Origin: a virus
Reading direction: 5' to 3' (one strand)
IMG/VR virus record: IMGVR_UViG_3300032294_002469
Location: 1-37,191 of that record
Length of the DNA stretch: 37,191 nucleotides
Below the pieces are notes generated by a model. It was not told the origin of the DNA, made no database searches, and saw only the letters and a program-made list of their open reading frames with translations. The first letter of the stretch is position 1, and every line of letters starts with the position of its first letter. Positions 1 through 37,191 of the stretch are shown here, one piece after another. A program made the position numbers and the translations under genes.

Positions 1-1
1 A

Positions 2-1210
2 AAAGATATGATTGCCAATGCTAAGAAACCAAAAAATTTGGTTTTCTCGATAGCAAGACAATTTAGCGAAACAGACGGTTTTGACAACTTAGATGAGTTC
101 AGAACTGATAAAAGATTCAAAATCTTAGATATTCCATACCAAGAAGCAAAAGGTGTTTGTTGGGCAAGAAATCTAACACAACAACTTTATGATGGAGAAA
201 CGTATACCCTTCAAATTGATTCTCATATGAGATTCATAAAAGATTGGGACGACGTTCTAATCAAAATGATAAAGGGGTTACAAAAGGATGGGTACAAGAA
301 ACCTCTACTTACGGGTTATGTCCCATCTTTTGACCCCGAGAATGACCCTGCAGGTAGAGCACAAGATGCTTGGAGAATGGCTTTTGATAGATTCATTCCT
401 GAAGGTGCGGTATTCTTCTTACCTGAAACAATACCAGGTTGGAGAGAAATGACAAAACCTGTTACTGCAAGATTCTATTCTGCTCACTTCTGTTTCACAT
501 TAGGGGAGTTTTCAAAAGAAGTTCAACACAACCCTGAATACTATTTCCACGGTGAAGAGATTTCAATTGCTGCAAGAGCTTACACATGGGGTTACGATTT
601 ATTCCACCCACATATTCCTGTAGTTTACCACGAGTACACTCGTAAGGGTAGAACAAAACAATGGGATGACGACAAAACTTGGGGTGACAAAAACAGACAT
701 TCACACCTAACAAATAGAAAATTATTTGGTATGGACGGTGAAGTTCAAGAAGGTCATGATGGTCCTTATGGTTTTGGTACGGTTAGAACTTTAAGAGATT
801 ATGAAAAATATTCTGGTTTGTTGTTCGAAAGAAGAGCAATTGATAAACATTGTTTAGACAAACAATATCCACCAAGTCCATATAATTTTGAAAATGAAGA
901 GGATTGGAAAAATAGTTTCGCAACAATATATAAACATTGTATTGATGTTGGATATTCAAGCGTACCTGAAAAAGATTATGACTTTTGGGTTGTTGCTTTC
1001 CACAATTCTAAAGATGAAACATTATTTAGAAAAGATGCTGATAAAAACGAAATTGCTGGTTTTATGAGAGACCCTGATGGTTATTGTAAAGTTTGGAGAG
1101 AATTCCAAACTACAGAATTACCAGCATATTGGGTTGTTTGGCCTCACTCAGAATCAAAAGGTTGGTGTGATAGATTAACGGGTCAATTAAATCATAATAA
1201 CGTTAGTTAA
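2..1210 (+). CDS. GlcNAc-type glycosyltransferase (PF11397-like), 5' end cut by window
   Basis: Probable GT-A sugar transferase of the GlcNAc family (PF11397), which moves a sugar from a nucleotide donor onto a protein or glycan. Counting from the ATG at 8, a DSH metal/nucleotide motif sits at residues 71-73 inside LQIDSHMRF, and a downstream FHGEEISIAARAYTWGYDLF segment matches the family's acceptor-side signature. The reading frame is open to the window edge. Family members normally begin with a first strand carrying a SYRDP-like motif about 20 residues before the Ala-x-x-Pro and Arg-Gln segment that here lies just after the ATG at 8; that ATG is therefore probably internal and the true start lies outside. 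The stop overlaps the next start as TAATG, so it heads or belongs to a glycosyltransferase operon. The acceptor (virion protein, DNA base or host surface glycan) cannot be told. Confidence 0.8.
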   Translation, partial: KDMIANAKKPKNLVFSIARQFSETDGFDNLDEFRTDKRFKILDIPYQEAKGVCWARNLTQQLYDGETYTLQIDSHMRFIKDWDDVLIKMIKGLQKDGYKKPLLTGYVPSFDPENDPAGRAQDAWRMAFDRFIPEGAVFFLPETIPGWREMTKPVTARFYSAHFCFTLGEFSKEVQHNPEYYFHGEEISIAARAYTWGYDLFHPHIPVVYHEYTRKGRTKQWDDDKTWGDKNRHSHLTNRKLFGMDGEVQEGHDGPYGFGTVRTLRDYEKYSGLLFERRAIDKHCLDKQYPPSPYNFENEEDWKNSFATIYKHCIDVGYSSVPEKDYDFWVVAFHNSKDETLFRKDADKNEIAGFMRDPDGYCKVWREFQTTELPAYWVVWPHSESKGWCDRLTGQLNHNNVS

Positions 1211-1953
1211 TGAAATTCAATGAATTACCCAAATTTGTAATTAATCTAGAAACAAGACCAGATAGATTAGAGGACATTAAATTCGAATTAGAATATATTG
1301 GTTGGGACTACGAAGTGTTCAATGCGGTTAATAGAAATAGTTACATGGGTTGTACCCTTTCTCACTTAGGAATTATAAACATTGCTAAGGAAAGAGGGTA
1401 CAAACGTGTAATGGTTATTGAAGATGATTGCAATGTTATGCCATATGCAAAATCTTTCATAGAGGACTTAGAGAAACAAATTGAGGGTATTGAATTTGGT
1501 GTTATGAATTTAGCACCAACTTTGAATAGACCTATGAATATCAGTAATGATTATAGTTTGTTATTAGATTTAACAAATCTACCACCGAAACCACATGATA
1601 GACTAACAGAAACATTCGCAACCAATATACTTATTTATGATGTATCATCATTCCAATTAGTTGAAAATATAAAAGATTATTCTTTCCATAGTGGAGACTA
1701 TGTTTTACCTATCGATGAACAACTGGTAAAACATGTTTATCCTGTTGTTCAGTGTTTCGCTCCTGTATTGCCAATCGCACCACAGAGAAACTCTTATTCG
1801 GATGTTTCCCACGGAATGTATAATAACTTTTACACTCAAACCTATAATTGGAACCAATATTCTCCTATCAAAATAAATGGAAAATATTTGAATCAAGATG
1901 AGAACAAAAAAATAAAAGAACAAAAACAACATTTACCTTACAATGTCAACTAA
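1210..1953 (+). CDS. Glycosyltransferase family 25 (LPS-biosynthesis type)
   Basis: Resembles GT25 (PF01755), enzymes that add galactose or similar sugars to lipooligosaccharide or proteins. The N-terminus has the family opening FVINLETRPDRLE (residues 9-21), followed by GCTLSHLGII and then VMVIEDDC, the acidic metal-binding cluster expected of a GT-A fold. At 247 residues it is close to the usual size. The ATG is used through a TAATG overlap with the previous gene, and the 3' end overlaps the next gene by 11 bases, so translation is probably coupled along the cluster. No signal peptide or membrane segment is seen, so it should act in the cytoplasm. Substrate unknown. Confidence 0.8.
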   Translation: MKFNELPKFVINLETRPDRLEDIKFELEYIGWDYEVFNAVNRNSYMGCTLSHLGIINIAKERGYKRVMVIEDDCNVMPYAKSFIEDLEKQIEGIEFGVMNLAPTLNRPMNISNDYSLLLDLTNLPPKPHDRLTETFATNILIYDVSSFQLVENIKDYSFHSGDYVLPIDEQLVKHVYPVVQCFAPVLPIAPQRNSYSDVSHGMYNNFYTQTYNWNQYSPIKINGKYLNQDENKKIKEQKQHLPYNVN

Positions 1954-2827
1954 GATTATAACTGCAATTTATAGTGACCTTAATGGTACGGAATTAGGAG
2001 GAAGACCAAATAGAGGGTCACATTATAGATACAGTCTTCTGTCACTTTTGAAAATGACAGATGCTGATTTTGTTTGCTATACCTCAGAACGTGAAATAGA
2101 ATCATTAAGAGATTTTTTCTTCAGAGAAAATAACGTATCTCAAGACCAATTAAAATTTGAAATATTTGATATTGCAAATTCTAAATTCAAAGATTTAATT
2201 AATTCGAGAAAAGATGTTGAATCAATTAAAAGAGGTGACAGGTGTTTAGAAATACAATATTCCAAGTTTAGTTGGTGGTGGAATGAGGATAAATCATATG
2301 ATAACTATTATTGGGTAGATGCGGGATTATCTCATTGTGGGTTAATTCCATTACAGTATTTACCTGAAAAAAATCACTCGATGAAACGTTTTTATGAAAG
2401 TAATTTATTTAATAATGATTTTCTTAAAAATGTGATTGAAGATACGGGGGATAAATTTTTACTTTTCGGTAAAGAAAATGATAGAAACTATTGGTCAGGT
2501 ACTGTGAACCCTAAATGGTATGTTAACTACGACAGAAGTATTCACATAATTGGTGGTATGTTTGGTGGACGTAAAGATAAGTGGGATGTAATTGTACCAA
2601 TGTTTGAAAATTACGTTCAAAGTATTCTTACTGCCGATGAAGGGTTACCACATGAAGAACAGATTATGACTCTAATGTATTTCAATCATCAAGATTTATT
2701 TTATAGAAAGCATTTCGATATATGGTGGTGTAGGGATAATGCACCACGAGGAACCTCTGAGGAACTATTCCTCCAAAATAAAAGTTTTTTCAAAATATTA
2801 GAAGAATTTAATAGAATTTATGAGTAA
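1943..2827 (+). CDS. HtrL/YibB-like putative glycosyltransferase
   Basis: Looks like the HtrL/YibB family (PF09612), proteins found near surface-polysaccharide genes and thought to be GT-A-like. Visible family features are the opening KIITAIYSDLNG, a middle segment RCLEIQYSKFSWWW, and YYWVDAGLSH, the hydrophobic strand plus Asp that corresponds to the family WIDAG motif. IIGGMFGGRKDKWD resembles the family's later GGFFGG segment. It overlaps the genes on both sides (11 and 8 bases). The first half of the next gene carries the same motifs, so the two may have arisen by duplication. Biochemical function is not established for the family; the call rests on motif resemblance. Confidence 0.6.
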   Translation: MSTKIITAIYSDLNGTELGGRPNRGSHYRYSLLSLLKMTDADFVCYTSEREIESLRDFFFRENNVSQDQLKFEIFDIANSKFKDLINSRKDVESIKRGDRCLEIQYSKFSWWWNEDKSYDNYYWVDAGLSHCGLIPLQYLPEKNHSMKRFYESNLFNNDFLKNVIEDTGDKFLLFGKENDRNYWSGTVNPKWYVNYDRSIHIIGGMFGGRKDKWDVIVPMFENYVQSILTADEGLPHEEQIMTLMYFNHQDLFYRKHFDIWWCRDNAPRGTSEELFLQNKSFFKILEEFNRIYE

Positions 2828-4493
2828 AATAACACTTGTCACAGGTATTTGGAACATCGGTAGAGATGAATTAAAGGAAGGATGGTCAAGACCATATCAA
2901 CACTATTTAGATAAGTTTTCACAACTTTTGGATGTGGATGCTAATATGATAATTTTCGGAGACGAAGAATTAAAAGATTTCGTTTTCGCAAAAAGGTCGA
3001 AAGATAATACACAATTTATAACTAGACCTCTTAGTTGGTTCAGAGAAAATGAATTTTTTGACATGATTCAAAAAATTAGAACGAATGAGAGTTGGACTAA
3101 TTTATCTGGTTGGTTGAAAGACTCAACCCAAGCAAGGTTAGAAAATTATAATCCTTTAGTAATGTCTAAAGTTTTCCTTTTGAATGATGCTAAAATCATG
3201 GACCAGTTCAATTCAGAATATATTTTTTGGATTGATGGAGGATTAACTAACACTGTTCATCCTGGTTATTTTACACATGATAAAGTTTTAGATAAACTTT
3301 CAAAATATATTTCTAAATTTTCTTTTATATGTTTTCCGTATGATGCAGAGACTGAAATTCACGGATTCGAATATAATAAATTGAATGATATTGCTGGCGA
3401 AAAGGTAAAAAAAGTTGCAAGAGGTGGATTCTTCGGTGGACCTAAAGACTCAATTGGTGATATCAATGGTATCTACTACTCACTATTGAAAACAACATTA
3501 TCAGAAGGATATATGGGAACTGAAGAATCTATCTTCAGTATCATGTGTCATAAACATTCGGATTTAATTAATTATTTTGAAATTGAATCTAATGGGCTTG
3601 TTGGTAAATTTTTCGAAGACTTGAAGAATGATTCTCTGAAAATCAAAAGTGACACAAAAATTATAACCACCAACAATTTAGATACTAATAAGGTGGGTCT
3701 TTATGTTATAACCTTCAATAGTCCTAATCAGTTTAGAACTTTGATAAAATCAATGGTTGAATACGATAAAGATTACTTGTTGAAGACAGAAAAATATTTG
3801 TTGGATAACTCATCAGATGAATCAACTTTTGATGAATATTCCAAACTTTGTGAAGAACACAACTTTGTTCACATCAAAAAAGACAATTTAGGAATTTGTG
3901 GAGGAAGACAATTCATTGCAGAACACTTCGATACAACAGATTTAGATTATTATCTGTTTTTTGAAGATGATATGTTTTTTTACCCGAATGAAGGAAAGGT
4001 TTGTAGAAACGGATTCAATAGATTCATTCCGAATTTATACACTAAGTCATTAGAAATTATGAAGAAGGAGAATTTTGATTTCTTAAAATTAAACTATTCA
4101 GAATTTTATGGTGACAATGGAACTCAATGGTCTTGGTATAATGTGCCACAACATGTGAGAGAACAATTTTGGCCTGGTAAAAATAGACTACCCGTACAAG
4201 GATTAGACCCTAACGCACCAAAAACAGAGTTTCATAATGTTTTATCACACAAAGGACTACCTTATGCTATTGGTGAGGTATATTATTGTAATTGGCCTCA
4301 AATTGTAAGTAGACCAGGAAATAAGAAAATGTTTTTAGACACAACTTGGGCTCACCCGTTTGAACAGACGTGGATGAGTCATATGTATCAGTTGTTGAAA
4401 AAAGACGAATTATACCCTGGTTTGTTGTTAGCAACACCTACCGAACATAATAGATTCGAACATTATAGCGGAGACTTACGTAAAGAGTCATAA
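2820..4493 (+). CDS. Fusion: HtrL/YibB-like domain plus GT2-like GT-A glycosyltransferase
   Basis: Two domains can be seen. Residues 1 to about 275 are HtrL/YibB-like: ITLVTGIWNIGRDEL at the start, NPLVMSKVFLLNDA, then IFWIDGGLTN, and a later RGGFFGGPKD. Residues about 290-557 look like a GT-A transferase: LYVITFNSPNQFRTLI forms the first strand and helix, LLDNSSDE the second strand, NLGICGGRQFIAEHF the usual nucleotide-side helix, and YYLFFEDDMFFY (about residue 380) carries the acidic metal cluster. It starts 8 bases inside the previous gene and closes the glycosyltransferase cluster. The fusion suggests two steps on one acceptor, but that is inference; the domains could also have a structural role. 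Confidence 0.65.
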   Translation: MSKITLVTGIWNIGRDELKEGWSRPYQHYLDKFSQLLDVDANMIIFGDEELKDFVFAKRSKDNTQFITRPLSWFRENEFFDMIQKIRTNESWTNLSGWLKDSTQARLENYNPLVMSKVFLLNDAKIMDQFNSEYIFWIDGGLTNTVHPGYFTHDKVLDKLSKYISKFSFICFPYDAETEIHGFEYNKLNDIAGEKVKKVARGGFFGGPKDSIGDINGIYYSLLKTTLSEGYMGTEESIFSIMCHKHSDLINYFEIESNGLVGKFFEDLKNDSLKIKSDTKIITTNNLDTNKVGLYVITFNSPNQFRTLIKSMVEYDKDYLLKTEKYLLDNSSDESTFDEYSKLCEEHNFVHIKKDNLGICGGRQFIAEHFDTTDLDYYLFFEDDMFFYPNEGKVCRNGFNRFIPNLYTKSLEIMKKENFDFLKLNYSEFYGDNGTQWSWYNVPQHVREQFWPGKNRLPVQGLDPNAPKTEFHNVLSHKGLPYAIGEVYYCNWPQIVSRPGNKKMFLDTTWAHPFEQTWMSHMYQLLKKDELYPGLLLATPTEHNRFEHYSGDLRKES

Positions 4494-4510
4494 CAATATA
4501 TTTATTGTTA
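4491..4510 (+). promoter_or_regulatory. TATTTAT box inside a perfect 8-bp inverted repeat
   Basis: TATTTATT lies at 4499-4506, only four bases before the ATG at 4510. It is embedded in TAACAATA / TATTGTTA arms (4491-4498 and 4503-4510) separated by four bases. If the box is a promoter -10 element the mRNA would start at or next to the ATG. No poly-T follows, so it is not a typical terminator. Confidence 0.5.
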
Positions 4511-4887
4511 TGGAATTTTTTATCAAAAAGAATGCAACGTTACCTGTTCTGAAAATGCAGGTTGTTAAAGACGGTAGAGCGGGTTACCTTGAACTGATGC
4601 AATCATTAGAGGTTTCTTCAATTTATTTTTCTATGGTGGACGTAGAAACAGGTATTCCTAAAATTGTTTCCGCTCCTTGTGAGATTGTAAACTTAATTTT
4701 ACCTGAAGGTGCTGCTGCAGAATATTACATTTATTTCAAGTTTACCAAATACGATACTGACACGGTCGGAAGGTACCAAGGTCAATTTTTGATTAAGAAC
4801 GATGAAGGTAATTTAATTTTACCTATTAGGGAAGAATTATATATCAATATCCAAGACAGCTTTATTTCTGAGACCGCTTGTTGTTAA
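4510..4887 (+). CDS. Small conserved-looking protein, possibly baseplate (BppU-N-like)
   Basis: Not firmly recognised. The 125 residues have an alternating beta-strand look: PVLKMQVVKDGR, then SSIYFSMVDVETG, YYIYFKFTKYDTDTVGRYQGQF and a closing LPIREELYINI. The order of a polarity/variable strand, a short acidic turn and a D-T-x-x-x-G-x-Y-x-G-x-F block recalls the N-terminal beta-sandwich of baseplate upper proteins (BppU_N) and related phage tail domains. It has its own TATTTAT box and no gene overlap, and stands between the glycosyltransferases and the polymerase. A virion role is an inference from the fold impression only. No signal peptide. Confidence 0.4.
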   Translation: MEFFIKKNATLPVLKMQVVKDGRAGYLELMQSLEVSSIYFSMVDVETGIPKIVSAPCEIVNLILPEGAAAEYYIYFKFTKYDTDTVGRYQGQFLIKNDEGNLILPIREELYINIQDSFISETACC

Positions 4888-4912
4888 TTTGATTAATAGA
4901 CAAGTTTTTTTA

Positions 4913-4920
4913 TATTTATA
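4913..4920 (+). promoter_or_regulatory. TATTTATA box upstream of DNA polymerase
   Basis: Exact TATTTATA after a T-run, 57 bases before the polymerase ATG. This is the longest leader of all the genes carrying the box. Confidence 0.5.
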
Positions 4921-4932
4921 GAAGAAGGTAAA

Positions 4933-4949
4933 TTTCACACATTGTGAAA
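4933..4949 (+). promoter_or_regulatory. Small hairpin in the DNA polymerase leader
   Basis: TTTCACA and TGTGAAA form a perfect 7-bp stem with loop CAT, 28 bases before the polymerase start and downstream of the promoter-like box, so it would be in the mRNA. In T4 and RB69 the polymerase binds a hairpin in its own leader to repress translation; here the hairpin is farther from the start than in T4, so the parallel is only suggestive. Confidence 0.35.
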
Positions 4950-4977
4950 GCTAATACACCACTCTAAAAAATATATT

Positions 4978-7767
4978 ATGATATCTAACGAAGAGATAGA
5001 ATCTTTCCTACACGGGAATGACCCTGAGGAATTTATAGTTGCAATCGAGTTCGATTACGCATCCAATTCAATTTACAAAATTAAAGAAGCTCCTGGTAAA
5101 GGAAAAGAAATACGTAAGGATACCTTTATCCCATTCGCATGGGTTGGTGATTTACGTGGGTTAAAGTTCTATGGTGATTCCAAAGCCGCTCAAAAAGAGG
5201 CGATGACCAAATACGGAATCATGATTGACAAACTTGAAACTCAAGATAATGAAAGACTCAAGAACGGTTTAACCTACATGGTTAAATCACTTAAGGGGTA
5301 TAGAGAATTAATTCAATTTTTCAGAGATGGTGGTTGTGACCCTTGGGGTGAGAAATCAAAAGATAAGATTATGATTTTACCACCTGTTGAGCAATATCTA
5401 ATTTCAAAAGAAAAAAGATTGTTCAAAGGGTTTGAAGATTATGAACAAGTTACCAGACTTGTATTTGACTTGGAGACCAATGCTCTTGACCCAAAAGACG
5501 GTCGTATTTTCATGATTGGAATAAAAACCAATAAAGGATACCACAGAGTTATTGAGTGTCTTGATGAGTCTCAGGAGAAGAATGCCATCGTCGAATTCTT
5601 TAGAGTTATTGATGAAATCAAACCGAGTATCATTGGTGGTTATAATTCAGCAAACTTCGACTGGCATTGGATATTCGAAAGATGTAAAATTTTAGGTGTA
5701 GACCCAAGAAAGGCTTGTCGTTCATTACATCCCCAACATTCATTTACAAGAAAGGATAGTATGTTGAAACTTGCAAACGAAGTTGAAGAATATGTTCAGA
5801 CTTCTATTTGGGGTTATAACGTTATTGATATTATACATGCAGTTCGTAGAGCTCAGGCAATCAACTCGAGCATCAAAGCCGCGGGTTTGAAATACATCAC
5901 AAAATTCATTAACGCCGAGGCACCTGACCGTGTTTACATCGACCATGAAAACATCGGAAAGATGTATGCAAACAAAGAAGAATATTGGTTAAACATACAG
6001 AACGGAAAATATAAAAAGGCGTCAGAATACCAAGACTTAGATATCAAGTTTCCTGGTGTATACATAAAAACCACAGGGGACAATCTTGTTGAGAGATATC
6101 TTGACGATGACTTGGACGAAACATTAAAAGTGGATAAAGAATTCAACCAAGGTTCTTTCTTACTTGCCGCAATGATTCCAACAACATATGAGAGAGTATC
6201 AACTATGGGTACCGCAACATTATGGAAAATGTTAATGTTGGCATGGTCTTATAAACATGGATTAGCAATTCCTGCGAAACAAGGTAAGACAGACTTCGTA
6301 GGAGGTCTTTCTCGACTACTTAAGGTAGGTTATAGTAAGAACGTACTTAAACTGGATTTCTCGTCTCTATACCCCTCTATTCAACTTGTACACGATGTAT
6401 TCCCCGACTGTGATGTAACAGGTGCAATGAAAGGAATGTTAAAGTATTTCCGTGACACTCGTATCAAGTACAAACAGTTGTCTGAAGAATATTATACAAC
6501 AGACCCTGCTAAGTCTGCATCGTATGGTAATAAACAGTTACCGATTAAAATCTTCATTAACTCCATGTTCGGTGCGTTATCAGCACCACAGGTTTATGCT
6601 TGGGGTGACATGTACATGGGAGAACAAATCACGTGTACAGGTAGACAATATCTTCGTCAGATGATTAGATTCTTTATGACAAAAGGATATGTTCCATTGG
6701 TAATGGATACGGATGGTGTGAACTTCTCCACTCCTGATGATGCGAAAGACAGAGTATATGTAGGTCGTGGTTTGAATTGGAAGGTTAAGTTAGGTAAAGA
6801 ATATTATGGTCCTGAAGCTGATGTTGCCGAGTATAATGATATTTTTATGAGAGGTGAAATGGCTCTTGATACAGATGGGGTATGGCCATCATGTATCAAC
6901 CTTGCAAGAAAAAACTACGCGGTTATGGATGCTAAAGGTAAAATTAAGTTAACAGGTAACTCGATTAAATCGAAGAAACTTCCATTATACATCGAAGAGT
7001 TCTTGGATAAGGGAATCAAAATGTTATTGGAAGGAGACGGTAAATCATTCGTTGAATACTATTACGAATACTTACAAAAGATATTTGACAAGAAAATTCC
7101 GTTAAGTAAGATTGCACAAAGAGCAAAAGTTAAGTTAACACTCGATGAATATCGTAAGAGACTAACAACTAAGACCAAAGCGGGTAATAGTATGTCGCGT
7201 ATGGCTCATATGGAATTAGCAATACAAGAAGGGTTAAGTGTAAATTTAGGTGATGTTATTATGTATGTTAATAACGGAACAAAAGCATCTCAGGGTGATG
7301 TTCAGAAGATGACCGTGAAACAAATAAAAGATACAAATGCATTAAATTCATTTAACAATCCCAAAGCAAAACCAATCACAGATGGTGTTATGGTCAACTG
7401 TTATATGTTGGATAAAGATATTTTAGAAAAAGACCCTGACTTAACTGGTGATTATAATGTACCAAGAGCTGTTACAACTTTCAACAAGAGAATCGAACCA
7501 CTTATGGTTGTGTTCCAAGATGAGGTTAGAAATGGTTTAATTGTTAATGACCCTGAACAAAGAGGTATATTCACAACATCTCAGTGTGAGTTAATTAATG
7601 GTCATCCTTTAGGTGATGGTGACCAAGATGATTTACAAAAAGATGTATTGGATATTACAGAACAGGAATTAAAGTATTGGGAAAAAAGAGGTCTTAAACC
7701 TGACTATATGTATGATTTAGCGGAAGAAAATTGGGAAGAAAGGTTAGGACTGTTTCAAACCGTCTGA
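4978..7767 (+). CDS. gp43: Family B DNA polymerase with 3'-5' exonuclease (T4 gp43-like)
   Basis: Replicative polymerase copying phage DNA with proofreading; 929 residues, close to T4 gp43 (898). Exonuclease motifs: Exo I FDLET (D164, E166), Exo II GYNSANFD (N223, D228), Exo III YNVID (Y280, D284). Polymerase motifs: the linker FVGGL near 440-444, Pol A LKLDFSSLYPS (D460), Pol B KIFINSMFGA (K524, N528, G532), Pol C VMDTDGVNFS (D577, D579), and ARKNYAV for the KKY-type motif. Pol C reads DTDG rather than the common DTDS, a variant seen in other family B enzymes, and both catalytic Asp are present. It appears full length and functional. It ends tail to tail with a minus-strand gene, overlapping by 24 bases. 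The leader holds a promoter-like box and a hairpin. Confidence 0.96.
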   Translation: MISNEEIESFLHGNDPEEFIVAIEFDYASNSIYKIKEAPGKGKEIRKDTFIPFAWVGDLRGLKFYGDSKAAQKEAMTKYGIMIDKLETQDNERLKNGLTYMVKSLKGYRELIQFFRDGGCDPWGEKSKDKIMILPPVEQYLISKEKRLFKGFEDYEQVTRLVFDLETNALDPKDGRIFMIGIKTNKGYHRVIECLDESQEKNAIVEFFRVIDEIKPSIIGGYNSANFDWHWIFERCKILGVDPRKACRSLHPQHSFTRKDSMLKLANEVEEYVQTSIWGYNVIDIIHAVRRAQAINSSIKAAGLKYITKFINAEAPDRVYIDHENIGKMYANKEEYWLNIQNGKYKKASEYQDLDIKFPGVYIKTTGDNLVERYLDDDLDETLKVDKEFNQGSFLLAAMIPTTYERVSTMGTATLWKMLMLAWSYKHGLAIPAKQGKTDFVGGLSRLLKVGYSKNVLKLDFSSLYPSIQLVHDVFPDCDVTGAMKGMLKYFRDTRIKYKQLSEEYYTTDPAKSASYGNKQLPIKIFINSMFGALSAPQVYAWGDMYMGEQITCTGRQYLRQMIRFFMTKGYVPLVMDTDGVNFSTPDDAKDRVYVGRGLNWKVKLGKEYYGPEADVAEYNDIFMRGEMALDTDGVWPSCINLARKNYAVMDAKGKIKLTGNSIKSKKLPLYIEEFLDKGIKMLLEGDGKSFVEYYYEYLQKIFDKKIPLSKIAQRAKVKLTLDEYRKRLTTKTKAGNSMSRMAHMELAIQEGLSVNLGDVIMYVNNGTKASQGDVQKMTVKQIKDTNALNSFNNPKAKPITDGVMVNCYMLDKDILEKDPDLTGDYNVPRAVTTFNKRIEPLMVVFQDEVRNGLIVNDPEQRGIFTTSQCELINGHPLGDGDQDDLQKDVLDITEQELKYWEKRGLKPDYMYDLAEENWEERLGLFQTV

Positions 7768-8079
7768 TGATAAGATATACCATGTTCCACCAACAAATCT
7801 GAATTCAATACAAGCAAACTTGTCTGCAACGATTTCGTCGTACTCTTCATCAATTTTTCCAACATCGGGTCTTACAGTTATTTGAGTCATAGCTTTAACT
7901 GTTATATGGTCCGATGTTCTCGAATCTAAAACCACAAATGACCTTGGAACACCACGAATAATACAACAATCTTCCCCGTTTGTACGGTAATCTAATTCCG
8001 ACACCATAGTTACTTCAGAGGTTTCTATGGTGTGTCCGTTAATAATTCTTTTCGATGGTACTGTCTTAATTATTGCCAT
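7744..8079 (-). CDS. Unknown 111-residue protein, probable virion component
   Basis: Not recognised. The protein is short and beta-rich: TVPSKRIINGHTIETSEVTM, an SFVVLDSRTSDHITVKAMTQ stretch, and a closing ACIEFRFVGGTWYILSS, a pattern common in small phage tail or fibre-associated domains. No signal peptide or membrane segment. Its ATG overlaps the stop of the preceding 375-residue gene as TAATG on the minus strand, so it is probably translationally coupled and works with that protein. Its 3' end overlaps the DNA polymerase gene by 24 bases in convergent orientation, with no terminator between them. Confidence 0.6.
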   Translation of the reverse strand: MAIIKTVPSKRIINGHTIETSEVTMVSELDYRTNGEDCCIIRGVPRSFVVLDSRTSDHITVKAMTQITVRPDVGKIDEEYDEIVADKFACIEFRFVGGTWYILSSDGLKQS

Positions 8080-9206
8080 TATATTACATATATTTGACGA
8101 GGCATTGCTCTGAACTTCATTTGTTTATTTAGATTTTCGGCAATCAACGCCTCTCTCTCCATTACCTTTTCTGGTCTCATTCTAGTTAACCAACCTTCAG
8201 CACCTGTCAATTCCTCAATTAACTTCGATTTTTCATCTTTTGCTTCGGTTAGAAGACTTTGATAATCCATTGTAATTTCCGAGTCAGGCGTCTTCAAGTT
8301 ACCACTGTACTTTCCTCTAACTCTTGCTAAAGTTTCTTTACAGTATGCGGTAAACCATCTTCTTACCCATTGTTGTCCTGGCACATTCAAGTCTGTCCAT
8401 GTTAGTTCTTCAATAGGAACATCTGTAGGAAGTTTGATGATGTCAGGATTATTTTTCAAGCAATCGGCTCTACTATCAGGTTCAACATCATAATACCAAT
8501 ACCAAACGGCTTTACCTACGTATGCAGAATAGTTTGACCAGTTAAATCTTCCACCAGGAGTATTATATAAATGAATGAGTTTTTTTCCATCAGGAAGACC
8601 TGTTATTCTATATGTCAAGGAACCTCCTAAAATTCTACTGAGGATATTAGCTTCTTGCATTCTGATAAGATAATCAAAACCTGACATCATAAAGTAAGAA
8701 CCATTATTCCCCATTTGGGCATATCCTGCTTGGTTAGCACCTAAACCAATACCACCAAATCCGAATCCACCAATACCACCCAATCCAAATGCGCTAAACA
8801 ATTGGTCACTAAACCAAAGAAGTTCATTAACTTCTCTACCTGCAGGTATTTCATAAGTTTGTGTGTTAGCACTTAATATGAAATAATCTTTTTTAAGTAC
8901 CCAAGGACCCTCAGTTTGTAAACCAACAATTTTAGAATACGAGTAAGAGAACTGTTGTTCGAAATCCATGGTTCTAGTCACAAGTGCTCTTGCAACAGAC
9001 CTTTCGTTCATGTTCAAATTAACTAAGTTCACCCATTGAGAATCAATTAACCACTGTAAAATATATTCTTCATAATCACCGATGGCTAATTCCATCAATG
9101 AGTCTAACATCTCATCCTCTAACTCAACACTTCTAAGTGGAGCTCCGAGTTGATGTTTGATTCTTGTATATATTTTGGACCTTTCTGGTTCTGGTATTGC
9201 TGCCAT
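8079..9206 (-). CDS. Probable virion structural (neck/connector-type) protein
   Basis: 375 residues. The N-terminus reads YTRIKHQLGAPLRSVELEDE followed by a helix LMELAIGDYEEYI. Openings of the form 'rLG.P...vEL.d......A...y' recur in myovirus head-tail or neck proteins, as far as I recall from T4-like marine phages. Residues 141-170 are Gly-rich (GLGGIGGFGFGG), probably a flexible loop. The C-terminal third (about 300-375) is helical and charged and ends in MPRQIYVI. It has its own TATTTAT box five bases before the ATG. Beyond a likely virion role the exact T4 counterpart is not determined; a terminase or enzyme role is not suggested by any motif. Confidence 0.55.
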   Translation of the reverse strand: MAAIPEPERSKIYTRIKHQLGAPLRSVELEDEMLDSLMELAIGDYEEYILQWLIDSQWVNLVNLNMNERSVARALVTRTMDFEQQFSYSYSKIVGLQTEGPWVLKKDYFILSANTQTYEIPAGREVNELLWFSDQLFSAFGLGGIGGFGFGGIGLGANQAGYAQMGNNGSYFMMSGFDYLIRMQEANILSRILGGSLTYRITGLPDGKKLIHLYNTPGGRFNWSNYSAYVGKAVWYWYYDVEPDSRADCLKNNPDIIKLPTDVPIEELTWTDLNVPGQQWVRRWFTAYCKETLARVRGKYSGNLKTPDSEITMDYQSLLTEAKDEKSKLIEELTGAEGWLTRMRPEKVMEREALIAENLNKQMKFRAMPRQIYVI

Positions 9207-9210
9207 ATCA

Positions 9211-9218
9211 AATAAATA
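9211..9218 (-). promoter_or_regulatory. TATTTATT box upstream of the 375-residue virion gene
   Basis: On the minus strand TATTTATT ends five to six bases before the ATG at 9206. The gap between this gene and the SOD-fusion gene is only 18 bases, and the box occupies eight of them. Confidence 0.5.
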
Positions 9219-9224
9219 TCTTTA

Positions 9225-10763
9225 TTATTCTATTTCGTGAAGAAGTGAATTTAACTTAAATATATATTGGTTTTCGTTTTGTAGAGGATTGTTATTGAAG
9301 ATTAGTATCTTATTACTCTTTGGTTGAATAAAAATTAACCAATCCACGTTGTAAGGTTTAACATTACCTGTATCAAAAAGTTTTACCTTATCATCATCAA
9401 CAGTTGTTGTTGAATATGGTTTTACTTGTGCTGTGTAGGTTTCATCCCCTTTAGTGATTGTCATATCCACTCCCTTGAATGCATCTTCTTTTTGACCGTG
9501 ACCACCAATCTTTTCAACTTTTGCTTCTCCTTCAAAATAATCTTCAAGTTTTTTCTGAACGTTATCTTCAGATTTTTGACCTCTATCCCAAAGTTTTTTT
9601 AATACTTTAATGATGTTAATGAAGTCTTCGTTGTTCTTTGTGAATATATCTTTTTTGAAGTGGTTTAAGGCACTTATAAATCTTTCAACTTCTCTCGAGT
9701 TTCTATTTTCTTTACGACTGAAATCAAAAATTTTATCTTTTCTACCAATCTTTTCAATTTGTTTATTAACCGCTTTGACCAACAAACAAAATGCATTGAA
9801 ATTAGTATTAAGGTTATTTAATATTGACCTTCCTTCTTTTGATTCTACACCATAGAAACCAGACATTTCTTTCGTTGTTCCATCAACCCAAAATTGACTA
9901 AACACTTTTTTCAAAACGTCTGTCACACCATCTTGGTATATTCTTTTAACTTTTGAGTTATTGATTAAATCTTTGAAGAAAAGGATTTCTTTTGCATCAC
10001 AGAACTTAGCATCTGCGGATTCAGTAATTAATTTACCAAACTCGACAGATTCTATAAGTTTTGTTTTAGTTTTTAACTCATACATTTTTGTAACAAAATC
10101 CCAGTTTACAACTTTCCAAAAGTTAACGATGTATTCGTCTCTTTTGTTTCTATACTTCAAGTAATAAGCGTGTTCCCATAAATCTAACCCCAACAGAGGG
10201 AATCCACCTCCTTCGATGATATTCATCAAGGGGTTATCCTGATTTGGAGTCGACATTATTTTTAATGTATTTTTTGCGGTTAGAACTAACCATACCCATC
10301 CTGAACCGAACCTATCTTTTGCAACGTTGTCAAACTTTTTTTTGAATGCGGTAAAACTACCAAATTCTTTGACAATCTTTTTGTAAAGTTCTCCCTCGAG
10401 TTTTTTAGGTGTAGGGGTCAACATGTTCCAAAATAATGCGTGATTGAATGCACCACCAGCATTATTTCTTATTGACTTGTCGTAACGACTTATGTTTTTG
10501 ATGATTTGCTCTAATTCTAAATCCCCGTATTTTTTCTTTGATAAAGCATCATTTAATTTATCCACGTACCCTTTATAATGTTTGTTATAGTGAAAGTTCA
10601 TCGTTTCGGGGTCAATGAACTGTTTGAGGGCTGAGTAGGAATAAGGTAATTTCTCTATTCCAATTTTCTTCATTTCGGTAATCAACTGTTCTTTTTCTTT
10701 GTTAACGTGGTTTTCAAGTATTTGGTGTTCCAGTTGTTGTACCTTTTCTTTTATTTTCTTCAT
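9225..10763 (-). CDS. Mn-type superoxide dismutase fused to a nuclease-like C-terminal domain
   Basis: Residues about 38-229 are an Fe/Mn superoxide dismutase, which converts superoxide to hydrogen peroxide and oxygen. All four metal ligands are present: H58 (in FHYNKHYKGY), H108 (NNAGGAFNHALFW), D194 and H198 (LGLDLWEHAYYLKY). Gateway residues H62 and Y66 are also kept. Gly at the FeSOD Gln69 position together with Gln175 in STPNQDNPLM is the MnSOD arrangement. Residues 1-37 form a charged helix not present in SODs. Residues about 230-512 are extra: mostly helical, then KGVDMTI (D433) and YTAQVKPY (Q446, K448), a D...QxK pattern like Mrr/PD-(D/E)XK nucleases. The nuclease reading is an inference; the SOD is clear. 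It has its own promoter-like box and lies between an SNF2 gene and virion genes. Whether it is packaged or acts in the infected cell is unknown. Confidence 0.88.
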   Translation of the reverse strand: MKKIKEKVQQLEHQILENHVNKEKEQLITEMKKIGIEKLPYSYSALKQFIDPETMNFHYNKHYKGYVDKLNDALSKKKYGDLELEQIIKNISRYDKSIRNNAGGAFNHALFWNMLTPTPKKLEGELYKKIVKEFGSFTAFKKKFDNVAKDRFGSGWVWLVLTAKNTLKIMSTPNQDNPLMNIIEGGGFPLLGLDLWEHAYYLKYRNKRDEYIVNFWKVVNWDFVTKMYELKTKTKLIESVEFGKLITESADAKFCDAKEILFFKDLINNSKVKRIYQDGVTDVLKKVFSQFWVDGTTKEMSGFYGVESKEGRSILNNLNTNFNAFCLLVKAVNKQIEKIGRKDKIFDFSRKENRNSREVERFISALNHFKKDIFTKNNEDFINIIKVLKKLWDRGQKSEDNVQKKLEDYFEGEAKVEKIGGHGQKEDAFKGVDMTITKGDETYTAQVKPYSTTTVDDDKVKLFDTGNVKPYNVDWLIFIQPKSNKILIFNNNPLQNENQYIFKLNSLLHEIE

Positions 10764-10769
10764 ATGTTT

Positions 10770-10794
10770 GGATTATCCATATAATAAATAATCC
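10770..10794 (-). promoter_or_regulatory. TATTTAT box with flanking inverted repeat, upstream of SOD fusion
   Basis: On the minus strand TATTTAT covers 10790-10784, 20 bases before the ATG at 10763. Arms GGATTAT and ATAATCC (10794-10788 and 10776-10770) form a 7-bp inverted repeat overlapping the box. There is no poly-T after it. Confidence 0.5.
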
Positions 10795-10803
10795 AATAAT
10801 TGT

Positions 10804-12555
10804 TTAATGACGCATTTCATTAATTCTTTTTAGAATTTCTTCAGCAGCATCGGGACTGCTTTGGTTATCACCAAGTATGGTAGATATAACCTGTTTTTTA
10901 TTTGCAAGTATGTCATAGATGATTCCTTCGATTGTGTTTTCGAATATTGGATAATACACTAATACATTATTTTTTTGACCGTATCTATATGCTCGGTCCT
11001 CTGCTTGGGAATGGTCTGAAGGTAAAAATGATAAATCATTCATGATGACTGCCTCAGCGGATGTCAATGTTAATCCAACACCTGCAGCTTTAATATTCCC
11101 CACAAAAACTTTAACTTTTTCATTTTCTTGAAATTGGTCAACAGATAATTGTCTTTCGGCTTTTGACATTGACCCATCGAGTTTAACGGATGTTTTGCCA
11201 AAATGTTCACAAATCTTATTCAAAGAATCTGTGAAGTTACAGAATATGATAACTTTTTTATCTTGCTCAATTATATTTTCCGCTAACTCTATTGTTTGGG
11301 CAATTTTTTCGTCGGCAATAATTTGTCTAACTTTAGTGAGTTTTGTAAATTGTACCGTAAGAGATTTAGATTCTTCAGGATTTTTTTCATACCAATTATA
11401 GTAGTCACCCATAACCTCTTCGTATAACTTTGATTTTAATCTCAAGTATACTGGTGTTATGATTTTATCAGGTAAATCCAAAACATCTTCTTTTAATCTT
11501 CTGAGTGTCAACCCTAATGTTCTGTCTCTCAATTCTTCCAAATTGGATGCACCCATAACGTTCCACACTTTTCTTGACCCAACTTTGAATTGGTATCCTT
11601 GACAGTATCTTATAACATATGCCATCCAATTTTTTGCTACGGGGGAGTCAATCAAACTTAAAAGATTGAAGTAATCAATTGGTCTTGAAGTCATTGGTGT
11701 ACCAGTTAACAACCATAATCTATCAACCTTTTTAACAAAGTCGTTAATTAGTTTTGTTCTTTGGGCTTGTGCGTTTTTAATATAGTGTGCTTCATCAATT
11801 ACAACCAAGTCAAAATTTGCACCGAGAATTTGTGATTCATCTTTTTTCTTTGGGTCGTGAAAGTTTTTTATGATATCATAATTTACAATCACGAAATCGT
11901 GGTCAGTTGAAAAGTTTTTACCTTCAGAAATATAAACAGGTCGGTCGGAATAATTTTCAATCTCTCTTTTCCAGTTTATTTTCAGAGTTGCGGGACAAAT
12001 GATTAATATTTTTTTCGCACCTGTTTCAAGAGCCGCAATAATAGTTGAAGTTGTTTTACCCAATCCCATATCGTCAGCCAATATGAATTTTTTATTTTCA
12101 ACTAATTTTTGTATTGCTTCTTTTTGATGTGATAGTGGAGGACGTTTAGAATATTTTTCATAATCTATAACAACATCTTTGACTGTATTGTCTTTGATTA
12201 TTGCTGCCTTCGGTAACCAAAAATCATGAAACTCTTGGTTCTCAGTTATCTTACCCCAAATATGATATGCCTTTTCCTTATCAGCCAAGAGTTTTTCGAC
12301 CCAAACCTTCTCAGGAATTACTGTCATTAATTTGTCGTCCGCTAATTTTTGAGCAAAATATGCATCAAGTATAACCCATTTCTTCGCAACCTTTGGTTGT
12401 TTATCGTGGTTATTTATAATGTATTCAGATTGACTTCTTGTAGGGTAAAACTTTCTATTAAGTTGTGATTTTCTTTTGAGCTCTAATATATAATTGTTTG
12501 CTCCCTCATACTCCTCCAACAATGTCAACGCCTTAGACTCTAAACTGATTTCCAT
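10804..12555 (-). CDS. SNF2-family DNA helicase/translocase
   Basis: Superfamily 2 ATPase of the SNF2 type, 583 residues. Motifs in order: Q-like LSHQKEAIQKL (141-151), Walker A DDMGLGKTTS (K167), Ia ILIICPATLK, DEAH at 254-257 in VVIDEAHYIKN, III LLTGTPMTSR (283-291), IV VIIFCNF, V GNIKAAGVGLTLTSA, and VI QAEDRAYRYGQ (517-527). Both RecA-like lobes are complete. These proteins translocate on duplex DNA or remodel protein-DNA complexes and forks; in T4 the comparable job (branch migration, replication restart) belongs to UvsW, a different SF2 helicase. The N-terminal 135 residues match nothing I recognise. It follows the SET gene by 12 bases, so the two are probably one transcript. Confidence 0.92.
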   Translation of the reverse strand: MEISLESKALTLLEEYEGANNYILELKRKSQLNRKFYPTRSQSEYIINNHDKQPKVAKKWVILDAYFAQKLADDKLMTVIPEKVWVEKLLADKEKAYHIWGKITENQEFHDFWLPKAAIIKDNTVKDVVIDYEKYSKRPPLSHQKEAIQKLVENKKFILADDMGLGKTTSTIIAALETGAKKILIICPATLKINWKREIENYSDRPVYISEGKNFSTDHDFVIVNYDIIKNFHDPKKKDESQILGANFDLVVIDEAHYIKNAQAQRTKLINDFVKKVDRLWLLTGTPMTSRPIDYFNLLSLIDSPVAKNWMAYVIRYCQGYQFKVGSRKVWNVMGASNLEELRDRTLGLTLRRLKEDVLDLPDKIITPVYLRLKSKLYEEVMGDYYNWYEKNPEESKSLTVQFTKLTKVRQIIADEKIAQTIELAENIIEQDKKVIIFCNFTDSLNKICEHFGKTSVKLDGSMSKAERQLSVDQFQENEKVKVFVGNIKAAGVGLTLTSAEAVIMNDLSFLPSDHSQAEDRAYRYGQKNNVLVYYPIFENTIEGIIYDILANKKQVISTILGDNQSSPDAAEEILKRINEMRH

Positions 12556-12567
12556 TTTTATCGGATG

Positions 12568-12942
12568 TTAGATAATAACATCAATAGGATTGAATCCATT
12601 TGCATAATTTATGAATAGTTCTTCACCCTCTTCAATGTCTCGAGTTGAGAAAAATATAAATGTGTCCTCATCTGTATTCCAATTCACATTTTCAGAATCA
12701 GAATGATTGTAGAAAGACCCATAACCCATGACCATTGCATGGTTTGTCCAGTTCTCAGACCTTGGAAAACAAAAACTGTAATTTGCAAATACAGGTATCT
12801 TTTCAAGATTGCTTTGAGGGAATAAAAGGAACGGACATCTTTCGATGATTTCCCCTTTAGTTATTTTTGTAGTACTGAAAACTCCCAATCCGTGGATGGG
12901 GCTATTTCCAATTTTGATTTTTGTTGGTGGTTTGATTTCCAT
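12568..12942 (-). CDS. SET-domain protein, putative protein lysine methyltransferase
   Basis: A minimal 124-residue SET domain. It shows the N-terminal SET signature IHGLGVFSTTKITKGEII (16-33), the pseudoknot motif FYNHSDSENVNW (NHS at 79-81), and the closing DIEEGEELFINY with the catalytic-type Tyr113. SET enzymes transfer methyl groups from S-adenosylmethionine to lysines. The domain lacks pre- and post-SET cysteine clusters, as in other small bacterial and viral SETs. The frame is open upstream to an ATG at 12990, but the extra 16 residues are hydrophobic, translated from the AT-rich divergent promoter region, so I chose the ATG at 12942. It is upstream of the SNF2 gene on the same strand. 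Target protein unknown. Confidence 0.85.
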   Translation of the reverse strand: MEIKPPTKIKIGNSPIHGLGVFSTTKITKGEIIERCPFLLFPQSNLEKIPVFANYSFCFPRSENWTNHAMVMGYGSFYNHSDSENVNWNTDEDTFIFFSTRDIEEGEELFINYANGFNPIDVII

Positions 12943-12971
12943 AGTTGAAGTAAATATAATAAAAATAAAAG

Positions 12972-12979
12972 TATTTATC
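12972..12979 (+). promoter_or_regulatory. TATTTATC box in the divergent promoter region
   Basis: Lies in the 42-base divergent gap between the SET gene and the + strand neck gene cluster, six bases before the ATG at 12985. The minus-strand direction of the gap is A/T only and shows no exact box. Confidence 0.5.
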
Positions 12980-12984
12980 AATAT

Positions 12985-13497
12985 ATGCAAAAGTTAGTAC
13001 CAATTACACGTTTAGGAAAATTCTTTGGTGGTGAAGACTATGCCTTAGATATCGGTATGGGTGAAGAGTGGTTGTTGGGGGATATGAACTTCACTATTAT
13101 TCTTTACAGAATAGATAGATATAAAACTAAAACCGATGACGTTTATGGTGAGGTTTTAGAAGACGGTATTCAGTTTTTGGCACCTGTCGAACTTAAAGGT
13201 TTAGTACAAGTAATGGCACCAACACATAAGTTCTTAGGGAATTCTAAAGTTGAACAACAAGAACCAGGAAATATGAAGTTCTCAATTTATCAAAAAACTC
13301 TTGATGATATGGGTGTTGAGATATTCATGGGTGACTACATAGGATATTATGAAACAGAAGACAGAGTGAGGTATTACTCTGTTGCTGACGATGGATTTGT
13401 TAAATCGGATAATAAACACACTTACGGAGGTTACAAACCGTTCTATAGAACGATTACCGCAACATACGTTAGTGAAAATGAATTTAGAGGAATATAA
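12985..13497 (+). CDS. Probable neck / head-tail completion protein
   Basis: 170 residues, no enzyme motif. Segments such as DDVYGEVLEDGIQF, APVELKGLVQV, MKFSIYQKTLDDMGVEIFMG and GDYIGYYETEDRVRYYSVAD resemble myovirus neck proteins (gp14-type: a 'YGE' segment, then a beta-rich body with a GD-x-I stretch), but I cannot align it with certainty. It is the first of three closely packed genes leading to the tail sheath, where T4-like phages keep their neck and tail-completion genes (13, 14, 15, 3). It is joined to the next gene by TAATG. Confidence 0.5.
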   Translation: MQKLVPITRLGKFFGGEDYALDIGMGEEWLLGDMNFTIILYRIDRYKTKTDDVYGEVLEDGIQFLAPVELKGLVQVMAPTHKFLGNSKVEQQEPGNMKFSIYQKTLDDMGVEIFMGDYIGYYETEDRVRYYSVADDGFVKSDNKHTYGGYKPFYRTITATYVSENEFRGI

Positions 13498-14537
13498 TGC
13501 CACTACCAAAACAAGTTAAACCAACTTTGCCGTTGGTCCCTCAAAAAACTCTTTATGCTAGAAGAGAAGAGTTATTGGAATATATTAATAAGGATGGGAC
13601 TTATTTACCTAAATCTGTGTTACATGCTGATTTGGATAGAGGAATGTTGGATTTTGTTAAGAATGATTTGAAAGTTGTTACGGCTGGTAAAATTGTTCCG
13701 ATGCTCGATATTTTAATAACGACACAGAATTGGAGTCAATACGTAGAAACTTGGAAATTTGTTGATTTAGATTATAATCCATCTCCACCATTTATTACTG
13801 TTGTTAGAAGTCCTGAAGTTAAATTTGGAACTAACCCTTCACTTCAATATACAATACCAAACAGAAAACAATTCTATTACGCTTCGGTACCAACATGGAA
13901 CGGTAATGAACAGGGTATGGATATCTACACAATACCCCAACCTGTCCCTGTAGACATAAATTACAGTGTCAAGATTGTTTGTAATAGAATGAGAGAACTG
14001 AATGAGTTGAACAAAATTATAATGCAAAAGTTCTCTTCAAGACAGGCATATACTTTCATAAAAGGACAATATGTTCCAATTATATTAAACTCAATATCTG
14101 ATGAGTCTCAAATGTTAATCGATGGAAGAAAGTTTTATATTCAGAATTATGAATTTACAATGTTAGGATATCTGATTGACGAGGAAGAATTCGAAGTAAA
14201 GCCTGCAATATCAAGAGTGTTACAAGTATTCGAAATAGATACTGCAACTCTGAAAAAGAAAAGAAATCAATTTCCTGAAAATCCTGACCAATTCTTATCA
14301 AACTTTTTATACATTGTCGGAAATAATATTCTGAGTGAAAGAATAGACTTTACTGCAGATATGACTTTTATTAATTCTTCAAATGTTGAGTCTTATGATG
14401 TTTACATCAATGACGATTATTATGGTACAGACGTCGAAAAGATTCAAATAACAACTAACGATATTCTAAGAATAGAGGTAATCAAAAATGATGAATCGTT
14501 GGAGGCCGATATTGAGTTTGACAGTAAATTAGTTTAA
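13497..14537 (+). CDS. Probable tail completion / sheath stabiliser (gp15-like)
   Basis: 346 residues. The central block VDINYSVKIVCNRMRELNELN, followed by a helix with QKFSSRQAYTFIKGQYVPI, then DGRKFYIQNYEFTMLGYLID and KPAISRVLQ, has the layout of T4-like tail-completion proteins (gp15/gp3 type) in which an 'NY-x-hydrophobic' strand, a long helix and a 'yeft.lGYLi' strand recur. The C-terminal ~110 residues look like an added beta domain (YDVYINDDYYGTDVEKIQIT). In T4, gp15 caps the tail and joins it to the neck. The identity is inferred from pattern and position immediately upstream of the sheath; the call as a tail-neck protein is firmer than the number. Confidence 0.5.
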   Translation: MPLPKQVKPTLPLVPQKTLYARREELLEYINKDGTYLPKSVLHADLDRGMLDFVKNDLKVVTAGKIVPMLDILITTQNWSQYVETWKFVDLDYNPSPPFITVVRSPEVKFGTNPSLQYTIPNRKQFYYASVPTWNGNEQGMDIYTIPQPVPVDINYSVKIVCNRMRELNELNKIIMQKFSSRQAYTFIKGQYVPIILNSISDESQMLIDGRKFYIQNYEFTMLGYLIDEEEFEVKPAISRVLQVFEIDTATLKKKRNQFPENPDQFLSNFLYIVGNNILSERIDFTADMTFINSSNVESYDVYINDDYYGTDVEKIQITTNDILRIEVIKNDESLEADIEFDSKLV

Positions 14538-14539
14538 CT

Positions 14540-15163
14540 ATGAGTAAATTGAATGAAAACATCCCAAGTTTCAAAGCAATTGTAAGAAAATCTCATTTCA
14601 CAAAAGACCAAGAAGACTATAATACTTTTTTGAATGTTTATTGTTTTGCAATACAATCAGTCACAGGTGTTATTTTAACATTCCATGTTATGACTGATGA
14701 CGGAATGGTGAGAAGTAGAGTCCCAATTTCAGAAATATTCATCAAAGAACCAATCAATGATATTCCATTTAACTATAAACAATTATGGGATTGTTTCTCA
14801 GAAAATGTTAGTGTAATAAAGTATGAATTCTTAACACACCATAGAGCCGAAATTGTTATTAGAGATGGTAGAAAAATATGGGCAACTTATATGTTCACTG
14901 TTGATTGGTTCGATAACCCATACAGTGACGAACCTTCTGATTATAAATGTGGACATGTCTTTCAATCTGACGATGGATATCTCCTTTGTCAACCAAACAA
15001 TAGAATTTTTTGGAAAGACAGTAATTGGGTAACAAAAAAGATTCCTCAAGATTTGAAAAAATTCAAAGTTGATAGTTCAACTCTTTCTGTGGAAAACCAA
15101 TCAGATAGATGGGTTAGTGAAGATTCTGATTCTTTCTATTATGATTTTAATAAGGACTCTTAG
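14540..15163 (+). CDS. Conserved-looking phage protein of unknown function
   Basis: 207 residues without a motif I can tie to a function. Recognisable runs are VYCFAIQSVTGVILTFHVMT, YKQLWDCFSENVSVI, TYMFTVDWFDNP and LLCQPNNRIFWKDSNW. I recall similar 'lqlWDCFsy.vsv', 'FTiDW' and 'qPNNRi.W' blocks in hypothetical proteins of T4-like marine phages, but cannot verify this. Likely beta-rich and cytoplasmic or virion-associated. It starts two bases after the previous stop and its last four bases overlap the 3' end of a minus-strand gene. Confidence 0.65.
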   Translation: MSKLNENIPSFKAIVRKSHFTKDQEDYNTFLNVYCFAIQSVTGVILTFHVMTDDGMVRSRVPISEIFIKEPINDIPFNYKQLWDCFSENVSVIKYEFLTHHRAEIVIRDGRKIWATYMFTVDWFDNPYSDEPSDYKCGHVFQSDDGYLLCQPNNRIFWKDSNWVTKKIPQDLKKFKVDSSTLSVENQSDRWVSEDSDSFYYDFNKDS

Positions 15164-15321
15164 TTTTCACCATAGATATCTTTTTTCTCTTTACACTTCT
15201 CTACTATCAAGTTTTCTAAAAATTTATAAATCTTCATTCCACGTTTCTCACAGTATTTTTTTAATATCTCGTGTACTTCAGGGTCAATTTTAATGTTCTT
15301 GATTTCTTTGGTCTTTTTCAT
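15160..15321 (-). CDS. 53-residue ribbon-helix-helix-like protein (possible repressor)
   Basis: A short gene on the minus strand between the neck genes and the sheath. The translation reads MKKTKEIKNIKIDPEVHEIL, then KKYCEKRGMKIYKFLENLIV, then a lysine-rich tail ending in GEN. This fits the Arc/MetJ/CopG fold: a strand (IKNIKID), helix 1 (PEVHEILKKYCEKRG), turn, helix 2 (KIYKFLENLIVEKCKEK). RHH proteins dimerise and insert the strand into the major groove at inverted-repeat operators. It is divergent from the sheath gene with 119 bases between them, and overlaps the preceding + strand gene by four bases. The opposite-strand frame here gives a hydrophobic, Ser/Leu-rich sequence unlike a protein. 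Role as an autoregulator or late-gene regulator is inference. Confidence 0.72.
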   Translation of the reverse strand: MKKTKEIKNIKIDPEVHEILKKYCEKRGMKIYKFLENLIVEKCKEKKDIYGEN

Positions 15322-15393
15322 AGGTAGAAAAAAGGAAGAATTTATTCTTACTGTTTACAAATACATATCCAAAAGTCAAGTTTTTTGTGTTAG

Positions 15394-15412
15394 TAATGAA
15401 TATTTATCATTA
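15394..15412 (+). promoter_or_regulatory. Sheath promoter box inside a 6-bp inverted repeat
   Basis: TATTTATC at 15401-15408, 33 bases before the sheath ATG. TAATGA and TCATTA (15394-15399 and 15407-15412) form a perfect inverted repeat around the box. The 12-mer TATTTATCATTA (15401-15412) recurs upstream of the tail tube gene (19594-19605). The repeat is a candidate operator for the adjacent RHH protein. Confidence 0.5.
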
Positions 15413-15440
15413 AAATAAATCTGCAAAGAACAATTTAATA

Positions 15441-18400
15441 ATGGCAACAGCACAAGTTAATCAAAAAGTATTTGTATCCCCAGGAGTTTATACATCTGAA
15501 ACAGACCTTTCGTTTGTGGCTCAGAGCGTGGGTGTTACAACCTTAGGTTTAGTTGGTGAGACTATAAAGGGTCCCGCTTTCGAACCTGTCTTTATAACAA
15601 ACTATGACGAATTTCAAGCCTACTTCGGTGGTACTGAACCTGTAAAGTTTGTGAATACACAAATTCCACAATATGAAGCTGCGTATATCGCAAAGTCTTA
15701 CTTACAACAATCTAACCAATTGTTTGTGACAAGGATTTTAGGTCTTTCAGGTTATGATGCGGGTCCATCGTGGAGTATTAGAACGACCGCAAACGTTGAC
15801 CCAACAACAATCGGTATCGAGGGTGTTGGTCAATCATTTACTGCAAATTTCAGTGGTAACTCATCAGGAGACACTTTTTTATTCACGTCTTCAAGTGCAG
15901 TGTTTAACGATTTTATATCACCAAATTTATATGTACAATATAGAATGAGTGATGGAAGTACGTCTAACCTATTTGCGGACTTTTCATTTAACATCGGTAA
16001 TGTTGCGGACAATCCGTCATTATCTGCTACGACAATTTCATTTTACGGGGCAATACCTGATACAGATTATTGGCCGTTGGTAACACAATATAGTAATCAA
16101 ATTAATGAATATCTTTCTGATACAAACAATTTGGAAACAAACGATTTATCTTCAAACGATAATGACGCTTGGTATTACGCTAATTTTGATAACTACTCAG
16201 GAAACTCTTACTCAGGTTATTCTTTCTATTATTCTGTGACAAACATTGTTACAGGGTCTACAGGAAATTATACAGGAACTATTACAGGTAGTGTGTATGA
16301 ATTCTCTGGTAGTGCATATTCTGAATTCAATAATATGGTAATTGCAACTCTTCGTTCAAGAGGTATTTCTCTTTACGCGAACAGTTCTGATAGTGATTCT
16401 CACGGTCCGATATATCAAGTTAATTCAGGTGGTACTATTGCTGGTTTAAGTGCTGTTACCATGGTTTGTAGTGGTGAGTATTCAGGTGTAACTCAATCAC
16501 CTTATGCAACTTTCTTATTATCGGGTGTAACTAAAGATAATGACGCGTTTCAGTTCGAAACATCTTTAGCTCCAAGTGATTCAAAATATATTACTAAAGT
16601 ATTAGGTGTTGACAATTTTGGTAAATCAAGATTTGAAACTCCTCTTTTTGTTGAAGAAGTATATCCAGGAACTTTGAATTTTGCATATAACCAAGGTTAT
16701 ATCAAAGGTCTTAATTGTCAATTGGTTGGTTTACCAAGTGCTAGAAGTAGAAGTGCTTCGTCAATTGCTTGGAATTTAGAAAGATATCAATCACCTGAGA
16801 CACCATTTTTGGTTTCAGAGTTAAGAGGAAATAAAGTTTATAGATTATTCAAGTTTATCTCAATATCTGATGGTGATTCTGCAAATGTTGAAATCAAAGT
16901 TTCAATTGCTAACTTATCTTTCAATAGTATGAGTTTCGACGTATTAGTTAGAAACTTCTTCGATACTGATGCTAATCCTGTGGTTATTGAAAAATTCACT
17001 AACTGTAACATGGACCCAGCTTCGAACAACTTCGTCGCTAAAAAGATTGGTAGTTCAAACGGTGAGTTTGCTTTACTTTCAAAATACATTATGATTGAGT
17101 TAGCTGATGAGGCACCAATAGATGCAATACCTTGTGGTTTCTACGGTTACACACAAAGAGAGTATGCGTCTCCATTGAACCCATCTCCTTACCCTAAATT
17201 CAAAACAAAATATTATTTCCCTGGTGAAGTTATTGCTAACCCACCATTCAACAGTCCTTTCGGTGGTAATAATGCCGTAGAAAGTCCTGGTGATGTTGTT
17301 AGAAGAAGTTACTTAGGATTTTCAACACAATTTGGAATCGATGAGTCATTCTTAACTTATAAAGGAAAACAAAATCCACAAGCGGGTTGGGAACTTGCAA
17401 CAGATTCTCTACCATGGAATTATCTTTCGAAAGGTTTCCATATGGACTCAGGTGCAACGGTTGTAACAATCGGAAACATCTATGATACAAGTGGACAAAC
17501 AGCATTCGAGTGTGGAGTGGCAGATTTTAGATTTGACCCTGAAACACAAGAAAATCCTTACTACTTTATCTATTCAAGAAAATTCACAGTATGTTTTGCT
17601 GGCGGATTCGATGGATGGGATATCTATGAAGAGTCAAGAACTAACACGGATAGATTCCAATTAGGAGCTTCTGGATTCCTTGCAGGTGCTTTCCCTTCTC
17701 CAAGATATCCTAACGCAACAGGTGATGGTATGTTCAAGAGAATTACTGTTCAAAACAATACCGTAGACTTTGCTAATACTGACTATTACGCTTATTTACT
17801 TGGTATTTTAACATTTGCTAATCCTGAAGCTACGAACATCAACGTATTTGCAACTGCAAGTATTGATTATGTATACAATTCAAATCTTTGTGAAGAGGCT
17901 ATTGATATGGTTCAATTCCAAAGAGCTGATTCGGTTTACATCGTGACTACACCTGACTACAATATGTTCTTACCAGATTCAACAGATACTCAAGCAATTA
18001 TTTATCCTCAAGAAGCGGTAGATAACTTAGATAACACAGGTATCGATTCAAACTACACAGCAACATATTATCCTTGGATATTAACAAGAGATACTGTTAA
18101 TAACACACAAATTTATTTACCAGCAACTGGTGAGGTTTGTAGAAACTTAGCTTTAACAGATAACATCGCATTCCCTTGGTTCGCATCAGCGGGTTACACA
18201 AGAGGTCTTGTTAATTCAATCAAAGCGAGAGTTAAGTTGACTCAAGAAGATAGAGACACACTTTATCAAGGTAGAATCAACCCTATTGCAACTTTCTCTG
18301 ATGTTGGAACTGTAATTTGGGGTAATAAGACTTTACAAGTTGCAGATACAGCACTTAACAGACTTAATGTTAGAAGATTGTTACTTCAAGCTCGTAAGTT

Positions 18401-18668
18401 AATTTCAGCAGTAGCTGTAAGATTAATCTTCGAACAAAACGACCAAGTTGTAAGACAACAATTCTTAGATAGTGTTAATCCAATTTTGGATAGTATTAGA
18501 AGAGATAGAGGTCTTTATGATTTCCGTGTAACAGTTTCTTCAACACCTGAAGACTTAGACAGAAATACATTAACAGGTAAAATTTATCTTAAACCAACGA
18601 AGGCTCTTGAATTTATTGATATTGAATTCTTTATCACACCAACAGGAGCATCATTCGAAAATATCTAA
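15441..18668 (+). CDS. gp18: Contractile tail sheath protein (gp18-like), unusually large
   Basis: The sheath polymer that contracts to drive the tail tube through the host envelope. The N-terminus shows the family opening FVSPGVYTSETDLSFVAQS with GLVGETIKGPAFEPVFI, NYDEFQAYFGG and AAYIAKSYLQQSNQLFVTRI. The C-terminus has the conserved core: FIDIEFFITPTG at the end, preceded by LIFEQNDQVVRQQFLDSVNP, and FRVTVSSTPEDLD. At 1075 residues it is far longer than T4 gp18 (659); the extra length lies in the middle (roughly residues 110-640), which is Ser/Gly/Tyr-rich and beta-like, as expected for surface-exposed insertion domains. It has its own promoter box and a strong terminator directly after the stop, consistent with very high expression. 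Confidence 0.95.
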   Translation: MATAQVNQKVFVSPGVYTSETDLSFVAQSVGVTTLGLVGETIKGPAFEPVFITNYDEFQAYFGGTEPVKFVNTQIPQYEAAYIAKSYLQQSNQLFVTRILGLSGYDAGPSWSIRTTANVDPTTIGIEGVGQSFTANFSGNSSGDTFLFTSSSAVFNDFISPNLYVQYRMSDGSTSNLFADFSFNIGNVADNPSLSATTISFYGAIPDTDYWPLVTQYSNQINEYLSDTNNLETNDLSSNDNDAWYYANFDNYSGNSYSGYSFYYSVTNIVTGSTGNYTGTITGSVYEFSGSAYSEFNNMVIATLRSRGISLYANSSDSDSHGPIYQVNSGGTIAGLSAVTMVCSGEYSGVTQSPYATFLLSGVTKDNDAFQFETSLAPSDSKYITKVLGVDNFGKSRFETPLFVEEVYPGTLNFAYNQGYIKGLNCQLVGLPSARSRSASSIAWNLERYQSPETPFLVSELRGNKVYRLFKFISISDGDSANVEIKVSIANLSFNSMSFDVLVRNFFDTDANPVVIEKFTNCNMDPASNNFVAKKIGSSNGEFALLSKYIMIELADEAPIDAIPCGFYGYTQREYASPLNPSPYPKFKTKYYFPGEVIANPPFNSPFGGNNAVESPGDVVRRSYLGFSTQFGIDESFLTYKGKQNPQAGWELATDSLPWNYLSKGFHMDSGATVVTIGNIYDTSGQTAFECGVADFRFDPETQENPYYFIYSRKFTVCFAGGFDGWDIYEESRTNTDRFQLGASGFLAGAFPSPRYPNATGDGMFKRITVQNNTVDFANTDYYAYLLGILTFANPEATNINVFATASIDYVYNSNLCEEAIDMVQFQRADSVYIVTTPDYNMFLPDSTDTQAIIYPQEAVDNLDNTGIDSNYTATYYPWILTRDTVNNTQIYLPATGEVCRNLALTDNIAFPWFASAGYTRGLVNSIKARVKLTQEDRDTLYQGRINPIATFSDVGTVIWGNKTLQVADTALNRLNVRRLLLQARKLISAVAVRLIFEQNDQVVRQQFLDSVNPILDSIRRDRGLYDFRVTVSSTPEDLDRNTLTGKIYLKPTKALEFIDIEFFITPTGASFENI

Positions 18669-18669
18669 A

Positions 18670-18703
18670 AAAATCGGGGGGGAATTTCTTCTCCCCCTTT
18701 TTT
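18670..18703 (+). terminator. Intrinsic terminator after tail sheath
   Basis: GGGGGGGAA (18676-18684) pairs with TTCTCCCCC (18689-18697) with one G-U pair and loop TTTC, flanked by A-rich sequence and followed by six T. The U-tract ends eight bases before the next ATG. Confidence 0.9.
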
Positions 18704-18711
18704 AGCCAAAT

Positions 18712-19542
18712 ATGAAAACAAATATTAAAGAAGGATTTAAGGACGATAAAACACCAGACATGAAGTATTATGCATTTGACTGGGATGATAATATTGTTCA
18801 TATGCCAACAAAAATTATTGTTAAAGATTCTGAAGGTGAAGAAGTTGGTATGAGTACCGACGACTTTGCAGAACACAGACATCAAATAGGAAAGGAAGAT
18901 TTCAATTATAAGGGACAAACTATTGTTGGTTTCGCTGAAGACCCTTTCAGAAACTTCAGAACTGCAGGTGATAAAGATTTCATCATAGATGCGATGAGAG
19001 CGAAGCAAGGACCAGCATTTGAAGACTTCAAAGAGGCAATCAACAACGGTTCAATTTTTTCTATCATCACCGCTAGAGGTCACAACCCAAACACACTTAA
19101 ACAAGCTGTCTACAATTACATTGTGAATGACTTCAATGGTATAAGTAAGGATGAGTTAGTTAAGAACCTGAAAAAATATAGAACATTTGCAGGAGAAGAT
19201 GAGATGTCAGATAATGAGTTAATCAAGACATATTTGGCTCTCAACAAGTACCACCCCGTTTCTTTTGGGGACGATAAAGGGGCTCAGAATCCCGAGGAAG
19301 CAAAGGTTCGTGCAATGGACGAATTTGTAGATTATATTAAAGGAATGGCCGCAATACTTAATAAAAGAGCCTTCTTAAAAAATGATATAGGAAATAAATT
19401 TGTTCCCAAGATGCCTTCTATAGGGTTTTCAGACGATGACCCTAAAAACATAGAAGTAATGAAAAAACATTTTAATAATAAACCCGATAATAGAGTTAAA
19501 ACTTATTCTACTGCTGGAGGAATCAAAAAAGAAGTTAAATAA
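18712..19542 (+). CDS. HAD-superfamily phosphatase-like protein
   Basis: 276 residues. HAD motif I is FDWDDN (nucleophile D23, acid D25), motif II is IITARGH (T120, R122), motif III Lys is probably K194 or K198, and motif IV is GFSDDDPKN (D241, D242). All catalytic positions are there, so an active phosphohydrolase (nucleotide, sugar phosphate or nucleic-acid end) is likely. A cap between motifs I and II is formed by residues about 30-110. It lies between the sheath and tube genes, directly behind a terminator and without its own TATTTAT box, so it is probably made by read-through at a low level. The substrate cannot be told; a T4 Pnkp-phosphatase-like role is one possibility. Confidence 0.75.
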   Translation: MKTNIKEGFKDDKTPDMKYYAFDWDDNIVHMPTKIIVKDSEGEEVGMSTDDFAEHRHQIGKEDFNYKGQTIVGFAEDPFRNFRTAGDKDFIIDAMRAKQGPAFEDFKEAINNGSIFSIITARGHNPNTLKQAVYNYIVNDFNGISKDELVKNLKKYRTFAGEDEMSDNELIKTYLALNKYHPVSFGDDKGAQNPEEAKVRAMDEFVDYIKGMAAILNKRAFLKNDIGNKFVPKMPSIGFSDDDPKNIEVMKKHFNNKPDNRVKTYSTAGGIKKEVK

Positions 19543-19593
19543 GGATATCTTTTTAATTAATTAAAGTAAATAGAAATATTTTTGAACACACTA

Positions 19594-19605
19594 TATTTAT
19601 CATTA
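19594..19605 (+). promoter_or_regulatory. TATTTATC box upstream of tail tube
   Basis: TATTTATC at 19594-19601, 33 bases before the tube ATG. It lies in a 92-base gap with nothing else recognisable and shares the 12-mer TATTTATCATTA with the sheath promoter region, without the sheath's left repeat arm. Confidence 0.5.
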
Positions 19606-19634
19606 TATAAACAAGAAAATTAAATTTTATTCAT

Positions 19635-20123
19635 ATGGCTGATTTACTAATGAAAATGCCTCTTCCTTACGAACCGAAACGTCAGAATCGTTTTATTTTA
19701 AGATTCCCGTCAAGTTTGGGGATTAATGAGTGGTTTGTGGAAAGTGCTGCAAGACCTCACATAACAATTAACGCAACGGAGATTCCGTTTTTGAACACGT
19801 CAACATATGTTGCTGGTAGATTTACATGGCAAACAATTAACGTAACGTTCAGAGACCCAATTGGTCCTTCTGCGGCTCAAGCGTTGATGGAGTGGGTTCG
19901 TCTATGTGCCGAATCTGTTACAGGTCGTATGGGTTATGCTGCAGGTTACAAAAAAGATGTCGACATTGAAATGTTAGACCCAACAGGAGTTGTTGTTGAA
20001 AAATGGATTATGTATGGTACATTTATGACAGACGTTAACTTCAATCAGTTAGCATACAACCAAGACGGTTTAGCAACGATTGCAGCGACAATGAGAATGG
20101 ATAGATGTGTTTTAGTATACTAA
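19635..20123 (+). CDS. gp19: Tail tube protein (gp19-like)
   Basis: The inner tube of the contractile tail, assembled in hexameric rings around the tape measure. The 162 residues match the T4-like gp19 family in length (T4: 163) and pattern: RQNRFILRFPSSLGINEWFV at the start, then a strand-rich middle with ITINATEIPFLNTSTYVAGR, FTWQTINVTFRDPIGP, a helix ALMEWVRLCAES, and the closing YNQDGLATIAATMRMDRCVL. It has its own promoter-like box sharing a 12-mer with the sheath promoter, and a perfect 12-bp hairpin terminator follows, in keeping with the high copy number of the tube protein. Confidence 0.93.
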   Translation: MADLLMKMPLPYEPKRQNRFILRFPSSLGINEWFVESAARPHITINATEIPFLNTSTYVAGRFTWQTINVTFRDPIGPSAAQALMEWVRLCAESVTGRMGYAAGYKKDVDIEMLDPTGVVVEKWIMYGTFMTDVNFNQLAYNQDGLATIAATMRMDRCVLVY

Positions 20124-20155
20124 TACTCTTTATAAAAAAAAATCAAGACTTATAT

Positions 20156-20193
20156 TTAACCGTATAGACATAAACTATACGGTTAATTTTTTT
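20156..20193 (+). terminator. Intrinsic terminator after tail tube
   Basis: TTAACCGTATAG (20156-20167) and CTATACGGTTAA (20175-20186) form a perfect 12-bp stem with a 7-base loop, followed by seven T. The U-tract ends two bases before the next ATG (20196). Confidence 0.92.
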
Positions 20194-20195
20194 AT

Positions 20196-20939
20196 ATGCA
20201 AGACCAATCCAGAGAATACGGACAAATGAATTTTTCACTTCCCCATGACGTGGTTCCATTACCATCGGGTGGTGTTTTTTATAAAAACAAAAAGAAATCA
20301 TTGAAAGTAGGTTATTTGACAGCCTCTGATGAAAATATATTAATGGGTGGAGTTGAAAACTTAGCAACTAATTTATTAAGAGCGAAAGTTTATGAACCAG
20401 ATGTTAGAATTGAAGACTTACTTGAAGGAGATATTGAAGCGATTCTTGTTTTCTTAAGAAACACTTCTTTTGGGCATGAAATGGTTTTGAATCTGACAGA
20501 CCCACTAACTCGTAAGCCATTCCAAACAACAATTGACCTAAGTGTAATATCAATAGTGAATGGTCAAGAACCAAACGAAGATGGTACCTTTACCATTTCA
20601 CTTCCAAAGTCACAGACTACTATTAAGGTTAAACCTCTATCTTACGGTGAGATTATGGAAATCGAAAGACAAGTCGATGCTTACCCTCAAGGTAGAACTG
20701 CACCAAAAGTGACTTGGAGATTGGCAAAACAAATAGTTGAAATGAATGGCTCAACGGACAAAGGAGAAATCATTAAGTTCATAGACCAAATGCCAATCGC
20801 AGACTCAAAGTTTATTAAAAAGTTTTTGGATGAAAACGAACCTAAATTAGATATGAAGAAGACAGTAACAACCCCATCAGGAGAAAAACTAACGGTTAAT
20901 GTTGGTTTTGGGGCTGACTTTTTTCGCCCTTTCTTCTGA
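20196..20939 (+). CDS. gp26: T4_baseplate family protein (gp26-like), tail assembly chaperone position
   Basis: 247 residues resembling PF12322, the T4 gp26 family. The opening HDVVPLPSGGVFYKNKKKSLKV, then YLTASDENIL, a helix GDIEAILVFLRNTSFG and PLSYGEIMEIERQVD are typical. In T4, genes 26 and 51 lie side by side before the hub and tape-measure genes and help build the baseplate hub. Here the gene ends abruptly with GADFFRPFF and overlaps an out-of-frame ORF by 41 bases; a T6 run at 20919-20924 could let ribosomes slip into that frame, giving a product of about 293-294 residues. This arrangement just before the tape measure is that of phage tail-assembly chaperones (G/GT). It sits directly behind the tube terminator with no clean promoter of its own. 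Confidence 0.85.
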   Translation: MQDQSREYGQMNFSLPHDVVPLPSGGVFYKNKKKSLKVGYLTASDENILMGGVENLATNLLRAKVYEPDVRIEDLLEGDIEAILVFLRNTSFGHEMVLNLTDPLTRKPFQTTIDLSVISIVNGQEPNEDGTFTISLPKSQTTIKVKPLSYGEIMEIERQVDAYPQGRTAPKVTWRLAKQIVEMNGSTDKGEIIKFIDQMPIADSKFIKKFLDENEPKLDMKKTVTTPSGEKLTVNVGFGADFFRPFF

Positions 20940-21078
20940 TTATAGGAAAGGTCAACTAGATGAATTTTACTATTTATCAACATTAATGAACATATCGTAT
21001 ACTGATTTTTTACAGATGCCGATATTCACAAGGAAATATTTGTTGGATAAATGGGTAGAAATTAATAATAAAGACTGA
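20899..21078 (+). CDS. Overlapping 59-codon ORF: frameshift extension or gp51-like protein
   Basis: In the +1 frame relative to the gp26-like gene. The sequence after the overlap, DYRKGQLDEFYYLSTLMNIS then YTDFLQMPIFTRKYLLDKWV, looks like real protein: a helix, then the 'dfl.MP.f.r.yL..k..e.n' pattern seen in the C-terminal parts of tail assembly chaperones. An ATG at 20899 could start it independently, with AGGAG 15 bases upstream (too far for a good ribosome site), but the first residues MLVLGLTFFALSS are those dictated by the other frame and look unlike a native start. Entry by +1 or -2 slippage at TTTTTT is at least as likely. T4 gp51 occupies this map position but is longer (249 residues). 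Confidence 0.65.
   Translation: MLVLGLTFFALSSDYRKGQLDEFYYLSTLMNISYTDFLQMPIFTRKYLLDKWVEINNKD
20919..20924 (+). other. Candidate slippery site (TTTTTT) for +1/-2 frameshift
   Basis: Two Phe codons TTT TTT, followed four codons later by the in-frame stop at 20937-20939. A +1 or -2 slip keeps Phe pairing and enters the downstream frame at TTC GCC CTT. A sequencing indel in the homopolymer is the main alternative. Confidence 0.45.
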
Positions 21079-21093
21079 ATTTTCAGTCTTTTT
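21070..21093 (+). terminator. Hairpin terminator overlapping the stop of the 59-codon ORF
   Basis: AAAGACTG (21070-21077) pairs with CAGTCTTT (21084-21091), loop AATTTT, ending in a run of five T. The tape-measure promoter box begins two bases later. Confidence 0.75.
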
Positions 21094-21094
21094 G

Positions 21095-21102
21095 TATTTA
21101 TA
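21095..21102 (+). promoter_or_regulatory. TATTTATA box upstream of tape measure
   Basis: 14 bases before the ATG at 21117 and immediately downstream of a terminator hairpin, so the tape-measure gene appears to start a new transcription unit. Confidence 0.55.
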
Positions 21103-21116
21103 AGAAAAGATAATAT

Positions 21117-22985
21117 ATGGCCGAGAACGAACAGAGACCACTGGACTATTTTAAGGAACTCACTGACAAGATTGAGGAGTACAAGAATGGTGGGCTGGTT
21201 ACATTCTTCAACGATGTTGCTAAGGCGATTACTTCGTTGGAAAGTTATGGTGCTGAGGTCAATAGAACTTTTGGTGAAACAAGACAAAGAATTGGTGATA
21301 TTAAGACCGCTTTGGCAGACTCACTCCCTGGTATTAACAGATTAGGTGGTGACATCAAAGATGTTCAAACAACTATTACAGATATTGCATTAGCGTCGAA
21401 ACGAAATGTAATTGCTACAACAGAACAAACAGAAAAACTATACGCGGCGGCTCAAGTTACAACTTTATCCGTAAGAACTTTAGTTGATGGATTTGCGGAT
21501 GTCGGGGTTGGTGTGGCACAAATGTCGAAACAACTTGAATCTTCAATCAATTACATTAGAAGTATTGGTGGTAACACGAGGGAAGTATTCAAAGTGGTTT
21601 CATCAAACATGGACCAGTTGAATCGTTATCAGTTCGACGGTGGAATACAGGGGTTAACAAAAATGGCGGCGCAGGCTTCGATGTTGAGATTCGATATGAA
21701 TGAAACATTCAGGTTGGCGGATGGGTTATACAAACCAGAAAGGGCGATAGAGGTTGCATCGGCATTCCAAAGACTTGGATTGGCTGTTGGAGATTTGGCA
21801 GACCCATTCAGATTGATGAATGCATCAATTAACGACCCTCAAGGTCTACAGGACAGTTTAGTAAACGTATCTAAACAGTTTACTTATTTCGATAACCAAA
21901 CCAAAACTTTCAAAATAACTCCTGAGGGTGTTATCAGATTGAAAGAACTTGAAAACCAAACGGGTGTAAGTGCTACTGAAATGACTAAACTTGGATTAGC
22001 GGCAAAAGAAGCGGATGCTAGAATTTCTGCGATTAGTGCTGTTGGGTTAAATGTTAAAGAAGAGGATAAACAATTACTATCGAACATCGCAAGAATGGGT
22101 GATGGTGGTGAATATGAAATTAGTGTAAAGGATAGTCAAACAGGGGAAAGACGTTGGGAGAAACTGACAAGTTTAACACAAGACCAACTGAACGCCACAC
22201 TCAAAGAACAGAAAGAAGGACCAAAAAGTATGGAAGATATTGCTAGGTCTCAGTTAGATTATAGTGAAATGGTTGCTGGCGATGTGAGAGCAATATATAA
22301 TGGATTCATGTACGGTTTTGGTAGTGAGAGGAGAGTAACACAAGAGGTAGAAGGTTTGAGAAAAACTACTGATGCACTCACTGGTACGTTCTCCAAAATG
22401 TTTGGAACAACAAAAACGGGAAAGGCCATGGCTTCAACGGCTATTGATGACATGAAACAATTTTTCAAAGACTTGAATGACCCGAATAAAACCAAGGCTG
22501 ACGCTATGGCATCTTTGTTAGAAAAAGTTAGTGCTCAAAGTCAAAAATTTGGTACTGACTTCAAAGACGGAATGACAGAGTTCTTGAATAAGAGTGCTGA
22601 TAAATTGACTGACAAAACGATGGCCGAATCAGGTGCCGAATCATTAATAAAACAATTATTAAATGATAAAAGAAAACCTGGTGCAATAGAAACTGATGGT
22701 TCTATGTATAGTAATCTTATGGGTAAATCAACACCAATTGATTTAGGCACGAGAACAATGTCGAGAAACGCACTCGGTGACGGAATAACGACAACCAAAA
22801 CAACATCCAAAGTCGATATTGGAGGAAAAATACAAGTAGAATTCACTGCAGCTAATGGTACAGAACTGTCTAAAAAAGTGTTAGATGATTGGGCAAATAG
22901 TCCCCAAACAAAACAATATTTCATGAGTTTAGTTGAACCAAACAACCCAACGAAAGCACCTGTCAATAGGAGTTACGGAAACTAA
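21117..22985 (+). CDS. Tape-measure protein (gp29-type)
   Basis: 622 residues, mainly alpha-helical. Heptad-like stretches include FNDVAKAITSLESYGAEVNR, RLGGDIKDVQTTITDIALAS and GFADVGVGVAQMSKQLESS, followed by helical repeats rich in Ala and Thr, as in tape measures that fill the tail tube and set its length. Gene order (tube, chaperone-like pair, then this gene) supports the call. T4 gp29 has 590 residues, so a tail of about T4's length is expected if the length rule holds. No enzymatic motif is visible, and the short C-terminal tail (PNNPTKAPVNRSYGN) is disordered-looking. Confidence 0.82.
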   Translation: MAENEQRPLDYFKELTDKIEEYKNGGLVTFFNDVAKAITSLESYGAEVNRTFGETRQRIGDIKTALADSLPGINRLGGDIKDVQTTITDIALASKRNVIATTEQTEKLYAAAQVTTLSVRTLVDGFADVGVGVAQMSKQLESSINYIRSIGGNTREVFKVVSSNMDQLNRYQFDGGIQGLTKMAAQASMLRFDMNETFRLADGLYKPERAIEVASAFQRLGLAVGDLADPFRLMNASINDPQGLQDSLVNVSKQFTYFDNQTKTFKITPEGVIRLKELENQTGVSATEMTKLGLAAKEADARISAISAVGLNVKEEDKQLLSNIARMGDGGEYEISVKDSQTGERRWEKLTSLTQDQLNATLKEQKEGPKSMEDIARSQLDYSEMVAGDVRAIYNGFMYGFGSERRVTQEVEGLRKTTDALTGTFSKMFGTTKTGKAMASTAIDDMKQFFKDLNDPNKTKADAMASLLEKVSAQSQKFGTDFKDGMTEFLNKSADKLTDKTMAESGAESLIKQLLNDKRKPGAIETDGSMYSNLMGKSTPIDLGTRTMSRNALGDGITTTKTTSKVDIGGKIQVEFTAANGTELSKKVLDDWANSPQTKQYFMSLVEPNNPTKAPVNRSYGN

Positions 22986-23001
22986 AAATTGACAACTAAC
23001 C

Positions 23002-23009
23002 TATTTATA
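23002..23009 (+). promoter_or_regulatory. TATTTATA box upstream of the 1672-residue baseplate gene
   Basis: 13 bases before the ATG at 23023. The 13-mer TATTTATATAAAA here is identical to that at 36068-36080. Confidence 0.55.
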
Positions 23010-23022
23010 TAAAAAGAAATTA

Positions 23023-26000
23023 ATGTCGAGTCCGTTAGATTTAGTAAACTCAGAGGCTTTTAGAAAAAAACTTGTTGTCAGAAATTTGACACCATATGCG
23101 AAAGCTCCTAACAGACCTACGCCCCCAACTAACTACGAATATATTCAATCGGATACTTCAGTTCAGGATAGTCCTGACCAACTGATTGATGAACCATCAT
23201 TTGCTAACCAATTATACCCTCTAAACCAATATGGCAATGAAGGTGGTTACGAACAAGTACCTGACCCTGGTGGACTTCTAAACACCAAATCCAACGAAGG
23301 TGAGTACGGATATCAAGATGCTAATATAGTAGACCAGTCTTTCGCCGAGTCACAGAAGTGGAAACCTCTAAACGTATTTTCTAATGGTAATCAATTACCT
23401 TTGGACAGTGCTGAGTTTTTTGAATCTTTGAATAGACCAATAACGACAAACACATCTAACAATCAACCGTACCCAACAACTTTTGTTCCATCTTCTTATA
23501 TACCAGTATCTATATTACTTTCTCCTGACCCGTCAGGAAGTAATGGATTATTGAGTCAAGATTCATTTATTGCTCGTTTAGGTGCTCAAACTTTGAGAAG
23601 AGAGTTCGAAAATAGAATTGCAGCACAGATAAGACAAGATACTTTAGGACGTGCAAATATTCTAAATGTTACAAGTGGTACTGACGTTGTTAATATATTG
23701 ACAGGTGTTGTTCCGATTATAGAACCTAACTTTACTATTACAGTCACAGCAAACCCAATACTTGCAGCAACCAACTTTGCATTGAGATTGGGTGGTAGTA
23801 TATTACCTGTATCTCCGATACCAGGTTCATATTTCGACCCGAATATTAATCCTGGTCCACAGAATACAATACAACAATTATCCAACGCGTTCAGAAGAAG
23901 TGGGGTTGGTAGATTTTTTAACAGACTTATGGGTGGTGGAGACACTGGTTCACAAATCATGTTTAACAACATGGGTGCGGGTCAAAGGTCAAGACTATTC
24001 AAAAACATAGATTACAACAAATATAAGCCTAACTTTCCGAGAAACTTTTTCGACAGAGTCGGTGGGGTCCTTACTGGTACTCAATCTAACAATAGTAACT
24101 TCTATGTTGGAAACATCACTTCAAACCCATCCCAAGTATTTTCACCTGCTGGTGAAGTTCCTGTTAATCAGTATGGTGTTGAACAACAATCACCTGTTTA
24201 CGGACCAAGTGAGTTGGCGCAACTTTATGAGGGACCAAGTCAATCTATAAGATTAGGTGCTAACGGACCAACATATAGTAATGGTGGTGGTATCGAAGGA
24301 GGATTTACATGGGTATCTCCAAAATATAAAGACAATGCTGGATTCAGTGTTGGTGTCGGTGGTATCATCGTGAATAGAGATGAGGACTTCAAACCCTCCT
24401 CATATAATTCAACAGAATCAACCAACAATCAATTTAGAGATGGTTCTATATTAGATAAGACACAAAGAATTATTGATAGCCAACCACAGGGTGCTAGGAG
24501 ATTACAACACGCAGGTAATGCTATTGACCAAGTAAGTAAGGTATTCAGTGATGGATATCAAGAAATGACTAAAGGTTCAAGAGTGATATCATACACTGGT
24601 GAGATTGGTCAAGAAGTTGGAACTGAGTATTGTAGAGTTTTTGCGAAAGACATTCCTTACTTACAATACAACGACTTACAAAAAACAGACGGTATCACCG
24701 TAAAAGGAAGAAGATTTTCTGATTCGGTATTAGATAACACATATAATTTGAACATCTATCCTAACAAACAAGAGGGTGGACAAAGTTCAACAAACTTAAT
24801 TAACGGACCAGGTGGGTTAAGTACTAACGTAGCTTATGCTAAAAAGTATATGTTCTCAATTGAGAACCTTGCTTGGAGAACATCTAATACACCAGGTTTC
24901 ACTTCGAACGATTTGGCAATATGCGAAAGAGGTCCAAATGGAGGAAGAGTTATGTGGTTCCCACCATACGGTTTACAATTCAACGAAAGTGTTTCTGCTA
25001 ACTGGAATCAAAGTGACTTTTTGGGAAGACCCGAGCCAGTGTTTACATACAAGAATACTTCAAGAAGTGGAACACTTCAGTGGAAGATTGTTGTTGACCA
25101 CCCTTCAATTTTGAATTCAATCGTTGATAAAGTATTAAAGAATGAAACAAACAAAACAAGAGTCAATTCAATATTGGATTCGTTCTTTGCTGGATGTAGA
25201 AAGTATGATATCTATGAATTAGCTAAGAAGTATTATACAATAAATCCGAATGATTTATATCTTCTTCAAACAGCTATAACATCAAAAGATTTAACAAGGG
25301 AACAATTAATATCCACTAAACAAACAATTCAGACAGGATTCAACGCACCTAATAATGGTGCAACACCTATCACACAATCATCTGCAAGTACTGATTTTTG
25401 GAAAAAATATGTTCAAAAAGGATTCTATTTTGCAAACGATTTTCCAAAGAAAGATGCGGTTACAGCATACGATTTTCAATATAACACATATCAATCACAA
25501 CAAAGTACTGAATACGCTAGTAAACCTACCGCCCCACAAACAAGTAAATTCTTCTCTTCAGTAGTTACATCTAACTTTGATGAGATGAAGAAACTTGTAA
25601 ATGACATTGTGAAACAATTGAAAGAAAATCCTCTTGGTCAATTAACAATAACCTTGAATGCGAGTTGTTCGGCACCACAAACTCGAGCATATAACGTCGA
25701 GTTGGCTCGTAGAAGAATTCAATCAGCAAAACTATTTTTCGAAAGTAATACACTTTTGACTCCATATATCGAATCCATGAGATTAATAATACAAGAGACT
25801 AAATCTCCTCCAGGTGAAGATGCACAAGTTGAACAATTTGATTCTTCAACAGGTAGTTTCGTATCAGGGGTTAATGTAAATTGTTCTGATGAATCTAATA
25901 AAGGAGGTGATACTCAAGTTGGAAGTAAAGATATTTACACAACTAATGCTATGGCTTGTAGAAGAGCGGTGATTACTGAAATTACATCAACACTTAACCA

Positions 26001-28041
26001 ACCGACTACAGAGGAAACACCTAATTTCATAACAGTTAGTACCGATTCTATTGTAACAAAGACAGTTAAAGTTCCAACAGTTGAAAGAAATTATGAGCCA
26101 AGAGATAATATTACTAAGTTCGTGTTGAGACAATTTTTGTCTGAGTGTGATTATTTCGAAACAATTAAGGAACAAACTCCAATGGTGTATGATAACTTGA
26201 GAGAAAAGTTGAAATTCTTTCAACCAGCATTCCACTCAATGACACCTGAAGGTTTGAATACACGATTAACATTTTTACAACAATGTATGAGAGCGGGAGA
26301 TACAATACCAACAATTAAAGATATTGGTGGTAGTGCAGTCTTACAATACAACAACGCAACAAACACTGCTTTTGGGGCACCACCAGTTTTGGTTCTAAGG
26401 GTTGGTGATTTTTATAATACAAAAATTATTCCTTCGTCGTTGAGTATTTCATACGAAGAATTGGATATAAATCCTGAAGGTATTGGCGTTCAACCTATGA
26501 TTGCGAATGTGACTTTGAACTTCAACTTTGTTGGGGGTAGTGGATTGAAAGAATCAATTGACAAACTTCAAAATGCTTTAACATTCAACTATTATGCTAA
26601 CACAGAAATATATGATGACAGAGCAGATACGACGGGTAACGAAGCCTTTTTGGATGTGTTAGATAAAGAATTCTTGGCACAAGCCGCACCACCATCACCA
26701 CCAGCACTTAATCAAGCGGCACCTAACAACGGTCAAACAAACAATAGCACAATTGGTTCAATTTTAACCACAGCAGTTGAAGGTGTTAATGAAACGGGTA
26801 CAATATCTTATACTAATTTCATGAATGATGCTGTTACACAAACTCAAAATTATTTTACAAACATCGTTAATAAAAATAAAGAGGTATTGAATCAATATAA
26901 TAATGCGATGAGACAAGTATGGATGATGTCTAGAAATTATTTCTCTGGTAATATTATTCAAACACAACCAATCGAAATTTTTGGTAAACCAAGTAACATT
27001 CAAGAAAGAGTTGATGAGGTATTCAACGCTCTATCACTCAATGTTTCACAGGGAGAAGATAAATTCATACAATTTATTTCAACTGTTGAGAAAAACTTTT
27101 CACCAAGATTGATACAAACTGTAAAGGATAACTATAACAATTTCTTAAGAGAAAAGAAATCATCTTTCTTGACACCTATTTTCAAAACTGTACAAGACTT
27201 AACAAACGTAGAACAATCATATGTTCAAATGGTGGGTAGAATGAATGTTATTGGTTTCGATGGACTTGCTTTAGCGGAAAGAGTGGGGACTGATGGATTA
27301 CAGGCAAAATCAGGACCTGTTAGAATATACATTACATCAAGTAGTGACAGTGCTCCTGACACTTTGGATAAAATGATTGAAGATATAGAAAAAATTAGAA
27401 CTGACTTAAGTCTTTTCAATGATTTGACTACAGAAGATTCATCATTTGACTACACAGGTGATAAACAAAGATATACTTCACAATTAGTTCTTCCAATTGA
27501 AGGAGACTCAGGTACTGTTAGTAAGAGTATATTAAAGATACAAGATGTTTTCATTCCATTTAGTACCTCTGAAGATTTCAAGAGTTCACCATTCAGAAGA
27601 GCGTATATGATTTTGTCTAATGAAATAACTGACGCAAAAAGATACGAAACCTTCAAAAATGCAATGATTGGTAATATAATTGGGAATGCAGGTATTATAG
27701 GTAAAGGGTTCGATGATATTGAAAAACAATTTGACGCGTATTGGTTAACTGTGGCAAAACCACAATACATCACAGAAAACAATATTGCGAAAGAGTTTAT
27801 CAATAGTGTTGAAAAGGACAAATTAAAAAGTTATTTAATTTATACACCATTCGATAAAAAAGAAAGAGTGTTGAATTACACAACTGACACAAGCCAAGAG
27901 AGTAGTGTAACAATCGCAGCTCAAGAAACTTTAATAAAAGGTTTAGGTGCTTCCACTAATGGAAACACTAACAATAAAACTTGGAATGATTTAGTGGGTG
28001 GCGTTTTCGGAACCTACGTATCAAAAGCAAAACTTAACTAA
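23023..28041 (+). CDS. Large baseplate/tube-initiator-like protein with OmpA-like segment
   Basis: 1672 residues. The first ~500 are Pro/Asn/Gly-rich and appear flexible. Around residues 610-710 a segment with RVMWFPPYGLQFNESVSANW, GRPEPVFTYKNTSRSGTLQW and VVDHPS resembles tail-tube-initiator or baseplate proteins (gp48/gp54-type 'Y.nTsR...' strands). About residues 845-980 resemble an OmpA-C peptidoglycan-binding fold: LGQLTITLNASCSAPQTRAY followed by NVELARRRIQSAKLFF and, after an insertion, NAMACRRAVI. Near 1119-1206 another tube-like block follows (VLVLRVGDFYNTKIIPSSLS, then GVQPMIANVTLNFNFVGG). It follows the tape-measure gene, and its stop overlaps the next start as TAATG. I infer a central baseplate role near the tube base with cell-wall contact; exact T4 counterpart not assigned. 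Confidence 0.65.
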   Translation: MSSPLDLVNSEAFRKKLVVRNLTPYAKAPNRPTPPTNYEYIQSDTSVQDSPDQLIDEPSFANQLYPLNQYGNEGGYEQVPDPGGLLNTKSNEGEYGYQDANIVDQSFAESQKWKPLNVFSNGNQLPLDSAEFFESLNRPITTNTSNNQPYPTTFVPSSYIPVSILLSPDPSGSNGLLSQDSFIARLGAQTLRREFENRIAAQIRQDTLGRANILNVTSGTDVVNILTGVVPIIEPNFTITVTANPILAATNFALRLGGSILPVSPIPGSYFDPNINPGPQNTIQQLSNAFRRSGVGRFFNRLMGGGDTGSQIMFNNMGAGQRSRLFKNIDYNKYKPNFPRNFFDRVGGVLTGTQSNNSNFYVGNITSNPSQVFSPAGEVPVNQYGVEQQSPVYGPSELAQLYEGPSQSIRLGANGPTYSNGGGIEGGFTWVSPKYKDNAGFSVGVGGIIVNRDEDFKPSSYNSTESTNNQFRDGSILDKTQRIIDSQPQGARRLQHAGNAIDQVSKVFSDGYQEMTKGSRVISYTGEIGQEVGTEYCRVFAKDIPYLQYNDLQKTDGITVKGRRFSDSVLDNTYNLNIYPNKQEGGQSSTNLINGPGGLSTNVAYAKKYMFSIENLAWRTSNTPGFTSNDLAICERGPNGGRVMWFPPYGLQFNESVSANWNQSDFLGRPEPVFTYKNTSRSGTLQWKIVVDHPSILNSIVDKVLKNETNKTRVNSILDSFFAGCRKYDIYELAKKYYTINPNDLYLLQTAITSKDLTREQLISTKQTIQTGFNAPNNGATPITQSSASTDFWKKYVQKGFYFANDFPKKDAVTAYDFQYNTYQSQQSTEYASKPTAPQTSKFFSSVVTSNFDEMKKLVNDIVKQLKENPLGQLTITLNASCSAPQTRAYNVELARRRIQSAKLFFESNTLLTPYIESMRLIIQETKSPPGEDAQVEQFDSSTGSFVSGVNVNCSDESNKGGDTQVGSKDIYTTNAMACRRAVITEITSTLNQPTTEETPNFITVSTDSIVTKTVKVPTVERNYEPRDNITKFVLRQFLSECDYFETIKEQTPMVYDNLREKLKFFQPAFHSMTPEGLNTRLTFLQQCMRAGDTIPTIKDIGGSAVLQYNNATNTAFGAPPVLVLRVGDFYNTKIIPSSLSISYEELDINPEGIGVQPMIANVTLNFNFVGGSGLKESIDKLQNALTFNYYANTEIYDDRADTTGNEAFLDVLDKEFLAQAAPPSPPALNQAAPNNGQTNNSTIGSILTTAVEGVNETGTISYTNFMNDAVTQTQNYFTNIVNKNKEVLNQYNNAMRQVWMMSRNYFSGNIIQTQPIEIFGKPSNIQERVDEVFNALSLNVSQGEDKFIQFISTVEKNFSPRLIQTVKDNYNNFLREKKSSFLTPIFKTVQDLTNVEQSYVQMVGRMNVIGFDGLALAERVGTDGLQAKSGPVRIYITSSSDSAPDTLDKMIEDIEKIRTDLSLFNDLTTEDSSFDYTGDKQRYTSQLVLPIEGDSGTVSKSILKIQDVFIPFSTSEDFKSSPFRRAYMILSNEITDAKRYETFKNAMIGNIIGNAGIIGKGFDDIEKQFDAYWLTVAKPQYITENNIAKEFINSVEKDKLKSYLIYTPFDKKERVLNYTTDTSQESSVTIAAQETLIKGLGASTNGNTNNKTWNDLVGGVFGTYVSKAKLN

Positions 28042-28364
28042 TGGGATTTCAATATTGGAATAGATATAGTCAATTTTTAATCAACGGAGAACAGACCGTT
28101 GTGCCTTTCGTAAAGTTACCTCAGAAGGCAACAGACAAGGCGTATATCTATAAAGTGGCTAAAAGTAGATTGGATAGGGTTTCCCAAGAATATTACGGAA
28201 CACCATATTTCGGTTGGTTAATTTTACAATCAAATCCACAATATGGTGGTCTCGAAAATAACATCTATGATGGTGCTATATTGATTATTCCATTTCCTCT
28301 ACTACCATCATTACAGGATTATAAGGCGGCAATAGAAAATCATTTTTATTATTATGGCAGGTAA
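28041..28364 (+). CDS. gp53/LysM-like small baseplate protein
   Basis: 107 residues. The middle reads SRLDRVSQEYYGTPYFGWLI, then LQSNPQYGGLENNIYDGAIL and IIPFPL. This is the LysM-like 'd.v...YYG.p...W.I...Np......i..G..l.IP' pattern of T4 gp53 (baseplate wedge) and P2 gpX, small proteins that bind between baseplate parts. Upstream residues contain FVKLPQKATDKAYIYKVAKS. It is linked by TAATG to the previous gene and overlaps the next by 11 bases, so its output is probably coupled to the two giant baseplate proteins. A secreted cell-wall LysM protein is unlikely: there is no signal peptide. Confidence 0.68.
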   Translation: MGFQYWNRYSQFLINGEQTVVPFVKLPQKATDKAYIYKVAKSRLDRVSQEYYGTPYFGWLILQSNPQYGGLENNIYDGAILIIPFPLLPSLQDYKAAIENHFYYYGR

Positions 28365-31300
28365 CATTATAGCAGATGAAAACGGAGATGTGTATGTTGA
28401 GTTTGATTATAACAATATAATCGTTGTTGACCCAAACAAAACTATCGATAGCGATGGGAAAATTCAAGAAAGATTAGTTGACCCTGAAAAGTTGGTGATG
28501 TATGCTAACTTGGAAGCTGACATGCTACCGAGAACAAAGCTTGCGGTGGGAGGTACCCCAACCGATAGAATAAGAACTATTTCCGTTGCTAAAATAAATT
28601 TCCTCAAGCCAACAAAAAATTCTTACTTAAGTTCTGGTTATTATGACCAAATTACAGGTGAAAATACCACCAAATTTAGAGGTGAAAACCAAATGTTTTC
28701 TCAGGACAATGTACCTAAGGATGGTTCGAATCCGTACGTTGTTGACCGACCTGCGGACTTGAATAACATTGTTGACAATGGATTATTAGGGATAACACAA
28801 ATTACGATACAGACAAATAGTTCATTCGTACCAACGGTAAGAATAGAGTTAGAAGATGTTCAAGGTAAGGCGTTATTTGAGTTAGGTAACAACTCACCAT
28901 ATGCGGCATTTTTTAATTTACCATATCCACAGTTTTATCTAACACTAAAAGGTTATTATGGTCAAGCGGTAAGATACCAACTTAATCTTGAGAAATTCAA
29001 CGCCAGGTTCAACTCGTTTAGTGGAAACTATCAAGTAAGTTTGGAGTTCAAGGGTTATAAGTTTAATATCTTGAATGAAATTTCGATGGGTCACTTGATG
29101 GCATTACCGCACATGTATAGTCAAATATACAACGTTGCACAATCACCAGTTGGACCACAACAGAGTAATAGAACCGCAGAATCACAATCTAAAACTCAGG
29201 TGGGTCAAATAAGTAATAACGTATCAAGTAATGAAGCTTTGACTGTTGAGGTTACTTCAAACAAGGGATATCAAAAAATAGTTGAAGTTTATAGTGAATA
29301 TAAAGCCAAGGGGTTGATTACACCTGATTTTCCAGAACTGACCCTCATGCAGTTGATGAATAAACTACAGAATTTTGAAAAAATAATTCAGGAATCATTC
29401 ACAAAAGCTGAAGTAGAACCCTTAACAAATATTAGAACATATAAAGAATACCTACAGGAATACTTTAATGCTGTTAGAGGTGATTCAAATTCTTGGTTCA
29501 CGAAGTATCTCAATCCAAGACCAATTATCTTAAATAATAAAGAAAGGGTATATGTTTTCAACGAGATTGATTTGTCTGAAAAAGACACCGCGATATCGAC
29601 ATTAAAAAATGATATTACCGTATTCAACAAATACTTGGCGGGAAATAGAACATTAGGTTCTGCGGGAGTAGCAAGAATACCAAACCCTATCAGATATGAA
29701 ACTATTATTTATGATAAAATAACCTTCGACTCAATTGATTGGATTGCGACAGCTTCTTCACAGATTGGTATACCAACACCATCCGAAACACAAGTTACCG
29801 ATATTCAAAATAGATATCGTGGATTGACAATCCCTGTAGTTAGTAGAGACCAACAAGGAAATTTGATTGATGAAAGACCCAAATTCTTTATTTTCGAAGG
29901 TCCTGCAAGATTTGATAAATTAATTGCATCGATTGATTCCCAAGCAACAAAAAAACTTCAAGAATATCAATCCCTAATAAGTGCGGAATTATTGAAAAAG
30001 TTGGAAGATAGAACTAAAGGTTTAGGGTTCAGACCGACTGTTAGAAATATGATGGCGGTAATTTTAGCATCCACCGAGGCGTTCATCAGATTGATGGATG
30101 ACGTACATACAAATGCTTGGTCTATAAAAGATGACCCTGTAAGAAAAAGTGCTATATTAAATAATATTTCTTCGGCACCAAGTTCGGAGACGGTTGACCA
30201 AGTTGTTACGGACCCGTTTTTAGATTCACAATTGAATATAGAACAAACATTAGACCCTTCGAAAATACCTGTCTACCCTTGGCCTCTATTTTTTGTGGAA
30301 ACACCTGAAGACAAAAAGGGTAGATTCCAATTGAAATATATTGGTGACCCATCAGTTGCAGAATTGACCCAAGGATTCAATTATGACAAGTGGCCAGAAG
30401 TTCAGTTCGTTGAAGAATACTTGAAAGGTATTACCAAAAAGTTCAATGTCCCTGCCACGACTGATACTTTAGAGAACGATAAGTATACAAATATTTTGAA
30501 TATTAATGCGATAGAGTTTCCATCTTTCGGACTTGCATACTTGAGTAAACAAGAACTCAAATTCTTCTATGAAATTTGGGAAAGACAATTTTTGACATCG
30601 CACTATTCAGGTCTTATCAGAGCTAATGAAAATCAAATTAGTGATTTAATTACTTTGAACACTGAGACTGAGGTTAATAATATTGTTAATAGTATCAATA
30701 TAAGTGCACCGTTCTTGAGTTTCAAACTTAAGAACTATGGGTTGAATGCTACAAATTACGTACAAAACTTAGAGAATTTCTCTAACGAAGGAACGGGTAA
30801 ATCATATCAAGATTTTATAAGAGATTTCTTTGTTACCCCTTATATCAAGGCGTTGGTGGATAACCCAACAAGTATAACGAGTATTGTAGACTTAGGACAA
30901 ATACCTCAAACAAACACAACATCACCAGCTCTTAGACAACTATTAAGTGTTGCGACTAATGATAAATTAATTGTGGATACTCTACCATTTTCAGACCCAA
31001 CATGGTGTTTAAGAAATATGAGTGAGGGTCCAACAACCCAAAACAATGAGGTCTACAACACGAATAAAACTCTTACTGTTTTCGAACCAAGAAAGATTAT
31101 TGCCAACTTTAGTGATGTGTACAATTTCACAACTAATAGACCTGTGACTAATTTTTCGTATACATCAAATAATAATCCGACCAAAAACGCTGAAACATTT
31201 GTAAATCAACAACAAAATTTGGCAGGATTTTATAATACACAAACAACTAAAATTTATGTTGCTACCGAAGGTCAGATAAATGGATTATCACCTGCGGAAA

Positions 31301-34300
31301 TTCTTCCATTCCAAACAACAACATCGATGTTGAATACCCCATATTTTGTAAATTCAATACAGAAAGGTGCGGACGGGATTAGAAGAAGTGTAAAATATCC
31401 GTTCATAAGTTCAGCATATTTGTTCTTAAACTCACTACCTTTGGCGTCACTCAGAGAAAAATATAAAACTCTGAATGGTACTGAGACTGATGATTTAGAT
31501 TATATTGCGTCATGTTTTAATAAATTTGGTGCAATACACAAATTACCATATGCTTGGATTCTTAAAATGGGTTCAATTTGGTACAGATACAAGTTGTTCA
31601 AAGAAAAGGGGGAGGATATCCTCACAGACGTTTGGAAAAATTTAGATTATAAAACGAACTACAGTCCAATATTAAGTTCTGAAACACAGACGTATAATTT
31701 TACTTATGATGGTAAAGCAAATAGTGTTGTTTTACAAAAAGAAGATACCACGACAATACAAATCAATACTGGATTTTATCCAAAACTTATCAATGATTTC
31801 AACTTGTTCTACAACGGATTTGAATTATACAAGAAGTATGATAGTGCTGAAATACAAAACAGTATTTCTCTCGGTATGAAAGTCTGTCAATTTCCTAATT
31901 CATTTATAGATGCACAACAAGGTGTCAAAGAGTTGACCGTTGGAACATGGTCAGTACTATTACCTAACTTCGTTAATTTTGACGTAGCGTGTAATCCTAA
32001 GGATAATACAAATGGTAATTTGTATTATGTTGTACCATCTTTCGGTTCTCAAATTAATCAGACATATTATGAATGTATTGACAAGACAACAGATAATCCA
32101 ACTACTGTAGTGAACTTAACTAACAACGCTTCAATGTATAATGGTTCAGTTAGAACATTATGGTCTACACCAAACTTTGGATATTTTGATAATAATCAAA
32201 TTGTAATGCCAACACCTGAGGAGTATATAAACCAAATAGAACCCTCAGAAAAGAATCAGTCCCCATTCAAACTTTTAACAAAAAATGACTATTCGAAGAT
32301 TGAAGAGATTTTTTCAGTGTTCGAAAAAAGTACGTTAGATAAATTTGAACTTGAGTTCTTGAATTTCTGTAAACCAATTACAGATGCTGAAATTACTCAA
32401 CCAGTGGCTGAGTTCAATACAACAACAACAAATGTAACTGCAAATTTCAGAAACTTCCAATCACTAATGAGAAGTGTGATGGTTGTACCTAAACCAACTA
32501 ACACACAAAATAATTTGGAATACTTCCAAGACACAATTACAACTCAGAATGGAATTTTCCAAAACGAAATGAAGGCGTTTTTACAATATGATGTGATATT
32601 CAAAAACGGTAACCCTTCAAAATATAGAAGAAGAATTTTTGATTCATATCTATCATATCTATCAACACCTGTGATTACAGACCCAATACCATTTTTGCCA
32701 TATGTTCAAGGTTCTTTACCAACAAGAGGTGGTACGGTACTATTGAGTCAATCAAAACTACAAAACCAAAAAGCTTGGTTTGCTCTCGAAACAGAAGTCG
32801 GTTTTTCAACAATCCCAAATGTGGAATATAGTTCGACTGGTTCATACATAACAGATTTTTTTGTCGATAATAATATTCAATTCAACGAAGCGAATGTTGT
32901 AATCCTTGCACCATTGATTAAAATGTATGCAGCAAGAAAATTGGAGTCGCCATCTCTAAACGCCTCTCAGTTCAAAAATCAATTGAATGAATATCTTCAG
33001 AAAGAACAAAACTTCCAAAATGATTTACTTGGTTTAGTTCTATCAGGTGTTCAAAATAGATTACCAATACAACAACAACTTCCACAAAATGCTGTTGCTA
33101 GTGCTGTAAGTGGAGAACAAAGCAAATTGGAAATGTGGGAAGTATTCAAAGCAATCAATGATAAGTGGATTGCAGGAGATGATTTCAAAACCAAAACATT
33201 GTTTGAGGATATGTTATTCTTGGACAGAGCTTCAAGAAATATTGGTGATACAATATTGATTGATATTTTTGATATACAAGGGATGATTGCGAACAACTCA
33301 CTTAATGACGCTATGAGTGTATATAGTTTCGTAGCCAGTATTTTAATAAAGAATAATTTCGTGGTAATGAACTTACCTGCATATGTAAACTTTTACAATG
33401 TACAAGACATAGACGGAGCGACAATTCCACAAACCGAAGGTTCTTTGGATTTTGCAAATAGTATGTGGGGAACATTTTTGGATGTGGACTATAGAAAGTC
33501 GAGTCCTAAAATGGTATGTTTTTATTCACCGAGACCATCTAACTACTTAGACTTACCAAAAGGTAACTTCAGATTTAGGGATGATTCGTTTGAACTCAGA
33601 AGGGCTTCGGAAAACCCATTAATTGAAAATCAACAAAACAAAACAGATTGGAATATTTCCAATAAATGTGTTGGATTCAATGTCGATATTGGTACAAGAA
33701 ATCAAAACATTTTCTATTCATTTAGTGTGTCACAAGATAATGGAGTAGCAACATCTGAGTCAATCAATACGTTAATTAACATGTCTAACAATGCCACAGG
33801 TAAAAATGTTGCAACACAAAACGCCAGTCTTTTCAATATCTACAAACAAAGAAGTTATACTGCAACAGTGACATGTTTAGGTAATGCTATGGTTCAACCA
33901 TCAATGTACTTTAACTTAAGACATGTACCTATGTTCAATGGTCCGTATATGATTTTGGATGTCCAACATCAGATTCAACCAGGAAATTTCCAAACAAGTT
34001 TTACAGGTGTAAGACAAGGTATATACGACTTACCAGCAATAGATAATTTCCTTCAAAGTATTAATCAGAATTTATTAACAAATCTTGAAGAAGTTCTGAA
34101 AATTAAGAAGGACGTTCCTAAAATCGAAGGTATTACAAATAATCAGAAGGCAACTCAAGTGGTACAAAAGGCGGATAATACACCTGACTCATCCAATAGT
34201 TGTGTTAGCAATGTTGATGTGGTTGCTTACCCTGATAGTGTAAATGTACCACCAAAACCAAGTGATGTTAGTGTTGATACTTTTGCTGCAAAACTCAAAC

Positions 34301-36057
34301 AATTATTGCCTGGCCAAGTTGCTCTACAGTCAATCATATTTTCAATATCTTACATACGTAGCTACGTTAAGAATAGTGGTACAAGTTCAAACGGTGAATT
34401 CAAAGGGTACAATTTCAACTTCGGAGGAATTTCACTTTACAATAATTGGGCACCAACAACACAATATTTCAAGAAAGAATATTGTTGTATTAATGTAAAA
34501 GGTAGTGGAGTACCTAATGGTACTTCTGACCCATTAGTTGCTTTCAATGATTTGGATTCTTACATAAAATTCATGGCAGATAGACTTAAAAATAATGTAC
34601 CGAGAATTCTACAAGATGGACTGGCTCAATATTATGTTTGTCACTGGCCTAAAGATAGTGTTAGTGTTTCTTATTTCAAATCAAACCCAACTCAGTTTGA
34701 AGGTGTAACGAAATCAGTTGACGACGCGTTGAAATCTTGTGTGGATGCTAAGATTATCACAATTACGACTAAGGATGAAATATCAAAAAGTTTCAAAGAA
34801 GGGGCTAAAAAAATTAGTGAAATACAAATTAACAATACTCCAGTTACAACAGGTAATGAGATTCCACAGGTTGACCAAGTTTGTCCTCCACCAACTATAA
34901 CAGGATTTTCACCTCTTGTTGGTAATAATGTTAATAACGAAGGAACTATTTTACAAATTAATGGTACTAACCTTGATATAGTTACTAAGATTAAGTTGAT
35001 AGATGTTGAAATTAATGCTGATAAGTTCACAGTTCTTAATAGTCAAACAATTAGATTGACAGTACCTACCATAGGAACTGGTAATGTGGTTAGAGAAGGT
35101 AAGATTGAGTTGTTCAGTCCTTATGGTGGTTTCTTAACAACAACACTATTCAAATATGACCCATCGGTAAATCCTTCAACAGCGGCGTCACCAGGTGGGT
35201 ATGCAGGAAATAATCAAAGTTCAGTTGTAACACCAGCCATGAATGACAATACTAACCCACAAAATACAGGTCCTGTAACATTAATTTCGAAATATGAAAC
35301 ACAAACAGGAGGTGAAGTTACAAATAAATTGACAGTTGGAGTGAATCCTGACGCAGGTGTATGGAATATCGAAAGTAATGTTAGAATGGTTGTTTCAATA
35401 TCTAACACTAATGTATCTAACAATACTCGTACTCAACTTCTTAATACAACTGTTGAGACTAATTTAGCAAACTATGTAGTTGGAAATGTATTCACAATAA
35501 CAAATGATAACGTGAAAGATATATTATTTGATAATCCTATACCACCTTTCAATAACTACCCAATTAGACCTAATCAAAAGGTGACAATACAATTTGTGTT
35601 GAAGGCAAATGCTGTGGACAAAGTTAAAAATCCACAACCTACTGTTCAATCGTTCAACTTCTTCTACAATAGAGCAACTGTTACAACACCAACTACGGAG
35701 CCTGTAAGTCTTACATTAGTTTATGATAGTAATGACGTAGCAATTCCACCACAACTTGGAGGAGGAAATGCTTACATCATCAAAAAGAATGGTGGAGGAT
35801 ATTATGGGTTCAGATTTAACGGAAGCTCGGACCTTATAAGTAAAACTAATCCAGAATTATTCAAGTTACCAAACTTAGAGAAACAACAAATAGGTCTTTC
35901 AGTTGGACCAAACACAAAATACATGAATGAAATAACATTCAATGGAATTGGAGAATATCAACTTAGGGTAGGTTATAAATTGGATGAATCATCACCTCTT
36001 CAAGCAGCATTTCCAAATCAAACGTTGTTTACCAATTCACCACCATTCACTTTATAA
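28354..36057 (+). CDS. Giant hub-like baseplate protein with muralytic-like and IPT/TIG domains
   Basis: 2567 residues, the largest gene here. The N-terminal 300 residues include ITIQTNSSFVPTVRIELEDV, LPYPQFYLTLKGYYGQAVRY and YQVSLEFKGYKFNIL, a hub-like beta architecture. Around 1832-1892 the run TATVTCLGNAMVQPSMYFNL, then MFNGPYMILDVQHQIQPGNF, then TSFTGVRQGIYDLP resembles gp27/gpD-type hub domains. About 1972-2127 (SIIFSISYIRSYVKNS, then EFKGYNFNFGGISLYNNW, YFKKEYCCINV, SYIKFMADRLKNN) recalls glucosaminidase/lysozyme-like muralytic domains; no catalytic residue is proven. About 2177-2269 (PTITGFSPLVGNNVNNEGTI, then LQINGTNLD) is an IPT/TIG Ig-like fold. It likely forms the puncturing hub and cell-contact apparatus in one chain. 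The start is set by an 11-base overlap with the previous gene. Confidence 0.68.
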   Translation: MAGNIIADENGDVYVEFDYNNIIVVDPNKTIDSDGKIQERLVDPEKLVMYANLEADMLPRTKLAVGGTPTDRIRTISVAKINFLKPTKNSYLSSGYYDQITGENTTKFRGENQMFSQDNVPKDGSNPYVVDRPADLNNIVDNGLLGITQITIQTNSSFVPTVRIELEDVQGKALFELGNNSPYAAFFNLPYPQFYLTLKGYYGQAVRYQLNLEKFNARFNSFSGNYQVSLEFKGYKFNILNEISMGHLMALPHMYSQIYNVAQSPVGPQQSNRTAESQSKTQVGQISNNVSSNEALTVEVTSNKGYQKIVEVYSEYKAKGLITPDFPELTLMQLMNKLQNFEKIIQESFTKAEVEPLTNIRTYKEYLQEYFNAVRGDSNSWFTKYLNPRPIILNNKERVYVFNEIDLSEKDTAISTLKNDITVFNKYLAGNRTLGSAGVARIPNPIRYETIIYDKITFDSIDWIATASSQIGIPTPSETQVTDIQNRYRGLTIPVVSRDQQGNLIDERPKFFIFEGPARFDKLIASIDSQATKKLQEYQSLISAELLKKLEDRTKGLGFRPTVRNMMAVILASTEAFIRLMDDVHTNAWSIKDDPVRKSAILNNISSAPSSETVDQVVTDPFLDSQLNIEQTLDPSKIPVYPWPLFFVETPEDKKGRFQLKYIGDPSVAELTQGFNYDKWPEVQFVEEYLKGITKKFNVPATTDTLENDKYTNILNINAIEFPSFGLAYLSKQELKFFYEIWERQFLTSHYSGLIRANENQISDLITLNTETEVNNIVNSINISAPFLSFKLKNYGLNATNYVQNLENFSNEGTGKSYQDFIRDFFVTPYIKALVDNPTSITSIVDLGQIPQTNTTSPALRQLLSVATNDKLIVDTLPFSDPTWCLRNMSEGPTTQNNEVYNTNKTLTVFEPRKIIANFSDVYNFTTNRPVTNFSYTSNNNPTKNAETFVNQQQNLAGFYNTQTTKIYVATEGQINGLSPAEILPFQTTTSMLNTPYFVNSIQKGADGIRRSVKYPFISSAYLFLNSLPLASLREKYKTLNGTETDDLDYIASCFNKFGAIHKLPYAWILKMGSIWYRYKLFKEKGEDILTDVWKNLDYKTNYSPILSSETQTYNFTYDGKANSVVLQKEDTTTIQINTGFYPKLINDFNLFYNGFELYKKYDSAEIQNSISLGMKVCQFPNSFIDAQQGVKELTVGTWSVLLPNFVNFDVACNPKDNTNGNLYYVVPSFGSQINQTYYECIDKTTDNPTTVVNLTNNASMYNGSVRTLWSTPNFGYFDNNQIVMPTPEEYINQIEPSEKNQSPFKLLTKNDYSKIEEIFSVFEKSTLDKFELEFLNFCKPITDAEITQPVAEFNTTTTNVTANFRNFQSLMRSVMVVPKPTNTQNNLEYFQDTITTQNGIFQNEMKAFLQYDVIFKNGNPSKYRRRIFDSYLSYLSTPVITDPIPFLPYVQGSLPTRGGTVLLSQSKLQNQKAWFALETEVGFSTIPNVEYSSTGSYITDFFVDNNIQFNEANVVILAPLIKMYAARKLESPSLNASQFKNQLNEYLQKEQNFQNDLLGLVLSGVQNRLPIQQQLPQNAVASAVSGEQSKLEMWEVFKAINDKWIAGDDFKTKTLFEDMLFLDRASRNIGDTILIDIFDIQGMIANNSLNDAMSVYSFVASILIKNNFVVMNLPAYVNFYNVQDIDGATIPQTEGSLDFANSMWGTFLDVDYRKSSPKMVCFYSPRPSNYLDLPKGNFRFRDDSFELRRASENPLIENQQNKTDWNISNKCVGFNVDIGTRNQNIFYSFSVSQDNGVATSESINTLINMSNNATGKNVATQNASLFNIYKQRSYTATVTCLGNAMVQPSMYFNLRHVPMFNGPYMILDVQHQIQPGNFQTSFTGVRQGIYDLPAIDNFLQSINQNLLTNLEEVLKIKKDVPKIEGITNNQKATQVVQKADNTPDSSNSCVSNVDVVAYPDSVNVPPKPSDVSVDTFAAKLKQLLPGQVALQSIIFSISYIRSYVKNSGTSSNGEFKGYNFNFGGISLYNNWAPTTQYFKKEYCCINVKGSGVPNGTSDPLVAFNDLDSYIKFMADRLKNNVPRILQDGLAQYYVCHWPKDSVSVSYFKSNPTQFEGVTKSVDDALKSCVDAKIITITTKDEISKSFKEGAKKISEIQINNTPVTTGNEIPQVDQVCPPPTITGFSPLVGNNVNNEGTILQINGTNLDIVTKIKLIDVEINADKFTVLNSQTIRLTVPTIGTGNVVREGKIELFSPYGGFLTTTLFKYDPSVNPSTAASPGGYAGNNQSSVVTPAMNDNTNPQNTGPVTLISKYETQTGGEVTNKLTVGVNPDAGVWNIESNVRMVVSISNTNVSNNTRTQLLNTTVETNLANYVVGNVFTITNDNVKDILFDNPIPPFNNYPIRPNQKVTIQFVLKANAVDKVKNPQPTVQSFNFFYNRATVTTPTTEPVSLTLVYDSNDVAIPPQLGGGNAYIIKKNGGGYYGFRFNGSSDLISKTNPELFKLPNLEKQQIGLSVGPNTKYMNEITFNGIGEYQLRVGYKLDESSPLQAAFPNQTLFTNSPPFTL

Positions 36058-36067
36058 CATACCAATA

Positions 36068-36075
36068 TATTTATA
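36068..36075 (+). promoter_or_regulatory. TATTTATA box upstream of the 74-residue gene
   Basis: 13 bases before the ATG at 36089, in a 31-base gap; shares a 13-mer with the box at 23002. Confidence 0.55.
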
Positions 36076-36088
36076 TAAAACGAATTTT

Positions 36089-36313
36089 ATGAATTTGAAG
36101 TCAGCATTAGACAATTACCTTGGAAAATCAGTAAGATATTCTGAGGCCGATAACGGAGATGGAACAAAACAAGTTTGTGATTTAGACACAGGCGATTGTT
36201 ACACAGTTAGAGAAAGAGACGGACTTATCGAAAGAGCAGGTCACAGTCAAACAGTAAACAGAAAGGTTAGAGTAGAAACTGCCAAAGGAATAAAAACATT
36301 ATTAAACGGTTAA
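36089..36313 (+). CDS. Unknown 74-residue protein
   Basis: Not recognised. The sequence MNLKSALDNYLGKSVRYSEA followed by a short acidic stretch and two Cys (VCDLDTGDCYTVRERDGLIE) ends in a basic helix VNRKVRVETAKGIKTLLNG. The frame is open upstream to an ATG at 35984 inside the giant baseplate gene, but the extra residues are His/Ile-rich read-through of the other frame, and the promoter-like box lies between, so I chose the ATG at 36089. It is followed five bases later by the next gene and is probably cotranscribed with it. Small size and late-gene promoter suggest a minor structural or assembly role. Confidence 0.75.
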   Translation: MNLKSALDNYLGKSVRYSEADNGDGTKQVCDLDTGDCYTVRERDGLIERAGHSQTVNRKVRVETAKGIKTLLNG

Positions 36314-36318
36314 TCCAT

Positions 36319-36990
36319 ATGAGTTTAGACAAAAAAATTATAAGCGAAATTGAAAGATATAAAACTATCAATAATTATATCTCTGAGCAAGCGGCAACAG
36401 ATTTAGGTGCATTTGCACCAGCACCAGGAGAAGAAGGGGCGGGAGCTCCACCACCTCCAGCACCAGCTGAGGTTGCACCTCCACCAGCACCTGATGCTAC
36501 AGCACAACCAATTGATGTTGAGAATGACCCTGACGTTGAGAAGATTGATGATGAGGGTAAATCTGAAGAAAGTGAAGGTGGTGAAGGTACCGAAGAATTG
36601 GATATCACTGATTTAGTTGATTCACAAAAAAGTATTGAAAAGAAACAAGATGAATACTTCGAAAATTTATTCGGACAAATTTCAAACTTGGAATCAAAAT
36701 TAAGTGAGATGGATTCAATAATGAATAAGTTGAACGCACTTGAAAACAAAATTGAAAAATATAGAGAGAAAACACCTCAAGAGAAGTTAGAATTAAGAAC
36801 ATTGGACTCGTATCCATTCAATCAAAAATTATCACAATTCTTTGATGATAAACAAGAAGATATGGAAAAAACGGGTAAACATGATTACATTTTAACATCA
36901 GATGATGTAACTGATATCAATCAAAACGATATCAAGAACTCATTCCAACCAGGTGGTGGAGACAGTTATGATAATGAATTCAAAAGATAA
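36319..36990 (+). CDS. Pro/Ala- and acid-rich coiled-coil protein, possible scaffold or structural
   Basis: 223 residues in four parts: a helical start (MSLDKKIISEIERYKTINNY), a low-complexity Pro/Ala/Gly stretch at about 32-63 (PPPPAPAEVAPPPAPDATAQ), an acidic Glu/Gly/Ser segment (about 68-95), and a coiled coil (EYFENLFGQISNLESKLSEM then MNKLNALENKIEKYREK, about 111-150). The C-terminus is charged and disordered-looking. Such a layout fits an assembly chaperone, scaffold or linker; no family is recognised. It is followed directly by a strong terminator, closing the transcription unit. The CCA/GCA repeats encode the Pro/Ala stretch and are not a separate repeat element. Confidence 0.75.
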   Translation: MSLDKKIISEIERYKTINNYISEQAATDLGAFAPAPGEEGAGAPPPPAPAEVAPPPAPDATAQPIDVENDPDVEKIDDEGKSEESEGGEGTEELDITDLVDSQKSIEKKQDEYFENLFGQISNLESKLSEMDSIMNKLNALENKIEKYREKTPQEKLELRTLDSYPFNQKLSQFFDDKQEDMEKTGKHDYILTSDDVTDINQNDIKNSFQPGGGDSYDNEFKR

Positions 36991-37016
36991 AAAAAGGGAC
37001 TGAAAGGTCCCTTTTT
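36991..37016 (+). terminator. Intrinsic terminator after the 223-residue gene
   Basis: AAAAAGGGAC (36991-37000) pairs perfectly with GTCCCTTTTT (37007-37016) around a 6-base loop, giving a G/C-rich stem flanked by A- and T-runs. It begins directly after the stop codon. Confidence 0.92.
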
Positions 37017-37044
37017 AATTTGACATATAGGGATTTCCCAATTA

Positions 37045-37052
37045 TATTTAAT
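37045..37052 (+). promoter_or_regulatory. Near-match TATTTAAT box upstream of the terminal gene
   Basis: One base off the TATTTAT consensus, 20 bases before the ATG at 37073 and downstream of a terminator, so a promoter is expected in this 56-base gap. Confidence 0.35.
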
Positions 37053-37072
37053 AAACACTAAAACACTTAAAA

Positions 37073-37191
37073 ATGAGTAATGTATTAGACGCCGTATTGG
37101 CACAGTATGAAAAAAATCAAATCGGGGGCGGGGCCCAATCGAAAATGTCGCAAGACGAAAGAATGAAAAAGTATTTCGCTTTAATCCTTGG
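37073..37191 (+). CDS. N-terminus of probable gp32-type ssDNA-binding protein (cut by window)
   Basis: Only 39 complete codons are inside the window. The sequence MSNVLDAVLAQYEKNQIGGG, then KMSQDERMKKYFALILG, matches my recollection of gp32-type proteins in T4-like phages of Bacteroidota and marine hosts, where a short helix and Gly stretch precede 'KKYFa..Lp.g...ekriRILP' and the OB fold. The OB fold and zinc region lie outside the window, so the identity rests on the N-terminus alone. The reading frame is clearly coding and starts a new transcription unit after a terminator. A G/C-rich run (about 37124-37136) in an otherwise AT-rich setting encodes the Gly stretch. Confidence 0.5.
   Translation, partial: MSNVLDAVLAQYEKNQIGGGAQSKMSQDERMKKYFALIL

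Follow-up and report, generated by a model that had tools for sequence, protein, structure and literature searches.

Results

The window, that is, the whole stretch of DNA analyzed here, is a virus record of 37,191 nucleotides (IMGVR_UViG_3300032294_002469), a fragment with relatives of about 320 kb. On its minus strand, an open reading frame running from 10763 to 9225 starts with ATG and encodes 512 amino acids without an internal stop. A preliminary description, which gave no strand, had recognized in it a superoxide dismutase (SOD) fused to a nuclease-like domain, and this fusion is real, as full-length relatives recur in scores of independent contigs. The product reads as a putative precursor of an SOD and a PD-(D/E)XK nuclease. 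Its parts, all on the minus strand, are an N-terminal leader that is predicted to be helical (residues 1 to 30; 10674 to 10763), an Mn-type SOD with a C-terminal tail (residues 31 to 238; 10050 to 10673), a spacer (residues 239 to 248; 10020 to 10049), a helical domain with a GRS-x-LNxLNTN motif, assigned to no known fold (residues 254 to 396; 9576 to 10004), and the predicted nuclease core (residues 397 to 512; 9228 to 9575). A PHROGs search with the fusion frame returned no match. An SNF2-type helicase gene (10804 to 12555, minus strand) lies upstream, and a head-tail adaptor gene (phrog_211; 8079 to 9206, minus strand) lies downstream.

A protein query matched at least 595 stretches in IMG/VR, and the best 80 of them were retained. 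The fusion is essentially full length in 79 of these (residues 1 to 512, or from residue 9 or 10), while the remaining one, L061, runs off its contig; identity among the best 80 is 71 to 90%, on contigs of up to 321 kb. More distant copies were added with a degenerate DNA pattern on the nuclease motif, and the alignment set holds 96 distinct fusions with identity down to 47%. The surroundings are just as stable, with the helicase upstream in 139 of the 140 loci that have room for it and the adaptor downstream in 166 of 166. The number of distinct proteins and the constant synteny rule out a chance or misassembled fusion.

Pfam places Sod_Fe_N at residues 36 to 115 (6e-22) and Sod_Fe_C at residues 123 to 226 (1.3e-39), and finds no match C-terminal of them; the domain, at about residues 36 to 226, is a complete Mn-type member of the Fe/Mn SOD family. 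The four metal ligands, three His and one Asp (H58, H108, D194, and H198), and the Mn-type second-shell Gln (Q175) are those named in the preliminary description, and all are invariant in the 96 fusions, as is G104, the Gly at the Fe-type Gln position. The NNAGG and NQDNP motifs align with those of SODs, and their Gly and Gln, respectively, form the Mn-type pattern of the family. Among solved structures, the best named matches are Mn-SODs, and the top match overall is 6gsc (4.7e-59). Domains, ligands, and Q175 together support an Mn-type Fe/Mn SOD, for which dismutase activity is predicted.

The closest cellular SODs among those sampled are mostly from Bacteroidota and are 47 to 59% identical. 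In the SOD tree, the phage SODs stand apart from the sampled bacterial SODs (support 100/99), and an SOD encoded by a split form of the gene, described below, sits on a long branch. A bacterial origin of the whole fusion was rejected, as the 31 bacterial SOD frames examined (222 to 310 amino acids when counted from their first Met) include no fusion and the C-terminal half has no relative in genome_contigs. The Bacteroidota affinity does make the SOD look like a captured metabolic gene, and freshwater phages often carry reactive oxygen species (ROS) defense genes, SODs being counted among them, that have been read as host protecting (PMC6802176). Both points favor an uncut bifunctional enzyme that would act in the cytoplasm during infection, where its auxiliary SOD would protect the infected cell or the phage DNA from superoxide and its nuclease would serve host DNA breakdown or recombination, with the fusion doing nothing more than fixing the stoichiometry. 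We consider this unlikely, since it leaves unexplained why phi-x-E sites with a variable x are conserved at the domain borders, why the middle site is lost where the genes are split, and why relatives of the nuclease lie in a head gene cluster.

With a pLDDT of 69.5, the full-length AF2 model is poor, probably owing to an alignment of near relatives only, and we therefore claim no domain arrangement. Residues 228 to 512 were modeled with a mean pLDDT of 81.9. The check that had been proposed for this half, comparison of a predicted structure with known folds, came out in favor of a nuclease: with Foldseek and VIA-align, PD-(D/E)XK enzymes rank on top, namely, Hjc, SPARDA, I-Ssp6803I, NhoI, HhaI, RecU, and DpnI. 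The match to Hjc has a Z score of 8.3 over 99 residues at 3.2 Å; Z scores of about 8 are modest, but the leading matches all belong to one superfamily and the catalytic residues are invariant. These residues, E399 (9567 to 9569), D433 (9465 to 9467), Q446 (9426 to 9428), and K448 (9420 to 9422), all on the minus strand, are unchanged in an alignment of the 96 fusions with 16 other relatives. The last three had been named in the preliminary description and were part of the degenerate search pattern, so that their invariance is partly built in for the loci found by that pattern; E399, which had gone unnamed, was not part of it, and the loci found by the protein query, without the nuclease pattern, agree on D433, Q446, and K448. 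Fold model and invariant E/D/QxK residues thus support a predicted PD-(D/E)XK nuclease. As for the Mrr subfamily to which it had been likened, neither Pfam nor NCBIfam yields a match by that name for the C-terminal half, and no PADLOC model matches it. Gln in place of Asp or Glu at the (D/E)xK position occurs in Mrr-type enzymes.

The near-constant helicase gene upstream raises the idea that the SNF2 helicase and the nuclease work jointly on DNA, in joint resolution or in an antiplasmid or antiphage role comparable to that of ZorD-type helicase/Mrr proteins, with the SOD protecting the machine or its metal site. The helicase does score against the ZorD, DpdE, and DrmD models, and the nuclease fold does resemble Hjc, RecU, and I-Ssp6803I. 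However, the SNF2 scores are generic, the nuclease finds no counterpart among the PADLOC models, and its relatives at head genes come without a helicase; moreover, the adaptor is equally constant, so the helicase does not stand out by synteny. We regard such a pair as quite improbable.

Three [LIVM]-x-E sites that had been missed previously flank the SOD and sit at the domain borders: LITE30/M, LIE238/S, and LITE248/S, where the slash marks the predicted cut. E30 is kept in 96 of 96 fusions, with I, L, or V (V in a few) always at P3 and T, N, A, S, E, or Q at P2; E238 is likewise kept in 96 of 96 (P3, L, V, or I; P2 of eight kinds), and E248 is kept in 95 of 96 (P3, L, I, or M). Across the three sites, six to eight different residues occur at P2. 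The spacer between the last two has a consensus of 0.41, versus 0.90 for the SOD, and residues 240 to 245 show the lowest conservation anywhere in the chain. The T4 prohead protease gp21 cleaves after L/I-X-E (PMC9026906), and the gp23-type leader of the related phages reads HLINE/A directly before the conserved capsid fold; as motifs, the three candidate sites match both the gp21 pattern and this capsid protein site of the phages themselves, LINE/A. Conserved Glu residues show the phi-x-E pattern in 3 of 10 cases in the fusion but in 1 of 93 in seven neighboring proteins (Fisher P = 0.0026), which is support rather than proof, since both the definition and the test came after the first view of the sites, and the L/I-x-E motif is short. 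The 30-residue leader, a helix at residues 2 to 33 in the low-confidence full-length model, does not, on visual comparison, clearly resemble either the same phages' RLTESDL-type leaders or the 10-residue T4 capsid-targeting sequence (CTS).

At two loci, L338 and L382, two neighboring genes, one for the SOD and one for the nuclease, take the place of the fusion, and a 272-codon frame of these loci is present in three further contigs. The leaders of these split genes end in NIFE/A and VLNE/E, and the split SOD gene ends with the SOD tail, without the E238 site. Leaders also precede the nuclease in its stand-alone relatives (for example, MKITISEGQYNILSE/); the more distant ones in other phages (L400:1629-2585, L360:2234-3223, and L408:2918-3907) begin with leaders such as MKINISEGQYSVLSE/. 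The latter adjoin a prohead protease gene and core or capsid genes; the one in L400 is flanked by the genes for the prohead protease (phrog_207) on one side and the major capsid protein (phrog_138) on the other. The split halves, the nuclease without an SOD, and the protease-type sites around the SOD make the fusion look like a precursor for cutting. A coupling of redox state to the nuclease, which had been suggested earlier, finds no support; with the two halves encoded by separate genes in one clade and the nuclease also occurring alone, we dropped it as a leading idea.

The position of the fusion gene between DNA and head-tail genes, the stand-alone nuclease relatives in the core gene cluster, and the Hjc- and RecU-like structure matches would also suit a head or neck assembly factor in which catalysis is secondary and the nuclease, in a resolvase role, helps to process DNA for packaging or ejection and is cut off at maturation. 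A search of related genomes for the T4 EndoVII family was silent, as was its control. An assembly role does not explain the invariant SOD active site, and we think it more improbable still than a helicase-nuclease pair.

Some further observations concern nuclease relatives and their neighbors. The 735-kb phage LR756501 encodes a stand-alone relative of 290 amino acids (L082:4998-5870) that is 27 to 28% identical and keeps the E/D/QxK residues; it has no clear leader, and a query with it retrieved nothing further in viral_contigs or phage records. Weak relatives with possible leaders occur at G002:176194-177465 (5.7e-8), where leader-type proteins adjoin, and at G001:178481-179848 (3e-4). At L338:6191-7881, a tandem array of five small paralogous genes (MKVKVTE[ED]KLYP[VL]FKKFMETQFK...) lies immediately upstream of the split SOD gene.

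A gp21-type protease (PF03420) was found in five of seven related records, above the cutoff in four, while two partial records were silent. A gp23-type capsid protein (PF07068) is encoded in fusion-carrying related genomes, ribosomal protein S21 (PF01165; 1.7e-10) lies beside head genes in the one related genome checked for it, and a thymidylate synthase family was also found. Judged by gene content, the fusion phages fit the bS21-encoding, T4-like freshwater phages of about 320 kb with predicted Bacteroidota hosts. In the window itself, positions 15441 to 18668 encode an unusually long tail sheath protein (1,075 amino acids) that matches sheath proteins only in its C-terminal quarter.

Two related genomes also encode many small proteins with recurring N-terminal leaders, 22 of them in G001 (the L071 genome of 321,283 bp; 197 to 217 kb, loci L184 and L185) and 11 in G002 (the L006 genome); one of these proteins is a glucosaminidase (PF01832). 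The leaders end in or carry phi-x-E, as in MSKKIVRLTESDLIRLVKRVIKE/Q, MKYIITESQYNFLLE/Q, MNLNENISRVKELMG, and KIRHIQEANIRLEKRLLKE/D. The pattern [LIV][LIVM]xE[QASGND] falls within residues 5 to 40 in 12.7% (G001) and 9.8% (G002) of frames, versus 3 to 6% further in. By their leaders, these proteins seem to form a large group of cargo targeted to the capsid.

Discussion

Our results lead us to propose that the fusion is a capsid-targeted polyprotein of T4-like Bacteroidota jumbo phages that is cut in the prohead into an SOD and a nuclease, both of which are delivered to the host; we give this reading a probability of about 0.6. The precursor would enter the prohead as a single chain, and the phage's own gp21-type protease would then cut after phi-x-E at E30, E238, and E248, removing the leader and the 10-residue spacer and freeing an Mn-type SOD (residues ~31 to 238) and a PD-(D/E)XK nuclease (residues ~249 to 512). 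Both enzymes would stay in the head and be ejected with the DNA, as are the T4 internal proteins and Alt. Once injected, the nuclease may attack host or rival DNA and thereby aid the takeover of the next cell, candidate targets being the chromosome of the host, DNA of rival phages or plasmids, and branched DNA, while the SOD may reduce superoxide levels in the virion itself or during early infection. A role in the virion or in host takeover had been among the earlier suggestions, and it is the direction that the evidence favors. In T4, a leader of 10 residues suffices for packaging, and the head can be made to carry and deliver foreign enzymes, among them a nuclease (PMC9026906). The odds seem about even that the full picture holds, namely, a polyprotein cut inside the capsid into two injected enzymes, an SOD borne by phage virions, and membership of this polyprotein in a larger set of capsid-targeted cargo in Bacteroidota jumbo phages.

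If this is true, an antioxidant enzyme and a nuclease enter the cell side by side as these phages infect it, and a possible part played by superoxide in the first minutes of phage infection becomes directly testable. The fusion would then also illustrate how a capsid protease can process a polyprotein for the sake of cargo rather than structure, and a leader ending in phi-x-E would provide a sequence rule with which to list candidate injected effectors of abundant uncultured lake phages.

Relation to known systems

The preliminary description knew of no protein with this architecture. Nor did the open-licence papers searched yield a description of an SOD-nuclease fusion, of protease sites in it, or of an SOD in phage virions, but copies are present by the score in IMG/VR, and BFVD contains A0A6J5L953, a 501-residue "superoxide dismutase" of an uncultured Caudovirales phage. 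This record is the best predicted-virus match of the nuclease half (28% identical; TMq, 0.78) and apparently has the same two parts, although it is named only for the SOD. Both protein families are already known, and their combination seems to have at least one counterpart among database records. The nuclease core has, by prediction, the same fold as archaeal Hjc, I-Ssp6803I, the SPARDA effector, and NhoI (Z about 8 over ~100 residues) but is 9 to 15% identical to them, has an extra helical domain, and carries Q-x-K for D/E-x-K. Stand-alone SODs of the same Fe/Mn family are encoded by Vibrio phage 2.275.O and the Pseudomonas phages MIJ3 and Callisto, and their match, at ~29% identity, covers the SOD part only.

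The bS21-encoding Bacteroidetes phages (PMC9723584) are alike in having bS21 near head genes, in genome size, and in their freshwater and Bacteroidota signs; the text describing them does not mention superoxide or dismutase. The chlorovirus PBCV-1 packages its late-expressed Cu/Zn SOD (A245R) in the virion (PMC7019647), as we propose for the fusion SOD, but it is a eukaryotic virus whose SOD belongs to an unrelated family and has no known nuclease fusion. A parallel in mechanism is offered by the T4 internal proteins IPI to IPIII and Alt, which are capsid targeted, trimmed by gp21, and ejected. They share with the fusion a leader ending in L/I-x-E, and the genomes related to the window encode a T4-type protease and capsid protein as well; Alt, moreover, is trimmed at its C terminus too and thus at both ends (PMC9026906), as the fusion precursor would be. 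The fusion, whose place in virions we infer, differs from them in its longer leader, which has no clear sequence similarity to theirs, in its internal double site, and in carrying two enzymes per precursor, with an SOD and a predicted PD-(D/E)XK nuclease as the cargo.

Follow-up and report, generated by a model that had tools for sequence, protein, structure and literature searches.

A candidate +1 frameshift giving two forms of a T4-type tail assembly chaperone from a single gene in a virus of aquatic bacteria

The stretch of DNA considered here, referred to below as the window, comprises positions 1-37,191 of the IMG/VR record IMGVR_UViG_3300032294_002469, the sequence of a virus of aquatic bacteria; all coordinates are in window numbering. 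Genes for the tail sheath and tail tube can be recognised within it (Table 1), the tube protein being 38% identical to its syntenic counterpart in Flavobacterium phage immuto. A gp26-like gene comes after the tail tube gene, as expected for a chaperone of the G/GT type, and overlaps an extension in another reading frame; 38 nt past this extension begins a putative tape measure gene. The position of the gp26-like gene just before the tape measure, noted earlier from the sequence, is suggested by synteny with the annotated tape measures of immuto and LIS04; the 622 aa downstream protein had no blastp match to either.

Table 1. Features of the tail gene region of the window, with coordinates
Feature	Position	Strand	Remarks
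Sheath gene	15441-18668		Upstream of the gp26-like gene; PHROG and Pfam match
Tail tube gene	19635..20123	+	Upstream; phrog_4542 tail tube, E 3.3e-25
gp26-like short form (TAC-N)	20196..20939	+	247 aa plus stop; phrog_150 baseplate hub, E 1.6e-15; PF12322 T4_baseplate
Upstream element GGGGNNGAN	20910..20918	+	Gly239 GGG codon (20910-20912) invariant; candidate stimulator
Proposed shift site UUU_CGC_CCU	20922..20930	+	P-site UUU 20922-20924; skipped base C 20925; A-site CGC 20925-20927
T-like extension, +1 frame	20926..21078	+	50 codons plus stop; pN/pS 0.198; invariant L2, P32, R36
0-frame stop TGA	20937..20939	+	End of short form
Putative tape measure gene	21117..22985	+	622 aa; assigned by position only

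Other features of the window include a 276 aa gene at 18712-19542, between those for the sheath and the tube, which carries MKYYAFDWDDNIV close to its start; this is presumably akin to the motif of HAD-type phosphatases, and no convincing family match to the gene was found in Pfam or PHROGs. A block of minus strand ORFs at 7744-12990 (111, 375, 512, 583 and 140 aa) breaks up the plus strand genes. When sought with a simple pattern, Shine-Dalgarno-like leaders were absent from 22 of the 23 main window genes, the first of which has only a 7 nt leader within the window. Leaders of this type, together with the Flavobacterium phage relatives, hint at a Bacteroidetes-type host; a pattern search for relatives of the gene in cellular genome contigs returned 99 stretches, none of them a relative.

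The gp26-like ORF ends GTT GGT TTT GGG GCT GAC TTT TTT CGC CCT TTC TTC TGA. It had been described as stopping right after a run of six T; the run is indeed near the end of the gene (20919-20924), but the 0-frame stop follows 12 nt beyond it. Read in the +1 frame, the sequence has no stop between a point 47 nt upstream of where the 0-frame TGA ends and the TGA at 21076-21078, providing 46 codons past the 0-frame stop, or 50 past the proposed shift point. In the -1 frame, a stop comes 20 nt after the start of the 0-frame one, and the extension does not lie in this frame. Joining the extension to codon 243 generates a predicted long form of 293 aa, TAC-NC (P0001).

The short form belongs to the PF12322/phrog_150 homology group, as does the T4 gp26/gp51 family, with a Pfam match to T4_baseplate at E 9.8e-10 (38.9 bits, against a cut-off of 24.5). 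The long form lengthens the match to phrog_150 from model position 233 to 263 of 282. On the same 282 positions, T4 gp26 covers 14-235 and T4 gp51 covers 13-280, from which it follows that T4 has a separate gene for each form, the paralogues 26 (short) and 51 (long). Alignment of +1 frame tails to a group comprising -1 frame tails and the C-terminus of T4 gp51 gave an hhalign probability of 89.9 (E 1.7e-6, 45 columns). By itself, the window tail had no match in Pfam or PHROGs; four of 34 tails matched phrog_634 at E <= 0.1.

A structural model of the long form, based on 46 rows, had a mean pLDDT of 85.4 and a pTM of 0.76, with the tail predicted as three helices with block pLDDT values of 52-73. 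Among PDB entries, Foldseek ranked 2ob9, the tail assembly chaperone of HK97, first, though the similarity is modest (E 0.22, probability 0.87). On VIA re-alignment, the best rows were 3klu (yqbN), which we take to be a prophage relative of tail chaperones, with a Z score of 5.4, and 2ob9 with a Z score of 5.2 over 93 residues, a level attainable by a common arrangement. Among predicted viral structures, the model matched T4-type baseplate hub proteins, and searching for solved structures with the long form sequence found no match. The modelled similarity to 3klu and 2ob9 lends modest support to a chaperone fold, short of proof. The gene most likely encodes the assembly chaperone for a contractile tail of the T4 type, in a short form of 247 aa and a long one of 293 aa.

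Relatives were drawn from viral contigs, the best 80 of 521 forming, with the window, a close set of 81 sequences. In all 81, the end of the 0 frame is similar and the +1 frame extends 133-142 nt beyond the 0-frame stop, confirming both the 46-residue extension proposed from the window alone and its frame. The tail consists of 50 codons in 74 cases, 48 in six and 51 in one; in two sequences (L022 and L042) the 0-frame stop is two codons further on and the +1 frame tail is unchanged. Past the 0-frame stop, the pN/pS of the extension across 42 unique sequences was that given in Table 1 when read in the +1 frame, as compared to 0.98 and 1.56 in the other two frames, which hold 156 and 136 stops. 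Such values indicate purifying selection in the +1 frame only. The three invariant residues of the tail are common to 34 diverse extensions.

The codons at the end of the gene are unusually constant. TTT CGY CCT is present in all 81 close sequences (CGT in 45, CGC in 36), so the motif UUU_CGN lies in the 0 frame inside the overlap; in some of these relatives the site reads TTC TTT CGY. Of the nine codons that close the gene, five (GGG 239, TTT 243, CCT 245, TTC 246 and TTC 247) do not vary among the 55 unique sequences; over residues 2-235, taken for comparison, this holds for four of 119 conserved degenerate codons. The constraint on codons 244-247 is explicable because they are read in both frames. 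The same cannot be said of GGG 239, which is upstream of the shift, in a region where four loci have a +1 frame stop: GGG makes up just 8.3% of Gly codons in these loci, yet is used for Gly239 throughout.

A wider set was assembled by adding 180 contigs from scans with the immuto, LR756508 and Mel-JY01 proteins, two of which were confined to the best 80 matches; counts from it are samples, among the matches listed. Of 270 sequences, 269 matched, the exception being the T4 region (L089), and 263 loci were scored, with the window itself (L081) and the incomplete L112, L188, L189, L225 and L254 left out; LIS04 and S-SM2 fell outside the codon-pattern search and their frames were examined separately. 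A +1 continuation is found in 259 of the 263 (ten of which run to the contig end), the other four comprising two -1 arrangements (S-SM2 and XacN1) and two split genes (L179 and L185). Hence the frame relation that the earlier note suggested comparing among relatives is kept in distant contigs as well as the 80 close ones, and it also occurs in the genomes of the isolates immuto, Mel-JY01, GXN1 and LIS04. Among the matches listed, the site codons are TTT TGG CCT (133), TTT CGT CCT (45), TTT CGC CCT (36) and CTT TGG CCT (35), with rarer instances of CTA TGG CCT preceded by TTT (four), TTT TAC CCT (two) and single cases of others. The conserved unit is therefore YUU, then CGY or UGG, then CCU, wider relatives mostly having YUU_UGG_CCU. 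In public records (L084 3746-3988, L083 3740-3976, L086 3742-3958), the tail appears as a truncated or separate hypothetical protein, for immuto and Mel-JY01, or is missed, for LIS04.

These observations are best read as a programmed frameshift in a tail chaperone gene, the interpretation that had been offered with the G/GT comparison; very probably, one gene is expressed as two forms of a T4-type tail assembly chaperone through a +1 shift, like lambda G/GT. The frame relation, the conserved site, the selection on the tail and the homology are properties of the sequences themselves; the occurrence of the slip, its efficiency and its role in assembly are what we infer. Most ribosomes would terminate at 20939 to yield TAC-N. 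A smaller share would slip one base forwards while tRNA-Phe sits on UUU in the P site and the CGC in the A site is yet to be read; the tRNA could then re-pair on UUC, and translation would continue through GCC CUU UCU UCU GAU to yield TAC-NC, with a predicted helical C-terminal domain homologous to that of T4 gp51. By analogy to lambda G/GT, the long forms, few in number, may recruit tube protein, while short forms may coat the tape measure. The predicted tryptic peptide across the junction in the window's clade is LTVNVGFGADFFALSSDYR following a +1 shift. Across the different contexts, re-pairing on UUU or UUC after a +1 slip is possible in 170 of 174 unique sequences, and in the other four CTA is preceded by TTT, where TTT_C can slip.

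It is quite unlikely that the extension is instead a small gene in its own right (the listed ORF at 20899-21078), started at an ATG belonging to it or by ribosomes re-initiating close to the gp26 stop, and never fused to the short form. That ORF does open at an in-frame ATG in the window, upstream ATGs in the tail frame are present in 64 of the 81 close sequences, including the window, and small separate ORFs are annotated in the public records of Mel-JY01 and S-SM2. However, such an ATG is absent from the other 17, and in four of the 81 there is no ATG, GTG or TTG at all for the tail; similarly, up to the 0-frame stop, no ATG is found in 93, and none of the three start codons in 47, of 180 wider unique contexts, up to three of which are not +1 loci. 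In the four close loci devoid of starts, the +1 frame is interrupted by a stop 23 nt short of where the 0-frame stop ends, leaving only the final 23 nt of the gene for the shift. Furthermore, T4 gp51, the C-terminus of which is homologous to the tail, is a single continuous short-plus-tail protein. Relatives having a second gene with its own start, which the earlier note considered evidence against a frameshift, do exist: in L179 (2714-3034) and L185 (2717-3005) the tail is in the third frame, with an ATG of its own just past the gp26 stop and extra N-terminal residues. In a tree of 39 rows, though, these two split loci form a supported clade that falls within the +1 group, apparently reflecting loss of the frameshift. 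The same tree implies two changes for the -1 arrangement and three for the +1; T4 gp51 and XacN1 are on long branches in it, and the joining of LIS04 with GXN1 is doubtful.

The same frame could also be reached if the ribosome slipped back two bases (-2) along the T run, a mechanism phage Mu is described as using in a passage of PMC5009743, and one that had been proposed from the window sequence as an alternative to +1. The TTT TTT of the window permits it, and re-pairing on TTT is feasible in 128 of the 174 unique contexts. Yet it would require pairing with UCU or UCC in 13 of them, and in Streptococcus phage GXN1 the site is TTC TTT CGT, cases which +1 re-pairing fits; the -2 option is consequently regarded as quite unlikely, and the +1 option is the one favoured. 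The two differ in the peptide expected to span the junction, predicted to be ADFFALSSDYR after a +1 shift and to contain one extra Phe, giving ADFFFALSSDYR, after a -2 shift. Slippage of RNA polymerase on the T run, producing the long form from altered transcripts, would suit the T6 of the window and the T7 found in 89 of the 174 contexts, but the same frame relation is seen in 46 contexts where the longest T run is only three or four, making this very unlikely. These 46 contexts, along with the close relatives having TTC TTT CGY, also speak against TTT TTT, or the T6 run, being the signal, as was originally thought. Least credible of all, despite the homopolymer near the break, is a sequencing or assembly error or the decay of a formerly single gene: the relation is the same in 80 other contigs and the four isolates, many relatives have no long T run, and the tail is under purifying selection.

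What might promote a +1 slip at this site is suggested by the sequences on either side of it. In the window's own clade, the shift may be tuned by the invariant upstream GGGG. This lies 8 nt upstream of the P-site codon, a greater spacing than that of the Shine-Dalgarno stimulator of prfB, and is not kept in sister clades; a Shine-Dalgarno role also sits poorly with the lack of such leaders in 22 of the 23 window genes. The rarity of the A-site codon in the window fits with slow decoding: of 446 Arg codons counted over 23 ORFs, the one at the site is the sole CGC. Across the 80 relatives' loci, CGC accounts for 25 of 7,477 Arg codons elsewhere and is at the site in 35 of 80. CGT, which occupies the other 45 sites, is not rare (764 of 7,477), and does not fit. 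Moreover, CGY may be forced by the +1 reading, as GCC or GTC, meaning codon rarity need not have been selected for slippage. A candidate stimulatory hairpin, CCUUUC/GGAAAGG, was rejected: it folds well in the window (z -2.63), but just 11 of 40 unique sequences retain all six of its pairs, the 5' arm is invariant and there is no compensating change, and it was judged too near for a usual stimulator because it starts directly after the A-site codon. No conserved RNA structure was found at the shift site in the 40 unique close sequences.

Programmed frameshifting is a well known viral strategy, although the forward direction is less common. Chaperones of the lambda G/GT type likewise have a short and a frameshift-extended form encoded between the tail tube and putative tape measure genes; in lambda and similar phages the shift is usually -1, and the proteins are of a different family from gp26/gp51. 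The tail assembly chaperones of T4-like phages have reportedly been described by Vladimirov, Gautam and Davidson in 2022. The T4 gp26 and gp51 proteins are the same short and long pair from the same family as those of the window, but T4 makes them from two paralogous genes, where the window would use a single gene with a +1 shift. A passage of PMC10885494 credits Vladimirov et al. 2022 with reporting short and long genes for the chaperones of T4-like phages, and a passage of PMC12846349 cites the work for polyT -1 signals in T4-like genes. Cyanophages resemble the window in having one gene, gp26, with an out-of-frame tail homologous to the gp51 C-terminus, present as a small 'gp51' ORF. Among S-SM2 and 79 contigs, the best 80 having been kept as a sample, the tail is in the -1 frame in all 80 of the loci scored out of 81 (L087, L270-L349; the incomplete L343 is left out, and counts exclude ten T4 gp51 relatives and L350). 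There, the gene ends with T_TTT_TTC plus one codon, the same T6C string as in the window, but in a different codon phase. XacN1 has a -1 arrangement as well.

The site itself has parallels elsewhere. According to a passage of PMC5052127, the +1 shifts of PA-X in influenza A and of plant amalgaviruses take place at the motif UUU_CGN, where tRNA-Phe is thought to re-pair on UUC. The window shares with these the UUU P site and CGN Arg A site, here in a bacterial virus gene for a protein unrelated to those of PA-X and the amalgaviruses. The CUU_UGA +1 shift of prfB, as outlined in PMC3711429, has its P-site codon in common with the CUU_UGG of the sister clades, where a slip from CUU to UUU would likewise be possible. 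By contrast, prfB has a stop codon in the A site, where there is a sense codon here (CGY, CGC in the window, or UGG in sister clades), and it has a Shine-Dalgarno-like stimulator, none being seen directly upstream of the window's site. According to PMC5009743, tail chaperone frameshifts of -1, -2 and +1 were already known, with T4 named as the exception, and a statement in PMC10885494 has it that no general motif is agreed for +1 sites. A literature search by title and start of abstract, with Vladimirov et al. 2022 outside its coverage, turned up no mention of +1 shifting in a chaperone gene of the gp26 type; the +1 signal in such a gene may be the new part.

More broadly, though with less assurance than attaches to the frameshift itself, it seems somewhat probable that members of a single family of T4-type chaperone genes reach the tail by opposite routes: cyanophages by a -1 shift at T_TTT_TTC; the window's clade, the Flavobacterium phage relatives and GXN1 by a +1 shift at UUU_CGY or YUU_UGG; and T4, with its two genes, and L179 and L185, where the gene is split, without any shift. 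In this scenario, slippage in the P site ahead of a sense codon would suffice for the +1 shift, possibly adjusted by the GGGG in the window's clade, and UUU_CGN, as used by eukaryotic RNA viruses, would have arisen independently in a bacterial DNA virus. The proposal thereby assigns a likely function to a pair of genes divided or overlooked in public annotations, and the gp51 of cyanophages, remarked upon in 2010 as only ~20% of normal length (in a passage of PMC3037559), would be accounted for as the out-of-frame tail of gp26. These loci make up a large natural collection of putative +1 sites whose A-site codon is a sense one and, if the proposal is true, the costs and benefits of -1 shifting, +1 shifting, duplication and splitting could be compared within a single family.
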